In this document: positions 1 to 64,000 of the stretch, piece after piece
Numbering within the stretch: the first letter of the stretch is position 1
Layout of the letters: every line of letters begins with the position of its first letter
Assembly (NCBI RefSeq): GCF_001429165.1
Contig: NZ_LMIR01000001.1
Span: 6,342-70,341 of the forward strand
Direction: 5' to 3'
DNA from: Agromyces sp. Root81
GTDB taxonomy: Bacteria; Actinomycetota; Actinomycetes; Actinomycetales; Microbacteriaceae
DNA: 64,000 nucleotides
Program-made: the position numbers and the translations under genes
The notes under the pieces: model-generated
What the model was told of the DNA's origin: nothing
The model's database searches: none
What the model saw: the letters and a program-made list of their open reading frames with translations, nothing else

Positions 1-378
1 AAGCCCTATGGCGACCGTGACGCGAAGAAGCCGTATGGTGACCGTGACGCCCGGAAGCCCTATGGCGACCGTGACGCGAAGAAGCCGTATGGTGACCGTG
101 ACGCCCGGAAGCCCTACGGTGACCGCGACGCACGGAAGCCGTATGGTGACCGTGACGCGAAGCGTCCCTATGGCGATCGTGACGCGAAGAAGCCGTATGG
201 TGACCGTGATGCACGCAAGCCCTATGGTGACCGTGACGCGAAGCGTCCCTATGGTGACCGTGACGCGAAGAAGCCGTACGGTGACCGTGACGCGAAGCGT
301 CCCTATGGCGATCGCGACGCGAAGAAGCCCTACGGCGATCGCGACGCCCGGAAGCCGTACGGTGACCGTGACGCGCGC
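1..378 (+). repeat. Fourteen tandem 27-base repeats coding PYGDRDA nonapeptides
   Basis: Fourteen perfectly phased 27-base units, each coding K/R-PYGDRDA-K/R. Differences between units are almost all synonymous (tat/tac, ggt/ggc, gac/gat, cgt/cgc) or Lys/Arg swaps at the two junction positions. A degenerate fifteenth unit starts at 379. The array probably continues to the left of the window. The lack of amino-acid change in the seven central residues points to selection on the peptide or recent homogenisation. Confidence 0.97.
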
Positions 379-1434
379 AAGCCCTCTGGCGATGGACCGC
401 GCGGCGGACGCCCCGGTGGGCGCGACGACCAGCGCGACGCCGCTCCCCGCGAGAACTTCGGCGCGGCAGAGCTGCAGGTGCGCCCGCGCCACGACGACCC
501 GTACATCGACGAGTCGATCGAAGCGCGCGACCTCGACAAGGGCGCTCGCGCCGAGCTGAAGACGCTGAGCAAGGAGAACGCCGACTGGGTCGCGCGGCAC
601 CTCGTCGCGGCATCCGAACTGCTCGACGACGACCCCGAGCTCGCCCACCAGCACGCGATGTCCGCCGCCCGACGCGCCGGCCGCATCGCGGTCGTGCGCG
701 AGACACTGGCCATCACGGCGTACGCGACCGGCGACTTCGCCCTGGCGCTCCGCGAGCTGCGCACCTACCGTCGCATCTCGGGCAGCAACGACCAGCTGCC
801 GCTCCTGGTTGACAGCGAGCGCGGCGTCGGCCGGCCCGACCGTGCCCTCGAGGTCGGCCGCGCGGTCGACCGCACGACGCTTCCGGCCGCGGTGCAGGTC
901 GGCCTGGCGATCGCGATGTCGGGCGCCCGTCTCGACCTCGGCCAGCCCGAGATCGCCCTCGCCGAGCTCGAGATCCCGCAGCTCGACCCTGACCGTGCGT
1001 TCTCGTACAGCCCGGCACTCTTCTCGGCGTACGCCGAGGTGCTCGAGGAACTCGGTCGCGCGGCCGAGGCCGCGAAATGGCGCGCCCGCGCCGACCGCGC
1101 CGAGGCAGCACTGGCCGGCCCGGCGGAAGCCGAGTCGATCGAGATCTTCGAGGTCGAGCTCGAGGAGATCGACGTCGAGGTCGTCGAGGCCGAAGCCCCC
1201 GACGCGGTCGTCGAGACCGTCGCGGCCGAAGCATCCGTCGAGCCTGAAGCAGCGGATGCCGCGGCTCAGGACCGCTCCGACGACGCCACCGAGACCGAGT
1301 CGGACGACGCCTTCGACGTCGACCCGGGCGACGTGCTCGAGGACGATGTGAAGGCGGTGCTCGCCGAAGGCGCAGCACTCGAGGCCGAAGAGAACGAGGG
1401 CACGCCCGGTGGGCCTGTTCCGCACGAAGACTGA
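1..1434 (+). CDS. Nonapeptide-repeat / TPR-like protein, 5' partial
   Basis: The start lies outside the window. Read in frame from base 1, the protein begins with fourteen uninterrupted copies of a nine-residue unit, K/R-PYGDRDA-K/R (27 bases each, 1-378). A decaying fifteenth copy and a Gly/Arg/Asp-rich linker follow. From about residue 160 the sequence turns into alternating Ala/Leu-rich helices of TPR-like character up to about residue 370. The last 100 residues are an acidic Glu/Asp/Ala tail. A TPR-like protein at this position, just before the HAD phosphatase and TlyA genes, is common in Microbacteriaceae, but its job is not known. The charged, disordered repeat suggests binding to nucleic acid or a partner protein, which is inference. 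The next gene starts inside its 3' end. Confidence 0.8.
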   Translation, partial: KPYGDRDAKKPYGDRDARKPYGDRDAKKPYGDRDARKPYGDRDARKPYGDRDAKRPYGDRDAKKPYGDRDARKPYGDRDAKRPYGDRDAKKPYGDRDAKRPYGDRDAKKPYGDRDARKPYGDRDARKPSGDGPRGGRPGGRDDQRDAAPRENFGAAELQVRPRHDDPYIDESIEARDLDKGARAELKTLSKENADWVARHLVAASELLDDDPELAHQHAMSAARRAGRIAVVRETLAITAYATGDFALALRELRTYRRISGSNDQLPLLVDSERGVGRPDRALEVGRAVDRTTLPAAVQVGLAIAMSGARLDLGQPEIALAELEIPQLDPDRAFSYSPALFSAYAEVLEELGRAAEAAKWRARADRAEAALAGPAEAESIEIFEVELEEIDVEVVEAEAPDAVVETVAAEASVEPEAADAAAQDRSDDATETESDDAFDVDPGDVLEDDVKAVLAEGAALEAEENEGTPGGPVPHED

Positions 1435-2440
1435 GTCGTCGACGCCGCTCGAGGGCGTCGACGCGGTGCTCGCCGACCTCGATGGCGTCGTCTACGCCGG
1501 CGCCCATGCGATTCCGCGGGCGGTCGAGAGCCTGAACCTCGCGAAGCAGGATCGGGCCATCGGCTACATCACGAACAACGCGTCGCGCAGCGATGCATCC
1601 GTCGCCGGTCACCTGGCCGAGCTCGGACTCGACGTCGTGCCGAACGACGTCGTGACGTCGCCGCAGGCGGCCATGGCCATGCTCGCCGAGCACGTCGAAC
1701 CGGGCGCACTGGTCTTCGTCGTCGGCGGTGAGGGCATCACGGCCGAGCTCGAGAAGCGCGGCTACCGCATCACCCGGTCGGCCGATGACGCACCTGATGC
1801 CGTCGTGCAGGGATTCACGCCCGACATCGGCTGGCGGGAGCTCGCAGAGGCCTCGTTCGCACTGAACGCCAACGGCGGACCGGATGCCGCGACCCCCGGC
1901 ATCCCGTGGATCGCCACGAACATGGACTGGACGATCCCGGTCGCCCGTGGCATCGCGCCCGGCAACGGCACGCTCGTCTCCGCGGTGCACACCGCCGTCG
2001 GGCGGTTCCCGCTCGTGGCCGGCAAGCCCGAGACGCCGATCTTCGACGAGGCGAGGCGCCGCTTCGCGGCCGAGCGCCCGCTCATGGTCGGCGACCGGCT
2101 CGACACCGACATCCTCGGCGCCCGGCGCGCCGGCATGCTGAGCGCCCTCGTGCTGACCGGCATCGACCGCGCGAAGCAGGTGCTCGCCGCCCCGGCGACC
2201 AGCCGTCCCGACTTCATCCTCGCCGACCTCGATGGGCTCCACGCGCCATACCCCGTGACGGAGCAGATCCGCGGCGTCACGCGAGTGGGCGCGGCTCGCG
2301 TGCGGATCTCGGGCAATCGGGTCGAGATCGTCGCCGACGGCGGCGACGAGCTGGACCTGCTCCGTGCGGCGTGCGCGGCGATCTGGGACTCGGGCATGGG
2401 CATCCACGTGCTCGACGTTCCGGCGCGACTCTACAGCTGA
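1409..2440 (+). CDS. HAD-IIA family sugar-phosphate phosphatase
   Basis: A 343-residue hydrolase of the HAD superfamily, subclass IIA (NagD/PGP-like), expected to dephosphorylate small phosphometabolites in the cytosol. Motif I is ADLDGVVY near residue 20. Motif II is the TNNAS stretch near residue 57. The motif III lysine is in GKPETPIF, and motif IV is MVGDRLDTDI. The C2-type cap lies between motifs II and III. The GTG start at 1409 lies 26 bases inside the upstream gene, so translation is probably coupled. The exact substrate cannot be read from the sequence. Confidence 0.9.
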   Translation: MGLFRTKTESSTPLEGVDAVLADLDGVVYAGAHAIPRAVESLNLAKQDRAIGYITNNASRSDASVAGHLAELGLDVVPNDVVTSPQAAMAMLAEHVEPGALVFVVGGEGITAELEKRGYRITRSADDAPDAVVQGFTPDIGWRELAEASFALNANGGPDAATPGIPWIATNMDWTIPVARGIAPGNGTLVSAVHTAVGRFPLVAGKPETPIFDEARRRFAAERPLMVGDRLDTDILGARRAGMLSALVLTGIDRAKQVLAAPATSRPDFILADLDGLHAPYPVTEQIRGVTRVGAARVRISGNRVEIVADGGDELDLLRAACAAIWDSGMGIHVLDVPARLYS

Positions 2441-2495
2441 GGCGCGACTCTCCAGCCGACCGGTCCGTCGTCGGCCGCGTGTCAGCGGCTCGGGG

Positions 2496-2507
2496 TAGCG
2501 TTGACCC
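2496..2507 (+). promoter_or_regulatory. Probable -10 element for a leaderless transcript
   Basis: TAGCGT at 2496-2501 is followed by six bases and then the GTG at 2508. This is the spacing expected when transcription starts on the first base of the start codon. The same arrangement recurs at other loci in the window. No clear -35 is visible. Confidence 0.5.
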
Positions 2508-2702
2508 GTGAGCACTGAACCCGATCGATCAGAAGCGGCCGAGACGAACCCGCCCGCGTCCGATGCGGCGTCCTTGTCGGTGTCGGCCGTGCTCGCCGAG
2601 GTCGAGGCGCGACCGCTCGCCGAACGTGCAGAGGGCTACCAGGCCCTCGCCGATGAGCTCCGCACGCAGCTCGAGCAGTCCGACCCGTCGCTGCGTACCT
2701 GA
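2508..2702 (+). CDS. Small conserved-looking protein of unknown function (64 aa)
   Basis: A 64-residue acidic protein with a disordered Ser/Pro/Ala-rich first third and an amphipathic helical second half, roughly residues 28-60. It sits between the HAD phosphatase and tlyA, three bases before the tlyA start, a position where Microbacteriaceae often have such a short gene. The GTG start is supported by the -10-like TAGCGT six bases upstream. No enzymatic motif is visible, so no function is assigned. Confidence 0.7.
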   Translation: MSTEPDRSEAAETNPPASDAASLSVSAVLAEVEARPLAERAEGYQALADELRTQLEQSDPSLRT

Positions 2703-2705
2703 CGC

Positions 2706-3515
2706 ATGGCCGAACAACGCCTCGACGCGGCCCTCGCGGCCCGCGGACTCGCCCGCTCCCGCACGCACGCCGCCACGCTGATCGCCGCAGGCGTGGTGAC
2801 GGTCGACGGTCGACCCGTGGTCAAGGCCGCAGCGAAGGTCGGTGACGATGCGGTGCTCGAGGTCGCGGCATCCGATCACTATGTGAGCCGCGCCGCCCAC
2901 AAACTCATCGCCGGCCTCGACGGCTTCGGCGTCGAGGTCGCCGGCCGCATCGCGCTCGACGCGGGCGCTTCGACCGGCGGGTTCAGCCAGGTGCTGCTCG
3001 AGCGCGGCGCCCGGCAGGTGCTCGCGGTCGACGTCGGCCACGATCAGCTCGCCGCCGAACTCGCCGACGAGCCCCGCCTCGTACTCGTCGAGGGCTGCAA
3101 CGTGCGTCATCTCGACGCCGCGCGCCTCGCCGAACTCACCGGCGTCGACGAGCGGCCCTCACTCGTGGTGGCCGACCTCTCGTTCATCTCGCTCACCGTG
3201 GTGCTGCCGGCGCTTCGCGCGTCGGCGACGGATGACGCGGACTTCGTGCTCCTCATCAAGCCGCAGTTCGAGGTGGGCCGTGGGGGAGTTCGCGAGGGAG
3301 TGGTGCGCGACGCCGGCCTGCGTTCCGAGGCCGTCTCGAACGTGCTCTGGGCGGCGTTCGATGCGGGGCTCGGCACCGCCGGCCTCCTGTCCTCCCCAAT
3401 CGCGGGCGGGCACGGAAACCTCGAATACCTCGTGCATCTGAGCGCGGTGCGCGGGGTGAATCCGACAGAATGGACTGGTCGGGTCGACGAACTGACGGGG
3501 AGGGCGAACGCGTGA
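2706..3515 (+). CDS. tlyA: TlyA family rRNA 2'-O-methyltransferase
   Basis: A 269-residue protein of the TlyA/hemolysin-A family. An N-terminal S4 RNA-binding domain (about residues 3-60, RLDAALAARGLARSRT) is followed by an FtsJ-like Rossmann methyltransferase domain with the SAM-binding motif LDAGASTGGF near residue 84 and LLIKPQFEVGR further on. Family members such as mycobacterial TlyA methylate 16S and 23S rRNA and determine capreomycin sensitivity. The old haemolysin name is probably misleading. Its stop overlaps the nadK start (GTGA), so the pair is probably co-translated. Confidence 0.93.
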   Translation: MAEQRLDAALAARGLARSRTHAATLIAAGVVTVDGRPVVKAAAKVGDDAVLEVAASDHYVSRAAHKLIAGLDGFGVEVAGRIALDAGASTGGFSQVLLERGARQVLAVDVGHDQLAAELADEPRLVLVEGCNVRHLDAARLAELTGVDERPSLVVADLSFISLTVVLPALRASATDDADFVLLIKPQFEVGRGGVREGVVRDAGLRSEAVSNVLWAAFDAGLGTAGLLSSPIAGGHGNLEYLVHLSAVRGVNPTEWTGRVDELTGRANA

Positions 3516-4426
3516 GTGACGCACGGCGCTTCCTGGTGGTCTCCCACACCGGCCGCACAGCCGCCCTCGAAGCCACGAGCGAGGTCTGCGCGCAATTGCT
3601 CGCCGCCGGGGCCGTGCCGGTCATCGCGGCGGAGCACTGGGACGACGTGCACGATTTCGTGCCCGAGATCAACGGCGCGGTCGAACGCTACGAAGAGACC
3701 GACCCGGCGGCCATCGAGCTCGTCATCGTGCTCGGCGGCGACGGCACGATCCTCCGGGCCGCCGAGATCATGCGCGACCATCCGGTGCCGCTGCTCGGCG
3801 TGAACCTCGGCCATGTCGGCTTCCTCGCGGAGAGCGAGCGCGACGACCTGGGCTACACCGTGGGCCGTGCGCTCGCTCGCGACTACACCGTCGAAGAGCG
3901 CATGACGTTGTCGGTGCGCGCGAAGGTCGGCACCGAGGTCGTCTACGAGAGCTGGGCGCTCAACGAGGTGACGGTCGAGAAGGCCGAGCGCGAACGCATG
4001 CTCGAGGTCGTCATCGAGGTCGACCGCCGCCCGCTCTCCTCCTTCGGCTGCGACGGTGTCGTGATGTCGACGCCCACGGGCTCGACGGCGTACTCGTTCT
4101 CGGCCGGCGGCCCGGTCGTGTGGCCGAGCCTCGAAGCGCTCCTGCTCGTGCCGATCAGCGCCCACGCGCTCTTCGCGCGGCCGCTCGTGGTCGGCCCCGA
4201 GTCGTCGCTCGCCGTCGAGATCCTGCAGCGCACCGAGGCATCCGCGGTCATCTGGTGCGACGGTCGGCGCACCTTCGACCTGCCGCCCGGCGCCCGCGTG
4301 ATCGTGCGCCGGTCGCCGGTTCCGGTGCGGCTCGCCCGCCTGCACGAGGCGCCGTTCACCGATCGACTCGTGAACAAGTTCCAGCTCCCCGTCACCGGGT
4401 GGAGGGGACCGGTCGGGCGTGAATGA
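3512..4426 (+). CDS. nadK: NAD kinase
   Basis: ATP- or polyphosphate-dependent phosphorylation of NAD to NADP in the cytosol. The 304-residue protein has the family signatures: GGDGTIL near residue 75, the NLGHVGFL loop, and TPTGSTAYSFSAGGPVVWP. The GTG at 3512 overlaps the tlyA stop and is preferred over an upstream in-frame start at 3470, which would lie deep inside tlyA and add 14 residues. The tlyA-nadK-recN order is the standard actinobacterial arrangement. Confidence 0.95.
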   Translation: MSDARRFLVVSHTGRTAALEATSEVCAQLLAAGAVPVIAAEHWDDVHDFVPEINGAVERYEETDPAAIELVIVLGGDGTILRAAEIMRDHPVPLLGVNLGHVGFLAESERDDLGYTVGRALARDYTVEERMTLSVRAKVGTEVVYESWALNEVTVEKAERERMLEVVIEVDRRPLSSFGCDGVVMSTPTGSTAYSFSAGGPVVWPSLEALLLVPISAHALFARPLVVGPESSLAVEILQRTEASAVIWCDGRRTFDLPPGARVIVRRSPVPVRLARLHEAPFTDRLVNKFQLPVTGWRGPVGRE

Positions 4427-4451
4427 GGGCAGAGAGTGAACGAGGGCTGCA

Positions 4452-6152
4452 GTGATTGAGGAACTCGGCATCCGCGATCTCGGCGTCATCGCCGAGGCGA
4501 CGCTGCCGCTCGGGGCCGGCTTCACGGCCGTGACCGGTGAGACGGGAGCGGGCAAGACCATGGTCGTGACCGCACTCGGCCTGCTGCTCGGCGCGCGCGC
4601 CGACGCGGGCGCGGTGCGCGCCGGCGCCAAGCAGGCGTGGGTCGAGGGGCGCTGGCTCGTGCCCGACGACGGTGCGATCGCCGAACGCGTCGCCGAGACG
4701 GGCGGCGAGGTCGAATCCGGCGAGCTGCTGCTCGGCCGATCGGTCTCGGCCGAGGGGCGCAGCCGGGCCGTCGTCGGCGGTCGCAGCGCGCCCGTCGGCG
4801 TGCTCTCCGAACTCGGCGACGAGCTCGTCGTCGTGCACGGACAGGCCGACCAGCAGCGCCTCCGCTCGGCGGTGGCGCAGCGCGAAGCACTCGACCGCTT
4901 CGCCGGACCGAAACTGCAAGCGCTGCTCGACGAATACCGCACGGCGTTCAACGCCTGGCGCACGGATGCCGCCGAGCTCGAGCGGCTCCGAGGTGACCAC
5001 GAGGTGCGGATGCGCGAGGCCGAAGAGCTCCGCGCCGCACTCGACGAGGTCGAGGCCGCCGATCCGCAGCCCGGCGAAGACGTCGAGCTGCAGGAGCGCG
5101 CCGACCGGCTCTCGAACCTCGAAGAGCTGCGCGTCGCCGCCGCGCAGGCGCGTGCGCTGATCTCCGCCGAAGACGTCGTCGACGACGTGCCCGACGCGGT
5201 CGCGCTCGTCGATGGGGCCCGCCGTCACCTCGAGCGGGTCGCCGAACACGATGCCGAGCTGCAGCCGATCGGCGAGGTGCTGACGAACGCGGGCTTCCTG
5301 CTCGCCGACGCCGCCGCCGAGCTGTCGGGCTACCTCGCCGGCCTCGACGCCGACGGCGCCCGTGAACTCGAGATCGTGCAGGAGCGACGAGCCCTCCTCG
5401 GCGGGCTCGTGCGCCGCCATGGCGGCGGTCTCGAGGAGGTGCTCGAGTTCCGTCGCACGGGTGGACTCCGGCTCGTCGAGCTCGACGGCGACGACGAGCG
5501 CATCGAGGGTCTCGAGGCATCCGTCGCCGCGCTCGAAGCCGAGGTCGACCGTCTCGCCGGCTCGCTCACCGAACTGCGCACCGATGCGGCTGGCCGGCTC
5601 GCGGCGGCGGTGACCGCCGAGCTCTCGGCGCTCGCGATGCCCGATGCCCAGCTCGCCGTCGTGATCGAACCGACCGCCGACGCGACGGCGCACGGCCGCG
5701 ACAACGTCTCGATCCTGCTGCGACCGCACCCCGGCGCGGAACCCCGCCCGGTGTCGCGCGGAGCCTCGGGCGGTGAGCTGTCCCGCGTCATGCTCGCGAT
5801 CGAGGTCGTCATCGCCGGCAGCGACCCCGTGCCCACGTTCGTCTTCGACGAGGTCGACGCGGGCGTCGGCGGCGCCGCCGCGATCGAGATCGGGCGACGG
5901 CTGGCGCGACTCGCCGAACGCTCGCAGGTCATCGTCGTGACCCATCTCGCTCAGGTCGCCGCGTTCGCGACGAACCACCTGAGCGTGGTCAAGGGCACCG
6001 ACGGGCAGGTCACCTCGTCGAGCGTGCGCCAGCTCGCCGGCGCCGAACGCGAGGCCGAGATGGCGCGACTGCTGTCGGGTCTGACCGATTCGCAGAGCGG
6101 ACTCGCGCACGCGAGGGAGCTGTTGGAGATCGCCGCGGACCGCGCGGCGTGA
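4452..6152 (+). CDS. recN: DNA repair protein RecN
   Basis: A 566-residue SMC-like ATPase that acts in double-strand break repair. The Walker A motif GETGAGKT lies near residue 34. The middle is two long Glu/Ala/Leu/Arg-rich coiled-coil arms. The C-terminal head carries the ABC signature SGGELSRV and Walker B TFVFDEVDAGVGG. Length and order fit the family. The GTG start at 4452 gives the usual N-terminus (MIEELGIRDLGVI). It lies 25 bases after nadK, so the two are likely in one transcript. Confidence 0.95.
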   Translation: MIEELGIRDLGVIAEATLPLGAGFTAVTGETGAGKTMVVTALGLLLGARADAGAVRAGAKQAWVEGRWLVPDDGAIAERVAETGGEVESGELLLGRSVSAEGRSRAVVGGRSAPVGVLSELGDELVVVHGQADQQRLRSAVAQREALDRFAGPKLQALLDEYRTAFNAWRTDAAELERLRGDHEVRMREAEELRAALDEVEAADPQPGEDVELQERADRLSNLEELRVAAAQARALISAEDVVDDVPDAVALVDGARRHLERVAEHDAELQPIGEVLTNAGFLLADAAAELSGYLAGLDADGARELEIVQERRALLGGLVRRHGGGLEEVLEFRRTGGLRLVELDGDDERIEGLEASVAALEAEVDRLAGSLTELRTDAAGRLAAAVTAELSALAMPDAQLAVVIEPTADATAHGRDNVSILLRPHPGAEPRPVSRGASGGELSRVMLAIEVVIAGSDPVPTFVFDEVDAGVGGAAAIEIGRRLARLAERSQVIVVTHLAQVAAFATNHLSVVKGTDGQVTSSSVRQLAGAEREAEMARLLSGLTDSQSGLAHARELLEIAADRAA

Positions 6153-8642
<2,490 letters not shown>

Positions 8643-8646
<4 letters not shown>

Positions 8647-9545
8647 CCCGAACCCCGGTCGACGACTACCTGCGGCATCTCGCCGTGGAGCGGGGGCTCG
8701 CGCAGAACACCATCTCGTCGTATCGACGCGACCTCGCGATCTACGCCGACTGGCTCGACGCTCGCGAGATCGCCGGGCCGTCGGCGGCGACCGAGCAGGA
8801 CCTCGGCGACTTCGTGCGCTTCCTCGGCGCCGATCGCGTGCCGCCGCTCGCGACGTCGTCCATCGCACGGGTGCTGTCGGCCGTTCGCGGCCTGCACCGC
8901 TTCCTCGCCGAGGAGGGACTCGTGACGGCCGACGTCTCACGAGACCTGCGGCCGCCGAAACTCCCGATGCGGCTGCCGAAGGCGATCCCGGTCGACGACG
9001 TCGAGGCGCTCATCGCGGCCGCAGTCGGCGATGAGCCCACCGACCTGCGCGACACGGCGCTGCTCGAGCTGCTGTACGCGACCGGTGCCCGAGTCTCGGA
9101 GGCCGTTTCGCTGAACGTCGACGACCTCGTCGACCAGGAGGTCGTGCGACTCTTCGGCAAGGGCGGCAAGCAGCGCATCGTGCCGCTCGGCAGCTACGCC
9201 CGGCGGGCCGTCGACGCCTACCTCGTGCGTGCCAGGCCGCTGCTCTCCGCACGCGGCTCGGCGACGCCGGCGCTCTTCCTCGGCGTACGCGGCAAGCGGA
9301 TGTCACGGCAGGCCGCCTGGGAGGCGATCCGCGATGCCGCCGAGACCGCCGGGCTCGCGACATCCGTCTCGCCGCACACCCTTCGGCACTCGTTCGCGAC
9401 CCACCTGCTCGAGGGCGGTGCCGACGTGCGCGTCGTGCAGGAGCTGCTCGGCCACTCCTCCGTCGCCACCACGCAGATCTACACGCTCGTCACGGCTGAC
9501 ACACTCCGGGAGATGTACACAGCGGCCCACCCCCGTGCTCGCTAG
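8643..9545 (+). CDS. xerD: Site-specific tyrosine recombinase XerD
   Basis: A 300-residue tyrosine recombinase that resolves chromosome dimers, normally at dif. The N-terminal SAM-like core-binding domain covers about residues 5-90. The catalytic set is complete: Arg150 (TGARVSE), His245 and Arg248 (HTLRH), His271 (LLGHSS) and the nucleophile Tyr280 (QIYTLV). The ATG at 8643 overlaps the NUDIX stop. Position before parA and scpAB supports XerD rather than a phage integrase. The longer in-frame reading upstream is an artefact of the high GC content. Confidence 0.94.
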
Positions 9546-9548
9546 AAT
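9543..9548 (+). promoter_or_regulatory. Possible -10 element for parA-scpA-scpB
   Basis: TAGAAT at 9543-9548 is a good -10 match and overlaps the xerD stop codon. It would give parA a leader of about 35 bases containing the Shine-Dalgarno-like AGGAGAGAAG at 9570-9579. The -35 is not clear. Confidence 0.4.
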
Positions 9549-9587
9549 CGACCAAGCACCCGCCCGGCCCAGGAGAGAAGACGACAC

Positions 9588-10472
9588 GTGACGCACCAGA
9601 CGAACCACTCAGCGGACGGAATCGCTACTCCGCCAGAGCTCGGTCCCACTGGTCGCCCGTCGCGCGAGTTCCCCGAGCCCGTCACGCTCACGTCGCACGG
9701 CCCCGCACGCATCATCGCCCTCTGCAACCAGAAGGGCGGCGTCGGCAAGACGACCACCACGATCAACCTCGGCGCCACGCTCGCCGAGTACGGCCGCCGC
9801 GTGCTCGCGATCGACTTCGACCCGCAGGGCGCGCTCTCGGCCGGGCTCGGCGTGCCGACGCACGACGTGCCGACCATCTACGACCTGCTGCTCTCGCGCA
9901 ACCTCGACCCGGCCGATGTCATCCAGAAGACGAGCGTCGAGGGCCTCGACGTGATCCCCGCGAACATCGACCTCTCCGCCGCCGAGGTGCACCTCGTCAC
10001 GGAGGTCGCCCGCGAGCAGATCCTCGCGAGCGTGCTGCGCCGCGTGTCGGCCGACTACGACGTCATCCTCATCGACTGCCAGCCCTCGCTCGGCCTGCTC
10101 ACCGTCAATGCCCTCACCGCCAGCCACGGCGTCGTGATCCCGCTCGAGTGCGAGTACTTCGCCCTGCGCGGCGTTGCGCTGCTCATCGAGACGATCGACA
10201 AGGTGCGCGACCGCCTGAACCCGGCGATCAGGCTCGACGGCATCCTGGCGACGATGTACGACGCCCGCACCCTGCACTCCCGTGAGGTGCTCGAGCGCGT
10301 CGTCGACGCGTTCGGCGACGAGGTGCTCGAGACGGTCATCTCCCGTACCGTGAAGTTCCCCGACGCGAGCGTCGCCGGCACCCCGATCACCGAGTTCGCA
10401 CCCGAGCACCAGGCGTCGAAGGCGTACCGCCAGCTCGCCAGGGAGCTGGTCTTCCGTGGCGCGGTCGCCTGA
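9588..10472 (+). CDS. ParA family chromosome-partition ATPase
   Basis: A 294-residue ParA/Soj-type ATPase with the deviant Walker [17 protein letters not shown] near residue 46 and the switch region [14 protein letters not shown]. ParA ATPases bind DNA and position chromosomes or protein complexes. This copy precedes scpA and scpB, the position of the orphan ParA-like gene in actinobacteria, and is not next to parB. A role in condensin loading or segregation is therefore inferred, not shown. Its 3' end overlaps scpA by 17 bases. Confidence 0.92.
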
Positions 10473-11379
10473 GGCGGCTTCGGCCCCCGAACAGCACGCG
10501 CCCGACGCGACGGTGTCGGCCGAAGGAGATCACGCGCACGCGCGGTCGGATGACTCGGCGACCGTCGATCCGCAGCCGGCCGATGCGACTCCCGACGAGG
10601 GCGGCTTCCGGGTCGCCCTGACGAACTTCGAGGGCCCGTTCGATCTGCTGCTCTCGCTCATCACGAAGCACGAGCTCGACATCACCGAGGTCTCGCTCTC
10701 GGCGGTCACCGACGAGTTCATCTCGTACCTGCGCGGCCTCGACTCCGAGGAAGAGCTCGATCGTGCCTCCGAGTTCCTCGTCGTCGCAGCGACCCTGCTC
10801 GATCTGAAGGTCGCGGGGCTCCTTCCGCAGGGCGAACTCGTCGACGCCGAAGACGTCGCCCTGCTCGAGGCCCGCGACCTGCTCTTCGCACGCCTGCTGC
10901 AGTACCGGGCCTTCAAGGAAGCGGCGAGATGGTTCTCCGGGCACCTCGAGCGGGAGTCGCTGCGGCACGCCCGCAACGTGCGGCTCGAGGACAAGTTCCG
11001 CCAGCGCGCGCCCGAGCTGCTCTGGACCCTGTCGGCCGACGACTTCGCCGCGCTCGCGACGCTGGCGCTGACGCCGCGCGAGATCCCGGTCGTCGGCCTC
11101 GACCACCTGCACGCGCCGCTCGTCTCGATCCGCGAGCAGGCGGCGCACGTCGTCGCCGTGCTCCGGCGCGGCGACCCGGTCACGTTCCGCCAGCTCATCG
11201 CCGGTGTCGGCCAGTCCGGAGTCGTCGTTGCACGATTCCTGGCGGTGCTCGAGCTCTACCGCCACGCGGCGATCGGATTCGAGCAGCTCGAACCGCTCGG
11301 CGAGCTGACACTGCGCTGGTCGGCCGAGAACTGGTCTGACGAGAACCTCGAGAGCCTGGGGGCTGACTATGACGAATGA
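10456..11379 (+). CDS. scpA: Segregation and condensation protein A
   Basis: Kleisin subunit that bridges the SMC heads in bacterial condensin. The 307-residue protein has an Ala/Asp-rich, probably disordered start of about 45 residues. The ScpA N-terminal motif FEGPFDLLLSLITKHELDITEVSLS follows (given here as FEGPFDLLLSLI and KHELDITEVS). A helical middle and a winged-helix C-terminus complete it. The GTG at 10456 lies inside parA, and scpB begins inside its 3' end, so the three are translationally coupled. Confidence 0.93.
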   Translation: MARSPEAASAPEQHAPDATVSAEGDHAHARSDDSATVDPQPADATPDEGGFRVALTNFEGPFDLLLSLITKHELDITEVSLSAVTDEFISYLRGLDSEEELDRASEFLVVAATLLDLKVAGLLPQGELVDAEDVALLEARDLLFARLLQYRAFKEAARWFSGHLERESLRHARNVRLEDKFRQRAPELLWTLSADDFAALATLALTPREIPVVGLDHLHAPLVSIREQAAHVVAVLRRGDPVTFRQLIAGVGQSGVVVARFLAVLELYRHAAIGFEQLEPLGELTLRWSAENWSDENLESLGADYDE

Positions 11380-12127
11380 GACGGATGTCGCGGCGATGGA
11401 CCAGGCCGACGACGAAGTCGTGACGGCCGAAGGCGCCGACGGCCCGGAGCAAGCGTCGGCGGCACCCGCGCAGAACGACGACGACGGTCCCGAGCTGTCG
11501 ATCGCCACGCCGCTCGATGTGCCGGGCCAGCCTCGGCTCGACCTCGATCGTGCGCTCGAGGCGATCCTCTTCATCGCCGACGAGCCGCAGAGCGTCGTCT
11601 CGCTGGCTGCGGCCGTGGCACGCCCGGTCGCCGAGGTGCGCGCCGCGATCGTGCGCCTCCGTGCCGACTACGACGGCGCCGGCACATCGGGCGAACCGCG
11701 AACGGATGTCGCGGGGGAGCCCGAGCCGCGAAGCATCCGTCGCGGGTTCGAACTCCGCGAGGTCGGCGGCGGCTGGCGATTCTACGTGCGCTCCGAGTAC
11801 GACACCCTCGTCGCGGACTTCGTGCTCACCCAGTCGTCGACCCGGCTGTCGCAGGCCGCGCTCGAGACGCTCTCGGTGATCGCCTACAAGCAGCCGATCT
11901 CGCGCTCGCAGGTCGCGTCGATCCGGGCGGTGAACGTCGACTCGGTCGTCCGCACGCTGCTCGGCCGCGGTCTCGTGACCGAGGTCGACACCGACCCCGA
12001 GACGGGCGCGATCCTCTACGGCACGACTGAGCTGCTGCTCACCAACCTCGGCATCAACTCGCTCGACGAGCTGCCCCACATCTCGCCGTTGCTCGATGAC
12101 GGCCAGGAAGGATTCGATTTTGACTGA
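11369..12127 (+). CDS. scpB: Segregation and condensation protein B
   Basis: Winged-helix partner of ScpA in the SMC condensin complex. The 252-residue protein has a low-complexity acidic N-terminus of about 50 residues. Two winged-helix domains follow, with the typical ALEAILFIADEP and QAALETLSVIAYKQPISRSQ stretches. The insertion around residues 95-120 is Gly/Glu-rich and probably a loop. It overlaps scpA by 11 bases and rluB by 8. Confidence 0.93.
   Translation: MTNETDVAAMDQADDEVVTAEGADGPEQASAAPAQNDDDGPELSIATPLDVPGQPRLDLDRALEAILFIADEPQSVVSLAAAVARPVAEVRAAIVRLRADYDGAGTSGEPRTDVAGEPEPRSIRRGFELREVGGGWRFYVRSEYDTLVADFVLTQSSTRLSQAALETLSVIAYKQPISRSQVASIRAVNVDSVVRTLLGRGLVTEVDTDPETGAILYGTTELLLTNLGINSLDELPHISPLLDDGQEGFDFD
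12105..12112 (+). promoter_or_regulatory. Strong Shine-Dalgarno deciding the rluB start
   Basis: AGGAAGGA lies seven bases before the TTG at 12120. This favours TTG 12120 over the in-frame ATG at 12096, which has no good site before it. Confidence 0.65.
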
Positions 12128-12917
12128 CGCAACCGGCTGGGGCGGCGAACCCGCCCCCGAAGGCGTACGCCTGCAGAAGGTGCTCGCTGCGGCGGGCGTC
12201 GCGAGCCGACGGGTCTCCGAGCAGTACATCGTCGAGGGACGCGTCGAGGTGAACGGCGAGATCGTCACCGAGCTCGGCCGTCGCATCGACCCCGAGACCG
12301 ACCTCGTCTCGGTCGACGGCGTCGCCGTGCAGCTCGACCCCGCGAAGCGCTACTACATGCTCAACAAGCCGCGCGGCGTCGTCTCCTCGATGCGCGACGA
12401 GCAGGGCCGACCCGACCTCACCCGCTTCACCGACGACCTCGAGGAGCGCGTGTTCAACGTGGGTCGGCTCGACGCCGAGACGAGCGGGCTGCTGCTGCTC
12501 ACGAACGACGGCGACCTCGCCCACGTGCTCGCGCATCCGTCGTTCGGCGTCTCGAAGACCTACATCGCGAAGGTCACGGGGCGGGTCACCCCGCAGGTCA
12601 TCCAGCAGCTGAAGAACGGCATCGAGCTCGAAGACGGCCCCATCAAGGCCGACAAGGCGCGGATCCTGCAGCAGCAGGGCGACGACCGGCACTCGATGGT
12701 GGAGCTGACCCTCCACTCGGGCCGCAACCGCATCGTGCGCCGAATGCTCGACGCAGTGGGGCATCCGGTCGTCGATCTCGTGCGCCGCAGCTTCGGCCCG
12801 CTCAACCTCGGCACCCTCAGGTCGGGTCAGATGCGCGAGTTGACTAAAGTGGAGCGGGGCCAGCTGCTCACCATCTCCCGCGCCGCGGACGCTGGCCGGG
12901 AGGGAAACGAGTCGTGA
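12120..12917 (+). CDS. rluB: 23S rRNA pseudouridine synthase, RluB/RsuA type
   Basis: Isomerises a uridine in rRNA to pseudouridine. The 265-residue protein has an S4 RNA-binding domain at about residues 13-70 (RLQKVLAAAGVASRR). The catalytic domain has the GRLDAETSGLLLLTNDGDL motif, in which the Asp is the catalytic residue. It follows scpB as in most Gram-positives, which supports RluB over RsuA. The TTG start is chosen because of the AGGAAGGA site; the ATG at 12096 is the alternative. Its stop overlaps the tyrA GTG. Confidence 0.92.
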   Translation: MTDATGWGGEPAPEGVRLQKVLAAAGVASRRVSEQYIVEGRVEVNGEIVTELGRRIDPETDLVSVDGVAVQLDPAKRYYMLNKPRGVVSSMRDEQGRPDLTRFTDDLEERVFNVGRLDAETSGLLLLTNDGDLAHVLAHPSFGVSKTYIAKVTGRVTPQVIQQLKNGIELEDGPIKADKARILQQQGDDRHSMVELTLHSGRNRIVRRMLDAVGHPVVDLVRRSFGPLNLGTLRSGQMRELTKVERGQLLTISRAADAGREGNES

Positions 12918-13996
12918 CGGAATCCCGCCTGACCGGCCCGGTTCGCGTGGTCGGTGTCGGGCTGCTCGGTGCGAGCATCGGCCTCGGCCTGCGTGCCAAG
13001 GGCATCGAGGTGATCCTCGCCGATGCGTCGCCCACGCACCTCGCGATCGCGGTCGACTACGGTGCCGGTCGGCCCGCCGTGGACGGTGACCGGCCGCAGC
13101 TCATCGTCGTGTGCGTGCCGCCCGACGTGACCGCCGACGTCGTCGCGGCCGAACTCGCGGCGTACCCCGACGCGATCGTCACGGATGTCGCGAGCGTCAA
13201 GCTCGCCGTGTACGAGGACCTGAAGGCCCGCGGTGCAGACCTCTCGCGGTACATCGGCACCCATCCCATGGCCGGGCGCGAGCGCGGCGGCCCCATGGCG
13301 GGCCGCGCCGACCTCTTCGTCGGCCGTCCATGGGTCGTCGCCGCGCACGGCGGCATCTCCTACCAGGACGGTTCGGCGATCGACGACCTCATCCTCGATC
13401 TCGGTGCCACCCTCGTGGAACTCACGCCCGAGCAGCACGACGCCGCCGTCGCCCTCGTCTCCCACGTGCCGCAGGTCGTCTCGAGCCTCATGGCCCGACG
13501 CCTCATCGACGCCCCGCACGCCTCGGTCAACCTCGCCGGTCAGGGCCTCCGCGACGTCACGCGCGTCGCGGCGAGCGACCCCGAACTCTGGGTGCAGATC
13601 CTCGGCCAGAACGCCGCGCCCGTCGCCGAGATCCTCCGCGGGTACCGCGGCGACCTCGACCGCTTCATCGACGCGCTCGACAACATGGATGCCCCTGGCG
13701 CACGCCGACGCGTCGCCGAAGAGCTCTTCGGCGGCAACACGGGCGTCGAACGGCTGCCCGGCAAACACGGTGTCGACCGGCGCTACTCGAGCCTCATCGT
13801 CATGGTCGACGACAGGCCCGGTCAACTCGCCCGTCTCTTCAACGACGTCGGCGATGCCGGCGCCAACATCGAAGACCTGCGACTCGAGCACTCGCCGGGT
13901 GCGCAGGTCGGTCTCGCCGAGATATCGGTGCTCCCCGAGGTGCTGCAGCACCTCACCGATGAGCTGGCCGCACGCGGCTGGCGGATTGCAGGTTGA
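12914..13996 (+). CDS. tyrA: Prephenate dehydrogenase with ACT domain
   Basis: NAD-dependent conversion of prephenate to 4-hydroxyphenylpyruvate in tyrosine synthesis. The 360-residue protein has an N-terminal nucleotide-binding motif [15 protein letters not shown] (about residue 10) and the catalytic-domain stretch [15 protein letters not shown]-terminal ACT domain starts near residue 295 ([19 protein letters not shown]) and probably senses tyrosine. The GTG start overlaps the rluB stop. Confidence 0.93.
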
Positions 13997-13998
13997 AA

Positions 13999-14727
13999 GT
14001 GTCTCCCATCATCCCGTTCGTCGTGGCCGTCGACGGCCCGGCCGGCAGCGGCAAGTCGAGCGTGTCCAAGGCGGTCGCGCGCCGACTCGACTTCGGCTTC
14101 CTCGACACGGGCGCCGCGTACCGTGCGCTGGCATGGCACGCTGAGGCATCCGGTGTGGACACCGACGACTCGGCATCCGTCGTCTCGTGCCTCGACTCGT
14201 TCGACTACCGCATCGGTACCGACCCGACCGGCTACGCCGTGCACGTCGGCGAGGTCGACGTGACCGAGGCGATCCGCGATCCGCAGATCTCCGCCGTCGT
14301 GAGCGCCGTCGCGCGAGTACCCGAGGTTCGCCGTCACCTCATCGAGCTGTTCCGCTCGATCATGGCGGCCGTCGAAGCGCCCGGGATCATCGTCGAAGGG
14401 CGCGACATCACGACCGTCGTCGCGCCCGATGCGCCCGTTCGCATCCTCCTCACAGCATCCGAAGCGGTTAGAATGGGCAGGCGCTCCGCCGAACTGACCG
14501 GATCCTCGGTCGAGGCAGTGGGGGAGCAGCTGCGGAAGCGCGACGCGGCGGACTCCAAGGTCGTGGACTTCATGACCGCGGCAGACGGCGTCACCACCGT
14601 CGATTCGACCGAACTCGACTTCGACCAGACGGTCGAAGCGGTGATCGGCGTGATCCGCGCAGCGCAACCGGCGCTCGTCCCGGAGTACGACGCCCGGGGC
14701 GCACAGATTTCAGAGGAGACACCATGA
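13999..14727 (+). CDS. cmk: Cytidylate kinase
   Basis: Phosphorylates CMP and dCMP with ATP. The 242-residue protein carries the P-loop [18 protein letters not shown] near residue 13, the [11 protein letters not shown] motif that contacts CMP, and EGRDITTVV. The GTG at 13999 lies two bases after the tyrA stop, with a CAGG six bases upstream. The TTG at 13993, overlapping the tyrA stop, is an equally possible start two residues earlier. It ends by overlapping the der ATG, the usual cmk-der pair. Confidence 0.92.
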
Positions 14728-16238
14728 CCGACAAGAGCGAAGAGTTCGACGCTCCCGACGACGACCTCGCCGAGCGTCTCGCCGGCGTCGACGACGAGCT
14801 CGCCGAGCAGCGCGCAGCCACGCTGCGGTCGGGGCTCGCCGACTACGCGCTCGACGACGACGACCTCGACGTGCTCGAGCTGTCGGAGGAGGGCGAGGAG
14901 GGCATCCGCTACCTCCCCGCGCTGCCCGTCATCGCGATCGTCGGTCGCCCGAACGTCGGCAAGTCCGCCCTTGTGAACCGCATCCTCGGCCGCCGTGAGG
15001 CCGTCGTGGAGGACACCCCCGGTGTCACCCGTGACCGCGTCTCGTACAAGGGCGAGTACCTCGACCGTCGCTTCACCCTCGTCGACACCGGCGGATGGGA
15101 GCCCGACGCGAAGGGCATCGACGCCTCTGTCGCCGCGCAGGCCGAAGTCGCCATCGACCTCTGCGATGTCGTGCTCTTCGTCGTCGACGCGACGGTCGGC
15201 GCGACCTCCACCGACGAGCACGTCGTGCGGCTGCTCCGCAAGACGAACAAGCCCGTGTTCCTGCTGGCGAACAAGGTCGACGACGCCCGCCAGGAGCCTG
15301 AGGCCGCAGCCCTCTGGAACCTCGGTCTCGGCGAGCCCTACCCGGTCTCTGCGCTGCACGGTCGCGGCGTCGCCGACATGCTCGAATCGGTCTTCAAGGT
15401 GCTGCCGCAGGTCTCGGCCGTCGCGAAGGACGAGTTCGGCGGCCCCCGCCGCGTCGCGATCCTCGGTCGCCCGAACGTCGGCAAGTCGAGCCTGCTCAAC
15501 AAGTCGGCGGGTGAAGAGCGCGTCGTCGTGAACGAGCTCGCCGGCACCACGCGCGACCCCGTCGACGAGCAGATCGAGCTCGGCGGCAAGATCTGGCGCT
15601 TCGTCGACACCGCCGGCATCCGTCGTCGGGTGCACCTGCAGCAGGGTGCCGACTTCTACGCCTCGCTCCGCACCCAGGCCGCGCTCGAGAAGGCCGAGGT
15701 CGCCGTCGTGCTCCTCGACGTCTCGGTGCCGATCTCTGAACAAGACGTGCGCATCATCGACCTCGTGCTCGAGTCGGGCCGCGCGCTCGTGCTCGCCTAC
15801 AACAAGTGGGACCTGCTCGACGATGAACGCCGCCGGTACCTCGAACGCGAGATCGAGCAGGACCTGCACCACGTGGCGTGGGCGCCGCGCGTCAACATCT
15901 CGGCCAAGACCGGCCGCCACCTCGAGAAGCTCGTGCCGGCCCTCGAGACGGCCCTCGAGTCGTGGGACACGCGCATTCCGACCGGCAAGTTCAACGCGTT
16001 CCTCACCGAGCTGACGCAGGAGCACCCGCACCCGGTTCGCGGCGGCAAGCAGCCCCGTGTGCTGTTCGGCACCCAGGCGGCCAGCCGCCCGCCGACATTC
16101 GTGCTGTTCACGACCGGATTCCTCGACCCGGGCTACCGCCGGTTCATCCAGCGGCGCCTGCGCGAGATCTACGGCTTCGTGGGCTCGCCCATCGTCATCA
16201 ACATGCGCGTGCGCGAGAAGCGCGATCGCTCGAAGTAG
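14724..16238 (+). CDS. der: Ribosome biogenesis GTPase Der (EngA)
   Basis: A 504-residue GTPase needed for 50S subunit assembly. Two consecutive G domains each start with GRPNVGKS (about residues 73 and 249), with DTGGW and DTAGIR switch motifs and NKVD/NKWD specificity motifs. A KH-like domain ends the protein ([15 protein letters not shown]). The first 65 residues are an acidic extension typical of actinobacterial Der. GAGGAG lies before the ATG, which overlaps the cmk stop. Confidence 0.95.
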
Positions 16239-16246
16239 GTCCACGG

Positions 16247-16891
16247 ATGTCGCGGCGCCCGAGTCGTTCCCGCACTGGGAGCGGCTCGGGCGTTCGCGCT
16301 CTCTACGTCGAGATCATCGTGCGCGCCGACCTCGACGAGCTCTGGCGGCTCACGCAGAACCCCGAACTGCACCCGCGGTGGGATCTGCGCTTCTCATCGA
16401 TCACGCCTGCGGTGATGGTGCCCGACGGCCGCACGCGCTTCATCTACGAACGCGCGCTCGGCGTGCACACCATTCGCGGCACCGGCGTCTCGCTCGGCGA
16501 GCGAACGCACACCGACGGTGGTGCGACCTCCGCGTTGCGGTTCGACACGGATGACCCGTGGTCGCCGCTGCGCGACGGCCGCGGCTACTGGCGCTACATC
16601 CCGACGCCCGACGGCGTGCGCTTCATCACGGGGTACGATTACGAGCCCGGATTCGGCAGGCTCGCCGATCTCGTCATCCGCCCGTTCGTGCGCTGGATGA
16701 CGGCGTGGAGTTTCGACCGCCTCAGAATCTGGGCCGAGACCGGCGTGGAGCCCGAGCGCTGGCCGGTGGCATCCGTCATCATGTTCTGGCGGGGCGATCG
16801 GCCCCGTGCCCGACGATGCCGAACCACGCCGCCGGCGCGCGGTGCGTTCGCGTTCGTGCCCGACAGCCTCGCCGCACTGGAGCAGCCATGA
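16247..16891 (+). CDS. SRPBCC (START-like) superfamily protein
   Basis: A 214-residue protein that looks like a START/Bet v1-type fold. A signal is the opening beta strand and helix VEIIVRADLDELWRLTQNPELHPRWDLRF, which in this superfamily starts a helix-grip ligand pocket (cited here as LWRLTQNPELHPRWDLRF). The rest alternates short strands and ends with a long amphipathic helix (PFVRWMTAWSFDRLRIWAE). The start is an ATG eight bases after der. The stop overlaps the next ATG (ATGA), so it is probably co-translated with the DUF4166 gene. Ligand and role are unknown. Confidence 0.65.
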   Translation: MSRRPSRSRTGSGSGVRALYVEIIVRADLDELWRLTQNPELHPRWDLRFSSITPAVMVPDGRTRFIYERALGVHTIRGTGVSLGERTHTDGGATSALRFDTDDPWSPLRDGRGYWRYIPTPDGVRFITGYDYEPGFGRLADLVIRPFVRWMTAWSFDRLRIWAETGVEPERWPVASVIMFWRGDRPRARRCRTTPPARGAFAFVPDSLAALEQP

Positions 16892-17613
16892 CCGAGATTA
16901 CCGGTGATGCCCGGGCGTCTGCGGCATCGACGCACGGCGCGGTGTTCCCGCGGGCGCTCGGCGACGACTTCGGACGCCTGCATCCGATGATGCAGCGACG
17001 GTTCGGCGTCTCGCTCGACCGCGGGTACGCGTGCATCGGCCGCGGCGTGATGACGAGCGTTCGGCGCGGACCGTGGTGGACGGTGCCGTTCCTGCAGATC
17101 GGGCGGCTCCGCAACATCCTGATCCCCGATGTCGGGCGCGACGTGCCGTTCACGATCGAGAACCACGCCTACGTCGACCCGTTCGGACGGGAGACGGTGA
17201 CGTTCGTGCGCGAGTACCGCGCGCCGGGCCGACGACGCTCGAGTCGCTTCGACGCGACGATGGTGTTCGACCCGAAGCGCGGCGCAGTGGTCGACTACCT
17301 CGGGACGCACCAGCATCTCGCCGTCGACCTGACGCTCGAGGTCGAGCCCGACGGGTCGCTGCTGCTGCGCTCGGGTGCGCAGCGCTTTCGCGAGGGGTGG
17401 ATCGACTTCCGGTTCCCGATGCTCTTCTCGGGGTATGCGGAGCTGCGTGAGCGGTTCGACGAGGCCGAAGGAGTCTTCCGCGTTCGCCTCGAGGTGCGCA
17501 ATCGCGTCTTCGGATTCCTCTTCGGCTACGAGGGTTGGTTCGTGAGCGAGTTCCCCGACGCGACCGAGGCGCCCGCGCGTGTGCTGCCGAAACGGCACGA
17601 GGCGCGGTACTGA
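16888..17613 (+). CDS. DUF4166 family protein
   Basis: A 241-residue protein matching the DUF4166 pattern: HGAVFPRALGDDFGRLHPMMQRRFG near the N-terminus (cited as FPRALGDDFGRLHPMMQRRF), several predicted beta strands, and FPMLFSGYAELRERFDE near the end. In other actinobacteria this domain is often fused or adjacent to a short-chain dehydrogenase or a START-like protein, as here. It has no signal peptide and no clear catalytic motif. Its start overlaps the SRPBCC stop, so the two proteins may work together. The function is unknown. Confidence 0.75.
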   Translation: MTEITGDARASAASTHGAVFPRALGDDFGRLHPMMQRRFGVSLDRGYACIGRGVMTSVRRGPWWTVPFLQIGRLRNILIPDVGRDVPFTIENHAYVDPFGRETVTFVREYRAPGRRRSSRFDATMVFDPKRGAVVDYLGTHQHLAVDLTLEVEPDGSLLLRSGAQRFREGWIDFRFPMLFSGYAELRERFDEAEGVFRVRLEVRNRVFGFLFGYEGWFVSEFPDATEAPARVLPKRHEARY

Positions 17614-17618
17614 CGGCG

Positions 17619-17855
17619 ATGGATGTCTCGATCCGGGTGAAGCCCGGCAGCCGCAGAGGGCCGCTCGTGGAGGCGCTGGAGGGCGACCCCGCCGCCGCAC
17701 TCACCGTGTTCGTGCGCGAGCGAGCGGTGGACGGTGCCGCGAACGCCGGCGTCGTCGCGGCACTCGCCGCGCACTTCGGTGTGCCGCGGAGTCGCGTGCA
17801 CATCCTGCGTGGCGAGTCGTCGCGCGTGAAGCGCGTCCGCATCGACGTGGACTGA
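17619..17855 (+). CDS. DUF167 (YggU-like) family protein
   Basis: A 78-residue member of the DUF167/YggU family. Signatures are VSIRVKPGSRRGPLVE at the start, the DGAANAGVVAALAAHFGVPRSRV core and the closing LRGESSRVKRVRID. The family is widespread, with a small alpha/beta fold and no established function. It lies five bases after the DUF4166 gene and is probably in the same transcript. Confidence 0.88.
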   Translation: MDVSIRVKPGSRRGPLVEALEGDPAAALTVFVRERAVDGAANAGVVAALAAHFGVPRSRVHILRGESSRVKRVRIDVD

Positions 17856-17878
17856 GCCGGAGGAGACCGAGAGGCGCC

Positions 17879-17884
17879 TACGAT
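17879..17884 (+). promoter_or_regulatory. Probable -10 element for the leaderless CHAD gene
   Basis: TACGAT at 17879-17884, followed by six bases (ggcgcc) and then the ATG at 17891. This is the spacing seen at several other leaderless-looking starts in the window. Confidence 0.5.
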
Positions 17885-17890
17885 GGCGCC

Positions 17891-18808
17891 ATGGATCTCG
17901 TCGAAGCGGACGACGCCGCCCGCACCGCAGTGATGGTCGCGCTGGGTGAGATCCGGGGGCGCCTCGACGAGATCGAGCCCGCGGCCCTGGCCGACGAACC
18001 CGATGCCGTGCACCGACTACGAACGACGGTACGTCGGCTTCGCAGTGTGCTGGCCGCGTACGGGCCGCTGTTCGACGCGCCTGCCGTGGAGGAGGTGCGT
18101 CGCAGATATCGAAAGCTCGGCCGGCGGCTCGGCAGGGTGCGCGATCTCGAGGTGCGGCTCCAGGTGGCCGAATCGGGGCTGCATGACGCGGTGGAGTCGG
18201 GCACCTTCGACCCTGTAGCGCTGGCTCGGATCAGGGCGGGAATCGCCGCCGAAGCGGGGGCGTCGCACCGGCTCGCACACGAGAGGTTCGTCGAGCACGA
18301 GCAACACCCGGGTGCGGCCCGGCGCCGCGCTGTGCTCGACGATCTCCTCGCCGGAGCGCCCGCGACCTTGCTTGCCGGTGGGGCGGTCCGGCCGGTGCTC
18401 GCCGCGCTCCTCGCGCGCGAAGCGCGCCGGACCGTCGGGCACGCGTCAGGGGTCGATGCGTCCAGGACCCCTGCTCAGCTGCATGCCGTGCGGAGGGCCG
18501 GGCGGCGACTCCGATACGCCGCCGAGGCGCTGAGCGAAGACCCGGTCGAAATCCTCGGTGAGCCGGCGCGGCGACTCGCTGCAGCTGGGGAGACGATCCA
18601 GGACGTGCTCGGCGATCACCGCGATCATGTGCTGTTCGCGAGGTATCTGCGACGTTCGGCTTCGGACGTGGCCGAACTCCGGCACGACCGCGACGTGCTC
18701 GAGCAGCTCGCGGTCGACGCGGATCTGCGTGCCGCAGCGCGGGTCGCCGAACTCGAACCTGCGGTGCAGGAGCTTCGCCGTGCCGAGCGCGAATGGCGGT
18801 CGCGCTGA
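17891..18808 (+). CDS. CHAD domain protein
   Basis: A 305-residue, almost entirely helical protein with the conserved histidine-alpha-helical (CHAD) pattern: DAVHRLRTTVRRLRSVLAAY near residue 37 and QLHAVRRAGRRLRYAAEAL near residue 200, each with the basic Arg/His-rich helix face that binds polyphosphate in studied members. The second, divergent half repeats the fold. CHAD proteins locate to polyphosphate granules or accompany triphosphate tunnel enzymes; no CYTH domain is present here. The ATG at 17891 follows a -10-like TACGAT by six bases. Confidence 0.88.
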   Translation: MDLVEADDAARTAVMVALGEIRGRLDEIEPAALADEPDAVHRLRTTVRRLRSVLAAYGPLFDAPAVEEVRRRYRKLGRRLGRVRDLEVRLQVAESGLHDAVESGTFDPVALARIRAGIAAEAGASHRLAHERFVEHEQHPGAARRRAVLDDLLAGAPATLLAGGAVRPVLAALLAREARRTVGHASGVDASRTPAQLHAVRRAGRRLRYAAEALSEDPVEILGEPARRLAAAGETIQDVLGDHRDHVLFARYLRRSASDVAELRHDRDVLEQLAVDADLRAAARVAELEPAVQELRRAEREWRSR

Positions 18809-18835
18809 CGCACGCGCTGCATCAGCACGCCATGC

Positions 18836-19459
18836 TCAGCTGCTCAGTTCAACCTGCATGATCGCGCGGTCGGGCCTCGGGCGGGCGACCTCGGTGAAGC
18901 CCGCGTGCGCGAACATCGAGACGGTGCCGTGGAAGAGCGCGTCGGCGGTCACCTTCGCGCGGACCTTCGGGTCGACGGCGTAGGCCTCGACGACGAGGGC
19001 GCCGCCTGCACGGGCGAAGTCGACGGCCGCTTCTGCGAGGGCGCGAGCGACGCCTCGGCCTCGATGGTTGCGCGGTACGACGAAGCACGAGACCGCCCAC
19101 ACTGCGTCGTCATCGAGGTCGGGGTAGGCGGTGCCGCCCTTGACGATGGTGCTCTGGCTGAGCCGGGGGAGATCGCTGCGCGGCTCGACGGCGCACCAGC
19201 CGACCGGTGTCTCGCCGTCGTAGGCGACGAGCCCGCGGCCGATGCCGGTCGTGCGGAGCTGCTCTTGCAGCCGGTCGTGCAGGCCCTCGTCGCCGAATCT
19301 GCGCCAATCGCTGCCGGGGATCTTGTACCACTGGCACCAGCAGTGCGCGGCGTCGCCACGAGTGCCGAATACGGCCTCGACATCGGCGAACGGCACGTCG
19401 CTCGCTGGAGCGACCCGGAGTTGGATCGGTTCGAGATCTTCGGTCACGTCGGTGATCAC
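18836..19459 (-). CDS. GNAT family N-acetyltransferase
   Basis: A 207-residue acetyltransferase. The acetyl-CoA loop appears as VVPRNHRGRGVARALAEAAVDFA near residue 137 (R-G-x-G-V/I-A). The upstream strand motif VAYDGETPVGWCAVEPRSDLP and the start-proximal CWCQWY stretch are common in a subgroup of actinobacterial GNAT proteins. The GTG at 19459 is chosen because earlier in-frame starts run into the marR promoter region. The gene is divergent from marR. The substrate is unknown. Confidence 0.78.
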   Translation of the reverse strand: MITDVTEDLEPIQLRVAPASDVPFADVEAVFGTRGDAAHCWCQWYKIPGSDWRRFGDEGLHDRLQEQLRTTGIGRGLVAYDGETPVGWCAVEPRSDLPRLSQSTIVKGGTAYPDLDDDAVWAVSCFVVPRNHRGRGVARALAEAAVDFARAGGALVVEAYAVDPKVRAKVTADALFHGTVSMFAHAGFTEVARPRPDRAIMQVELSS

Positions 19460-19545
19460 CTTTCGAATGTAGCGCCGACCACCGACATCCGCAGCGGGTT
19501 CGCTGTGCTCGAAGGTGGGAATCGTGAAGCTAGGTAACAATGCAG

Positions 19546-19558
19546 TATCATCATGATA
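19546..19558. promoter_or_regulatory. MarR operator over the marR -10
   Basis: TATCATCATGATA is a perfect inverted repeat (six bases each side of one central base). It ends on the first base of the marR ATG at 19558. Its left half TATCAT is also a good -10 sitting six bases before that ATG. A repressor bound here would block the promoter and the start codon at once, the usual MarR autoregulation layout. It also lies 87 bases upstream of the divergent acetyltransferase. Confidence 0.6.
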
Positions 19559-20037
19559 TGACGCCCGAGATCACCGTGCTCGACCGTCTGCTCGAGGTCA
19601 GCGAACTCTTCCAGAAGGACATGGCCCGCGCGTTCGCGGGCACCCCACTGACGCCCTCGCGCACCCGGCTGCTCTGGGAGCTCGCCGCCAGCGGCCCGTC
19701 GACGCAGCACGCCCTCGCCACGCGGCTGGAGGTGAGCCCGCGCAACATCACCGGTCTCGTGGACGCGCTCGAGGCGGGCGGCTACGTCACCCGCTCGCCG
19801 CACCCGAGCGATCGGCGGGCGATCATCGTGTCGCTCGCGGCATCCGCTCAAGCCTTCATGCGCGACATGCAGCGCGACCATGCCGAGCTCTCGGCCGAAT
19901 TGCTCGGCGCCGTCGCGCCGGCCGACCGCGCCGCGCTGCTGCGGGGTGTCGAGGCGATCGCCGGGCGCCTCCGGGAGCTCGTCGAGGCCGAAGAGCAGCG
20001 CGGTGAAGCGGCCGAGGCTCGGGCGGTGGGGGAGTGA
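19558..20037 (+). CDS. MarR family transcriptional regulator
   Basis: A 159-residue winged-helix repressor. The helix-turn-helix and wing are in TQHALATRLEVSPRNITGLVDAL and GYVTRSPHPSDRRAIIVSLA (about residues 50-100), flanked by helices that form the dimer interface. An ATG at 19540 would add six residues but would read through the palindrome, so 19558, with a -10 six bases upstream, is preferred. The GTGA overlap links it to the following membrane protein gene, which is therefore a likely target. Confidence 0.85.
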   Translation: MTPEITVLDRLLEVSELFQKDMARAFAGTPLTPSRTRLLWELAASGPSTQHALATRLEVSPRNITGLVDALEAGGYVTRSPHPSDRRAIIVSLAASAQAFMRDMQRDHAELSAELLGAVAPADRAALLRGVEAIAGRLRELVEAEEQRGEAAEARAVGE

Positions 20038-20714
20038 GCACCGAGACCTCGGCGCGCGCCGAGGCATTTGTCTGGCTGCACATCGGGTCGTTTCTGAAGC
20101 GCGCCCTTTTGCTGGAGCTCAGCATCTACGCGAGCATCGGCCGGTTCATCGTGCGGCGCCCGGCGATCTCGCCCGGCGCGCGCGGATTCGGCTTCCACAA
20201 GCCGGTGCTGACGATCCTCATGATCTTCATCGTGCTCTCGGCTGTGGAGATCCCGATCTTCGACCTCATCGTGCATCGCTGGCTCGCCGTGCGCATCACT
20301 CTGCTCGTGCTCGGCATCTGGGGGCTCACCTGGATGTTCGGCCTGCTGTGCTCATACCTCATGCGGCCGCACACGGTCGGCCCCGACGGCATCCGCGTGC
20401 GCGCCGGCCTCGAGACCGACATCGCGCTGAGCTGGGACGACATCGCCTCGGTCGCCCGGAACTTGCGGGTCGACGAGCCGAAGCAGCCGAAGATCGTCGA
20501 GACCCTTCGACAGGCTCAGGACGGCGCGGATGCCTCGCGCACCCTCATGCTGCGCATCAACAACGAGACCTGTGTCGAGATCGAACTCGAGGGTCCGACC
20601 GTTGTGCGGCTGCCCGGGCACGGCGCCGCGGGCGGCGAGCAGGCGATCACCGCGGTGCGCATCTGGGTCGACGATCCGGTGGCGTTCATGGATGAGGTGC
20701 GGAAGTACATCTGA
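20034..20714 (+). CDS. Membrane protein of unknown function, co-transcribed with marR
   Basis: A 226-residue protein with two or three hydrophobic segments (about residues 58-78 and 88-112). A C-terminal soluble domain of about 110 residues starts at VGPDGIRVRAGLETDIALSWDDIASV, a PH-like strand pattern. The start GTG overlaps the marR stop. Around residue 157 a copy of a short dispersed repeat (20503-20520) inserts the in-frame peptide LRQAQDG. No transport or enzyme signature is visible. Confidence 0.7.
   Translation: MSTETSARAEAFVWLHIGSFLKRALLLELSIYASIGRFIVRRPAISPGARGFGFHKPVLTILMIFIVLSAVEIPIFDLIVHRWLAVRITLLVLGIWGLTWMFGLLCSYLMRPHTVGPDGIRVRAGLETDIALSWDDIASVARNLRVDEPKQPKIVETLRQAQDGADASRTLMLRINNETCVEIELEGPTVVRLPGHGAAGGEQAITAVRIWVDDPVAFMDEVRKYI
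20503..20520 (+). repeat. Dispersed short repeat within a gene
   Basis: CCCTTCGACAGGCTCAGG, a word I know as a common interspersed repeat in actinobacterial genomes, usually found between genes. Here it lies in frame inside the membrane protein gene and codes LRQAQ in an otherwise loop-like region. Confidence 0.6.
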
Positions 20715-20846
20715 GGCTGGTGCGCTCGATGCGCTGAATCGGTCAGTTCTCACCGAGCGGATGCCCCCGGACGCCCCATGTGTCACGAGCACCCCTTCGG
20801 ATGCCGCTATGATGGTCAAGTTGTCTTCGGAGAAATCCGGTGGCAT

Positions 20847-20923
<77 letters not shown>

Positions 20924-20924
20924 G

Positions 20925-20958
20925 AAAGTCCCGGAAACTCAAGGGTTTCCGGGACTTT
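20925..20958 (+). terminator. Intrinsic terminator after tRNA-Pro
   Basis: A perfect 14-base stem (20925-20938 with 20945-20958), six-base loop, and a short T run overlapping the right arm. It ends tRNA transcription and separates it from the integrase genes. Confidence 0.8.
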
Positions 20959-21102
20959 TGAGGTTAAGAGATTTGATCCTCCCATCGAAAACCCATCACT
21001 TTCACTTCTGCACGAGCCCTGATCTGGCTTTGCCGTCCGAGACGGGCGAGTCGTCACCGGTCGGTTGCGATCGCTCAGGGGCGCCATGCGCACCTCACCG
21101 GT

Positions 21103-21366
21103 ATGAACACGCACGGAGATCTGCCGATCGTTTCTGCGCCGGTACCCGCCGACGCGTTCGGGCTCGAGCCGCTCTTGGACATCACCGAACTCGCCGCCTA
21201 TCTGGGTGTGCCTGTCTCGACGCTCTACGACTGGCGCACCCGCGGCAAAGGGCCAGCGGCATACCGCTTCGGCAAGCACCTGAAGTTCGCCGTCTCGGAC
21301 GTGCGCGCCTGGGTGGCCGAGCAGCGGGAAGTCTCTGGGGCGCCCCGCTCAACCGAACGGCGGTGA
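21103..21366 (+). CDS. Excisionase-like helix-turn-helix protein
   Basis: An 87-residue protein with one MerR/HTH_17-type DNA-binding domain, LLDITELAAYLGVPVSTLYDW (about residues 27-47) followed by the wing YRFGKHLKFAVSDVRAWV. Proteins of this kind act as excisionases or as regulators of the integrase. It starts six bases before the integrase region, in the same direction, and its position next to attL fits a directionality factor. The start codon is an ATG at 21103 with no strong Shine-Dalgarno, so the start is less certain than the domain. Confidence 0.82.
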   Translation: MNTHGDLPIVSAPVPADAFGLEPLLDITELAAYLGVPVSTLYDWRTRGKGPAAYRFGKHLKFAVSDVRAWVAEQREVSGAPRSTERR

Positions 21367-21372
21367 GCTGAG

Positions 21373-22566
21373 ATGTCCCGGCCGCACCTGGCAATCGGCA
21401 GCTTCGGCGATATCGCCAGCCGAATCCAGCCATCCGGGCGATTCGAGGCCCGCACCCGGTATCGCGACTGGGACGGTCGCTCACGCATCGTGCAGGCCAC
21501 CGGCGCCACCGCGAAGGCTGCAGAAGCCGCGCTGAAAGCGAAGCTGGTCGGGCGGTCGCCGGTACAGCCCGAGTCTGGCCGCGGCCACCTGACGCCCGAC
21601 AGTCCATTCGGTGACCTCGTGGCGTACTGGCTGGACGACATCGACCTCGAGGGGCGGATCTCCAAGACGACCCGGATGCTCTATGAGCGCAACATGCGCA
21701 CGCTCGTGCTGCCGGTCTTCGAGCACTTGACCCTGCGTGAGATCGGGGTAGCCCGCTGTGACCGCTTCATCAAAGAGCAGGCGAGGATCTCGTACAACCG
21801 CGCCAAGCAGTCGCGCGTCGTGCTGCGGCTCGCACTCGAACTCGCGGTGCGGCACGAGGTGCTGCCGGCCAACCCGATGCATCACGTCGCCCGCATTCAC
21901 CGTGAGGCAAGGATGCCCGACGCCCTGACCGGTCTCGAGGTGAACGCGGTCCGCGCCGTGATCGCCCGCTGGGAGTCCGGCATCGACCATGTCTCGGGTC
22001 CTCGACCCGATGGGCAGCTCGGCGCCATCGTCGAGGTCATGCTCGGCACGTCCGCCCGCATCGGCGAGGTGCTCGCGATCCGCCGATGCGACGTCGACGT
22101 CACGGGCCCGACGCCGACGATCCGCATCGCCGGCACGATCATCAGTCGAAACGGCGAGCCGACGTTCCGGCAGGACCATCCGAAGACGGCCAAGTCGCGA
22201 CGGATCGTCGCGCTTCCGTCGTTCACGGCCGCAGCCGTACGTCGTCGGCTTGCGGGAGCGCGCGACCTTGTTCCTGACTCGCTGGTGTTCCACTCGCGCG
22301 AGGGCACGCCGCTGACCACGGCCAATGTGCGTCGCCAGCTGCGGCAGGTGCTCGAGCGGGCCGGCATCGGGGGAGTGACGCCGCACCTGTTCCGCCGCAC
22401 CGTGGCTACCGCCGTCAATGACAATGCGAGCGTCGAACTCGCCGCCGAGCTGCTCGGACATACCGACACGAAGGTCACGGTTCAGCACTACATCCAGCGG
22501 CGGGAACTTGTGAACCCGGCGACAGCGGCGTTGCTGGAGCGGGCGTTCAAGCGCGATGAAGTCTGA
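21373..22566 (+). CDS. int: Tyrosine-type integrase
   Basis: A 397-residue tyrosine recombinase that would insert and excise the element at the tRNA-Pro site. It has an N-terminal arm-binding region (residues 1-65, including RYRDWDGRSR), a SAM-like core-binding domain (about 75-175) and the catalytic domain. The active-site residues Arg229 (TSARIGE), His338 and Arg341 (HLFRR), His363 (LLGHTDT) and Tyr373 (VQHYI) are all present. The ORF is intact, so the element may still be mobile. It begins six bases after the excisionase-like gene. Confidence 0.94.
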   Translation: MSRPHLAIGSFGDIASRIQPSGRFEARTRYRDWDGRSRIVQATGATAKAAEAALKAKLVGRSPVQPESGRGHLTPDSPFGDLVAYWLDDIDLEGRISKTTRMLYERNMRTLVLPVFEHLTLREIGVARCDRFIKEQARISYNRAKQSRVVLRLALELAVRHEVLPANPMHHVARIHREARMPDALTGLEVNAVRAVIARWESGIDHVSGPRPDGQLGAIVEVMLGTSARIGEVLAIRRCDVDVTGPTPTIRIAGTIISRNGEPTFRQDHPKTAKSRRIVALPSFTAAAVRRRLAGARDLVPDSLVFHSREGTPLTTANVRRQLRQVLERAGIGGVTPHLFRRTVATAVNDNASVELAAELLGHTDTKVTVQHYIQRRELVNPATAALLERAFKRDEV

Positions 22567-22575
22567 TCGGGAGTA

Positions 22576-22610
22576 CAGTGCGGTGCCGCACCCGGTGCGG
22601 CACCGCACTG
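22576..22610 (+). terminator. Inverted repeat ending the integrase transcript
   Basis: A perfect 17-base inverted repeat around one central base, very GC-rich, starting nine bases after the int stop. There is no T run, so termination would rely on the stem alone. Confidence 0.6.
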
Positions 22611-22850
22611 CCCCAGTCGACCTTCGGCGCCCAGGCCGGTGCGGTTGAAGTAGGCGCCGGTGCCCGCCCCTGCGAGTGCACCGTCGGTGCTGCTTCACGC
22701 TGCCCAACCACGGCCATTGCTCTCTTCCCGCTGATCGCCCGAAGCACGATCCACCTAAGTCAGGTGCGCACCTGCTCCCTCGCGCACTGACCTGCACATC
22801 TGTCACGGTCTCCTTCACTATGGCCGTTAGCGGCGGATGCCGCCCGTGGC

Positions 22851-23321
22851 TCAGTCGTCCAGGTCGCAAGCCTCGACGGGGATGGTGCCGATGAAGATGC
22901 CAGACCGTGCCCACGCCCACTCACCGACTTCAAGGTCGGCCCGGTTGAACAAACCATAGACGTCCGACGCAATGGCCTCGCCTGAGCGTATGGTGTAGTT
23001 GCCCTCGATGATGACTGTCATCTGATCCCAGTCGTCGGCGACCGGTGCTGGAAGGTGGATGACATCGCCGGAAGCCAGATCTTCGGGCAGCTCATCGGCT
23101 AAGAGATTCGCGTTGCCTGAGTCATCGTCGCTCCCACGGAGGTAGGACGTGGCAGTCCCGCTGGTGATGTCGCTCAGCGATTCGCAGATGCCAAAGTCGA
23201 ACGACCCGTCCTCGTTCAACCGGAGGGCGGTGCGGTGTACGGCCTGGCATCCGGTGAGGACTACGACTGACGCGCACGCGATCACGGCAACTGTGGCGCG
23301 CAGCGTTGGGCGTGTAGGCAT
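22851..23321 (-). CDS. Predicted lipoprotein of the island
   Basis: A 156-residue protein with a lipoprotein signal: basic start, hydrophobic VAVIACASVVVL and lipobox LTGC with Cys25. The mature part is acidic and strand-rich, with no family I recognise. It would sit on the outer face of the membrane. The ATG lies six bases after a -10-like TAGCAT (23328-23333), suggesting its own leaderless promoter. As cargo of a small island next to the Schlafen-type genes it could be unrelated surface cargo or a superinfection-exclusion protein; the sequence does not decide. Confidence 0.7.
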   Translation of the reverse strand: MPTRPTLRATVAVIACASVVVLTGCQAVHRTALRLNEDGSFDFGICESLSDITSGTATSYLRGSDDDSGNANLLADELPEDLASGDVIHLPAPVADDWDQMTVIIEGNYTIRSGEAIASDVYGLFNRADLEVGEWAWARSGIFIGTIPVEACDLDD

Positions 23322-23327
23322 GGCGCG

Positions 23328-23333
23328 ATGCTA
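23328..23333 (-). promoter_or_regulatory. Probable -10 of the island lipoprotein
   Basis: TAGCAT on the minus strand, six bases before the ATG at 23321. Confidence 0.45.
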
Positions 23334-23447
23334 GTTCCAGGGACGAACTCAAACGCAGGTGATCGGGGTCACGTTACGTGATCGTGCTGTCAGGCTGTCT
23401 CGATCGCGGATCCATACCTGGGCAACGGTAAAACGATCGTCGATCCT

Positions 23448-24917
23448 CTAGGTTGTCGGAATCGCCCGGCCTGGCCCTTCGACGCACCAGCTCGACCCGC
23501 GGCTTTCGGCGATGAGTGCGCTGAACGCGACCACCGAGTGCGCAAGATCGGTCGTCGCATCTTCATCAACTTCATTACCCGGAACGAAGACAACCGCCCA
23601 GATGTCTCCCGTCGCCGGCACCGCGAGGCGGTAGACGCCTTCGGGAATCCGGGTGCTCAGCACGTGCTCGTTGAGGCTCAGGCCGCCGCGCAGCACATCG
23701 ACCATCCGACTCGTCGGGATGCCCGGAAGCTTGAGCAGTCCGACCTCCGTCGCAGCACCCTGGACTCGGTTCGTGCTAGCGAGCGGCGCTCTCAAGTTCG
23801 CCATCAAGTCAGGCGTAGTTGCCATGTCAGGAAGCCAATCTATGCCGAAGGTGGGCGGCAGACCGTTGCGCCGCCAGACCACGGCTGAGATGAGGTCGGC
23901 TATGGCATCGGCCTCCATCCGTCGTTCTTCCCCGGCCCGGCGGAGACTGCGGTACGCGGCCAACTCCGCCAGATTCTCCGCATACTCGGCCAATTCCGCC
24001 TTCTCACCCAGCTGGTCGCGAACAAGGTCATCCACCAGCTGGACTCGCGCGTGACCGACTAGTGAGGCATATGTATGAACGGTATGCAACCGCATCATCC
24101 GTGCTTTCATGACTGACCACCAGACGCTCTCGGCGGACTCTGTGCTTGTGTTCTCAACGGCGTACCTTGCCTGTTGCGTCGCGTCCTCGATGGCATCGAG
24201 CGCATTCACAACCTTCGTATCCACATCCCCGAGCGCTTCCTCAATGTCTCGAAGGGATGCCCTGAGCACCGCAGAGGCGTCGTCAGAATTGTTCACGTGT
24301 GTTTCGAATCCACCAGCGAAGCTCTGCAACCTCAAGTCGTCAATCGAGCCGCGTATTGCCGCCAGCGCTCGTTTCAGCGGATCGCTCCCCTCGAACTCAT
24401 CAATCCACGCGGCCAGTCGTTGGTTTTTGAATATCTGGAGTGCCTCGCCCTGGGTAAGGGCCCGCACCCCTCCAACGCCCCTGATGTGCCACCGGTCACC
24501 GATCACGTGGGGCGCTGACGCTGGGCGAACCTCCACCACAAGGATTGGCGCCCTGTCCACGTTCTCTTGGTAGATCGTGAGGTTCGGCTGCGGTTGAACG
24601 TTTCCGTGGACCTTCTGCTCGATCTGCAACTGGAGACCGTCTAGATCCGCGGGCCGACCGTCCTCACCGAACAAGCCGACAATTGCGCCTGTCGTAGCTC
24701 CGGTGCCTTGTGAATCGTCCTCCGTCACGCCATACACGATCGTGTGTACTTCGACTGCGGGCTGAAACGCTACGAAGTTGGCACCCGCGGCGACTTGCTT
24801 CGCAACCGCCCCAATCTCGACCGCGCTCTTGAACTCAATGTGGGACTGTTCGCCCGCCAGCAGTAGCGCAGCAGTGGTCGGACGGAGCGAGTCGGACCGA
24901 CGATTTTCAGGGGCCAT
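23448..24917 (-). CDS. AlbA_2 / Schlafen-type N-terminal domain protein
   Basis: A 489-residue protein. Residues about 20-170 fit the AlbA_2 (Schlafen-like, divergent AAA-4) pattern: EQSHIEFKSAVEIGAVAKQV, then an AAGANFVAF strand with YGVTED, a GAIVGL turn, ILVVEVRPASAPHVIGDRWHIRG and the Arg-rich end. The remaining 300 residues are helical with heptad-like stretches (about 190-330) and match nothing I know. AlbA_2 proteins include tRNA or RNA cleaving Schlafen relatives and phage-defence components. The ATG at 24917 is chosen over a TTG at 24941. It is the second of two such genes in a row on this strand. Confidence 0.65.
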   Translation of the reverse strand: MAPENRRSDSLRPTTAALLLAGEQSHIEFKSAVEIGAVAKQVAAGANFVAFQPAVEVHTIVYGVTEDDSQGTGATTGAIVGLFGEDGRPADLDGLQLQIEQKVHGNVQPQPNLTIYQENVDRAPILVVEVRPASAPHVIGDRWHIRGVGGVRALTQGEALQIFKNQRLAAWIDEFEGSDPLKRALAAIRGSIDDLRLQSFAGGFETHVNNSDDASAVLRASLRDIEEALGDVDTKVVNALDAIEDATQQARYAVENTSTESAESVWWSVMKARMMRLHTVHTYASLVGHARVQLVDDLVRDQLGEKAELAEYAENLAELAAYRSLRRAGEERRMEADAIADLISAVVWRRNGLPPTFGIDWLPDMATTPDLMANLRAPLASTNRVQGAATEVGLLKLPGIPTSRMVDVLRGGLSLNEHVLSTRIPEGVYRLAVPATGDIWAVVFVPGNEVDEDATTDLAHSVVAFSALIAESRGSSWCVEGPGRAIPTT

Positions 24918-25105
24918 ACTCTCAGCATGGCCTGCCCCCAAGTGAAGGCGAAATAGCCTTGGTACGGCAAAGCGTTCCCACCGAGTGCTAGCGGGGGGAC
25001 CCGTCGGCGCTGGCTCGAGTCTCGGGCCTGCAGGCCGGTCCCCGCATGCGGTTCCGGACGTTGCGCAAGCGGGTAGCTGTCATCTCCGTGCACCAGGTGA
25101 CGAAT

Positions 25106-26230
25106 TCATCCGCGGTTGCCCGCGCCCCGCAGGAACGCCCGACCGGCAGCGAGCTGCGAGTGGAGCATCGCCGCATCAAGATGCACAGTGTCCTCACCGC
25201 GACGTTGAACAACCGTGAACGCTGCAGACTCAATCTTGCTTTCGTCCACGGAGACACCTCCCCGCACGAGAAAAGGCATGAGTTCCTCGGGCTGTCGCGG
25301 TATGTCGACCATCACGATCGGAGATCCGCCCGGTAGCAGGATCTCAGTGACACGCAGGCCGAATGGAAGAGGGACGACCTTGTCGCTCAATATCTGCATG
25401 TAGGTCCTCGGAGGAGTACGCACCTCGTGGAGCCCAGACACCTCAGTGATGATCTCTCCACCGCCCCGGACAGGAGTTGCGGTCCGCGCGCCGAACACAA
25501 TGATGCCACCCTCTTCAGCATTGCAGAATGCCGCTACCTCAATCGCTAGTCGATGCTTGCCATGGCCCGACGACAAGTCCCACTCTTGGCTCTTGACATC
25601 CAGCCAGTTCCCCTCAGGCTGGCCGACCAACAGATGAGCATTCCCGCCGCGAATCAGATCAGCCATGGTGTCGCGAGTCGGCGTCTCTGCGACCAAAGCG
25701 TCCACGAGGTTTGCGACATCACATCCCAGAGCGAATGCGTGCTTCAGACGCACTACCTGCGCCGGAACGGCGACGATCATGGTCAATATCGCAAGACCTG
25801 GTACGCCCGAATCTCGGAAGGCCTGATCCTCGTCGCCCAATGAAACAACCGCAGCACCCCGAGATGACGCGAATGCCTCGACGGTCGACCAGAGCCTAGT
25901 GCGAAGAGGCTCAAAGTCATCGCCGTCTGGCCATTCCGGCAAGAGGTCCATGCGCAATGCGACCTGGTCTTCATGCAAGACGAACTCAACTTGATGATAT
26001 GGAGCGTCCACGTCGAAGAACCCCTCATCGCCGCCGTCATAGACAACAGCCGCTGTGTCCACTTCGTGGTCGTAGAGCGAGGCGTGTATTGCAAACGCGT
26101 CCCGGAGGGTACTCACTTCGAGCTCTTCAACCTCCGATGGCTTGAGCATGAGGTGTCCCATGTCGGTCCAGCGCCGCTGTCCGTTGACCGCCCAAGGCTC
26201 TTCTTCGGATTCGACCAATATCGAGATCAC
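25106..26230 (-). CDS. AlbA_2 / Schlafen-type C-terminal domain protein
   Basis: A 374-residue protein. Residues 1-195 are an unknown acidic alpha/beta region. From about residue 205 an AlbA_2 domain follows: EGNWLDVKSQEWDLSS, then IEVAAFCNAEEGGIIVFGA, the usual N-E/A-GG strand, and PIVMVDIPRQPEELMPFLVRGGVSV near the end. It differs from its neighbour in having the domain at the C-terminus, so the pair is not a simple duplication. The GTG start lies six bases after a -10-like TAGGGT. The gap to the second gene is about 190 bases. Confidence 0.68.
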   Translation of the reverse strand: MISILVESEEEPWAVNGQRRWTDMGHLMLKPSEVEELEVSTLRDAFAIHASLYDHEVDTAAVVYDGGDEGFFDVDAPYHQVEFVLHEDQVALRMDLLPEWPDGDDFEPLRTRLWSTVEAFASSRGAAVVSLGDEDQAFRDSGVPGLAILTMIVAVPAQVVRLKHAFALGCDVANLVDALVAETPTRDTMADLIRGGNAHLLVGQPEGNWLDVKSQEWDLSSGHGKHRLAIEVAAFCNAEEGGIIVFGARTATPVRGGGEIITEVSGLHEVRTPPRTYMQILSDKVVPLPFGLRVTEILLPGGSPIVMVDIPRQPEELMPFLVRGGVSVDESKIESAAFTVVQRRGEDTVHLDAAMLHSQLAAGRAFLRGAGNRG

Positions 26231-26236
26231 ATCTTC

Positions 26237-26242
26237 ACCCTA
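26237..26242 (-). promoter_or_regulatory. Probable -10 for the first Schlafen-type gene
   Basis: TAGGGT on the minus strand, six bases before the GTG at 26230, supporting that start and a leaderless message. Confidence 0.45.
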
Positions 26243-26306
26243 CGGGTCCGCCCGGCGTCTCTCGTCTGGAAGCCGGTCGGTCACCGCGCGCCCGCAGGCG
26301 GATCCC

Positions 26307-26831
26307 TCAGCGCCACTCGCCGATGAGGTCGCGGATGGTGCGCTCGTACGCGTCCCGCTCGAACCGGAGGGTCGGAGGGGGGCCGTCCGTGCTGATCTCG
26401 CCCGTGATTCGGTCTTGGAATGCGATGTCCCTCCACGCGACAGAGTCGTCAGCGACTTCCACGCGCGTACTGATCGCGCCGCACCAGATATCGCCGCATG
26501 CGCCGCAGAACAGGATGGCGGTTCTTCCGTCGGGAAATCGCACCAATTCCTCCTCCGGTCCGACGTCCCGTGAAATGAGCGCCTCGAGGCTGGCAACGAC
26601 GCCGGCACCGTACTGGTTCGTCTCCCACATGAGCGGACGCGTTTCATCACGCGGGTCACCGTAGGCGATCCAATCTCGGAGCGGCCGACCATCAACGAGC
26701 CAATCGCGGAACCGGAGCACAGTGCGGATCGTGGTGCGTTTCGGCCACCGGCCGACGCTCTTCTCCTCAACAGAGTCAGACCAAGCCGAAGAGAGCACGG
26801 AACGCTCGTGCTTAGGCTCGGGTGACTGCAT
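26307..26831 (-). CDS. Uncharacterised protein with CGACGDIWCGA motif
   Basis: A 174-residue protein. The region FCGACGDIWCGAISTRVEVADDSVAW (key residues Cys-x2-Cys-Gly-Asp-x2-Cys-Gly, about residues 108-125) resembles a conserved stretch in a family of unannotated actinobacterial proteins that often reads CGDxxCGA. Three cysteines this close could bind metal, which is inference. It starts at an ATG seven bases after a TACGCT (26839-26844). An upstream in-frame start at 26876 would add 15 residues across that promoter and is disfavoured. It lies 76 bases upstream of the first Schlafen-type gene and could be in the same transcript. Confidence 0.6.
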   Translation of the reverse strand: MQSPEPKHERSVLSSAWSDSVEEKSVGRWPKRTTIRTVLRFRDWLVDGRPLRDWIAYGDPRDETRPLMWETNQYGAGVVASLEALISRDVGPEEELVRFPDGRTAILFCGACGDIWCGAISTRVEVADDSVAWRDIAFQDRITGEISTDGPPPTLRFERDAYERTIRDLIGEWR

Positions 26832-27200
26832 GTCGGAAAGCGTACCCGCGGCCACAACCAATTCGGACGCCCGCAAGCCGGTCCCGGACCGAACGGCTCG
26901 GTTGTTCTCAAACCGAGCCGTGAGGGGCGCGGCGTCCGTCGACCGCAGATTCCCGCATGACCCGCCCGCAATAGTGCCCGGTCAAGCTGCCTCGAACGCA
27001 ACAGCCGACTCAAGGTGATTTGCCACCCGGGCGTATCAATGAACGACCAAGATCGCGTCCCAGCGGGTCGTCCTCCGACCTGATGGCGTCGAGCGATGAC
27101 CCTCCGCCCCAGATCACCAGAGATCCCACGCCTCTTGCAGATCGAGGCGTTCGCTGTTTCGTCGGTGACGAAACGGGGTGGCTTTGCGCACCTTCGGAGC
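26832..27200. other. Intergenic region with an 11-base-stem hairpin
   Basis: About 370 bases without a supported gene between two divergent cargo genes. It holds the -10-like TACGCT of the minus-strand gene and a perfect 11-base stem (26893-26903 with 26911-26921, seven-base loop). Nothing else stands out. ORFs across it are GC shadows. Confidence 0.5.
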
Positions 27201-27638
27201 ATGAGCATCCGGCAGAAAACCACGATCCGGCGGATCCTGCCGACCCGGTGCATCCGGTGCGGAGCGTCGCTGCCGCAGCCTGCGGCCACCGGGCGTCCAC
27301 GCGTCTACTGCGGGCCTGGATGCCGCAAGGCGGCCTACGACGACAGGCGGGCCCGGAAGCCGGAGGCGTTTCAAATCCGAGTTGTTGAGCGCATTGCCGT
27401 GGAAATGGTTGAGACCATCTCCACCGTCGACGAGGGCCACGACATCATCGAGTGCTTGCGGCGGGTCTGTGCATCGCCCCGTGCGGTCACGAATGTCCTG
27501 TCCGCTCTGAATGGCTTGGTCCGATCGGGCACACTACGGCTGGACGGCAAGTGGGCGCCCGTCGTGCGCGCGATCACCGAGTTGAACCGCGCCATCCTGG
27601 ATGTTTCCGAACGCGACCGGTGGCATCGAAGACGCTGA
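27201..27638 (+). CDS. Small Cys4 zinc-ribbon-like protein
   Basis: A 145-residue protein. The first 45 residues hold two Cys pairs, CIRCG and YCGPGCR, spaced like a zinc ribbon and followed by basic residues (KAAYDDRRARK). The rest is helical. Related short Cys4 proteins occur on actinobacterial mobile elements, where they are usually unannotated. The ATG at 27201 is preferred over 27096 because the extra 35 residues look like non-coding sequence. A DNA-binding role is inference. Confidence 0.6.
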   Translation: MSIRQKTTIRRILPTRCIRCGASLPQPAATGRPRVYCGPGCRKAAYDDRRARKPEAFQIRVVERIAVEMVETISTVDEGHDIIECLRRVCASPRAVTNVLSALNGLVRSGTLRLDGKWAPVVRAITELNRAILDVSERDRWHRRR

Positions 27639-27810
27639 GGACGATCGCGGTTTGGGGCACCATCCCCGGACATCCTTGCGGGCGGGTCATAGGGGAATCT
27701 CGGGCGGCCGGTTGTCGCTTAGGCGCGGATGTAGAACGCGAGTGCCAGTGGGGGACCGGCCTGCGGTGCGCACCCGGCGAAACTCGTCGCCGGCCGCCCG
27801 TCTTCGGCTG

Positions 27811-27839
27811 TTGATTTTGTCAGCTCTCTTCGCAAGTAT
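27811..27839 (+). promoter_or_regulatory. Probable promoter of the DUF1801 gene
   Basis: TTGATT at 27811-27816, 17 bases, then AAGTAT at 27834-27839, which is six bases before the ATG at 27846. This is the clearest -35/-10 pair among the leaderless-looking starts. Confidence 0.5.
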
Positions 27840-27845
27840 TCGCGC

Positions 27846-28235
27846 ATGAGTGACAAGTCCGATTCCGAGCAGATCGACGACATCATCGCGCAGCAGAGCG
27901 GCTGGAAACAGGATGCGCTCGTCGCGCTTCGAGCTGCGATCATGGCCGCCGATCCGGCTGCTGTCGAGGTGGTCAAGTACAAGAAGCCTTCCAAACCGGA
28001 GGGAGTTCCGTTTTGGAAGCATGACGGAGACGTCTGCTTCGTCGACGTGCTCAAGAGCGCCGTAAGGCTGACGTTCGCGAAGGGTGCCCGCATGGAAAGC
28101 AGCGATCTCTTCAACACCCGGCTGGACAGCAAAGTCGTCCGAGCCATCGACTACTTCGATGGAGACCGCGTGGACGAAGCGGCGGTCAAGGCGCTCGTGG
28201 CCGAGGCCGTGGAACTCAACGTCGCAGCCAGGTGA
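27846..28235 (+). CDS. DUF1801 domain protein
   Basis: A 129-residue protein of the DUF1801 (YdhG-like) fold. Its marks are the helix SEQIDDIIAQQSGWKQDALVALRAAI, the strand KYKKPSKPEGVPFWKHDGDVCFVDV and VRLTFAKGARM (cited in short pieces: KYKKPSKPEGVPFW, VRLTFAKGARM). Members are common small proteins of unknown function. It is the last gene before attR. The ATG has a well-spaced promoter in front. Confidence 0.85.
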   Translation: MSDKSDSEQIDDIIAQQSGWKQDALVALRAAIMAADPAAVEVVKYKKPSKPEGVPFWKHDGDVCFVDVLKSAVRLTFAKGARMESSDLFNTRLDSKVVRAIDYFDGDRVDEAAVKALVAEAVELNVAAR

Positions 28236-28526
28236 CAGTGGTGACGGAAGATCCGAACCGGTCACCCACGTCAGACAATCGATCGCGACCTTCGCATTGC
28301 CTGACCCATGCGAGGACTGCGCGTGAATCCGAGTCCGGCGGCTACTCATGGGCCATCATGCCGGGTCTCCGGAATTCCCATCATTTACCCATCAGATTGA
28401 CCCGTGAGCGACCCCAATCGACCGGGTAGAATCGGAGTCACCGAACCGCTCGGTTCCCTGTAAACACAAGGGAATCCGTGGGTTTCCGGAGATTTCCGGA
28501 GGTGGCCGGCAGACGCCTGAATCCTC
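28236..28526. other. Right end of the element with short direct repeats
   Basis: No gene. It contains a small hairpin (TTCCCT 28454-28459 with AGGGAA 28469-28474) and two TTTCCGGAG copies ten bases apart (28483-28491 and 28493-28501) just before the attachment core. A third TTTCCGGA lies beyond it at 28587-28594, and TTTCCGGG lies near attL at 20946-20953. These are candidate recombinase or excisionase binding sites. Confidence 0.45.
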
Positions 28527-28561
28527 CAAGGGGTCGCAGGTTCAAATCCTGTCAGCCCGAC
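28527..28561 (+). repeat. attR core
   Basis: Exact 35-base copy of 20887-20921. To the right the sequence continues CTGAGAAAGTC where attL has CCAGAAAGTC, so the two junctions differ at the tRNA CCA end. Confidence 0.93.
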
Positions 28562-29207
28562 TGAGAAAGTCGCAGATCAGGGGTCGTTTCCGGAAAAGCC
28601 GGATGCGGCCCCTGAGTCGTACGTGGGGCGCGTACGCCAACGCCTTGCGAGATGCCGCGTCGAGTCAGTACGAGCGGGCTCCGAACACGAGCAGGTCGAG
28701 CAAGCCTGTGGCAAGCAAGGGCGCGCTGGCGACGAGCACACAGCACCCATGGCGAAGGAGCCCTGAGGCAGCCGAACTCTGCCGTACGCCGTGTCGGCCC
28801 ACGGCATGAACAAGATGAGCAGGTCACTCAGCTGGCGACGGAAGACGATGAAACACCCCCTGCGACCGCCAGCACGGCTGCGAGGATCAGGAGTCCGACG
28901 GTGTCCATGCGATCAGCGTAAGGTCCGCGCTTGAGCGCTGCTGTGTCACCAATGGAACGCACGAAAGCCCCGCACCTAGTGGGGAACTAGGCCGGGGCTG
29001 AGGGCGCTCAAGCGGTCGCACGGGGCTGGGCAATGAGCGCCGCTGTGCCCACAGAGCCCCCAGACTCGCGCGCACAGAGAGGCGCTATGCCCTCCCGGGA
29101 CGGACAGAGGGGGGAGGGGAGGCCCCCACCCTCGGCGCATCTCGAGAGTGCAGGTACTTGCGGCCTGAACGAGCGAGCAGATACAAGGCAGGCAGTACTC
29201 TCGTGGC
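28562..29207. other. Gene-poor stretch with two large hairpins
   Basis: No supported gene in about 645 bases. An imperfect 16-base stem lies at 28578-28613, possibly the original terminator of tRNA-Pro before integration. Around 28660-28910 the minus strand shows broken hydrophobic reading (a short MDTVGLLILAAVLAVAGG start at 28907, then frame changes) that could be a decayed small membrane protein. A nested hairpin lies at 28930-29012 (separate entry). The -10 of the next gene is TACTCT at 29196-29201, six bases before its ATG. Confidence 0.4.
28930..29012 (-). terminator. Nested hairpin, likely minus-strand terminator
   Basis: An outer nine-base stem (28930-28938 with 29004-29012) encloses an inner two-part stem: AGCCCCG with CGGGGCT (28966-28972, 28993-28999) and CCTAGT with ACTAGG (28975-28980, 28986-28991). 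Read on the minus strand, the inner stem is followed by TTTCGT, which is terminator-like. No minus-strand gene now ends here. Confidence 0.5.
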
Positions 29208-29456
29208 ATGAGTGAGCAGCGACGTCGACCAGTTCTGGCAGTTGTCCTGCTGGCTGGCGTCCCATTGGCGCTAGTGGGCGCGATTCTCTACTACGTGTTC
29301 GACATCCAGCAGCCATGGGTGATGGCTGTGTTGGCCGTCGGAACTGTGCTGTGGGTGGCGCTGAGCGTCACCATCGATGTGAGCATCCATCGTCAAGTGG
29401 CGAGAGAAGCCCGTACTCGCACTGGCCTCCGTACTGACTTCCCTGATCTTGAGTAG
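29208..29456 (+). CDS. Small two-helix membrane protein
   Basis: An 82-residue protein with two transmembrane helices (about residues 9-31 and 36-57) and a basic C-terminal tail. I do not recognise the family. The ATG is supported by TACTCT six bases upstream. It stands alone between the nested hairpin and the signal peptidase gene. Confidence 0.65.
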   Translation: MSEQRRRPVLAVVLLAGVPLALVGAILYYVFDIQQPWVMAVLAVGTVLWVALSVTIDVSIHRQVAREARTRTGLRTDFPDLE

Positions 29457-29713
29457 CGCTGCAACCGGCACGATCTGCTGCTAGACGGCAGATGGAGGAG
29501 AGCCATCCGTCCGCGTTATTCAATATAGGTCGGTACAGCTGGTAGCGTAGCTGAACGCTTGGGAGGGCCCCTGGCAAGAAGGGCACGAACGCATGGATCA
29601 CCGACGCCCCGACTGCACCGGCAGATGAGGCGCTGAAACGAGACCGCACCCGCGACGAACCGCGCAGGGGTGGGGTCCTCCGGTTCCTCCGCGACATTCT
29701 CATCATCTTCCTC

Positions 29714-30352
29714 GTGGCGGTGCTGTTCTCCTTCCTCATCAAGACGTTCGTCATCCGGTCGTTCTACATCCCGTCAGGGTCGATGTCCCACACCCTCGAG
29801 ATCGACGACCGCATCATCGTGAACCAGCTCAAGTCCGAGATCAGCCCCATCGAACGCGGCGACGTCGTCGTGTTCAAGGACCCGGGGGAGTGGCTCCCGT
29901 ATCGCGGGGAGGCCCCGGCGCAGCCGCCACTGGCTGCCGCATTCGACTGGCTCGCCGCCGCCGTGGGCCTGTCCGCACCGGACTCCGACGAGCACCTCGT
30001 CAAGCGCGTCATCGGTCTGCCCGGCGACCGCGTGGTCTGCTGCAACGGGCTCGGTCAGATGAGCGTCAACGGGGTGCCACTTCGGGAGCCGTATGCTTTT
30101 CACTCGGGTGGGGAGGCCGAAGCCTCGAACGTTGACTTCGATGTCGTCGTGCCTAACGGCTCGCTGTGGGTTATGGGCGACAACCGCGAGAACTCCCAAG
30201 ACTCGCGATTCCACGCCGACACCCCCACGCGTGGCTTCGTCCCCATCGACGACGTCGTCGGCACGGCATTCCTCGTGAGCCGGCCGCTGGACCGGTGGGC
30301 ATGGCTCGGCAACTACCCCGACACGTTCAAGGGCGTCGATCCGGTGCGGTAG
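29714..30352 (+). CDS. lepB: Signal peptidase I
   Basis: Membrane-bound serine protease that removes signal peptides. Boxes are present: catalytic Ser in FYIPSGSM, catalytic Lys in VKRVIGLPGD, and the GDNRENSQDSR box. The GTG at 29714 starts inside the transmembrane helix. In-frame sequence of good signal-peptidase character (RDILIIFLV) extends back to about 29597, but has no ATG, GTG or TTG. An ATG at 29593 is one base out of frame. The true start may be non-standard, or the 5' end may be frameshifted. It converges with the export operon, which suggests but does not prove that it processes the secreted peptide. Confidence 0.85.
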   Translation: MAVLFSFLIKTFVIRSFYIPSGSMSHTLEIDDRIIVNQLKSEISPIERGDVVVFKDPGEWLPYRGEAPAQPPLAAAFDWLAAAVGLSAPDSDEHLVKRVIGLPGDRVVCCNGLGQMSVNGVPLREPYAFHSGGEAEASNVDFDVVVPNGSLWVMGDNRENSQDSRFHADTPTRGFVPIDDVVGTAFLVSRPLDRWAWLGNYPDTFKGVDPVR

Positions 30353-30359
30353 GCGCGCC

Positions 30360-31403
30360 TTACCGGTCCTTCGACAGCGAGCTCGGGTCTCCGCGTGACA
30401 AGAGGAGGTTCCCGGTCGCCACGAACAGCCACGCGAACGCGCCCGCGACAACCCACGGAACCTGTGCCGCCGGTGCGGCGAAGTAGCCCGAGACCAAAAG
30501 CAGTGCGAGGGACCCTGCCGCCGCGAAGCAGCCGGCGAGGAGAGCCTGCTCGAAGAAGAGGAGCAGGAACATCGAGCGGACAGTCGTTCCCGAGAATCGG
30601 TAGCTGGCGATGTCGCTGGAGCGGAACCGGTTCATCCCGAGCCCGACGAGCCCGCAGATCATTCCCAGTCCGACCGGGAGATAGCGGTCCGGACGGTTCA
30701 CGAACGCCTCGACCGGGTCGACGTTCTCGGCGAACTCGGTCGTACCGGCGAGGGTCCCGCCAGTCGCACTGAGGGAACTCGACAGCCGTGCGGTCGCCGC
30801 CTCGGTGTCGGCGAACCGGTCCAGTGTGACGACGCACGACTGAACGCGCGTCTCGTTCGGCGTGAGCGGTACCGCCACGGCCGACCCGAGGTTCATGCCC
30901 GCTGGTGTCTTCTGCCCGAGGAGGGCGGTCTGAGCCGAACCGTCGGGCATCAGCAGGAGGCGTTGGCCGCCGGTGAAGCCGAGTTCCGACCCGACGTTCA
31001 CATCAGCCTCGGATAGCGCGGGCAGGAGCGTCGCGCTCACCGCGTACACCTGCACCGCCGGGCCGAGTTGGACGAACGTCGACGGGCCGACAAGGCTCAT
31101 CCCGCCCGCGGTGACTACATCCGGTTGCGAGGCGAGTGCTTCACAGCTGGCCCGGTCCACTCGAGTGGGGATACTCGCGTCCGCGGACTGGAACACAACG
31201 GTGTTCCTGCCTTGCAGTTCACTGGCCGCGAGACCTTGGGTGAATGTCGTCCACTGGAACGCGGCGAACACGGCTGCCCCAGCCGCGGCGAGGACAGCGA
31301 AGCAGAGCAACAGAATCAAGCGCGAGTCGCGCGAGAACACGTTCCGGTTCGCTTCCCGCCAGAGGTAGGCGCCCCGCCACCCGTCACGCGGCGCCGGGGA
31401 CAT
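30360..31403 (-). CDS. FtsX/MacB-like ABC permease of the peptide-export operon
   Basis: A 347-residue protein with one transmembrane helix near residues 29-50, a large extracytoplasmic domain (about 51-236, with two Cys) and three further helices (about 240-258, 278-305, 315-335). This is the topology of FtsX/MacB-type permeases, which work as mechanotransducers or exporters rather than sugar-type channels. Its start overlaps the ATPase gene by 20 bases. It is the last gene of the operon and ends seven bases from the signal peptidase stop. Confidence 0.82.
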   Translation of the reverse strand: MSPAPRDGWRGAYLWREANRNVFSRDSRLILLLCFAVLAAAGAAVFAAFQWTTFTQGLAASELQGRNTVVFQSADASIPTRVDRASCEALASQPDVVTAGGMSLVGPSTFVQLGPAVQVYAVSATLLPALSEADVNVGSELGFTGGQRLLLMPDGSAQTALLGQKTPAGMNLGSAVAVPLTPNETRVQSCVVTLDRFADTEAATARLSSSLSATGGTLAGTTEFAENVDPVEAFVNRPDRYLPVGLGMICGLVGLGMNRFRSSDIASYRFSGTTVRSMFLLLFFEQALLAGCFAAAGSLALLLVSGYFAAPAAQVPWVVAGAFAWLFVATGNLLLSRGDPSSLSKDR

Positions 31404-32022
31404 GCTGTCTCCTCACATGAACAACGGCGTGGGCCGTCTCGACGAGGCGCGGGTCATGGGTGGCGACGACGATGGTCGCGGTCTCCCTGAGCGTGTGCAG
31501 AAGCTCAGCGACCTGGTCAGTATTCGCCGCGTCCAAACTCGACGTGGGCTCATCCGCGAAGATCAGCGGTTTCGCCGCGGCGAGGGCGCGCGCGAACCCG
31601 ACGCGCTGCAGTTCGCCACCCGACAGGTGCTTCGCGAGCGTGTGCATCCGGTCGCTGAGACCCACCTTTTCGAGCTGAGTCTCCGCGCTCCGGGAAGCAG
31701 CAAAGAGTCCCGCGCCAGCGGCCAGCGCGCTCAGCATGACGTTGTCGAGGGCGGTGCGCGCGCCGAGTGCGTTCGCTCCCTGCGAGACCCAGGCGATTCG
31801 TTGCGGGGTCGGCGGTTCGACGCTGCCGTCGGCGTGCCGATACGTGATCTGACCGGAGTCCAGTTGCTGGAACCCGGCCATCGCTGCGAGGAGGGTGGAC
31901 TTCCCGCTGCCCGACGGGCCGACCAGAGCGGTGACCATGCCCGGTTCGATGGTGCAGCTGAAGTTGTCGAGGACGACGACGTCCCCGAACGACTTCCTGG
32001 CGCCGCGGACGTCTACGAACAT
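31384..32022 (-). CDS. ABC transporter ATPase, LolD/MacB type
   Basis: A 212-residue ATPase with all motifs: Walker A GPSGSGKST near residue 36, Q-loop VSQG, signature LSGGELQRV, Walker B LIFADEPTSSLD and the H-loop ATHD. Length and the signature place it with LolD/MacB/FtsE-type ATPases, the partners of FtsX-like permeases. Start overlaps the adaptor gene by 10 bases and its end overlaps the permease by 20. Confidence 0.9.
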   Translation of the reverse strand: MFVDVRGARKSFGDVVVLDNFSCTIEPGMVTALVGPSGSGKSTLLAAMAGFQQLDSGQITYRHADGSVEPPTPQRIAWVSQGANALGARTALDNVMLSALAAGAGLFAASRSAETQLEKVGLSDRMHTLAKHLSGGELQRVGFARALAAAKPLIFADEPTSSLDAANTDQVAELLHTLRETATIVVATHDPRLVETAHAVVHVRRQHVPGAA

Positions 32023-33188
32023 CCGGCCTGGGCTTTGGACGGGGCGGTGGTCGGGTCGCGGAGGATGACACTGCCCGCGAGGTTGGCGTCGGTGAAGACC
32101 TGCCCGAGCTGTCCGACTGCCGGAGCGACGTTCTCGAGCTTCACGGCCGTGTGCCGGCCCGGGCCCGACGAGGAGCCGGAGCCGGCGTCTGAGACTGTAA
32201 TGACGCAGCTGCCGCCATCGGCGTTCGTGAGGACACTAGTGCCCGGCACCACGGCGACGACGCTGGGTGCCTCCTTCCGGAGCATGAGACCCGTGTAGCT
32301 CGCGCTGGATGCCGCTTCTGCATCCTCACCTTTCGGTGCTTCGGGAGCCGCGATCTCACCGGCTGCGACCGCCGCCTGCACGAAAACGTACAGCGCGTCG
32401 ACGGATGCCGCGTCGAGACCTGAGGCCCACGGTAGGGGAACCTCGCCCCCGTCGCTCGTCGAGACGATGACCGGCTCGTCTCCATACGCGGTGAGGTCGC
32501 CGTTCTCCGCGGCGGGAGTGAGTTCGGCTGCCGATGGTGTCGCGGTACCCGAGAGGATCGGATCATCGGCGGTCAGGGTGTCGCCGACCTTGGCTGCGAC
32601 CGACCCGACTGAAGCGACGGTTTGCGGCACGTAGGCGACCCGAGCTGTTGCGAACACCTCGGTGCATTCGAGTCCGGCCGCTTCCTGGAACTCACATACC
32701 GCGTCCGCGGTGGCGCCGCCGAAGTCGCCGTCCACGTTGTCGGTCGAGTCAGCGAGGAACCCGCCGGCCACGAGGAATTGTTGCATCGAAGCGACATCGG
32801 CCCCCTCCATGCCGCGCGCGAGGTCCCGGTACAGGGGCGGGGTCTGCGGCATTGCGAACACCGGTGCACCGTCGACATCGATGAGCTTCGTGCCGCTGCT
32901 GATCTGACCGCCTACATCCACGTGCACAGCGGTGACCCGGCCGGACGCGTTCGTCTTCACCACACCGGCGGGGTTCAGGGTGAACTCGACACCGATGGAC
33001 TGCCGGAAGTCGGCCTCCCGGGACCCGACCTCAACCGTGGCCGGCAACGGGGAGGAAGCCGCGGCTTCCTCCCCGTGCTGAGCCAGAGGGACGAGCGCCA
33101 CCAGCGCGACGATGGGGACGGCGAAGCACAGCACGACCGGCGCGATGAAACGCAGGTCACGCCAGCCGAACCTCGCCTTTCCCGACAT
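32013..33188 (-). CDS. Membrane-anchored adaptor with peptidoglycan-binding-like segment
   Basis: A 391-residue protein. One N-terminal transmembrane helix (about residues 14-34) is followed by an extracytoplasmic part. It contains lipoyl/HlyD-like beta stretches (VVKTNASGRVTAVHVDVGGQISSGT near 75-100, cited as ASGRVTAVHVDVGGQISSGT). It also contains a segment like a peptidoglycan-binding type 1 repeat (GMEGADVASMQQFLVAGGFL, then DGDFGGATADAVCEFQEAAGL, about 125-170). This pairing of MacA-like adaptor and cell-wall binding occurs with MacB-type transporters in Gram-positives. Its ATG directly follows the TAG of the lipoprotein gene. Confidence 0.75.
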   Translation of the reverse strand: MSGKARFGWRDLRFIAPVVLCFAVPIVALVALVPLAQHGEEAAASSPLPATVEVGSREADFRQSIGVEFTLNPAGVVKTNASGRVTAVHVDVGGQISSGTKLIDVDGAPVFAMPQTPPLYRDLARGMEGADVASMQQFLVAGGFLADSTDNVDGDFGGATADAVCEFQEAAGLECTEVFATARVAYVPQTVASVGSVAAKVGDTLTADDPILSGTATPSAAELTPAAENGDLTAYGDEPVIVSTSDGGEVPLPWASGLDAASVDALYVFVQAAVAAGEIAAPEAPKGEDAEAASSASYTGLMLRKEAPSVVAVVPGTSVLTNADGGSCVITVSDAGSGSSSGPGRHTAVKLENVAPAVGQLGQVFTDANLAGSVILRDPTTAPSKAQAGCS

Positions 33189-33692
33189 CTACCCGCCCTG
33201 CTTTGCACACTGCTCGAAGGTGAGCCCGTTCTCCTCGAGCTGGGTTTGCAGCTCTGCCATGCTGGACTTCGGTGTGACCCCGGCCGCGGTCAGGCAGTCG
33301 GCGATGATCTTCGCGGTCTTGGACGTGTCCTCGTGAGCGATCTGCCACTTGATGTCGACCTGCTCGTACTCGGCCCCGTAGCACCGCGCGTCGTCCCCCG
33401 ATGCGACGGCAGCTTCGGGGATCCCGAACTGGTGGATGTCGTTTTCGATCCCGTTGTCGAGGATTTCGAACCCTGCCGCTGAGAGGCAGTCCACGAAACG
33501 GCGATACCCAGCCTCGTACTCGTCCTGCGTCACCTCGCCGTCGTCCAGGGCCGCCTTCTGCTCGGCGGAGATGGTGACTTCTTCCGTTGCGCCCTGCTGC
33601 TCAGGCGACGCCCCTGACGGGCTGCCCGGTGAAACCGAGCAACCCGTCAGAAGAGCGAGCAGCGCGAGTATGCCTACAAGCTTGAGTCGCAT
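33189..33692 (-). CDS. Lipoprotein of the peptide-export operon
   Basis: A 167-residue protein with a lipoprotein signal, LKLVGILALLALLTGC, Cys20. The mature part is Ser/Gly-rich for 20 residues, then acidic and helical, and has four further cysteines (FVDCLSAAG, ARCYGAE, IADCLTAAG, FEQCAKQ) in two repeats of a similar xxDCLxAAG pattern. The ATG lies one base after the stop of the secreted peptide gene. Lipoproteins next to bacteriocin genes often give immunity; that role is inferred from position only. Confidence 0.75.
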   Translation of the reverse strand: MRLKLVGILALLALLTGCSVSPGSPSGASPEQQGATEEVTISAEQKAALDDGEVTQDEYEAGYRRFVDCLSAAGFEILDNGIENDIHQFGIPEAAVASGDDARCYGAEYEQVDIKWQIAHEDTSKTAKIIADCLTAAGVTPKSSMAELQTQLEENGLTFEQCAKQGG

Positions 33693-33693
33693 A

Positions 33694-34062
33694 TCAGGTC
33701 GAGAACGGGAAGTTGCCGTCGTACCCGGAGTACGGGGCCGACGTCTTGTGGTTGCCACCGAGGATGGTGTTGCCCCGCTGGCTGGCCGAATCGACCGTGC
33801 CGTACGACCACGCCGCGTAGTAGATCGGCGAGCCGCTGTACAGCTGGTAGAACGCTCGCACGCCGACGTCGCCGCATTCGGTTGCGTGGGGCTTGGTCGT
33901 GTACGCCCCCGAGCTGTAGCTGGCCCCAGCGACATACATGTCGCTCTTGCAGAGCTTCTTGTCCTGACCGGCCATCGCCGGGCCCGCTGTCGCCACCGAG
34001 GCGGCCAGCAGGCCAGCTGCCAGCACCGCGGTGGCAGCCGCGATACGCTTGAATCTCGTCAT
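33694..34062 (-). CDS. Secreted two-cysteine peptide, bacteriocin-like candidate
   Basis: A 122-residue precursor with a clear Sec signal peptide: MTRFKRI, a hydrophobic stretch AAATAVLAAGLLAASVATAG and a probable cleavage after PAMA near residue 31. The mature product of about 90 residues is rich in Tyr, Ser, Gly and Ala and has two Cys (KLCKSD and TECGD), so one disulfide is possible. It resembles secreted bacteriocins in size and context but lacks a clear lactococcin 972 pattern. The ATG at 34062 has GGGGA five bases upstream; an ORF start at 34116 is less likely. First gene of the operon. Confidence 0.7.
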   Translation of the reverse strand: MTRFKRIAAATAVLAAGLLAASVATAGPAMAGQDKKLCKSDMYVAGASYSSGAYTTKPHATECGDVGVRAFYQLYSGSPIYYAAWSYGTVDSASQRGNTILGGNHKTSAPYSGYDGNFPFST

Positions 34063-34153
34063 ATGTTCCCCACTTTCATCTTTGAAAGCGCTCGGCGATG
34101 CCAGGCGTGGGCTCACCGTAACAGTGCTTCGCGCGTTAATCCATATAGCTCGT

Positions 34154-34939
34154 CTAGCGAGTCTCGAGTCGTTCGGTGGCCGCCGCCGCGAGCTTGCCGG
34201 CCTGCTCGGCGTCCCGCTGGTGGTACGACTGCATCAGGTTGACGCCCTCGGCGACACGCTCAGCGGCATCTGCTGCTTCCCGCTCCGCCGCCGCGGCCAT
34301 GTTCGTCAGCGTCTCCACGGACGTCGCCGGGTGGGCGATGACTGCGGACCTGACGGCGAAGCTAGAGTGCTTCGACGCCGCGTCGAGCGCGGACGCCGAG
34401 GCGTTCGGATGCTGGGTGACGGCGAGCAGGACGTCATCCTCGTTCTCCCCGCCCTTGTTCGCGACGCGGTCGAGGGTGTCGGCGGTCTGCGCCGGGTGGT
34501 AGAGGCTGCTGACCCGGCGCCAGTAATCGCGGTCCGTCGGGTCGTACCTGGGTGGGAGCTCATCGCGGACCACCGCGATCTTGTCGGACGGGTCGCCGAC
34601 GAGGCCGCCGCCGTCGGCGAATGAGACCCGGAGCTTGCCCTCCTTCGACGGGTGGGGTGCCACTCCGGCAGCTCGGCCGACGAACTTGTAGTCCTCGCCG
34701 TCGCCGGCAGCGTAGACCGCGTCACCGGTGCGGACGCCTTCGACGTCGACATCGAAGGTGCCGAACCCACGCTCGTCAGGACCGCCGCCGGCGACGTTCT
34801 CAGCAGCGAGAGTGTCCGGGGGAGTGGGGGCGTAGGCCGCGAGCGCAGTCTCGGGCTCCGTGTGCCGGTGCTCGGACCAGCGGCCCGGGTTGGACGCGTG
34901 GCCGCGCTTCTGGTTGTGGTCGAAAGATGAGGAGCTCAT
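34154..34939 (-). CDS. Repeat protein of unknown function
   Basis: A 261-residue protein. The middle (about residues 60-125) reads like an SH3-type or KOW-like strand block (GDAVYAAGDGEDYKFVGRAAG). The C-terminal half has short helical repeats of variant leucine-rich or HEAT-like form (YHPAQTADTLDRVA, TQHPNASASALDAASKH, AHPATSVETLTNMA), each built on a P/A-x-x-x-x-x-x-L-D pattern. The start is uncertain: ATG at 34939 or 34948. It lies 91 bases upstream of the peptide gene on the same strand, without an obvious promoter between. Confidence 0.6.
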   Translation of the reverse strand: MSSSSFDHNQKRGHASNPGRWSEHRHTEPETALAAYAPTPPDTLAAENVAGGGPDERGFGTFDVDVEGVRTGDAVYAAGDGEDYKFVGRAAGVAPHPSKEGKLRVSFADGGGLVGDPSDKIAVVRDELPPRYDPTDRDYWRRVSSLYHPAQTADTLDRVANKGGENEDDVLLAVTQHPNASASALDAASKHSSFAVRSAVIAHPATSVETLTNMAAAAEREAADAAERVAEGVNLMQSYHQRDAEQAGKLAAAATERLETR

Positions 34940-34983
34940 GCCGACCATGTACGCGGGTCGCCAATCTGACGACTCGAGTGCGT

Positions 34984-35343
34984 CTATTCTGACGACTCGA
35001 CCGCGGCAGCCTTCGCAAGGGAGGTCTCGTCCTGGGCGACGCCGCCGGTGTTGATGAGCCGGAAGATCTCCGCCTCGCGGGCAAGGCCCCGGACGGAAGC
35101 TTCGACAGCCGGGGTAGTCGTGTTCTCGAAGCCGCGCTGGGCCGAGATGGTCAGCCCGGAGAAGAGCACCTCGCCGGCCCGGTCGCCGGACTCGAGGAAT
35201 TCCGCCGGGAACCACTCAGCAGGGACGGCGAATCCATCGTCCACGAATGCGCGGAGCGTCTCGAGGTTCTGCCGGCGACCGAGGTCCCAGACCGCCCCGC
35301 GCTGGTACGGCGCACACAGCGAGACGCCACCCCGCCCGCGCCG
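34984..35343 (-). pseudogene. DUF262-type fragment, 5' end missing
   Basis: In frame before the GTG at 35244, the sequence reads CAPYQRGAVWDLGRRQNLETL, the hallmark of the DUF262 (GmrSD/ParB-like) N-terminal domain. Further on, IFRLINTGGVAQDETSL matches its second motif. No start codon lies upstream: the frame runs into the stop of the neighbouring permease at 35344-35346. Full DUF262 proteins are several times longer and include nucleases of type IV restriction systems. This is a remnant; translation from the internal GTG at 35244 (86 residues) is possible but probably not functional. Confidence 0.65.
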
Positions 35344-36170
35344 TCAGCGCGACTTGAAATAGCGAAACAAGCGACTCTCGGAGATCGAAAGCGTTGCCCC
35401 TGCGGTCGCGACAAGCGCCGCTGCGATCCCTGCTGCGATAACACCAGACCCTGAGAAATACGCGGGCCATGGTGAGCCTGGATTGTCCAGCATTGCCACA
35501 AGCAGCCCCAACCCAAGGCTCAATGCGGCGGCCGGCAGGGCGAAAATCGCTGTCTCGGTGGTCATCTGCACTGAGAGCGAGATTTTGTGAACGCCGGCAT
35601 GGAGAGTGCTGGCGAGTTGAAGTCTTCGCGTCCAGATCAGGGCGAATCCGATGAGTGCACCAGATACGACGCTCGCGACCAGGAAGAACCAGCTGGGGAT
35701 CCGCTCCAGCCGTTGCGACCCGTCGAAAGCGGTCCCTTCGCTCGCGTTGAGCTGCTGGATCTTCGGGGTCTCGTCCGGTGAAATCGTGCCGTTGCTTCGG
35801 ATCGGAAAGGTGAGGAGCTCGTCGAGTGCCGGATTCTCCGGCCAGATCTCGATCCAACATGCGTCGAAGAATCCCGTCGCTGGAACTTCGCTCACCGCGT
35901 TGTAGGCGAGAACCGGTAGCCGCCCATCTTCTGGATACTCGTACTGACCGGCCACGCTGACTGAGCCACCTGAGGCTGTATCAAGTTTCACCTTCGGACG
36001 AACATCGATACCGAGGTCGGCCGCGAGATCGGATGAGAGCCAGATACCTGACTCGGAGGTCGCCGGCTGCTTCTTCATTCCAAGGATCGCGGCGAGTCCG
36101 GGAGTGCCTTCGAATGTGGCGAATGTCGTTGACGGAAGTGCGGCGAACTGGAGTGGGGAACCAGCGCGAA
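35344..36170 (-). pseudogene. 5'-truncated FtsX-like ABC permease
   Basis: The intact part is an extracytoplasmic domain, then three transmembrane helices near the end (FFLVASVVSGALIGFALIW, TETAIFALPAAALSLGLGLL, VIAAGIAAALVATAGATL), as in the neighbouring permease gene. The first transmembrane helix and start are missing. The reading frame keeps coding character upstream of the ATG at 36078 (AGSPLQFAALPSTTFATF) to about 36168, where it meets the transposase fragment. An insertion or deletion at this point removed the start. A relic second permease of the same kind of system is the best reading. Confidence 0.65.
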
Positions 36171-36347
36171 CCGCACACCGGCATCGATCTCGTAGCGGCG
36201 CTGCCAGAGCCGCCGCGTTTCCGGGCTCATCCCGAGCAGCCCGGCCACGTGGCGGACCGCGCTCATCATGTTCGGGTGCTCCGGCCGCGCCTCCGCGAGC
36301 ATCCGCAACGCCCGCTCACGCATCTCCGGCGAGTACTTCCTGTTCAT
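36171..36347 (-). mobile_element. IS3-type OrfA transposase fragment
   Basis: From the ATG at 36347 the frame gives MNRKYSPEMRERALRML and LLGMSPETRRLWQRRYEIDAG, an N-terminal IS3 family OrfA helix-turn-helix region. Homology stops at about residue 59 (GVR). The rest of the ORF to 36075 is out-of-frame sequence of the permease relic. OrfB and the right end are missing. I could not identify terminal inverted repeats. Confidence 0.75.
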
Positions 36348-36507
36348 CGTGTTCCATCCTTGCTTGAAGAACGGAACGAAAGTCAGGCCGATTCAGTTGG
36401 CGGTGCGGCTGGTCGGATGCCGGCGGATCCACAGGTGCCGAGGACGGTGTCGCGGTAGAACACCCGTGTTGGGTTCTGTTCGATCCTCTTGCGGCATCCG
36501 GGCTGGT

Positions 36508-36523
36508 GGGGAAGCGTTTACCC
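36508..36523. promoter_or_regulatory. LacI-type operator before the polysaccharide lyase
   Basis: GGGGAAGCGTTTACCC, a near-palindrome of LacI-family type centred on CG. It differs by one base from the site at 50205-50220 before the oxidoreductase operon. It sits 51 bases before the lyase start. Confidence 0.65.
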
Positions 36524-36574
36524 GATCCGGCTGGAAGAAAGACGACCAGCCCTGAGCTCAGAGTAGAGGTCATC

Positions 36575-39142
36575 ATGCACGCTTCTCGCAGGTACCTGCG
36601 TCTTCCCACCGCGGTGATCATCGCCGCTAGCCTCGCCGCCGGCAGCCTGATCGCCGCCGGACCCATGGGGCCGGCGAACGCGGTCGGCACCGCGGCGACG
36701 ACTGGCGAGGCATCCGCCGAAACCGCCCAGATCTTCGCCGAGATGCGGGAACGGTGGCGAACCTTCGTCACCGGTGGTGAGGTCGACGTCGCCGATCCCG
36801 ACATCGCCGCCCGGATCACGTCGATCACGAAGGCTGCAACCACGCGGATGAACTCGCTGAACCGCGACCCCGCTCGCACCTACCTCTGGAGCGACCAGCA
36901 GAACTGGTCGAAGAGCGCGACCACGAGGACCAACTTCCTGCGCGTGTTCGACATGGCGCTCGCCTACGGCACCCAGGGCTCGACCCTCTACGGCAACGCC
37001 GCACTCGCCGCCGACATCACGGGTGCCCTCGAGTGGTTGTACGCGAACAAGTACAACGAGAGCATGACGCCGTACGACAACTGGTGGGAATGGGAGATCG
37101 GAAACCCGAGAACCCTGGCTGACGTGCTGGCGATCATGTACGACGTCGTTCCGCAGGACCTGGTGCAGGGGTACGTCCGCACGATCAACCGCTTCAACCC
37201 CGATCCCACCTACCAGACGTGGAACCCGTCGGCCCCGCCCGGCGCCGCCCACACCGACGTGGTGATGACCGGCGCGAACCTGCTCGACAAGGTGTTCAGC
37301 ACCGCGGCATCCGGCATGCTCGGAAACGACCCGGCCCGAATCGAGCTGGCCCGCCAGGCGATGCAGCCCGTCTACGCCACCGTCACCAAGGGTGACGGGT
37401 TCTACGCCGACGGGTCGTTCGTTCAGCACGGCTTCGTCGCCTACATCGGCGGCTACGGTTCCGAGCTGATGAACGCGGTGACCAAGCTGGCGTTCATGGT
37501 GCAGGGAACGCCGTGGGAGTTCCCGATCGAAGAACTTCGCAAGACCTACACCTGGTTCGACGACAGCATCGCGCCGCTCATCTCGCGAGGCGCGATGACG
37601 GACGCGGTCGGCGGACGCAAGATCTCCCGTGCGCAGGAATCCGACCACAAGACCGGTCGCAACATGATCCTCGCCGCTCGACGGCTCGCCGACATCGCCG
37701 ACCCCGAGGCGGCGGCGCGCATCAATTCCGTGCTCCGGGGCTGGATGCTGCAGGACACGTCGTTCCCGGGCGGGTACACCGCGGGTCTCGGCCTGTACGA
37801 CCTGCCTCGGGCCAAGGCGTTGCTGGCTGACGACTCCATCACGCCGAGCCGGCTCGAGACCACCCGCGTCTACGGCAGTATGGGCCGTGCGGTGCAGCAG
37901 ACCCCGGAGTACGGCTTCGGCCTGTCGATGTTCTCGGATCGGATCTCGTCGTTCGAGTACGGCAACGGCGAGAACGCGAAGGGCTGGCTGACCGGTGCCG
38001 GCATGACGTATCTCTACACCGACGACCTCACCCAGTTCAGCAACAACTACTGGGCCACCGTGGACTACCGTCGACTGCCCGGCATCACGACCGACCAGTC
38101 CGATTTCGGCAAACCGATCGACTGGTCGTTCTACGGCAACGCGGCGGGCGTGAACTGGACCGGCGGTTCGCAGGTGCTGGATCGGTACGCGGCCGCCGGT
38201 ATGGAGTTCGACATGTCGGGCTTCTTCTCACGGGAGAAAGTGCAGACCGCGTCCGAAACGACTGGTCGCGTGAGCCCGAGTACGCTCACCGGACGCAAGT
38301 CGTGGTTCCTGCTGGGCGACCGCATCGTCGCGGTGGGGTCGGGCATCACCGACACGGTCGGGAAGCCCGTCGAGACCATGGTCGAGAACCGCAAGCTGTC
38401 CCCGGCCGGCGACAACGTTCTCACCGTCGACGGTGCCGTGGTTCCCGCCGAGATCAGCGCGACCCCGGTCGACCTGACCCAGGTGCGATGGGCGCACCTG
38501 GCCGGAAAGGACGCCTCGTCGCAAGGCATCGGGTACTACTTCCCGACGACGACCGATCTCAGCCTGCTCCGAGAGCAGCGCCAGGGGGCATGGAGCGATG
38601 TCAACGCGGGCGGACCCACCGCGCCGGTGACCGACAACTACCTCAGCCTCGCGGTCGAGCACGGTGTCGACCCCACCGACGCGAGCTACGCCTATGTGCT
38701 GATGCCCGGCGCCACCGCCGAGGAAGTCGAGGCCGAGGCCGCCGACCCTGCCGTGCGCATCCTCCGCACGACCTCCGGCGTCGACGCCGCCTCGTACACG
38801 CCGCCGGTGTCGGACTCGGAGCGACCCGTGAGCAAGGTCATCGCCGCGAACTTCTGGGAGGCCACGGGGGGATCGGTGCTCGACGGCGAGGTGCCGCTCC
38901 TGACGAGCTCGGCCGCGGCGTCGGTCACCGTCGTCCGGGAAGGCCAGGCCACCACCATCGGCGTCGCCGACCCCACCGAGGCCAACGAGGGCAAGATCGT
39001 CATCGAACTTCGTCACCCGGCGCGCACGGTGACGACCAGCGACCCCGCGATCACCGTTCTGAAGCTCGGGAACACCATCAAGCTCGAGGTCGACGTGGAG
39101 AACGCGAACGGCCGCACCCTCAGTGTGACCCTGGGAATGTAG
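36575..39142 (+). CDS. Secreted polysaccharide lyase family 8 (hyaluronate/xanthan/chondroitin lyase type)
   Basis: Cleaves uronate-containing polysaccharide by beta-elimination outside the cell. The 855-residue precursor has a signal peptide (to about residue 34, ANA). The alpha/alpha toroid carries the PL8 motifs DNWWEWEIGNPR (with the catalytic Asn) near residue 168, QHGFVAYIGGYGSEL (catalytic His and Tyr) near 285, and RAQESDHKTGRN (Arg). Beta-sandwich domains follow. The ATG at 36575 has AGAGG five bases before it. The true substrate (hyaluronan, chondroitin or xanthan) cannot be decided here. Confidence 0.9.
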   Translation: MHASRRYLRLPTAVIIAASLAAGSLIAAGPMGPANAVGTAATTGEASAETAQIFAEMRERWRTFVTGGEVDVADPDIAARITSITKAATTRMNSLNRDPARTYLWSDQQNWSKSATTRTNFLRVFDMALAYGTQGSTLYGNAALAADITGALEWLYANKYNESMTPYDNWWEWEIGNPRTLADVLAIMYDVVPQDLVQGYVRTINRFNPDPTYQTWNPSAPPGAAHTDVVMTGANLLDKVFSTAASGMLGNDPARIELARQAMQPVYATVTKGDGFYADGSFVQHGFVAYIGGYGSELMNAVTKLAFMVQGTPWEFPIEELRKTYTWFDDSIAPLISRGAMTDAVGGRKISRAQESDHKTGRNMILAARRLADIADPEAAARINSVLRGWMLQDTSFPGGYTAGLGLYDLPRAKALLADDSITPSRLETTRVYGSMGRAVQQTPEYGFGLSMFSDRISSFEYGNGENAKGWLTGAGMTYLYTDDLTQFSNNYWATVDYRRLPGITTDQSDFGKPIDWSFYGNAAGVNWTGGSQVLDRYAAAGMEFDMSGFFSREKVQTASETTGRVSPSTLTGRKSWFLLGDRIVAVGSGITDTVGKPVETMVENRKLSPAGDNVLTVDGAVVPAEISATPVDLTQVRWAHLAGKDASSQGIGYYFPTTTDLSLLREQRQGAWSDVNAGGPTAPVTDNYLSLAVEHGVDPTDASYAYVLMPGATAEEVEAEAADPAVRILRTTSGVDAASYTPPVSDSERPVSKVIAANFWEATGGSVLDGEVPLLTSSAAASVTVVREGQATTIGVADPTEANEGKIVIELRHPARTVTTSDPAITVLKLGNTIKLEVDVENANGRTLSVTLGM

Positions 39143-39154
39143 TTCGTACGAACT
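39141..39154. other. 14-base perfect palindrome over the lyase stop codon
   Basis: AGTTCGTACGAACT begins within the TAG stop of the lyase gene and ends one base before the terminator stem. Its function is unknown. Confidence 0.7.
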
Positions 39155-39195
39155 CGCGCCCCGGATCGGCTTCGCTTCCACCGATCCGGGGCGCG
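39155..39195 (+). terminator. Strong hairpin after the polysaccharide lyase
   Basis: A 15-base perfect stem (39155-39169 with 39181-39195) around an 11-base loop, between two convergent genes. No T run follows. Confidence 0.7.
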
Positions 39196-39279
39196 TGATC
39201 GCGCGCACGACCAGACCTGCAACGCGCCCGGCGCCTTCGCCCCATCGCAGAGAGAGAATTCCCGCGGACCCGCCGATGG

Positions 39280-41157
39280 TCAGCCGTGGAGCGCGAGCAC
39301 TCGCCGAGTACCGTCGCCGAACACGATCTCGACGCGGACGAGGTCGTCGTCGTGACGGACCTCCGCCCGGATCGGGCGCTCATCGGGGGAGTGGGGAGCG
39401 CCGGTCAGCACCGTCGCGACGACATGGATGCTGCGTGGGCCGGAGTGGGTGCCGGTGAGCACCGGCACCGCAGTGTGCGGCCCGAGCGGACTGCTCGCCG
39501 TCGCACGGTGGACGCCCGCCGACAGACCGGGGCTCAGCGCCTCGATCGTCGAGACCACGCCGTCGCCGACGACCGACGCCCGCGGGTCCGCGGTGATCGC
39601 GGCGGGTGCGGTGGTTGCGGCGATCGCGAATCCGCCGAACCGGAGCGGGAGGCGCGTGGCGGAATCGCTCGCCACGACGTGGGCGTGCACGACCGTCGCG
39701 CCGTGGGTGGTGGAGGCGGTCGCGATCCGCACGCCGGGCACTGGTTCAGGGGTGTCGGCACCGGGGTCGGCCCAGAACGGGAGGTGCGCGCTCGCCAGCA
39801 CGTGCTCGCCTCCGGGCAGGCGCTCGATGGCACCCCGCCGGGACGCGCGGCCGCGCTCGTCGAGCACGGCGACATGGTTGTCGACCGGGTGGTCGTCGAA
39901 GCTCGGCGCAGTGGCCGAGGAGTACGCGAGTCGACCGTAGTGCGGATCGTCGGTGCCGACGAGCGGCGGGTGGTGGTCGCTGCCGTGGTTGACGAGCCGC
40001 GCGATGCCGTCGGCCCGCGTCGACTGCAGCAGGAACCCCGGCGCGGCGAGCGTCAGCGTCGCGTCCTCGCGCTCGACGGGTGCGGCGGACTCCGGGGCGC
40101 CCCACACCGGCGAGTCGGCCGGCAGCAGCAACCCGAGGAAGCCCTTGCTCGCCCAGTACGGCGACGCCGGCCCCGAGTACGCCTGCACCATGGGCGGGAA
40201 CGCGCCGAGCCATCCGTTCGTCAGCAGGCCCTGGTCGTCGAGCGCGCCGCCGTCGGTGAACCGCCGGAGCGCTCGCGATGCCAGCCGACGCGTGGCGCCC
40301 GGCTCGAGCGGGGAGACGCCGCCGAGCTCGCCGAGCCAGACCGGTGCGAGTGCCGCGAAGCGGTACGCCAGCGACCGGCCCTGGAAGACGGGGGTGCCGT
40401 CGGCGCCGAAGCTCCGCACGTGCTGCGGGAGGAACGCGGCGAGGCGCTCGAGGTAGCGCGCACGTGCGTCGGCGGCCCGGACGGGGTCTCGCCGTTCGTG
40501 CATGCCCGCCCACACGTGCGGATACAGGTGCATCGCCCAGGCGTTGTAGTAGTCGAAGTTCTGTCCGTCGCCGTCGCGGTACCAGCCCTCGCCCTCGTAC
40601 CAGTCGTCGAGACGATCGAGCCCGGTGTCGATCACGGCCGGATCGAACGGGAACCCCGACCCGGCGAGGAACTCCTGCACGACGACGCGGAAGAGCACCC
40701 AGTTGTTGTCGCCGGTGGCGACGTGCGCCGACGGCGCGAGCCAGGCGGCGACCCGCTCCTGTTCAGCCGGCTCGAGCCGGTCCCAGAGCCACGGCCGGGT
40801 GAAGTGCAGCCCGATCACGATCGAGGCGGCTTCGACGAGGGCCTGGCTTCGATCGACGATCGTCGGCCAGGCATCGGCGTGCGCCGGATCGGTGCCGGCG
40901 AGGAGGCCGTCGCGATACCGGGGGAGCAGGCCCAGCGGATCCTCGCCCGCGGAGCCGGCGACGCGGAAGGCGACGAGGAGGAACGACCGCGCATAGCCCT
41001 CGTGGGCGTCGGAACGCCGGCCCGACCAACTCGGCCGCCCCGGCAGGTCGATGAGGGCCCCCGAGTCCGAGCGGAACGGGGTGAGCGCGTCGAGGAGTCG
41101 ATCAGCGGTGCAGAACCAGTCCGCCCTCGTGAACACCGACCCGGGCTCGTCGTGCAT
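39280..41157 (-). CDS. DUF2264 family protein
   Basis: A 625-residue cytosolic protein with no signal peptide. The N-terminal two thirds look like an alpha/alpha barrel (aromatic and His-rich segments ATGDNNWVLFRVVVQEFLAG, EGWYRDGDGQNFDYYNAWAMHLY, GPASPYWASKGFLGLLLP). This is the DUF2264 pattern, with similarity in style to glycoside hydrolases and lyases acting on uronides. The last third is beta-rich. It is divergent from the regulator and faces the lyase. It may act on the lyase products, which is inference from context. The ATG at 41157 has AGGGG before it. Confidence 0.85.
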   Translation of the reverse strand: MHDEPGSVFTRADWFCTADRLLDALTPFRSDSGALIDLPGRPSWSGRRSDAHEGYARSFLLVAFRVAGSAGEDPLGLLPRYRDGLLAGTDPAHADAWPTIVDRSQALVEAASIVIGLHFTRPWLWDRLEPAEQERVAAWLAPSAHVATGDNNWVLFRVVVQEFLAGSGFPFDPAVIDTGLDRLDDWYEGEGWYRDGDGQNFDYYNAWAMHLYPHVWAGMHERRDPVRAADARARYLERLAAFLPQHVRSFGADGTPVFQGRSLAYRFAALAPVWLGELGGVSPLEPGATRRLASRALRRFTDGGALDDQGLLTNGWLGAFPPMVQAYSGPASPYWASKGFLGLLLPADSPVWGAPESAAPVEREDATLTLAAPGFLLQSTRADGIARLVNHGSDHHPPLVGTDDPHYGRLAYSSATAPSFDDHPVDNHVAVLDERGRASRRGAIERLPGGEHVLASAHLPFWADPGADTPEPVPGVRIATASTTHGATVVHAHVVASDSATRLPLRFGGFAIAATTAPAAITADPRASVVGDGVVSTIEALSPGLSAGVHRATASSPLGPHTAVPVLTGTHSGPRSIHVVATVLTGAPHSPDERPIRAEVRHDDDLVRVEIVFGDGTRRVLALHG

Positions 41158-41226
41158 CGTGTCGCCCCTTCGCTCGCGTTCGCGTTCCGGAGCAAGTGTA
41201 TGGTGGGACCCGTTCGCAGTGCAGAC

Positions 41227-41233
41227 TCGAACA
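41227..41233. promoter_or_regulatory. Possible DeoR-type site in the divergent promoter region
   Basis: TCGAACA, the reverse complement of the TGTTCGA that occurs twice at 42345-42361. It lies in the 98-base gap between the DUF2264 gene and the regulator gene. Confidence 0.4.
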
Positions 41234-41255
41234 GAATCGCACATCGGAGGTGCCC

Positions 41256-42344
41256 ATGATCGCGGCCGGCCGGCACGACGCCATCCTCAGGGAACTGGAA
41301 CTGCGCGGATCGCTCGAGGTCACGCCACTCGCGGGCAAGCTGAAGGTGTCGACCATGACGCTCAGGCGCGACCTGGCCGAGCTCGAGGCGCGCGGGCTCC
41401 TCGCCCGCGTGCACGGCGGCGCCGTCTCGCCCGCCGTCGCCGCGCAGCGCGAGCGCCACGAGGTCGGTGCGAACCAGCCGCGACGGCCGATCGCCACGAT
41501 CGGAATGGTCACGCCCTCGGCGAGCTACTACTACCCCGAGGTGATCCGCGGCGCGCGCGACGCTGCGCGCGAGTTCAACTGCCGGCTCGTGCTCGGCACC
41601 ACGAACTACTCTGAACGGGAAGAGCTGCGCCAGGCCGAACGGCTGATCAGGGGCGGCGTCGACGCGCTCATGATCACGCCGAGCGGCACGACGCTCGAGG
41701 GGACGCCGTTGCACGAGCTTCTCGTCGAGGCACCAATCCCGGTCGTCGTCGTCGAACGCAGCGTCGACGAGCGCAGTGGCGGCCGACTCGAGTCGGTCCG
41801 CAGCGACCACGCCTACGGGGCGGAGCTCGCGGTCCGGCACCTCGCCGAGCTCGGACACGAGCGCATCGCGCTCGCAGCGCGCGAGTCCCCGACGACGCCG
41901 TGGCTCCTCGACGGCTACGAACGGGCGATGACGCGACTCGGGCTCGCCGGGGGCTCGATGCACCAGCAGCTCCCGAGTCCGAGCGCCGGTGACGATGGCA
42001 CGGTCGACGTGCTCGGACGATTCCTTGACGAGTGCCTCGCCGGAGGGATCTCGGCCGCGGTCATGCTGAGCGACGTCGACGCTGTGGCGTTCACCGATCT
42101 GGCCAGCGAGCGGGGTATCCGCGTTCCCGAGGACTTCGCGGTCGTCGCGTACGACGATGAGATCGCCGCCCTCGCCCGCGTGCCCCTCACGGCGATCGCG
42201 CCGCCGAAGCACGACCTCGGCTATGCCGCGCTGCGCCTCTGCGTGGACCGGATCCGGCAGCCGGATGCCGCGGGGCGTGCCGTCACCCGCACAGCGATGC
42301 TGCCCGTCCTGATCGAACGGGAATCGACTCGCCTCGGAGCCTGA
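41256..42344 (+). CDS. Hybrid regulator: DeoR-type HTH with LacI-type sensor domain
   Basis: A 362-residue regulator. Residues 1-60 are a DeoR/GntR-like winged helix (AGRHDAILRELELRGSLEV, then VSTMTLRRDLAELEARGLLARVHGGA). From about residue 85 a periplasmic-binding-protein fold as in LacI regulators follows (GMVTPSASYYYPEVIRGARD, DVDAVAFTDLASERGIRVPEDFAVVAYDD). It probably represses the transporter and DUF2264 genes until a sugar binds. The ATG has GGAGG before it and the gene sits between the two target groups. Confidence 0.88.
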   Translation: MIAAGRHDAILRELELRGSLEVTPLAGKLKVSTMTLRRDLAELEARGLLARVHGGAVSPAVAAQRERHEVGANQPRRPIATIGMVTPSASYYYPEVIRGARDAAREFNCRLVLGTTNYSEREELRQAERLIRGGVDALMITPSGTTLEGTPLHELLVEAPIPVVVVERSVDERSGGRLESVRSDHAYGAELAVRHLAELGHERIALAARESPTTPWLLDGYERAMTRLGLAGGSMHQQLPSPSAGDDGTVDVLGRFLDECLAGGISAAVMLSDVDAVAFTDLASERGIRVPEDFAVVAYDDEIAALARVPLTAIAPPKHDLGYAALRLCVDRIRQPDAAGRAVTRTAMLPVLIERESTRLGA

Positions 42345-42361
42345 TGTTCGAACTTGTTCGA
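42345..42361 (+). promoter_or_regulatory. Two TGTTCGA direct repeats before the transporter operon
   Basis: TGTTCGA at 42345-42351 and 42355-42361, exactly ten bases apart, starting right after the regulator stop. The same word inverted is in the regulator's own upstream region. DeoR-type regulators typically use repeated short sites. Confidence 0.5.
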
Positions 42362-42441
42362 TTGTGGCCCATTGGCTTGCGGTGTGATCGAAACCGGGCT
42401 TCAGTGTCCCTGCACGCTCTCACATTCAAAGGAGAATTCGT

Positions 42442-43749
42442 ATGAACATGCGACGCAGGCTGCTCACGGGCGCCGCGCTCATCACGGCAGGAGCGCTCCT
42501 CGCGGGCTGCTCGGCCAACTCGGCCACCACGCCTTCGGAGCCCGCGGCGAACCCGACCGGCGAGCTGACGTTCTGGTCGGCGATCCCCGGCATGGACCTC
42601 GTCACCGAGGCGTTCAACGAGAGCCAGGACGACATCACCGTGACGTTCGAGGAGATCCCGAACGGACCGAACGGCGGGTACGCGAAGCTCGCGACGGCGA
42701 TCGAGTCGGGCACCGGCCCGGATGTCGCCGGCTTCGAGTACGGGCAGCTGCCCCAGTTCGTCGGCTCCGGCTCGGTCATCGCACTCGACGACCTCGTGCC
42801 GGCCGAGACCCTCGACGAGTACTCCGACCAGGTGCGCGGGCTCGTGACCTTCGAGGACGCGACCTACGGCATGCCCTACGACGCCCCGCCCCTCGTCACC
42901 TACTACCGGCAGGACGTGCTCGACGCCGCCGGCGTCGACGTGCCCGAGACCTGGGACGAGTTCGAGGCGGCCGCACGCGCGGTCCGTGCCGCGAACCCGT
43001 CGGCCTACCTCGCGAGCTACAACCAGAACGAACCCGCCGTGCTCGCCGCGCTCGCCTGGCAGGCCGGCGGCCAGTGGTACGGCATCGACGGCGACAGCTG
43101 GAAGATCGGCATCGACGACAAGGCCAGCACGAAGGTGGCCGAGTACTGGCAGCGACTCATCGACGAGGACCTCGTGAAGGTGCAGCCCTCGTTCAGCGAC
43201 GAGTGGACGGCCGACCTCGGCTCCGGCGTGACCAACGGCGTGATCGGCGCGAGCTGGAGCGCCGCGGGGCTTAAGGCCCGCACCGAGGCATCCGGTCAGG
43301 CCGGCAAGTGGGTCGCCGCGGCACCGCCGACGTGGGGCGACGACGCCAGTGCGTTCTACGGCGGCACGAGCTTCGCGATCACCAAGAACTCCGAGAACCC
43401 GGCCGCGGCCGCGAAGTTCCTCGAGTTCGTGACGACCGACCCGGTCGCGATCGAGGCTCGCGGTGAGGTCGGCAGCGCCTACCTCGCCTACCCCGGACTC
43501 AACGAGATCGCCGCCGGTGTCTTCCCGACCGACTACTTCGCGAACGACATCTACGCCGCCTTCGACGAGTCCTACGACCGCGTCGTCGACGGATGGGCGT
43601 GGGGACCGAACTGGGACATCACGAACACGTCGCTGAAGGACTCGATGAGCACCGTGGGCGCCGGCGGGACCGTGCCCGATGGCCTCACCAGCGCGCAACA
43701 GGCCACTGTCGAGGGCCTCGAGCAGCTCGGCCTCACCGTCACCGAGTAG
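42442..43749 (+). CDS. Sugar ABC transporter substrate-binding lipoprotein
   Basis: A 435-residue family 1 solute-binding protein. Lipoprotein signal with lipobox LLAGC near residue 22 (ALLAGCSANS), then ELTFWSAIPGMDLVTEAFNESQ typical for carbohydrate-binding proteins (cited LTFWSAIPGMDLVTEAFN). It would capture an oligosaccharide on the outer face of the membrane. Strong AAAGGAG before the ATG. Permeases follow after a hairpin. No ATPase is encoded nearby, so a shared MsiK-type ATPase is expected. Confidence 0.9.
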   Translation: MNMRRRLLTGAALITAGALLAGCSANSATTPSEPAANPTGELTFWSAIPGMDLVTEAFNESQDDITVTFEEIPNGPNGGYAKLATAIESGTGPDVAGFEYGQLPQFVGSGSVIALDDLVPAETLDEYSDQVRGLVTFEDATYGMPYDAPPLVTYYRQDVLDAAGVDVPETWDEFEAAARAVRAANPSAYLASYNQNEPAVLAALAWQAGGQWYGIDGDSWKIGIDDKASTKVAEYWQRLIDEDLVKVQPSFSDEWTADLGSGVTNGVIGASWSAAGLKARTEASGQAGKWVAAAPPTWGDDASAFYGGTSFAITKNSENPAAAAKFLEFVTTDPVAIEARGEVGSAYLAYPGLNEIAAGVFPTDYFANDIYAAFDESYDRVVDGWAWGPNWDITNTSLKDSMSTVGAGGTVPDGLTSAQQATVEGLEQLGLTVTE

Positions 43750-43753
43750 CCGA

Positions 43754-43789
43754 GCGTCCCCGGGGCGGGTGCAACCGCCCCGGGGACGC
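43754..43789 (+). promoter_or_regulatory. Intercistronic hairpin between binding protein and permeases
   Basis: A perfect 15-base stem (43754-43768 with 43775-43789), six-base loop, four bases after the stop of the binding-protein gene. There is no T run. Such hairpins protect upstream mRNA or attenuate, giving more binding protein than permease. Confidence 0.7.
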
Positions 43790-43807
43790 AGCACCAAGGA
43801 GCAGCAG

Positions 43808-44749
43808 ATGACCATCCGCCACAGCGACCGGCCGCCCACCGCCGCCGCCGCCGCCCGACGTCGCATCCCCGGAACCGGCGGCCGCACGGCCGCGATCTTC
43901 CTCGTTCCGTTCTTCTCCCTGTTCGTCGTGGCGATGATCGCGCCGGTCGTCTACGCGATCGGGCTCAGCCTGTTCGCACAGAAACGCTCCGGCCTCGGGT
44001 TCGGCGGCGCCGAGACTGTGTTCGTCGGCCTCGAGAACTACCTCAACGTGCTCTCGAGCGAGACCTTCGTCGGCGGATTCGGCCGGCTGTTCCTCTACTG
44101 CCTGATGTACATCCCGATCATGCTGGGCCTTGCGCTCGTCTTCGCCCTCCTCCTCGACGCGATCGTCACCAAGGCGAAGCGGGCCTTCCAGCTCTTCCTC
44201 TTCCTGCCGCACGCCGTCCCCGGCGTCATCGCGGCACTCATCTGGGCCTACCTCTACACCCCCGGCATCAGCCCGATCGTCTCGACGCTCGCGGCCGGCG
44301 GCATCCAGATCGACTTCCTCTCGGTGCACATGGTGCTCCCCTCGATCGTGAACATCGCGGTCTGGGAGTGGACCGGGTACAACGTGATCATCCTCTTCAC
44401 GGCCCTGCAGGCGGTGCCGCGGGACATCCTCGAGGCCGCCCGGGTCGACGGTGCCAGCGAACTGCGCTCGGCGTTGTCGATCAAGACGCCGCTCATTCTT
44501 CCCGCCCTCAGCGTGACCTTGCTGTTCACCGTCATCGGCACGCTCCAGATGTTCACCGAACCGCAGATCCTCTCGAAGGCCACGACCGCGGTGACGAGCA
44601 CATGGGTGCCGAACATGTGGGCCTATGACGCCGCGTTCAACCGCAACAACCTGCCGCAGGCCGCGGCCGCCTCGATCATCCTCGCGCTCCTCGCGGGCCT
44701 GCTCTCGTGGGCGGTCACCCGCCTCAGCTCGAAGGGACGCACGCGATGA
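43808..44749 (+). CDS. Sugar ABC transporter permease, MalF type
   Basis: A 313-residue inner-membrane permease with six predicted helices. The cytoplasmic EAA loop is EAARVDGASELRSALSIKTPLILPAL (key EAA---G---------I-LP, about residue 210). It pairs with the next gene. AAGGAG precedes the ATG at 43808. The ATGA overlap couples it to the second permease. Confidence 0.9.
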   Translation: MTIRHSDRPPTAAAAARRRIPGTGGRTAAIFLVPFFSLFVVAMIAPVVYAIGLSLFAQKRSGLGFGGAETVFVGLENYLNVLSSETFVGGFGRLFLYCLMYIPIMLGLALVFALLLDAIVTKAKRAFQLFLFLPHAVPGVIAALIWAYLYTPGISPIVSTLAAGGIQIDFLSVHMVLPSIVNIAVWEWTGYNVIILFTALQAVPRDILEAARVDGASELRSALSIKTPLILPALSVTLLFTVIGTLQMFTEPQILSKATTAVTSTWVPNMWAYDAAFNRNNLPQAAAASIILALLAGLLSWAVTRLSSKGRTR

Positions 44750-45678
44750 CCGCGACGCTCAACGCACGACCGGCTCGCGCCGAAGCCGGTTCCGGCGCCC
44801 CGGCCGCGGCGACCGGGCCGGCCCGGCGCGGCCGTCGACCGCAGCGCGCGCTCGGCTCCACGATCGGCGTGAACGGCATCCTCGTGCTCGGCGCCGCGTA
44901 CATGGTGCTGCCGATCCTCTGGCTCGTCTTCGCGGCGACCAAGGACACGAAGGACCTCTACGGCACCGGCGCATTCAGCTTCGGCGACTTCTCGCTCTGG
45001 TCGAACATCGTCGACGTCGTCACCGAGGGCGACGGCATCTTCCTCCGCTGGATGGCGAACAGCGTGATGTACGCCGGCGTCGGCGCCATCATCGGCGGGC
45101 TCATCTCGGTCATGGCCGGCTACGCCTTCGACAAATTCGAGTTCCGCGGCAAGGGTGCGCTCTTCGGCGCGGTGCTCGTCGGGGTCCTGATCCCGAACAC
45201 CGCGACCGTGCTGCCGCTGTACCTGCTCGGTGCCGCGGTCGGCCTGACGAACACGGTCTGGGCGGTCATCATCCCGGTGCTCTGCAACCCGTTCAGCGTG
45301 TACCTGGCCCGGGTCTTCAGCGCGGGCTACGTGCCCGACGAGACGCTCGAGGCGGCTCGCGTCGACGGAGCGAGCCCGCTCCGCACGTTCTTCAGCGTCG
45401 GACTGCCGATGCTGGCGCCCGGCTTCGTGACCATCGCCCTCTTCCAGTTCGTCGGGATCTGGAACAACTTCATGCTGCCGCTCGTGATGCTGCAGAACCG
45501 CGACCTCTTCCCGGTGAGCGTCGGCATGTCGCTCTGGCAGGGCTACGCCGTGCCTCAGCCCGAGTTCACGCCGATGGTGATCACCGGATCGTTCCTCTCG
45601 ATCATCCCGCTCGTGGTGGCGTTCATCCTGCTCCAGCGCTTCTGGCGCGCCGGGCTCTCGGCCGGGAGCATCAAGTGA
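44746..45678 (+). CDS. Sugar ABC transporter permease, MalG type
   Basis: A 310-residue permease with six helices and the EAA loop EAARVDGASPLRTFFSVGLPMLAPG near residue 200. A 35-residue Ala/Arg-rich N-terminus precedes the first helix. Start overlaps the MalF-type gene and the stop overlaps the dehydrogenase GTG, so the order binding protein, permease, permease, dehydrogenase is one operon. Confidence 0.9.
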   Translation: MTATLNARPARAEAGSGAPAAATGPARRGRRPQRALGSTIGVNGILVLGAAYMVLPILWLVFAATKDTKDLYGTGAFSFGDFSLWSNIVDVVTEGDGIFLRWMANSVMYAGVGAIIGGLISVMAGYAFDKFEFRGKGALFGAVLVGVLIPNTATVLPLYLLGAAVGLTNTVWAVIIPVLCNPFSVYLARVFSAGYVPDETLEAARVDGASPLRTFFSVGLPMLAPGFVTIALFQFVGIWNNFMLPLVMLQNRDLFPVSVGMSLWQGYAVPQPEFTPMVITGSFLSIIPLVVAFILLQRFWRAGLSAGSIK

Positions 45679-46682
45679 CCGCCCCCCGCCTGAGCCTCAC
45701 GTTCGCGATGGCGCCCGACGTGCAGGAGCGGATCTTCACCCCGGAGCGCATGGCCGCCTTCGCGGAGGTCGTCGACCTCGCAGGCGTCCTCACCGAGTTC
45801 GAGTCGGATGCCGCGCGGCAGGTGCTCGCCGAAACGGAGATCCTCGTGACGGGCTGGGGCAGCCCGCCTGTCGACGAGGTCACGCTCGCTGCCGCGCCAC
45901 GGCTCCGCGCGATCCTGCACGCCGCAGGATCGGTGAAGCACCACGTCACGAGCGAGGTGTGGGATCGGGGCATCCAGGTGAGCTCCGCGGCCGCCGCGAA
46001 CGCCGTGCCGGTCGCCGAGTACACGGCCGCGATGATCGTGCTCGCGAACAAGCGGGTGCTGCCGATCGCGGGGCGCTATCGAGCCGAGCGGCGCGCCTTC
46101 GACGTCGAGCAACGGTTTCCCGGGCTCGGCAACTTCGGCAAGCGCATCGGCATCGTGGGCGCCTCGAAGATCGGGCGGAACGTCATCGAACTGCTCCGTC
46201 CGTACGCGGTCGAGGTCGTCGTCTACGACCCGTTCCTCTCTGTCGACGACGCTTCCGACCTCGGAGTCGAGATCGTCGGGCTCGACGAACTCCTCGCCAC
46301 CTCCGACGTCGTGTCGGTGCACGCCCCCTCGCTGCCCGAGACGCACGGCATGATCGACGCGCGCGGGATCGGTCTCATGCGGCCCGGTACGACGCTCGTG
46401 AACACCGCGCGGGGCGAGCTCATCGACCAGGAGGCGCTCACGGCGCGGGTGCTCGGCGGCGACCTCTTCGCGATCCTCGATGTGACGACGCCGTGGGTGC
46501 TCGACGCCGACCACCCGCTGTTCGACCACGAGCACGTGCTGCTCACGCCGCACATCGCGGGGTCGCTCGGCGTCGAACTCGGCCGTCTGGCCGACGTCGC
46601 GCTCGATGAGACGATCCGCCTGGCCCGCGGCCTTCCGCTCGAGTACGCCGTGCAGGCCGACGAGCTGTCGTTCACGGCCTGA
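45675..46682 (+). CDS. D-isomer specific 2-hydroxyacid dehydrogenase family protein
   Basis: A 335-residue NAD(P)-dependent enzyme of the hydroxypyruvate/glyoxylate reductase or phosphoglycerate dehydrogenase type. The nucleotide-binding loop is GIVGASKIGRNVIELL, about residue 157. The catalytic Arg is in VNTARGELID, and the His is in LLTPHIAGS. The GTG overlaps the permease stop. With glycerate kinase in the same neighbourhood a route through hydroxypyruvate or tartronate to glycerate is plausible; that is inference. Confidence 0.88.
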   Translation: MTAPRLSLTFAMAPDVQERIFTPERMAAFAEVVDLAGVLTEFESDAARQVLAETEILVTGWGSPPVDEVTLAAAPRLRAILHAAGSVKHHVTSEVWDRGIQVSSAAAANAVPVAEYTAAMIVLANKRVLPIAGRYRAERRAFDVEQRFPGLGNFGKRIGIVGASKIGRNVIELLRPYAVEVVVYDPFLSVDDASDLGVEIVGLDELLATSDVVSVHAPSLPETHGMIDARGIGLMRPGTTLVNTARGELIDQEALTARVLGGDLFAILDVTTPWVLDADHPLFDHEHVLLTPHIAGSLGVELGRLADVALDETIRLARGLPLEYAVQADELSFTA

Positions 46683-46746
46683 TCGGCCCGATGCCCGACG
46701 CCCGACGCCTGACCATGCGTCGCCGGCGAGTACCCGGCCGCAGACG

Positions 46747-46780
46747 ACGATGCCGCGCCCCGAGCGGGGCGCGGCATCGT
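46747..46780. terminator. Bidirectional terminator between convergent operons
   Basis: A perfect 15-base stem (46747-46761 with 46766-46780), loop GAGC. It lies 64 bases after the dehydrogenase stop and 16 bases before the end of the isomerase gene on the other strand. Confidence 0.8.
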
Positions 46781-46796
46781 GCGAGCACGACCTGCG

Positions 46797-47675
46797 TCAG
46801 GCGGTGGCGGCTGCCGCGAGGTGCGGTGCCACCGCGGCGTCGAAGGCCCGGGCGGTGCTGGCGACGACCTCGGGCCACGGGGCATCCCAGATCGCCGCGT
46901 TGAAGATCTCGACCTCGATGTCGCCCGCGTAGCCGGCGGCCTCGACGGCACGCGTGAACGCGGCGAAGTCGATGACGCCGTCGCCCGGCTGGTGCCGGGC
47001 GAGCAGCACGTCGGCGGGCAGCGGGGTCTGCCAGTCGCACACCTGGTAGCTCGCGATGCGGCCGGATGCCCCCGCACGGGCGATCTGGGCGAACGCCTCG
47101 GGGTCCCACCACACGTGGAACGTGTCGACGACGACGCCGACGGCGGCGGGGTCGAACGGCTCGGCGAGGTCGAGCGCCTGCTTCAACGTCGATACGACGG
47201 CCCGGTCGGACGCGTACATCGGGTGCAGCGGCTCGATCGCGAGCGTGACACCGGCGGATGCCGCGTGCGGGGCGAGCTCGGCGAGCGCGTCCGCGACGCG
47301 TTCGCGCGCCCCGGCGAGGTCGGTCGACCCGGCGGGGATGCCTCCAGCGACGAGCACGAGCACGGCGGCGGAGCCGGGCGCGCCGGCCCCCGCGAGCGTC
47401 GCGGTCTCCTCGATCGCGCGCCGGTTGTCGTCGAGTGCGGCGCGGCGTTCGGCTCCCTCGGGGAAGGTGAAGAAGCCGGCGCGGCAGAGGCTCGACACCC
47501 GCAGCTCGGAGTCGGCGAGCCGACGCGCGGCCTCGTCGAGACCGACGACGGCGACGGGCTCCCGCCACAGGCCGATGGAGGTGCAGCCGCCCGCGCTGGT
47601 GAGGCGCAGCGCCTCGTCGAGCGGGGCGTGCTTGATCGTGGCCTGGTTGAGCGAGAGGCGCGGGTGGGCGCTCAT
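46797..47675 (-). CDS. Sugar phosphate isomerase/epimerase family protein
   Basis: A 292-residue xylose-isomerase-like TIM barrel. Marks are the N-terminal strand RLSLNQATIKHA, TLAIEPLHPMYASDR (metal-binding Glu), VVVDTFHVWWDPE (metal-binding Asp/His), and EVEIFNAAIWDAP near the end. It would act on a sugar or its phosphate or keto form. Its ATG overlaps the DUF993 gene stop, and it is the last gene of the three-gene operon. Confidence 0.88.
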   Translation of the reverse strand: MSAHPRLSLNQATIKHAPLDEALRLTSAGGCTSIGLWREPVAVVGLDEAARRLADSELRVSSLCRAGFFTFPEGAERRAALDDNRRAIEETATLAGAGAPGSAAVLVLVAGGIPAGSTDLAGARERVADALAELAPHAASAGVTLAIEPLHPMYASDRAVVSTLKQALDLAEPFDPAAVGVVVDTFHVWWDPEAFAQIARAGASGRIASYQVCDWQTPLPADVLLARHQPGDGVIDFAAFTRAVEAAGYAGDIEVEIFNAAIWDAPWPEVVASTARAFDAAVAPHLAAAATA

Positions 47676-48925
47676 GCGAGCACCTCGATGCCCTCGTCCG
47701 AGGCGGAAATCGCGGCATCCGTCGCCTCGGTCTCGCCGGCGTCGGCTGGGGCGCCCCACGCCGTCGCGACCTCGACGCCGTTGAGCGTGAGCAGCGAGTG
47801 CCAGCGCGCCGTCGCGAGCTCGGGTCGCTCGAGGGCGCCCGAGGCGTTCGCGAGCTCGACGATGCGCGAGAGGTGGGGGAGGCTGCGCGCGGCGTGCAGG
47901 CCGCCGACCATCTGGAATGCGGCCTGGTGGCCGTTCAGCCACGACAGGAACGCGACGCCGGTCTTGTAGTAGTACGTGGGCGCGGCGAAGACCTGCTGCG
48001 AGAGCGCCTCGGTGGGGCCGAGGAGGTCGCGGTACGCCGTCGCATCCCCGCGGTCGAGCGCCTGGATCGCCGCCGACGCGTTGGGCGCGAGCGCGGCGAA
48101 CGCGCCGAGCAGTGCGTCGGAGTGACCGCGCTCGTCGCCTTCGATGAGGCCGACGTAGTGGAAGTCGTCGCCCGTGAACATGCGGGCCGTCTCGGGGAGC
48201 CGCTCGCGCACGGCGATCTCGGCGTCGGCGTCGAGCAGGCTCATCTTCACGCCCGAGACCTTGTCGGGGTCGGACTCGATCACCTCCACGAGCGTCGCGG
48301 CAGCGGCATCCGTGTCCTCGGAGCCGAAGTAGCCGGCGAGCGCCGGGTCGAACGCGGTGCCGAGCCAGTGCAGCACGACCGGGCCGCCGGCGGCGCCGAG
48401 CACCTCGTGGTACACGCGGCGGTAGTCGTCGGCGTTGCGTGCCGCACGGGAGAGGTGGCGGCTCGCCATGAGCACGACCCCCGCGCCCGCGTCCTCGGCG
48501 TGGTGAAGCTGCTCCTTGTAGGCGTCGATCACCTGCTCGATCGAGATGGTCTCGTCGCCGACGTGATCGGTGTTGACGCCGACGACGAGGTTCGCACCCA
48601 CGGATGCCGCTTCGGCGGCCCCGCGGGAGATCAGCTCGCGCGTGGCGAGGGCGTCGAGGCCCATGTTGCGCTGCGCGGTGTCCATGGCGTCGGCGACGCC
48701 GAGCCCCCAGGACCAGATGTGGTGACGGAAGGCGAGCGTGGCGTCCCAGTCGATCTCGGCCGGCTCGCCGGGGGTGTTGTCGGCGAACGGCTTCGGCACG
48801 ACGTGCGCGGCCGCGTAGGCCATCCGGCTCGTGAGCGGATGTCGCGGCTTCTGGAACGCCGGCGCCTCCGCGAGCGGCACGGTGCGGAGCGATCCGGTGC
48901 CGTCGATGAGCGTGATCGCGGTCAT
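47672..48925 (-). CDS. DUF993 family, dihydrodipicolinate-synthase-like aldolase
   Basis: A 417-residue protein with the DUF993 pattern (RMAYAAAHVVPKPFADNTPG, FRHHIWSWGLGVADAMDTAQRNMG, VLHWLGTAFDPALAGYFGSED, MFTGDDFHYVGLIEGDERGHSDALLG). It is distantly related to DHDPS-type TIM-barrel aldolases; the Schiff-base Lys is likely in VSGVKMSLLD. The substrate is unknown. Being between an oxidoreductase and an isomerase, it probably cleaves or rearranges a keto-sugar acid. Overlaps the isomerase gene by four bases. Confidence 0.88.
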   Translation of the reverse strand: MTAITLIDGTGSLRTVPLAEAPAFQKPRHPLTSRMAYAAAHVVPKPFADNTPGEPAEIDWDATLAFRHHIWSWGLGVADAMDTAQRNMGLDALATRELISRGAAEAASVGANLVVGVNTDHVGDETISIEQVIDAYKEQLHHAEDAGAGVVLMASRHLSRAARNADDYRRVYHEVLGAAGGPVVLHWLGTAFDPALAGYFGSEDTDAAAATLVEVIESDPDKVSGVKMSLLDADAEIAVRERLPETARMFTGDDFHYVGLIEGDERGHSDALLGAFAALAPNASAAIQALDRGDATAYRDLLGPTEALSQQVFAAPTYYYKTGVAFLSWLNGHQAAFQMVGGLHAARSLPHLSRIVELANASGALERPELATARWHSLLTLNGVEVATAWGAPADAGETEATDAAISASDEGIEVLA

Positions 48926-48927
48926 GG

Positions 48928-50148
48928 TCAGCGTGCCCCCGCAAGCTCGGCGGCCTGCTCGGACGCGGGCGTCGCGGCATCCGTCGCTGCGCCGTCGAGC
49001 GCGACGACCGGCAGCGCGATACGGCGACCCTCGACGGACGAGCGGAGTCCCTCCTCGGCGAGCAGCACGCCACGTGCGCCGGCGAGGAAGTCGTAGTGGT
49101 TCGGGGCGTCCTCGACGACGTGGCGGATGAACTCCTCCCACTGGGTCTTGAAGCCGTTCTCGAACTCCTGGTTGCCGGGCGACTCGATCCAGTCGGCGTC
49201 ATAGTCGTGCGCGTCGGCGAGGTCGGGGTTCCACACGGGCTTGGGAGTGGCGTTGCGCGGCTGGATCTTGCAGCCGAACAGGCCGACGACCGCCGAGCCG
49301 TGCGTGCCGTCGACCTGGAACTCCACGAGTTCGTCGCGGTTCACCCGGGTGGTCCAGCTCGAGTTGAGCTGCGCGACCACGCCGCCCTCGAGCTCGAAGA
49401 TCGCGTAGGCGGCGTCGTCGGCCGTGGCCGGATACCGATTGCCCTGCTCGTCGATGCGTTCTGCGATCTCGGTGACGGCCTTCGCATAGACCGACTCGAC
49501 GCGGCCGAACAGGTTCTCGAGCACGTAGTTCCAGTGCGGGAACATGTCGACGATGATGCCGCCGCCGTCCTCGGCGCGGTAGTTCCAGCTCGGGCGCTGG
49601 GCGGGCTGCCAGTCGCCCTCGAACACCCAGTAGCCGAACTCGCCGCGCACGCTCAGGATGCGACCGAAGAAGCCCGAGTCGATGAGGCGCTTGAGCTTCT
49701 GCAGGCCCGGGAGGTACAGCTTGTCGTGCACGACGCCGTTCTTGATGCCGGCCTCTTCGGCGAGGCGGGCGAGCTCGAGCGCCTCCTCGAAGCTCTCGGC
49801 GGTGGGCTTCTCGGTGTAGATCGCTTTGCCGGCCGCGATGGCCTTCCTGATCGCGTGCGCGCGCGCCTTCGTCACGAGGAAGTCGGCGTAGATCTGCCAG
49901 CGGTCGTCGGCCAGCGCCTCGTCGAGGTTCGTCGTGTAGTGCTCGATGCCGTGTCTGGCCGCGAGCTCGGCGAGCTTCGCCTCGGACCGGCCGACGAGGA
50001 TGGGCTCGACCTGCACGCGGGTCACGCCGTCGGCGAGGAGCACACCGCCCTGCTCGCGGATCGCGAGGATCGAGCGCACGAGGTGCTGGCGATAGCCCAT
50101 GCGTCCCGAGACGCCGTTCATGATGATGCCGATGGTGGGTGCGGACAC
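48928..50148 (-). CDS. Gfo/Idh/MocA family oxidoreductase
   Basis: A 406-residue NAD(P)-dependent dehydrogenase. The N-terminal Rossmann part starts GIIMNGVSGRMGYRQHL, with the EKP motif (YTEKPTAES, about residue 111) of the family. The C-terminal domain has the catalytic-site pattern DGGGIIVDMFPHWNYVLENLFG. It probably oxidises a sugar or sugar acid. The GTG start at 50148 has AAGGAG before it. First gene of the operon, 57 bases from a LacI-type operator. Confidence 0.9.
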   Translation of the reverse strand: MSAPTIGIIMNGVSGRMGYRQHLVRSILAIREQGGVLLADGVTRVQVEPILVGRSEAKLAELAARHGIEHYTTNLDEALADDRWQIYADFLVTKARAHAIRKAIAAGKAIYTEKPTAESFEEALELARLAEEAGIKNGVVHDKLYLPGLQKLKRLIDSGFFGRILSVRGEFGYWVFEGDWQPAQRPSWNYRAEDGGGIIVDMFPHWNYVLENLFGRVESVYAKAVTEIAERIDEQGNRYPATADDAAYAIFELEGGVVAQLNSSWTTRVNRDELVEFQVDGTHGSAVVGLFGCKIQPRNATPKPVWNPDLADAHDYDADWIESPGNQEFENGFKTQWEEFIRHVVEDAPNHYDFLAGARGVLLAEEGLRSSVEGRRIALPVVALDGAATDAATPASEQAAELAGAR

Positions 50149-50204
50149 AGGATGCTCCTTCGTGGAGTGCCGGCGGCGTCGTGGACGAACCGGCGACCGA
50201 TTGC

Positions 50205-50220
50205 GGGAAAGCGTTTACCC
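50205..50220. promoter_or_regulatory. LacI-type operator before the oxidoreductase operon
   Basis: GGGAAAGCGTTTACCC, differing by one base from the site at 36508-36523 before the secreted lyase. It lies between the oxidoreductase and LacI genes. Confidence 0.7.
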
Positions 50221-50320
50221 GACACTGTAGATGGCTCGGCGAACCGTCGCAAGCGACCCGGTGTTCCAACGGGATGCGCAGCTGCGCCCGGCGCTCGGTG
50301 TCGCCTGGTCGGCCTGCGCC

Positions 50321-51379
50321 TCAGTGCCCGATGATCGGGGGAGTGCTCGCCCGCAGCACGACCTCGGTCGGCACGGCGCCGGCGGCGTCGGGCGCGTCGC
50401 CGTCGAGCGCGCGGCGGAGTGCGCGCCGACCCACTTCGTCGAGCGGAATGCGAACGGTCGTCAGTGTCGGGGTGACGTCGCGAACAGTCGGGATGTCGTC
50501 GAATCCGGCGACCGCGACATCCCGGCCGGGCTCGAAACCGGCCTCGCGCAGTGCCGAGAGCGCTCCGACCGCCATCACGTCGTTCACTGCGAAGACGAGG
50601 TCGATGTCGTCGAGCCCGGCCGAGATGAGCTGACGCATGCCGTCGTACCCGCCGTCGCGGGTGAAGTCCGAGCGGACGATGCGGCCGGGATCGAGTGCGA
50701 GACCGGATGCCGCGAGGCCGGCGCCGAATCCCGCGAGGCGGTCGTCGGAGGTGGTGAGGCCCGTGTCGCCGGCGATGGCTGCGAACCGCCGGTACCCGAT
50801 GCCCGCCAGCGTGCGGGCGAGGGCGTCGGCCCCGTCGGCGTTCTCGACGAGCACGGTGCGGAACGGCAGATCGTGGCCGCCCACGAACGCGACCCTGCCG
50901 CCGTTCGCTTCGAATGCCGCGAGCTCGTCGGCGAGTGCCGGTTCGCGGTCGGCGGTGTGCCGGGAGCCCGCCAGGATCATCACGCGAGGGCGCTGACCCC
51001 GCAGCGTGCGCACGAGTTCGAGCTCACGCGCGGCGTCGCGACCGGTCGCGGCCATCGTCACGATGAGGCCCTCGTGGTCGGCCTCGCGCACGACGCCTGC
51101 GGCGATCCCCGAGAAGTACGGGTCGGCGATGTCGGCCACGAGGAGTGCGACGGTCATGGTCGCGCCGCGGGCGACCGCCTGGGCCGAGAGGTTGGGCGAG
51201 TAGTCGAGTCGGGCGGCGGCGTCGAGCACGCGACGGCGATACTCGTCGTTGACCTTCCGGGTGCTCCCGTTGATGGCCCGCGATGCGGTCGCGAGCGACA
51301 CGCCGGCCTCGCGGGCGACGTCGTGCAGGGTCGCACCCGATCGCGGGGTCTCGCGGTCCACTCGCTTCGTTCCGGGCAC
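50321..51379 (-). CDS. LacI family transcriptional regulator
   Basis: A 352-residue repressor. The helix-turn-helix and hinge are TLHDVAREAGVSLATASRAI (residues about 16-35) and DYSPNLSAQAVARG. A periplasmic-binding fold follows (VALLVADIADPYFSGIAAGV, VFAVNDVMAVGALSALREAG, VAGFDDIPTVRDVTP). The GTG at 51379 is preferred over 51361 because AATGAT lies six bases upstream. It is the most likely regulator of the oxidoreductase operon, the divergent ThuA-glycerate kinase pair and, through the shared site, the lyase. Confidence 0.9.
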   Translation of the reverse strand: MPGTKRVDRETPRSGATLHDVAREAGVSLATASRAINGSTRKVNDEYRRRVLDAAARLDYSPNLSAQAVARGATMTVALLVADIADPYFSGIAAGVVREADHEGLIVTMAATGRDAARELELVRTLRGQRPRVMILAGSRHTADREPALADELAAFEANGGRVAFVGGHDLPFRTVLVENADGADALARTLAGIGYRRFAAIAGDTGLTTSDDRLAGFGAGLAASGLALDPGRIVRSDFTRDGGYDGMRQLISAGLDDIDLVFAVNDVMAVGALSALREAGFEPGRDVAVAGFDDIPTVRDVTPTLTTVRIPLDEVGRRALRRALDGDAPDAAGAVPTEVVLRASTPPIIGH

Positions 51380-51432
51380 GCTGCCATCATTCCACGTCGA
51401 TCGCGGGACTGGCTGGTGGGCGGGAGGTATCT

Positions 51433-51448
51433 TGGATAACGTTTTCCA
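51433..51448. promoter_or_regulatory. LacI-type operator in the divergent lacI-thuA region
   Basis: TGGATAACGTTTTCCA, a near-perfect palindrome (TGGAwAACGTTwTCCA). It is in the 123-base gap between the LacI gene and the ThuA-like gene, so it could control both. Its arms differ from the sites at 36508 and 50205 but keep the AACG/CGTT-type centre. Confidence 0.6.
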
Positions 51449-51502
51449 TCCCACCCGATCGCGGCGCTGTCGCGCTGGGAGCATCGAAACGAGGAGGCGT
51501 GC

Positions 51503-52237
51503 GTGGTCGAGGCCATCATCATCAGCGGCACCGGGCGATACGGCGACCCGTGGCATCCGTTCGCCGAGACGAGCGCGGCGCTCGCGGCGCTCGTGCGCGA
51601 GGCGGGGTTCACCGTGCACGTCGCCGACGACCCCGATGCCGCACTCGCCGCACTCGACGACGACGTGCGCCTCATCGTCGTGAACGCCGGTGACCCCGAT
51701 GGCCCGCACGCGGCCGATGCCGGCGGCGCCGACGTGGCGACCGCCGACACGGGCGGCGAGGCGCAGGCATCCGTGATCGCGGCTGCCGCGGCCGGGCTCG
51801 ACGCGGCGATCGAACGCGGCGTCGGCATCCTCGCCGTGCACGCGGCCGCGTCGAGCCTCCGCGCGTACCCGGCATTCGAGCGCGCGCTCGGCGCCCGGTG
51901 GGTGCGCGAGGTCTCGTGGCACCCGCCGATCGGCGACGCGCACGTGCTCGTCGTCGGTGATCACCTCGTCGCCGAGGGGCTCGCCGACTTCACCGTGTTC
52001 GACGAGCGCTACACGGGATTCCGATTCCTCGACGTCATCGAGCCGATCGCCGAGCACGAGGAGGGCGGCGCGCGCCACCCCCTCGTCTGGGCGCGTGAGT
52101 TCGGCTGCTCGCGGCTCGTGTACGACGCACTCGGCCACGACGCCCGCTCCTACGAGTCGGCCGGGCACCGTGTGCTCCTCGCCCGTGCGCTTGCATGGCT
52201 CTCGCGGGTGCCCGCCCCGACCGCTCCCGACGCATGA
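51503..52237 (+). CDS. ThuA-like domain protein
   Basis: A 244-residue protein with the class I glutamine-amidotransferase-like ThuA fold: AIIISGTGRYGDPWHPFAETSAAL at the start, GVGILAVHAAASSLRAY in the middle, and EEGGARHPLVWAREFGCSRLVYDALGHD at the end (cited RHPLVWAREFGCSRLVYDAL). ThuA-like proteins are widespread in sugar-use operons, but their reaction is unclear. GAGGAGG precedes the GTG at 51503. Its stop overlaps the glycerate kinase ATG. Confidence 0.82.
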   Translation: MVEAIIISGTGRYGDPWHPFAETSAALAALVREAGFTVHVADDPDAALAALDDDVRLIVVNAGDPDGPHAADAGGADVATADTGGEAQASVIAAAAAGLDAAIERGVGILAVHAAASSLRAYPAFERALGARWVREVSWHPPIGDAHVLVVGDHLVAEGLADFTVFDERYTGFRFLDVIEPIAEHEEGGARHPLVWAREFGCSRLVYDALGHDARSYESAGHRVLLARALAWLSRVPAPTAPDA

Positions 52238-53337
52238 GCCGCATCGTCATCGCCCCCGACTCGTTCAAGGGCACGGCGAGCGCGACGGATGCCGCGAAGG
52301 CCCTCGCCAGCGGCTGGCTCGCCGTGCGCCCGGGCGACGACGTGGTGCTGCGCCCCATGGCCGATGGCGGCGAGGGAACCCTCGACGCGTTCGCCGCCGC
52401 GGTGCCGGGCGCGGTCCGCATGCCGATCACGGTGCGGGGGCCGGTCTCGGACCCGGTGGCGGCCGAGTGGCTGCTGCTGCCGGGCACGCGGCCGGCGGCG
52501 GTCGTGGAGCTCGCCACGACGTCGGGCATCACACTGCTCGACCCGCTCGCGCCGCTCGACGCGCACACCGCCGGGTTCGGCGAGGCCATCGCCGCGGCCC
52601 TCGACCACGGCGTCGACCGGCTGCTCCTCGCGCTCGGCGGCAGCGCCTCGACCGACGGCGGGGTCGGCGCGCTCACCCTGCTCGGCGGCCGGTTCACGGA
52701 TGCCTCGGGGCGGCTCGTGTCGCCCGGCAATCGCGGGCTCGGCGCACTCGTTCAGGTCGACCTGTCGGGGCTGCGGTCGCTGCCGCGCGGTGGTGCGGTG
52801 ATCCTCGGCGACGTCACGAACCCGCTCCTCGGCGGGCTCGGCGCGGCCGCCGTGTTCGGCCCGCAGAAGGGGGCGGATGCCGCGACCGTCGAGGCGCTCG
52901 AGCACGGCCTCGCCCGCCTCGTCGGGCTCGTCCCCGCATCGGTGCGGGCATTCGCCGAAGCGCCCGGGGCGGGCGCGGCAGGCGGTACCGGATTCGCCCT
53001 CCTCGCGTGGGGCGCCGAGATGGGCGGCGGCGCAGCGATCGTCGCGCAGGCCGTCGGCCTCGGCGACGCGATGGGCGGCGCCGACCTCGTGATCACGGGT
53101 GAAGGGCGGTTCGACGGGCAGTCCGAGCGGGGCAAGGCGCCGACGGTCGTCGCGGCGCTCGCGCGCGACGCGGGGGTGCCGACGGCGCTGGTCGCAGGGG
53201 CGATCACGGCCGAGCCGCGCGGGTTCGCGGCATCCGTCGCCCTCACCGACCTCGCGGGCAGCGGCGCGGCGGCGTCGGCCGAGCCGTTGCGCTGGCTCGA
53301 GGCCGCGGGAACCGAGCTGGCGCGCACGGCGGGTTGA
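52234..53337 (+). CDS. Glycerate kinase (type 2)
   Basis: A 367-residue glycerate kinase of the GlxK/GarK family. Marks: VIAPDSFKGTASATDAAKAL at the start, LRPMADGGEGTLDAF, ALGGSASTDGGVGALTLLGG, and the C-terminal VITGEGRFDGQSERGKAP. It phosphorylates D-glycerate, the usual end product of uronate and sugar-acid breakdown, and feeds glycolysis. It overlaps the ThuA-like gene by four bases. Confidence 0.92.
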   Translation: MSRIVIAPDSFKGTASATDAAKALASGWLAVRPGDDVVLRPMADGGEGTLDAFAAAVPGAVRMPITVRGPVSDPVAAEWLLLPGTRPAAVVELATTSGITLLDPLAPLDAHTAGFGEAIAAALDHGVDRLLLALGGSASTDGGVGALTLLGGRFTDASGRLVSPGNRGLGALVQVDLSGLRSLPRGGAVILGDVTNPLLGGLGAAAVFGPQKGADAATVEALEHGLARLVGLVPASVRAFAEAPGAGAAGGTGFALLAWGAEMGGGAAIVAQAVGLGDAMGGADLVITGEGRFDGQSERGKAPTVVAALARDAGVPTALVAGAITAEPRGFAASVALTDLAGSGAAASAEPLRWLEAAGTELARTAG

Positions 53338-53455
53338 GGCCGCTGGCGCCGCGTTCCCCAGCCGGACAGCATCTCACCCGGTGGAGGGTCAGTGATCCCG
53401 ATGGTTGAGTTGGCGAGCCAGATGTGGTCGGCTGGGTTCAGCGGAAGGGGGCGAC

Positions 53456-54859
53456 ATGAACGACGACCCGTCGTGGACCAAAGTCGTGCAGGCCGTCGAG
53501 CCTGAACAACCCGAACTCAAGCGAGTGCTCGGACCGGGGCTGCTGCTCCTGTTCATCGTCGGCGACATTCTCGGCACTGGCATCTATGCGCTGACGGGCC
53601 AGGTCGCCGCAGAAGTCGGCGGTGCCGCATGGCTGCCCTTCCTCCTCGCATTCGCGGTGGCGACCGTGACCGCGTTCTCGTATCTCGAGCTGGTGACGAA
53701 GTACCCGCAGGCGGCCGGCGCGGCGCTGTACACGCACAAGGCGTTCGGCGTCCACTTCTTCACGTTCATCGTGTGCTTCATCGTCATGACCTCCGGCATC
53801 ACGTCGGCGTCGACGGCCTCGCGTGCGTTCGCGGCGAACCTCCTCGTCGCCTTCGGAATCCCGGATGCCGCGGTGACGACCATGCTCATCGCGCTCGCGT
53901 TCATCGTGCTCGTCATGCTGGTGAACCTGCGAGGGGTGAGTGAGAGCGTCTGGCTCAACGTGTTCCTGACCCTCGTGGAGCTGTCGGGCCTGCTCCTCGT
54001 GATCCTCATCGGCATGTGGGCGATCGCCGGGGGCAACGCGGACTGGTCGCGGGTCGTGGCGTTCGACACGCCTGAGGACAAGAGCGTGCTGCTCGCGGTC
54101 AGCACCGCGACATCCCTCGCATTCTTCGCGATGGTCGGCTTCGAGGACTCGGTCAACATGGCCGAGGAGACGAAGGACCCGAGCCGCATCTTCCCGAAGA
54201 TGATGCTGAGCGGGCTCGGCATCGCGGCGGTGATCTACGTGCTGGTGTCGATCACCGTGGTCGCCCTCGTGCCGATCGGGCAACTCGTCGGCAGCGAGAC
54301 GCCACTCGTGACCGCAGTCGAGGTGGCGGCGCCCGGCTTCCCGATCAACGACCTGCTGCCGTTCATCTCGATGTTCGCGGTCGCCAACACCGCGCTGATC
54401 AACATGATGATGGCGAGCCGTCTGCTCTACGGGATGAGCCGGCAGCAGGTGCTGCCGCCGTTCCTCGGCAAGGTCGCCCCGAGACGGCAGACTCCTTGGG
54501 CCGCGATCCTGTTCACGAGCGCGCTGGCCGCCGGCCTCATCGTCTACGTCTCCCTCGACGCCGAGGGCTCGGTCGTCGCCCTGCTCGGAGGCACGACATC
54601 GCTGCTGCTGCTGACGGTCTTCGCGGTGGTGAACGTGACCGTACTGGTGCTGCGGCGGCAGCCCGTCGAGCACAAGCACTTCCGCACGCCCACGGTGATG
54701 CCGGTGATCGGTGCGATCACGTGCCTCTACCTGGTGTTCCCGTGGACCTCCGGCCGGCCGGCCGGACAGTACGGGATCGCGCTCTCACTCCTGGCGATCG
54801 GCGTCGTGCTGTGGATCGCCGAGCGCGTGTACACCGCCGCGCGACGCCGACGCGCCTGA
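53456..54859 (+). CDS. APC family amino acid permease
   Basis: A 467-residue transporter with about twelve helices. The first helix region GPGLLLLFIVGDILGTGIYALTG carries the GxG-type unwound segment of APC transporters, and helix VI has FFAMVGFEDSVNMAEETKDPSR. A cationic or small amino acid is likely, but the substrate cannot be fixed. The ATG at 53456 has GGAAGGGGG before it. It is followed by the regulator with its own promoter. Confidence 0.88.
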   Translation: MNDDPSWTKVVQAVEPEQPELKRVLGPGLLLLFIVGDILGTGIYALTGQVAAEVGGAAWLPFLLAFAVATVTAFSYLELVTKYPQAAGAALYTHKAFGVHFFTFIVCFIVMTSGITSASTASRAFAANLLVAFGIPDAAVTTMLIALAFIVLVMLVNLRGVSESVWLNVFLTLVELSGLLLVILIGMWAIAGGNADWSRVVAFDTPEDKSVLLAVSTATSLAFFAMVGFEDSVNMAEETKDPSRIFPKMMLSGLGIAAVIYVLVSITVVALVPIGQLVGSETPLVTAVEVAAPGFPINDLLPFISMFAVANTALINMMMASRLLYGMSRQQVLPPFLGKVAPRRQTPWAAILFTSALAAGLIVYVSLDAEGSVVALLGGTTSLLLLTVFAVVNVTVLVLRRQPVEHKHFRTPTVMPVIGAITCLYLVFPWTSGRPAGQYGIALSLLAIGVVLWIAERVYTAARRRRA

Positions 54860-54921
54860 ATCTACCGACCCGATCCCTCACCGGCCGCGGCCCGTCCTGT
54901 TCCCGGAAGCCTCTCGCCCCA

Positions 54922-54927
54922 TATGAT
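54922..54927 (+). promoter_or_regulatory. -10 element of the LuxR-type regulator gene
   Basis: TATGAT at 54922-54927, a near-consensus -10, followed by six bases and the GTG at 54934. It supports that start and a leaderless transcript. Confidence 0.6.
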
Positions 54928-54933
54928 TCGACG

Positions 54934-57171
54934 GTGATCGTGGGGAATCCGAAGCTGATTGGGTCGCGACCCGATCTGCAGCAGCTCCTGCTCGAGGGCA
55001 AGGTCAGTGTTCCGGCACACGCCGGTGGCGGCGCGAGCCGGCGCGGACTCATCGAGGACGCGCGCGCGAGCGGCTCGCGCGTGGTGGGCATCACCGCGCC
55101 CGCTGGGTACGGCAAGTCCACCATGCTCGCTGAATGGGCGGCGAGCGAAGATCGGCCGGTGGCCTGGGCCTCGATCGACCGGCTCGATGACGACCCTGCT
55201 GTGCTTCTCTCGCTCCTGGCGACCGCCTGTTCGACGATCTCTCCGCACGCAGCGGAGGTCGTGCTCGAGATGCGCGGCGTCGGCGCGTCGACGCTCGGGC
55301 GCTCGGCACCACTCCTGGCAGAGGCGCTCAGGCGCACATCGACACCGTTCGTGCTGTTCGTCGACGACCTTCACCTGGCGGATTCGCTGAGCTGTCAGGA
55401 TGCGCTCGAGATCGTGCTGACTGGCGTGCCGGAAGGTTCTCAAGTCGTGCTGGCCAGTCGGCACGAGCAGCCGCATCTTGCCCGCTTGCGTGCGAACGGA
55501 GATGCGTACGACATCGGCACCGCCCAGCTCCGAGTGGGGGTCGAGGGGGCACGCCGCATCTTCGAGCGAGCGCACATCGAAGTCGGTGAGGAGCAGCTCG
55601 CCGCTGTGGTTGATCGGTGCGAGGGCTGGCCGACCGGAGTCTTCCTCTGCGCGCTGGTCGCGCGCTCGGGCGGCGAGGTTCTCGAGGTGACCGGCGACGA
55701 CCGGTTCGTCGCCGACTACCTCTATCGCGAGTGCCTCGCACAGCTCTCCGACGAGATGCGGCGATTCCTCCGCCAGACGGCGGTGCTCGAGCAGCTCTCC
55801 GGCGCGGTCTGCGACGCCGTGCTCGAATCGACGGATTCCGCCGCGCGCCTGCGAGAGCTCGAGTCGCTGAGTCTCTTCCTCATTCCCCTCGACCGGCGAC
55901 GCGGCTGGTACAGGTATCACGCGCTGTTCCGCGACTTTCTCCTCGCCGAGTTGCAGGTGGCCGAGGCGGCGGAGATCGTCGAACTGCACCTGCGAGCAGC
56001 GACCTGGTTCGAATCCAACGGGCTCCCCGCGCAGGCGATCGAGCACCTGCTTGCAGCGGGCGATCGCGATCGCTCCGTTCACCTCGTCGCGCGACTCGCG
56101 CTGCCGACCTACCAGTCCGGTCGGGTCTCCGTCGTCGAACGATGGATTGGCGAGCTCGGCGATGACGCTGTCGAAACCTACCCTCCGCTGGTCGTGATGG
56201 CCGCGTGGAAGGGGGTTCTGCTGGGCGAGACCGCGGAGGCCGACCGATGGATGCGGACGCTCGAGCGGATCGAATGGGATGATGCGTCGGCTGAGGATCG
56301 ACTGGCGTTGGACTCATCGCGCGCGATGCTCCGCGCGGTGATGTGCGCGGCCGGCCCCGAGCTGGCACTGGAGGATGCCGCGTTCGCGGTGGCGAACGAG
56401 CCGTCGTGGGGGCCGTGGCGCGCTCTGGCACTGCAACTGTACGGGTCGATATGCCGGCTCGTGGGGGATGACGATTCCGCCCGCCGCGCCTTCGTCGAAG
56501 CATGCGCGACGGCACCGAAGATGGGCAACACCGGTGCTCTTCTCGTGAGCGAGGCGGAGTTGGCGATCCTCGCGATCGAGGCCGGCCATTGGCGTGCCGC
56601 AGAGGAGCACGCCGACCTGGCGCTGGAAGCCATCGACGCCAGTCACATGGAGGGCTACTCCACTGCTGCGATGGCCCTCGCGGTCGCCGCACGGATCGCG
56701 ATCCACCTCGGCGAGAGCGCCCGGGCGGAACGATACCTGGCGCGCGCGATGCGGGCGCGAGTCCAATGCACCTTCGTGCTTCCGTTCGTCTCGCTCAAGG
56801 TTCGTCTGCAACTCGCCAGGGCATTCGTCGAGATCGGCGACCACGTGACCGCGATGCACCTGATGCGCGAGATGCAGGAACTGCTCCACCGGCGTCCGAA
56901 CCTCGGGCTCCTCCGTGAGGAGACCGAGGCATTGCAGCGGCGGATCGAGCGCATGTCGGGCTGGAGCGGCGCGATACCGCTCACCCCGGCCGAACTCCGG
57001 TTGCTGCCCTATCTGCAGACGCACCTCACGATCGGTGAGATCGGGGCCCGGCTGTTCATCTCGAGGAACACGGTCAGCTCCGAGGTCGGGTCGATCTATC
57101 GGAAGCTCAACGTCACCGCGCGCAGCGCGGCCGTGGAGCGAGCGATCGCCGTCGGGCTCCTCGGGGAATGA
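54934..57171 (+). CDS. LuxR-type regulator with AAA/MalT-like ATPase (LAL type)
   Basis: A 745-residue transcriptional activator of MalT/LAL architecture. Walker A APAGYGKST is near residue 53 and Walker B FVLFVDDLH near residue 140. An ATPase-linked winged domain and a long helical, TPR-like sensor region (about 350-650) follow. A C-terminal LuxR HTH completes it (LTPAELRLLPYLQTHLTIGEI, ISRNTVSSEVGSIYRKLNV). The signal and targets are unknown; the neighbouring amino acid permease and the divergent stress-type genes are candidates. Confidence 0.88.
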   Translation: MIVGNPKLIGSRPDLQQLLLEGKVSVPAHAGGGASRRGLIEDARASGSRVVGITAPAGYGKSTMLAEWAASEDRPVAWASIDRLDDDPAVLLSLLATACSTISPHAAEVVLEMRGVGASTLGRSAPLLAEALRRTSTPFVLFVDDLHLADSLSCQDALEIVLTGVPEGSQVVLASRHEQPHLARLRANGDAYDIGTAQLRVGVEGARRIFERAHIEVGEEQLAAVVDRCEGWPTGVFLCALVARSGGEVLEVTGDDRFVADYLYRECLAQLSDEMRRFLRQTAVLEQLSGAVCDAVLESTDSAARLRELESLSLFLIPLDRRRGWYRYHALFRDFLLAELQVAEAAEIVELHLRAATWFESNGLPAQAIEHLLAAGDRDRSVHLVARLALPTYQSGRVSVVERWIGELGDDAVETYPPLVVMAAWKGVLLGETAEADRWMRTLERIEWDDASAEDRLALDSSRAMLRAVMCAAGPELALEDAAFAVANEPSWGPWRALALQLYGSICRLVGDDDSARRAFVEACATAPKMGNTGALLVSEAELAILAIEAGHWRAAEEHADLALEAIDASHMEGYSTAAMALAVAARIAIHLGESARAERYLARAMRARVQCTFVLPFVSLKVRLQLARAFVEIGDHVTAMHLMREMQELLHRRPNLGLLREETEALQRRIERMSGWSGAIPLTPAELRLLPYLQTHLTIGEIGARLFISRNTVSSEVGSIYRKLNVTARSAAVERAIAVGLLGE

Positions 57172-57192
57172 TCCCCGCGTGAGCCGCGGGGA
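57172..57192. terminator. Terminator between convergent genes
   Basis: TCCCCGCG and CGCGGGGA (57172-57179, 57185-57192) around a five-base loop, starting right after the regulator stop and just before the end of the minus-strand gene. Confidence 0.65.
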
Positions 57193-57198
57193 GAACGG

Positions 57199-57525
57199 CT
57201 AGCGGGAGTCATCCGACAGCAGGTCGATGTCGTACCCGAGTGCCACGGCGACCTTCGGAGCAGCCGACACGGCTCGCGGCATCCCGATGATCGGAACGAT
57301 GACGGCGAGGACGTCGATGATCTCGGTTTCGGACACACCCGCCGTGACCGCTGCGTCGACCTCGGCCCGGATCGACGGTGTCGGCGCTCCCACCGCGCAG
57401 AGCGCGCTGATCCGGACGAGAGCGACGAGACGGCGGTCGAGTGCGTCGCTGGACACGGCAGCCGGATCTCGGCACAGGCCGTCGGCGTTGACGATGAACC
57501 GACGCAAGCGCTCAGTGTCGTCCAC
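57199..57525 (-). CDS. Carboxymuconolactone decarboxylase-like protein
   Basis: A 108-residue, all-helical protein of the CMD/AhpD-like fold (DRRLVALVRISALCAVGAP, EVDAAVTAGVSETEIIDVLAVIVPIIGMPR). The AhpD CxxC pair is absent, so peroxide reduction by thiols is unlikely. Members without the pair are often unassigned. GGAGGAGG precedes the GTG. Confidence 0.78.
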   Translation of the reverse strand: MDDTERLRRFIVNADGLCRDPAAVSSDALDRRLVALVRISALCAVGAPTPSIRAEVDAAVTAGVSETEIIDVLAVIVPIIGMPRAVSAAPKVAVALGYDIDLLSDDSR

Positions 57526-57816
57526 GATGCCCTCCTCCGTGCGCGGTGCCGACTATTGCTGGTCCATAGAAGCGCTGAACCCCGCCGGCGCGCCATGCGG
57601 ATCGCATGAACGCTCTTCCGCCCTGTTGCGAACGGCGCCGCTCGGGCGTTGAAGTTCACACAGAACGCATTACGCCGGCGCGAGCGGAAACCGGCACTGT
57701 GGGTGGAGACCTGCCGGCGTCGTGTCAGCTCTCAGCGGGATCGAGAGACATCGACCCGACTCGGTCGGTTCCGGGGCCTGCGCCGGAAGCGCAACTCAAC
57801 GACAGAAGGGTTTGCA

Positions 57817-58275
57817 ATGACTGAATCGTCACTCGATGAACTGGGACCGGTGGACTTCGTGATCATCGAGTTCCCTGCCGGCCAGTCGAGTTTCTCGGGG
57901 GAGATCGCCGAGGAGTTGGTCAGGCTCGTGGACGCCGGCACCATCCGGCTGATCGACATCCTGATTCTTCGAAAGACCGACGATGGCGCCGTCGAGGCGC
58001 TGGAGCTCGAGGACGCCGAAGACCTCGGACCCCTGGCGCGTCTCGAGGCGGAGCTCGCCGAGCTGCTCGCCGAAGAGGACATCGAGAACCTCGCTGCCGC
58101 CATGGATCCAGGCAGCGTTGCCGGCGTCGTCGTCTACGAGAACGTGTGGGCGGCTCCGTTCGCGTCAGCGGCACGCCGAGCAGGTGGCCGGCTCATCGCA
58201 GACGGCCGCATCCCCATGCAGGACATCATCGCCTCGCTCGAGGCGGATGTCGAACCCGAGAAGGTTGGAGAGTGA
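57817..58275 (+). CDS. DUF6325-like protein
   Basis: A 152-residue acidic soluble protein: ELGPVDFVIIEFPAGQSSFSGEIAEEL at the N-terminus, then RLIDILILRKTDDGAVEALE, Glu-rich helices, and VYENVWAAPFASAARRAGGRLIADGRIP. It fits the small DUF1269/DUF6325-type family of unknown function often induced by stress. AGAAGGG precedes the ATG. It is followed two bases later by the small basic protein gene. Confidence 0.75.
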   Translation: MTESSLDELGPVDFVIIEFPAGQSSFSGEIAEELVRLVDAGTIRLIDILILRKTDDGAVEALELEDAEDLGPLARLEAELAELLAEEDIENLAAAMDPGSVAGVVVYENVWAAPFASAARRAGGRLIADGRIPMQDIIASLEADVEPEKVGE

Positions 58276-58276
58276 C

Positions 58277-58435
58277 ATGCTGAGACCAGCACGCATCGGA
58301 CGAGTCGGAGTCGTGAGAGCGCCCGTGGCGAAGGCGGCTGTCGTCGGCGCCGCGGTCACACCGGGGCGAGCGCCGGTCGCCCGTACCGCAGTCGTCGCCG
58401 CAGCGGTGACGCCCGGTCGTCGTCGCCGGATCTGA
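58277..58435 (+). CDS. 52-residue basic Ala/Val-rich protein with internal duplication
   Basis: A short, strongly basic protein that contains the segment AVVGAAVTPGR and, 17 residues later, AVVAAAVTPGR. It starts one base after the DUF6325-like stop with GGAG before the ATG, a pairing seen in other actinobacteria. The hydrophobic duplicated segments could be short membrane-interacting helices. Function unknown. Confidence 0.6.
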   Translation: MLRPARIGRVGVVRAPVAKAAVVGAAVTPGRAPVARTAVVAAAVTPGRRRRI

Positions 58436-58486
58436 TGCCATCGACGAGGTCAGGACGCCGTCACGCCTGACGCGGCTCATGACGGA

Positions 58487-58518
58487 AAGCGGGTGCCCGA
58501 CATGTCGGGCACCCGCTT
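58487..58518. terminator. Strong bidirectional terminator
   Basis: A perfect 16-base-arm palindrome (58487-58502 with 58503-58518), followed by TCT on the plus strand. It separates the DUF6325 pair from the convergent DUF1254 gene. Confidence 0.8.
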
Positions 58519-58560
58519 CTCGTGGTCGCGGCATCCGTCAACGGGGCCGCGGGTTCGTCG

Positions 58561-60006
58561 TCACCCCTGCTGGCGGATGATCTCCGGCAGCTGCCACGTC
58601 ATCTCGAACCACGGCTCGAGCGGACCGTAGAGGCGCAGCACCGGCCACCAGGACTTGCCCGGGAGCGTCGGGATCCAGTTGGACTCCTTGCCCTCGGGAG
58701 CGGTCGGGGCGAACCACAGCACATACGAGCCGTCGGCTTCGGCCTGGAGGCTCTCGGAGAGGCTCGACAACGCGGGGTAGAGTGCCGACTGCAGCAGCGA
58801 ACGGGTCTGCGTGTCGTAGACGTCGATCGACCAGAAGTTCTTCGCCGGAGGGTTCGCGGGAATCCGCAGCGAGTAAGTTTCGGCCCCGTCGAGGAGGGCG
58901 CCATCGGCGTCCTCGGCCGTGTAAATGTAGGCGGACCCGGCCCCGACCTGCGCGTGCGCCATCGCCGGGGTGATCACCGTCGCCGCGTAGTGGAACAGCG
59001 TGCGCGCATCGAGGTTGCGTGCGCCGTCGCTCAGGAACTCGTAGCTGCCCCCGACGAACGGGTTCTTCCACGACGACCCCTCCCAGCGGAAGGTCTCGGG
59101 GTCGCGAGGCGTGTAGAGGATGGCGCGTGACATCCCCGCGGCGATGCGAGCCGCTTCGTCGAGGATGCCGCGCAGACGCTCGTCGGGTGCGAACGGCGTG
59201 CCGTGCCGGATGCCGAGCGTCGCGAGGGTGCCCGCGCGCTCGGGGTCGAGTGCGGTGGTCGGCTCCTCGGCGACGAGCTGGGCGATCTCCTCGAAGAACG
59301 AGAAGTCGTTGGAGTGGACGGTGTTGAACTCCTGCTCGCCGACGTTCACGAACGTGTTCTCTGGTACGGCATCGACATCACTGAGCTTGTAGATGCGGGA
59401 CTGCTTGATCGCCGGCACGCCGCCCAGGGCGCGAATCACGACGAAGTTCGTGAACGTCGGGCTCTCGTAGGTGTAGTAGCCGTCGGGCCGTTCGCCGTCG
59501 TAGCCCGGCGGGAGGAAGAGGTACTTGCCGCCGGCGCCCTTGTCGGGGCCCGCGATGCCCATATCGGTGACGTAGCGGAACCAGAAGTCGTCGACGACGC
59601 AGAGCGACTGGGGCGGCACCTCGATGACGGTGGGCCCCCACGCCTTCAGGTCGAGGAACGTGATGCCATACGTCGTCTCGGTGTTCGGTGTGAGGAAGAT
59701 GGGGGTGGAGGTGCATCGCGGATCGGTGTACCCGATCTTGTCGGGCGAATCGACACCAGCGGCGCGCAGGCCGCGCCGCATGGCGACGAGTGACGCACCG
59801 GGCACCGTGTTCAGGAACGCAGTGATGCCGCGAACGAGGTCGAGACCGTCGAAGATCGACTGGACCGAATCGGGCTTGGGCACCCCGTCGAAGAACTCGA
59901 GGTCTCCGAACGGCGTCGACATCCGGTCGGGAGTCGAGACATGTGTCACCTCCTCCGCGAGTTGCTCCTTCGTCAGTCCCACCACGGTCGTGCCTTCGAT
60001 CGCCAT
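58561..60006 (-). CDS. DUF1254/DUF1214 domain protein
   Basis: A 481-residue protein. The N-terminal DUF1254 part includes RCTSTPIFLTPNTETTYGITFLDLK (cited TPIFLTPNTETTYGITFLDL) and WFRYVTDMGIAGPDKGAGGKYL. The C-terminal DUF1214 part includes NPPAKNFWSIDVYDTQTRSLL and ESNWIPTLPGKSWWPVLRLYGP. Both domains are typical of proteins of unknown function in actinobacteria and proteobacteria. No signal peptide is visible. The ATG at 60006 has GAGGGG six bases upstream. Confidence 0.88.
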   Translation of the reverse strand: MAIEGTTVVGLTKEQLAEEVTHVSTPDRMSTPFGDLEFFDGVPKPDSVQSIFDGLDLVRGITAFLNTVPGASLVAMRRGLRAAGVDSPDKIGYTDPRCTSTPIFLTPNTETTYGITFLDLKAWGPTVIEVPPQSLCVVDDFWFRYVTDMGIAGPDKGAGGKYLFLPPGYDGERPDGYYTYESPTFTNFVVIRALGGVPAIKQSRIYKLSDVDAVPENTFVNVGEQEFNTVHSNDFSFFEEIAQLVAEEPTTALDPERAGTLATLGIRHGTPFAPDERLRGILDEAARIAAGMSRAILYTPRDPETFRWEGSSWKNPFVGGSYEFLSDGARNLDARTLFHYAATVITPAMAHAQVGAGSAYIYTAEDADGALLDGAETYSLRIPANPPAKNFWSIDVYDTQTRSLLQSALYPALSSLSESLQAEADGSYVLWFAPTAPEGKESNWIPTLPGKSWWPVLRLYGPLEPWFEMTWQLPEIIRQQG

Positions 60007-60141
60007 GTTCATCCCCTCATCGGTCGATACCCTCGCGATTGTGGCAGAGGAGGGCGGCGACACCATCACGCAGATCGCGCGAGTCTCGGGCGCGATACGC
60101 GTCTCGACGCGCCGCACTGCTCGAGGCGGCACACCGGCACG

Positions 60142-61842
60142 TCACTCGTCGGCTTGCCCGCCGACCCGGTCGAGCGCGTTCGCGTACACGGTTCGGAGCG
60201 TGTCGCCCTGCCACTCGGTGCCACGATGCACGGCCGCTTCGCCGATGATCGCCGTCAGCCCGCCTGCCGTGAGGTTCGAGCGAACCCGATCGCTCGTCAC
60301 GATGACCTCGAGCCGCGAACCGGCCTGATCGAGTTCGGTCGCGTATCGCCGGAGCACCTCGACGTGCGACAGCCCGATCTGGTCGATGCCTCGGAGGCGG
60401 AGGATCACGACCGAACCGCGGGTCGCGGCATCGACACGGGGGAGTTGCGCCTCCAGGTTCGGTGCGTTCGCGAAGAACAAGCTGCCGTACGGCTGCACGA
60501 CCACGACCTCATGCGCCCCGACCGTCGCCGCAGGTGAGGACTCGCGCCGACGACCGTCGTCTTCGAAGTGGATCTGACGAAGACGCAGCTGATTCGACTG
60601 CTCGGCGACGAAGAGGATGATTCCGAGCCCGACGCCGACGAGCACCGCGAACTGCAGCGGCACGATGAGCGTCAGGAGGAACGTCACCCCCATCACGGTG
60701 ATCTGGAGCACGCCCGTGTTGGCGACCGACTGGATCTGCGCGGGCTTGATGGTGCCGATGCCGATGACGATCAGCAGCGCGGCGAGCGACGGCATGGCCA
60801 CCTGCGAGACGATGCCCGAGGCGAAGAGCACCGTGATCGCCATGACGGAGGACGCCATGATCAGGCCGAGCCTCGTACGGGCTCCCGCGGCGACGTACAG
60901 GGCCGAGGCGGACATCGATCCGCCCACCGGCATGCCCTGGAAGAGTCCGGAGACCAGGTTTCCGACGCCCTGGCCCACGAAGTCGCGGTTGGTGTCTGCC
61001 GGGCGCCCGTCGGTGTTCGGCACGCCGGCGGAGACCGCCGCGCCCTGCACGATGCCGACGAACGCGAGCGACATCGCAGGAATGATGAGGAACCAGACGT
61101 CCTCGAGTACGGGAAGCGTCGGCATGGGGAGGGCGGCGGGGATCTCCGCAATGTCCGCGACCACGGCGACATCGAAGCCGCTGCCGTTCATCAGCCAGGC
61201 GACGACGGAGCCCACCGCGACAGCCACCACGAGCCCCAGGGAGCGCAGTGGGGTGCGAGTCAGGAGCGGGATGAGCACCATGGTGAGCACCCCGACGATG
61301 AGCGTCGGGATGTCGAAACGGGAAACATGCAGCACCAGGTCGATCGCGCGGGTCAGCCGATTCGCGCCGTATCCCTCCGCCCCGGTGAGGTCTCCGAGCT
61401 GGCCGAGCACGATGTTGACGCCGACCGCGGTCACGAATCCGGTCATGACCGCCGTCGGCACGAAGCGCAGCAGGCGGCCACCGCCCAGCAGTCCCGCGAG
61501 GAGCATGACGACGCCGGTCAGCATCGCGAGCGTGAAGAGCGCACGTTCAGGATCGGGGCGCGACGCCAGATCGGTGTCGTTGACGATCAGCGCCATCGCG
61601 CCGGTCGCCTGCACAGCCATGAACGAACTGCTGGTGAAGAACGCGGCGCCGGCCATGCCGAAGAGGTACGCATAGAGCCCTGCGACCGGGTTCACGCCCG
61701 CGAGCAACCCGCTGGCGAGCCCGTCGGGCACGCTTTCGACGCCGAGCACGAGCCCGGCGAGTGCATCCTTCCGGAGTGAACCTCGGCGCAGCAGCCGGCG
61801 GATGCCGCGTGGACGCGGGCCGGGCGATTCAGCGTTGTTCAT
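60142..61842 (-). CDS. SulP family anion transporter with STAS domain
   Basis: A 566-residue transporter. About ten to twelve membrane helices (residues 25-420) with the SulP hallmark GLLAGVNPVAGLYAYLFGM near residue 43 and VGQGVGNLVSGLFQGMPVGGS near residue 285. A C-terminal STAS domain runs from about 440 (VVVVQPYGSLFFANAPNLEA, VVILRLRGIDQIGLSHVEVL). It could carry sulfate, bicarbonate or another anion; the sequence does not say which. Transcribed with or independently of the DUF1254 gene (135-base gap). Confidence 0.9.
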   Translation of the reverse strand: MNNAESPGPRPRGIRRLLRRGSLRKDALAGLVLGVESVPDGLASGLLAGVNPVAGLYAYLFGMAGAAFFTSSSFMAVQATGAMALIVNDTDLASRPDPERALFTLAMLTGVVMLLAGLLGGGRLLRFVPTAVMTGFVTAVGVNIVLGQLGDLTGAEGYGANRLTRAIDLVLHVSRFDIPTLIVGVLTMVLIPLLTRTPLRSLGLVVAVAVGSVVAWLMNGSGFDVAVVADIAEIPAALPMPTLPVLEDVWFLIIPAMSLAFVGIVQGAAVSAGVPNTDGRPADTNRDFVGQGVGNLVSGLFQGMPVGGSMSASALYVAAGARTRLGLIMASSVMAITVLFASGIVSQVAMPSLAALLIVIGIGTIKPAQIQSVANTGVLQITVMGVTFLLTLIVPLQFAVLVGVGLGIILFVAEQSNQLRLRQIHFEDDGRRRESSPAATVGAHEVVVVQPYGSLFFANAPNLEAQLPRVDAATRGSVVILRLRGIDQIGLSHVEVLRRYATELDQAGSRLEVIVTSDRVRSNLTAGGLTAIIGEAAVHRGTEWQGDTLRTVYANALDRVGGQADE

Positions 61843-62032
61843 GGCAGATGGCAGGACTGCATCGAGGCTGTCTCTCGGGCGTACGACTCCGCACGTTGCT
61901 CCTCCCTCGGAACCGACGATCAGGAGAGGCTATCGGCAGAGTCGCCGACACGGGTCATGCGATCAGCACGATCATCGCGAGCGGCACGACGACCGTGAGC
62001 TACGGGGTTCGATCAGAAGCGACCGAGGGCGC

Positions 62033-63487
62033 TCAGGAGGGCGCGTGCGCGGGGGCCTCGAGCTGGGCGAGGAAGGCGTTGTGAACCGCCTGCGTCCCGT
62101 AGCCCGCAGAGTCCTTGACGCATTCCGGGCACCAGTGTCCGCCCGTCAGGATGAGTCGGGGGCTCGCCTCGAACTCGTGACCGAGGCCGCACCTCCAACC
62201 GAGTACCGTCGCGATGTCTCCCTTCGTGAACGCCTCCGAGAGGAGCCGGCCGCCGCGGAAGGCCGCTGCGCCCTGGAGATCCTCGATGGCCCACTCCGCA
62301 GGATCCCGCGACTCGTCATAGCCGTGATCCAGCAGGATCGGGACTCGACTCGGGTTGGGGGTTTCGAACGTCGACCAGCCTCCGATCGCCTTCCATTGCG
62401 CGAGGGAGCCGAAGAACGCATCGATCTCCGCTCGATTTCCCGATCGGATCGCCGCCATGGTGCCGCGAGGCTTGCGGGTGATCGGCTTCATCACGAAGTG
62501 CTTGACGAACCACCCCGGCGCCGTGCCCGCCTTGAGCGCGGATTCCGGCAGTTCCGTGATCGCGCGGGCGAGCGCGTCGTCGAAGGTGTCGCGGCGGAAC
62601 GGGACGAGCGCTTCGAGACGGTCGCTGTCGGTGTACCACTGGCCGTGGAAGTTCTTGAGGGCGAACCAGTTGCGGTCGTACCAACGGCGCGGGTCGGCGA
62701 CACCCATCGCCGCGAAGAGCTTCAACTGCAGCTCCCAGTTGGTGATGCGCCATCCGTCGCCGCCGCCGATGTTGTAGATGCCGCCCCACAGCTCGTCGGG
62801 GGCCTCGGGCTCGCAGATTCCCGCGAGCAGTCGCGCCGCGTCTTCCGCCGACACCCATTCCAGGACCCCGGCGAGCGGGGTGTGCGTCATGATCGGGTCC
62901 TGCACCTGCATGAGCCCCGCGTGGAAGATGCCGGTCTGACGCAGCCAGACCCACTTCGGGAGGCCGGAATCCACGAGCAGACGCTCGGCGATCACCTTGC
63001 TCTGCCCGTACTCGTCGAACCGCGAGACGCGCACGGGGTCGCCGATCCGTCCCCAGTGGTGCGGTGCGGGGCGATCGCCCGTCTCGGCGACCGAGCCGAT
63101 TCCGACCACGCCGATGCCGCCCGGGTCAGGTTGCGCCGCGACGGCGCGGACGATGTTGCGCATGCTGCCCACGTTGACCCGCTGGGCGAGCTCCGGTTGC
63201 TCATCGGCGAGGGGCGAGACGACGGCACCGACGTGCAGCACGTAGTCGGCACGGCTCACGCAGGACTCGACCACGTCGTAGTCCGTCAGGTCGCCGAACA
63301 CGACCTCGAGATTCTCCATGCCCTCGAACTCCTCGAGGGCCTGCCGGTCGCGTGGGGTGGGCAGGGCGAGGGCGATGACGGAGACGCGATCGGCCCGTCC
63401 GCGGAACTCGCGGAGGATCGCCCGGCCCCAGTTTCCGGTGGCTCCGGTCAGGAAGACACGGGTACGGCTGGGGGGAGTGACGGCCAT
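62033..63487 (-). CDS. Extended SDR NAD(P)-dependent oxidoreductase with extra C-terminal domain
   Basis: A 484-residue protein. N-terminal NAD-binding motif FLTGATGNWGRAILREF and the extended-SDR pattern VLHVGAVVSPLADEQPE and the YxxxK catalytic pair in DEYGQSKVIAE (about residue 160). The last 120 residues are an extra domain not usual in the family, ending HEFEASPRLILTGGHWCPECV, which looks like a small metal-binding tail (GHWCPEC). The ATG at 63487 is preceded by GAGG. Substrate unknown. Confidence 0.8.
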   Translation of the reverse strand: MAVTPPSRTRVFLTGATGNWGRAILREFRGRADRVSVIALALPTPRDRQALEEFEGMENLEVVFGDLTDYDVVESCVSRADYVLHVGAVVSPLADEQPELAQRVNVGSMRNIVRAVAAQPDPGGIGVVGIGSVAETGDRPAPHHWGRIGDPVRVSRFDEYGQSKVIAERLLVDSGLPKWVWLRQTGIFHAGLMQVQDPIMTHTPLAGVLEWVSAEDAARLLAGICEPEAPDELWGGIYNIGGGDGWRITNWELQLKLFAAMGVADPRRWYDRNWFALKNFHGQWYTDSDRLEALVPFRRDTFDDALARAITELPESALKAGTAPGWFVKHFVMKPITRKPRGTMAAIRSGNRAEIDAFFGSLAQWKAIGGWSTFETPNPSRVPILLDHGYDESRDPAEWAIEDLQGAAAFRGGRLLSEAFTKGDIATVLGWRCGLGHEFEASPRLILTGGHWCPECVKDSAGYGTQAVHNAFLAQLEAPAHAPS

Positions 63488-63614
63488 CGGGATCCTCGAT
63501 CATTCTGCCCGGTGCGGTCCAGGCGGACTCAGCCTAGCTTCGGCCTCGATCGCCTTCCCGGACTCCGCCCGGCGTCGTATCCTCGAACTCGTACAGAGGA
63601 GAGAGGGGCTTCCG

Positions 63615-64000
63615 ATGCACAAGGTGACGTACTCGATGGGCGTATCCCTCGATGGGTACATCGTCGGGCCCGACGGCGGGCTCGACTGGACGCCGCCCGA
63701 TGCCGAGCTGTTCCGCTTCGTCATCGAGGAGACGCGAGAGGTCGGCGTCTACCTGATGGGACGTCGGCTGTACGAGACGATGCTGTACTGGGAGACCGCC
63801 GCCCAGGATCCATCGCTCGGCGATGCCGAGCTCGAGTGGGCCGCGCTCTGGAATCCTCTGCCGAAGGTGGTGTTCTCCTCGAAGCTGTCCGAAGTGCAGG
63901 GCAGTGCCCACCTGGCCTCGGGCACCGTTGCGGAGGAGATCGAGCGGCTGCGAGACGAGCCGGGGGAGCACAGCATCGCGATCGGCGGAGCCACGCTCGC
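63615..64000 (+). CDS. Dihydrofolate reductase (RibD C-terminal) family protein, 3' partial
   Basis: The first 128 residues are seen. The pattern HKVTYSMGVSLDGYIVGPDGGLDW and YLMGRRLYETMLYWE, then SIAIGGATLA at the window edge, is that of the DHFR/RibD-type reductase family (often annotated dihydrofolate reductase). AGAGGGG precedes the ATG, and TATCCT at 63568-63573 may be its -10. The rest lies beyond the window. Confidence 0.88.
   Translation, partial: MHKVTYSMGVSLDGYIVGPDGGLDWTPPDAELFRFVIEETREVGVYLMGRRLYETMLYWETAAQDPSLGDAELEWAALWNPLPKVVFSSKLSEVQGSAHLASGTVAEEIERLRDEPGEHSIAIGGATL

Follow-up and report, generated by a model that had tools for sequence, protein, structure and literature searches.

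A five-gene operon of Agromyces sp. Root81 encoding a secreted two-cysteine peptide, a lipoprotein and an ABC module: a candidate bacteriocin system

RESULTS AND DISCUSSION

Organization of the operon

The sequence analysed (the window) is a stretch of 64,000 nt from Agromyces sp. Root81, an actinobacterium from soil (GCF_001429165.1, NZ_LMIR01000001.1, positions 6,342-70,341, forward strand). Five genes lie on its minus strand from position 34062 to 30360, in the order peptide, lipoprotein, adaptor, ATPase and permease. The original prediction was that these genes abut or overlap at every junction, and this is exactly what was found: the junctions are, in order, 1 base, 0 bases, a 10-base overlap and a 20-base overlap. 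Agromyces sp. H66 and Cryobacterium breve share the gene order and both overlaps (10 and 20 bases), the first two gaps being 1 and 8 bases in H66 and 5 and 0 bases in C. breve. Nei-Gojobori comparison of the window with H66 yielded the following dN/dS values: 0.17/0.54 (peptide), 0.20/0.78 (lipoprotein), 0.23/1.13 (adaptor), 0.16/0.98 (ATPase) and 0.21/1.03 (permease). Because dN is smaller than dS for all five genes, the coding capacity of the five ORFs is real.

The peptide

The first gene (33694..34062, minus strand), whose ATG is preceded by GGGGA, codes for 122 amino acids. A Sec signal is predicted by eye from a basic start, a hydrophobic core and an AMA/G site (ending in ...GPAMA/GQDKK); the mature peptide that would follow is polar and contains two cysteines, C38 and C63. 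Twelve relatives were aligned with it (13 peptides from 12 loci). No family in Pfam or NCBIfam matched the window peptide, in agreement with the predicted two-cysteine peptide outside the known families. The Pfam hits DUF7327 (E 0.0023) and T4_Spackle (E 0.021) were rejected, as both were below the cut-off and fell mostly over the signal peptide. The lactococcin 972 model PF09683 matched neither the window peptide at E<=1 nor the 13 aligned peptides, and had 0 matches in the whole genome of the strain. When the mature regions were compared by hhalign, the probability of similarity to lactococcin 972 was 0.3%, and 0.2% with a tandem-doubled profile that allows for circular permutation; an 81% match was discarded, since it spanned just 18 signal-peptide columns. 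Membership in the lactococcin 972 family by sequence, circular permutation included, was thus rejected. The structure model of the peptide (pLDDT 36) was too poor for reading a fold, and searching solved structures with the sequence gave no meaningful match (best E 0.067). Tblastn against PLSDB plasmids with the window peptide or the lipoprotein gave no match.

The lipoprotein and its pairing with the peptide

The second gene (33189..33692, minus strand) encodes a 167 amino acid lipoprotein with the lipobox LTGC and four further cysteines (C69, C104, C133 and C162), all of them conserved without exception in 17 aligned sequences. It had no match in Pfam or NCBIfam, and none of meaning among the sequences of solved structures (best E 0.54); the structure model is mainly helical (mean pLDDT 76). 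The genome of the strain contains a paralogous second peptide-lipoprotein pair, located at C2:1485169, and one orphan lipoprotein.

The distribution of the peptide is patchy: its profile matched 4/60 genomes of the genus and 7/398 of the family, the genome of the strain included in both counts. At 11 of the 12 loci of the window family, the window included, the lipoprotein gene directly follows the peptide gene; G293 has the peptide and lacks the lipoprotein. The transporter is near the peptide at five loci, which have the full five-gene order (the window, H66, C. breve, G302 and G240), and is absent nearby at seven. Thus, it is the lipoprotein that regularly accompanies the peptide, not the transporter. 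Peptide homologues found mostly without the transporter had been named beforehand as an outcome that would refute the prediction; formally this is the result (7/12), yet the pairing with the lipoprotein still holds.

The adaptor, the ATPase and the permease

The adaptor (32013..33188, minus strand; 391 amino acids) is membrane-anchored and carries a peptidoglycan-binding domain (PG_binding_1, residues 129-174, E 1.6e-8), in keeping with the proposed wall-binding adaptor. Judged from weak matches (RND_mfp, E 0.02) and gene order, it is probably HlyD/MacA-like. The ATPase (31384..32022, minus strand; 212 amino acids) matched ABC_tran (E 3.5e-29), and its best NCBIfam model was TIGR03608 (L_ocin_972_ABC, the lactococcin-972 exporter) at 135 bits, under the cut-off of 254.85. 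PADLOC matches were obtained for the ATPase only and were read as reflecting the generic fold, so anti-phage defence was rejected. The last gene (30360..31403, minus strand) encodes a putative FtsX/MacB-like permease of 347 amino acids with one plus three membrane helices (by eye), a weak FtsX match (E 0.19) and a C-terminus, DPSSLSKDR, that is invariant in three sequences. Systems composed of an adaptor, a separate ATPase and an FtsX-like permease are called MacAB-type or type VII ABC. The window module has an adaptor, a separate ATPase and a putatively FtsX-like permease in common with them, and differs in the peptidoglycan-binding domain of the adaptor and the weakness of the FtsX match; moreover, an outer membrane partner is not expected in the Gram-positive host.

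The transporter had been predicted to be the exporter of the peptide. An ABC module that exports the peptide or releases it from the wall, with the peptide as cargo and the lipoprotein as transport chaperone, would fit the gene order and coupling at the five loci, as well as the restriction of the permease profile (E<=1e-10) in the family sample to peptide-bearing genomes (3 of 299 genomes, all three with the peptide). However, the peptide has a predicted Sec signal (by eye), six loci carry the peptide-lipoprotein pair with no adaptor or permease nearby, and a search for the permease at E<=0.001 gave no match in five genomes that carry the peptide (G003, G028, G093, G365 and G293). The predicted Sec signal and the occurrence of pairs in genomes where the permease was not found argue that export is probably not the task of the ABC module, and we regard this explanation as distinctly unlikely.

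A widespread module and its shared peptide slot

A four-cysteine lipoprotein was encoded upstream of the adaptor at 54 of 60 sampled adaptor loci, compared with 0/60 in the controls, and the adaptor profile was found in 354/394 genomes by a loose criterion. The lipoprotein, adaptor, ATPase and permease therefore constitute a widespread actinobacterial module. A peptide was recognised upstream of the adaptor at only 3/60 loci; these were counted by eye because the automatic filter for small secreted ORFs yielded many spurious high-GC ORFs. It follows from this low number that the lipoprotein must serve a more general purpose. In general, therefore, the suggested immunity lipoprotein is not specific to a peptide. 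The same figures would fit a system for general envelope stress or efflux that is frequent throughout the class and in most cases has no recognised peptide; the window peptide would then be an ordinary surface protein with no antagonistic role. Against this account, to which we assign a still lower probability than to export, several small secreted peptides of differing sequence, Pfam-recognised lactococcin-972 members among them, occupy the same slot.

Lactococcin 972 binds lipid II and inhibits septum formation. In Microbacteriaceae, 18 of 27 lactococcin-972 (PF09683) genes are located directly before a four-cysteine lipoprotein gene on the same strand, with about 0.05 expected; the adaptor is present as well at 15 loci, and at 9 the lipoprotein is absent from the 1.5 kb flanks. 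The expectation was derived from 46 lipoprotein matches in 22 genomes (about 80 Mb), a density that is a lower bound since at least one lipoprotein (in G189) was missed, although even a tenfold error would be immaterial. The window peptide thus takes a position used by a known family of bacteriocins, although it does not match that family, and the predicted layout of an antimicrobial system gains support from the use of this slot within the same bacterial family. Lactococcin 972 loci also resemble the window in that a small secreted peptide is followed by an ABC module, to whose model TIGR03608 the window ATPase is closest, if below the cut-off; the window peptide, unlike theirs, has no PF09683 match and a mature part without profile similarity. 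In the passages of PMC4055356 describing the Lactococcus locus, it consists of lcn972, orf2 and orf3 and, in contrast to the window, neither a lipoprotein nor a peptidoglycan-binding adaptor is mentioned. The function of the partner genes at lactococcin-972 loci is stated, in the relevant part of PMC11796350, to be experimentally unverified.

Domains related to that of the lipoprotein are also encoded behind ECF sigma factors, which makes sensing a serious rival. The peptide, as a pheromone or kin-recognition signal, would then be the ligand of the four-cysteine domain, the lipoprotein and the ABC module would sense or recycle the peptide, and related domains would relay the signal to sigma factors of the ECF type. 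An ECF-type sigma gene (Pfam Sigma70_r2/r4) in G497, and another in G142, precedes a gene for a membrane-anchored protein with the four-cysteine domain as its outer part, matched by the lipoprotein profiles at E 6.8e-36 and 1.1e-38; divergent to the H66 operon lie a gene with sigma-70 regions 2/4 and another for a four-cysteine protein with one helix. However, the H66 one-helix protein has no family match, no sigma factor was recognised by eye in the ORFs that flank the window operon, and the ORF lists read for the surroundings of the sigma genes in G142 and G497 showed no small secreted peptide. Signalling alone would not predict a slot shared with bacteriocin genes either, and we consider it unlikely.

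Proposed function

Bacteriocins inhibit other bacteria while the producer is protected. Since bacteriocins of a known family take the same slot in related bacteria, the window peptide probably represents a novel type of bacteriocin whose operon also supplies the protection of the producer. We moderately favour the explanation that the operon specifies an antibacterial peptide exported by Sec, along with a protection system resembling NisI/NisFEG. The peptide, presumably with one disulfide, would leave the cell by the Sec pathway; the lipoprotein would capture it on the outer face of the producer's membrane, and the tripartite, wall-anchored complex of adaptor, ATPase and MacB-type permease would strip it off the membrane or the wall. 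The operon structure, its conservation, the conserved cysteines, the peptide-lipoprotein pairing and the slot shared with lactococcin-972 genes are observations, whereas antibacterial activity, peptide-lipoprotein binding and ABC clearance are inferred. In the five peptide-bearing genomes where the permease was not found, clearance would need another transporter. The absence of the lipoprotein in G293 and at 9/27 lactococcin-972 loci, the small number of adaptor loci with a recognised peptide (3/60), the missing profile similarity of the mature peptide to lactococcin 972 and the low pLDDT of the peptide model (36) were counted against the bacteriocin model; the patchy distribution of peptide and permease, the paralogous second pair, the orphan lipoprotein and TIGR03608 as the best model of the ATPase were counted in its favour.

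According to the part of PMC8538875 that treats them, NisI and NisFEG (like SpaI and SpaFEG) are a lipoprotein and an ABC transporter that cooperate in protecting the lantibiotic producer. As in the window, the lipoprotein gene adjoins ABC genes within the peptide operon. In contrast to NisI, the window lipoprotein is helical according to its model, has four cysteines and matches no family; the operon differs further in its adaptor with a wall-binding domain, and no lantibiotic modification enzymes were found among the five proteins in Pfam and NCBIfam searches. TMcin, as portrayed in the sections of PMC12328743 devoted to it, is likewise a two-cysteine peptide beside ABC genes, with homologues also in Actinomycetota; an N-terminal transmembrane helix and a gene for a metalloprotease set it apart from the window, where the five-gene operon includes no protease and the mature peptide is polar (by eye).

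A wider and more tentative proposal, which we hold at somewhat less than an even chance, is that the four-cysteine lipoprotein, wall-binding adaptor, ATPase and MacB-type permease may be a standard actinobacterial plug-in for self-protection that accommodates unrelated small secreted peptides, namely those of the lactococcin-972 type, of the window family and of other two-cysteine families. As the receptor for these peptides, the four-cysteine domain would have been employed a second time behind ECF sigma factors to sense them, and the window peptide would found a new bacteriocin family. If so, the role of the partner genes at lactococcin-972-type loci becomes testable, and the conserved lipoprotein offers a handle for finding unrecognised actinobacterial peptide bacteriocins, whose peptides share little sequence.

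Organization and conservation of the operon

According to the original prediction, the genes for the peptide, lipoprotein, adaptor, ATPase and permease abut or overlap at every junction; this was confirmed on the minus strand (34062 to 30360). The five-gene order and the 10- and 20-base overlaps were the same in the window, Agromyces sp. H66 and Cryobacterium breve, with the following identities to the window (H66 and C. breve, respectively): 77% and 59% (peptide), 68% and 53% (lipoprotein), 66% and 53% (adaptor), 78% and 71% (ATPase), 70% and 60% (permease). Between the window and H66, dN was well below dS in all five genes.

The secreted peptide

The peptide (P0001, 122 aa) has a Sec signal, as read by eye, and a mature part with two cysteines. 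It matched no Pfam family at the cut-off, and its sole NCBIfam match at E<=1 was at 0.95. When 13 peptides from 12 loci were aligned and inspected by eye, the first cysteine was invariant, the second lay within a few columns in each, and three members (G365, G424, G093) had a third. With the aligned peptides, only scattered sub-threshold Pfam matches were obtained, and the best NCBIfam match (E<=0.1) was that of one member to a His-rich model (0.0011). Judged by these searches, the 13-member group is outside any catalogued family; the original prediction had found no known fit for the window peptide. A structure model of P0001, built with 5 sequences, had a mean pLDDT of 36, too low to read a fold from. 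The A. italicus ORF (L022, 7607-7963) is without a plausible signal peptide and one is visible in another frame; a frameshift or a sequence error may explain this.

Partners of the peptide

The peptide was found in 4 of 60 relatives by a single-sequence search with P0001, and by its profile in 4 of 60 genus and 7 of 398 family genomes (own genome counted each time). The 12 loci are the window, H66, C. breve, A. italicus, A. mediolanus, a second locus of the own genome (C2:1485169), and those in G302, G240 (two peptides, one behind the permease), G365, G424, G093 and G293, the last being the weakest match (E 3.7e-5). Partner genes were counted in the window itself and elsewhere in 12-19 kb around each peptide. 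A lipoprotein gene directly followed the peptide gene in 11 of the 12 loci (exception G293), and the adaptor, ATPase and permease genes followed in five (window, H66, C. breve, G302, G240). Among 299 family genomes the permease profile (E<=1e-10) matched in three, each of which also carries the peptide; a direct check at E<=0.001 found no match in G003, G028, G093, G365 and G293, and a marginal partial one in G424. The peptide is thus tied to the lipoprotein, and the transporter is optional. The original prediction named homologues mostly without the transporter as evidence against it; 7 of the 12 loci indeed lack the transporter nearby, but the pairing with the lipoprotein holds.

An alternative to self-protection is that the ABC module exports the peptide, as its place in the five-gene loci would allow. 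Since there are peptide-lipoprotein loci without adaptor, ATPase and permease nearby, and the permease was not found in five peptide-bearing genomes, secretion does not seem to need the window-type module; generic ABC modules of other kinds may be present in these genomes. In G302 the cassette (L040) lies between a full ORF and a near-identical partial copy (4809-5300 and 9278-10306), presumably ispH-like, which suggests insertion by recombination.

The four-cysteine lipoprotein

The four cysteines were invariant across 17 aligned lipoproteins including that of the window (P0002); the lipobox cysteine was absent in G497 alone, where the domain comes after a membrane helix. The lipoprotein model was helical (mean pLDDT 76) with a floppy N-terminus. 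Class-wide, the profile matched in 15 of 394 genomes, from which nine places were taken. The matches of G546, G508, G037 and both G686 places were adjoined by small secreted peptides that have two cysteines and a different sequence, the second G686 place having an additional peptide with four; the window-family peptide profile matched peptides weakly at G546 (5e-5), G508 (8e-4) and G686 (1.3e-3). No recognisable peptide stood beside the places in G710, G554 and own contig C1, and the neighbour in G497 was a sigma factor. The own genome has an orphan paralogue with no recognised peptide (L063, C1:414516-415016), downstream of genes that we take to be cytochrome-oxidase-like. Lipoprotein clusters were seen in L161, L165, L166 and L167, preceded in L161 and L166 by another two-cysteine secreted peptide family; G240 has four lipoproteins close together and 11 matches in its genome.

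In G497 and G142 an ECF-type sigma factor gene is followed by that of a membrane-anchored protein ending in the four-cysteine domain. The H66 operon has beside it, in divergent orientation, a sigma gene together with a one-helix protein that carries four cysteines. These sigma-factor-linked proteins suggest extracellular ligand binding by the domain, which would suit immunity as well as the rival reading of the peptide/lipoprotein operon as a signalling system. A lactococcal anti-sigma factor is linked to Lcn972 resistance in the title of a reference in PMC4055356.

Relation to lactococcin 972

The peptide of locus L131 belongs to Lactococcin_972 (35.9 bits against a cut-off of 22), and the lipoprotein, adaptor, ATPase and permease genes stand behind its gene. 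Microbacteriaceae PF09683 genes (26 places in 20 of 179 genomes), with one in G293, made 27 loci, L131 excluded. In 18 of them a four-cysteine lipoprotein gene came immediately after the PF09683 gene, in the same orientation and at a distance of 9 to 212 bases. From 46 lipoprotein-profile matches in 22 genomes, 0.05 would be expected to adjoin the 27 genes, using 80.2 Mb summed from rounded genome sizes and a density that is a lower bound because a G189 copy was missed by that search. The adaptor profile also matched in 15 of the 27, a minimal count because flanks were 1.5 kb. At least two cysteines were present in 15 of 18 peptides with the lipoprotein versus 3 of 9 without, the latter including broken L143, which has an internal stop (Fisher p 0.026, post hoc). 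The window peptide was rejected as a lactococcin 972 by sequence, the mature profiles aligning at 0.3% probability, and at 0.2% with permutation allowed.

We consider the best reading of the operon to be a Sec-exported bacteriocin: the peptide would leave by Sec and kill other bacteria, the lipoprotein would capture it and the ABC module would clear it. Such capture and clearance would resemble NisI with NisFEG (PMC8538875). Among the open-licence papers listed, no title or abstract opening described a peptide-lipoprotein-ABC cassette of this kind, and no paper was found on the MacB-adaptor topic; a lactococcin 972 family cluster is named, without functional work, in the part seen of a 2026 Frigoribacterium paper (PMC12823222).

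A probably widespread four-gene unit

A looser adaptor profile (1e-6) matched in 354 of 394 genomes. Sixty loci were taken from about 150 among the matches listed, non-randomly (mostly top-ranked, others hand-picked). In 54 the nearest fitting upstream ORF encoded a lipoprotein in which precisely four more cysteines follow that of the lipobox; one had six, and none was found in five. The same test gave 0 of 58, 59, 60 and 60 at shifted positions and 0 of 60 on the opposite strand. Compared by profile with the peptide-linked lipoproteins, these scored 97.9% with the signal peptide (E 6e-13) and 90.1% for the mature part (E 1.6e-6, 84 columns). From these counts, controls and likeness, the lipoprotein-adaptor-ATPase-permease set seems to be a unit that is common in actinobacteria, the counts of ATPase and permease covering some of the 60 loci. 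A convincing small secreted peptide stood upstream in three of the 60, by eye (L110, L114, L131). A non-antagonistic envelope role is a further rival to the bacteriocin reading.

Surroundings of the operon

A signal peptidase I gene (29714-30352, plus strand; Peptidase_S26, 2.9e-42) faces the operon's 3' end in convergent orientation; by eye, no counterpart was seen beside the H66 operon. Just upstream of the operon, an FtsX-like permease without its N-terminal part (35344-36078, minus strand) is unlike P0005, the operon permease, and 33% identical (E 8e-31) to a G686 permease of a different peptide-lipoprotein-ABC module; it appears to be what is left of a second such module. It is abutted by a transposase-like fragment (36075-36347, minus strand; HTH_Tnp_1, E 0.0006, below the cut-off), and a polysaccharide lyase family 8 gene (36506-39142, plus strand) lies next to the remnant.
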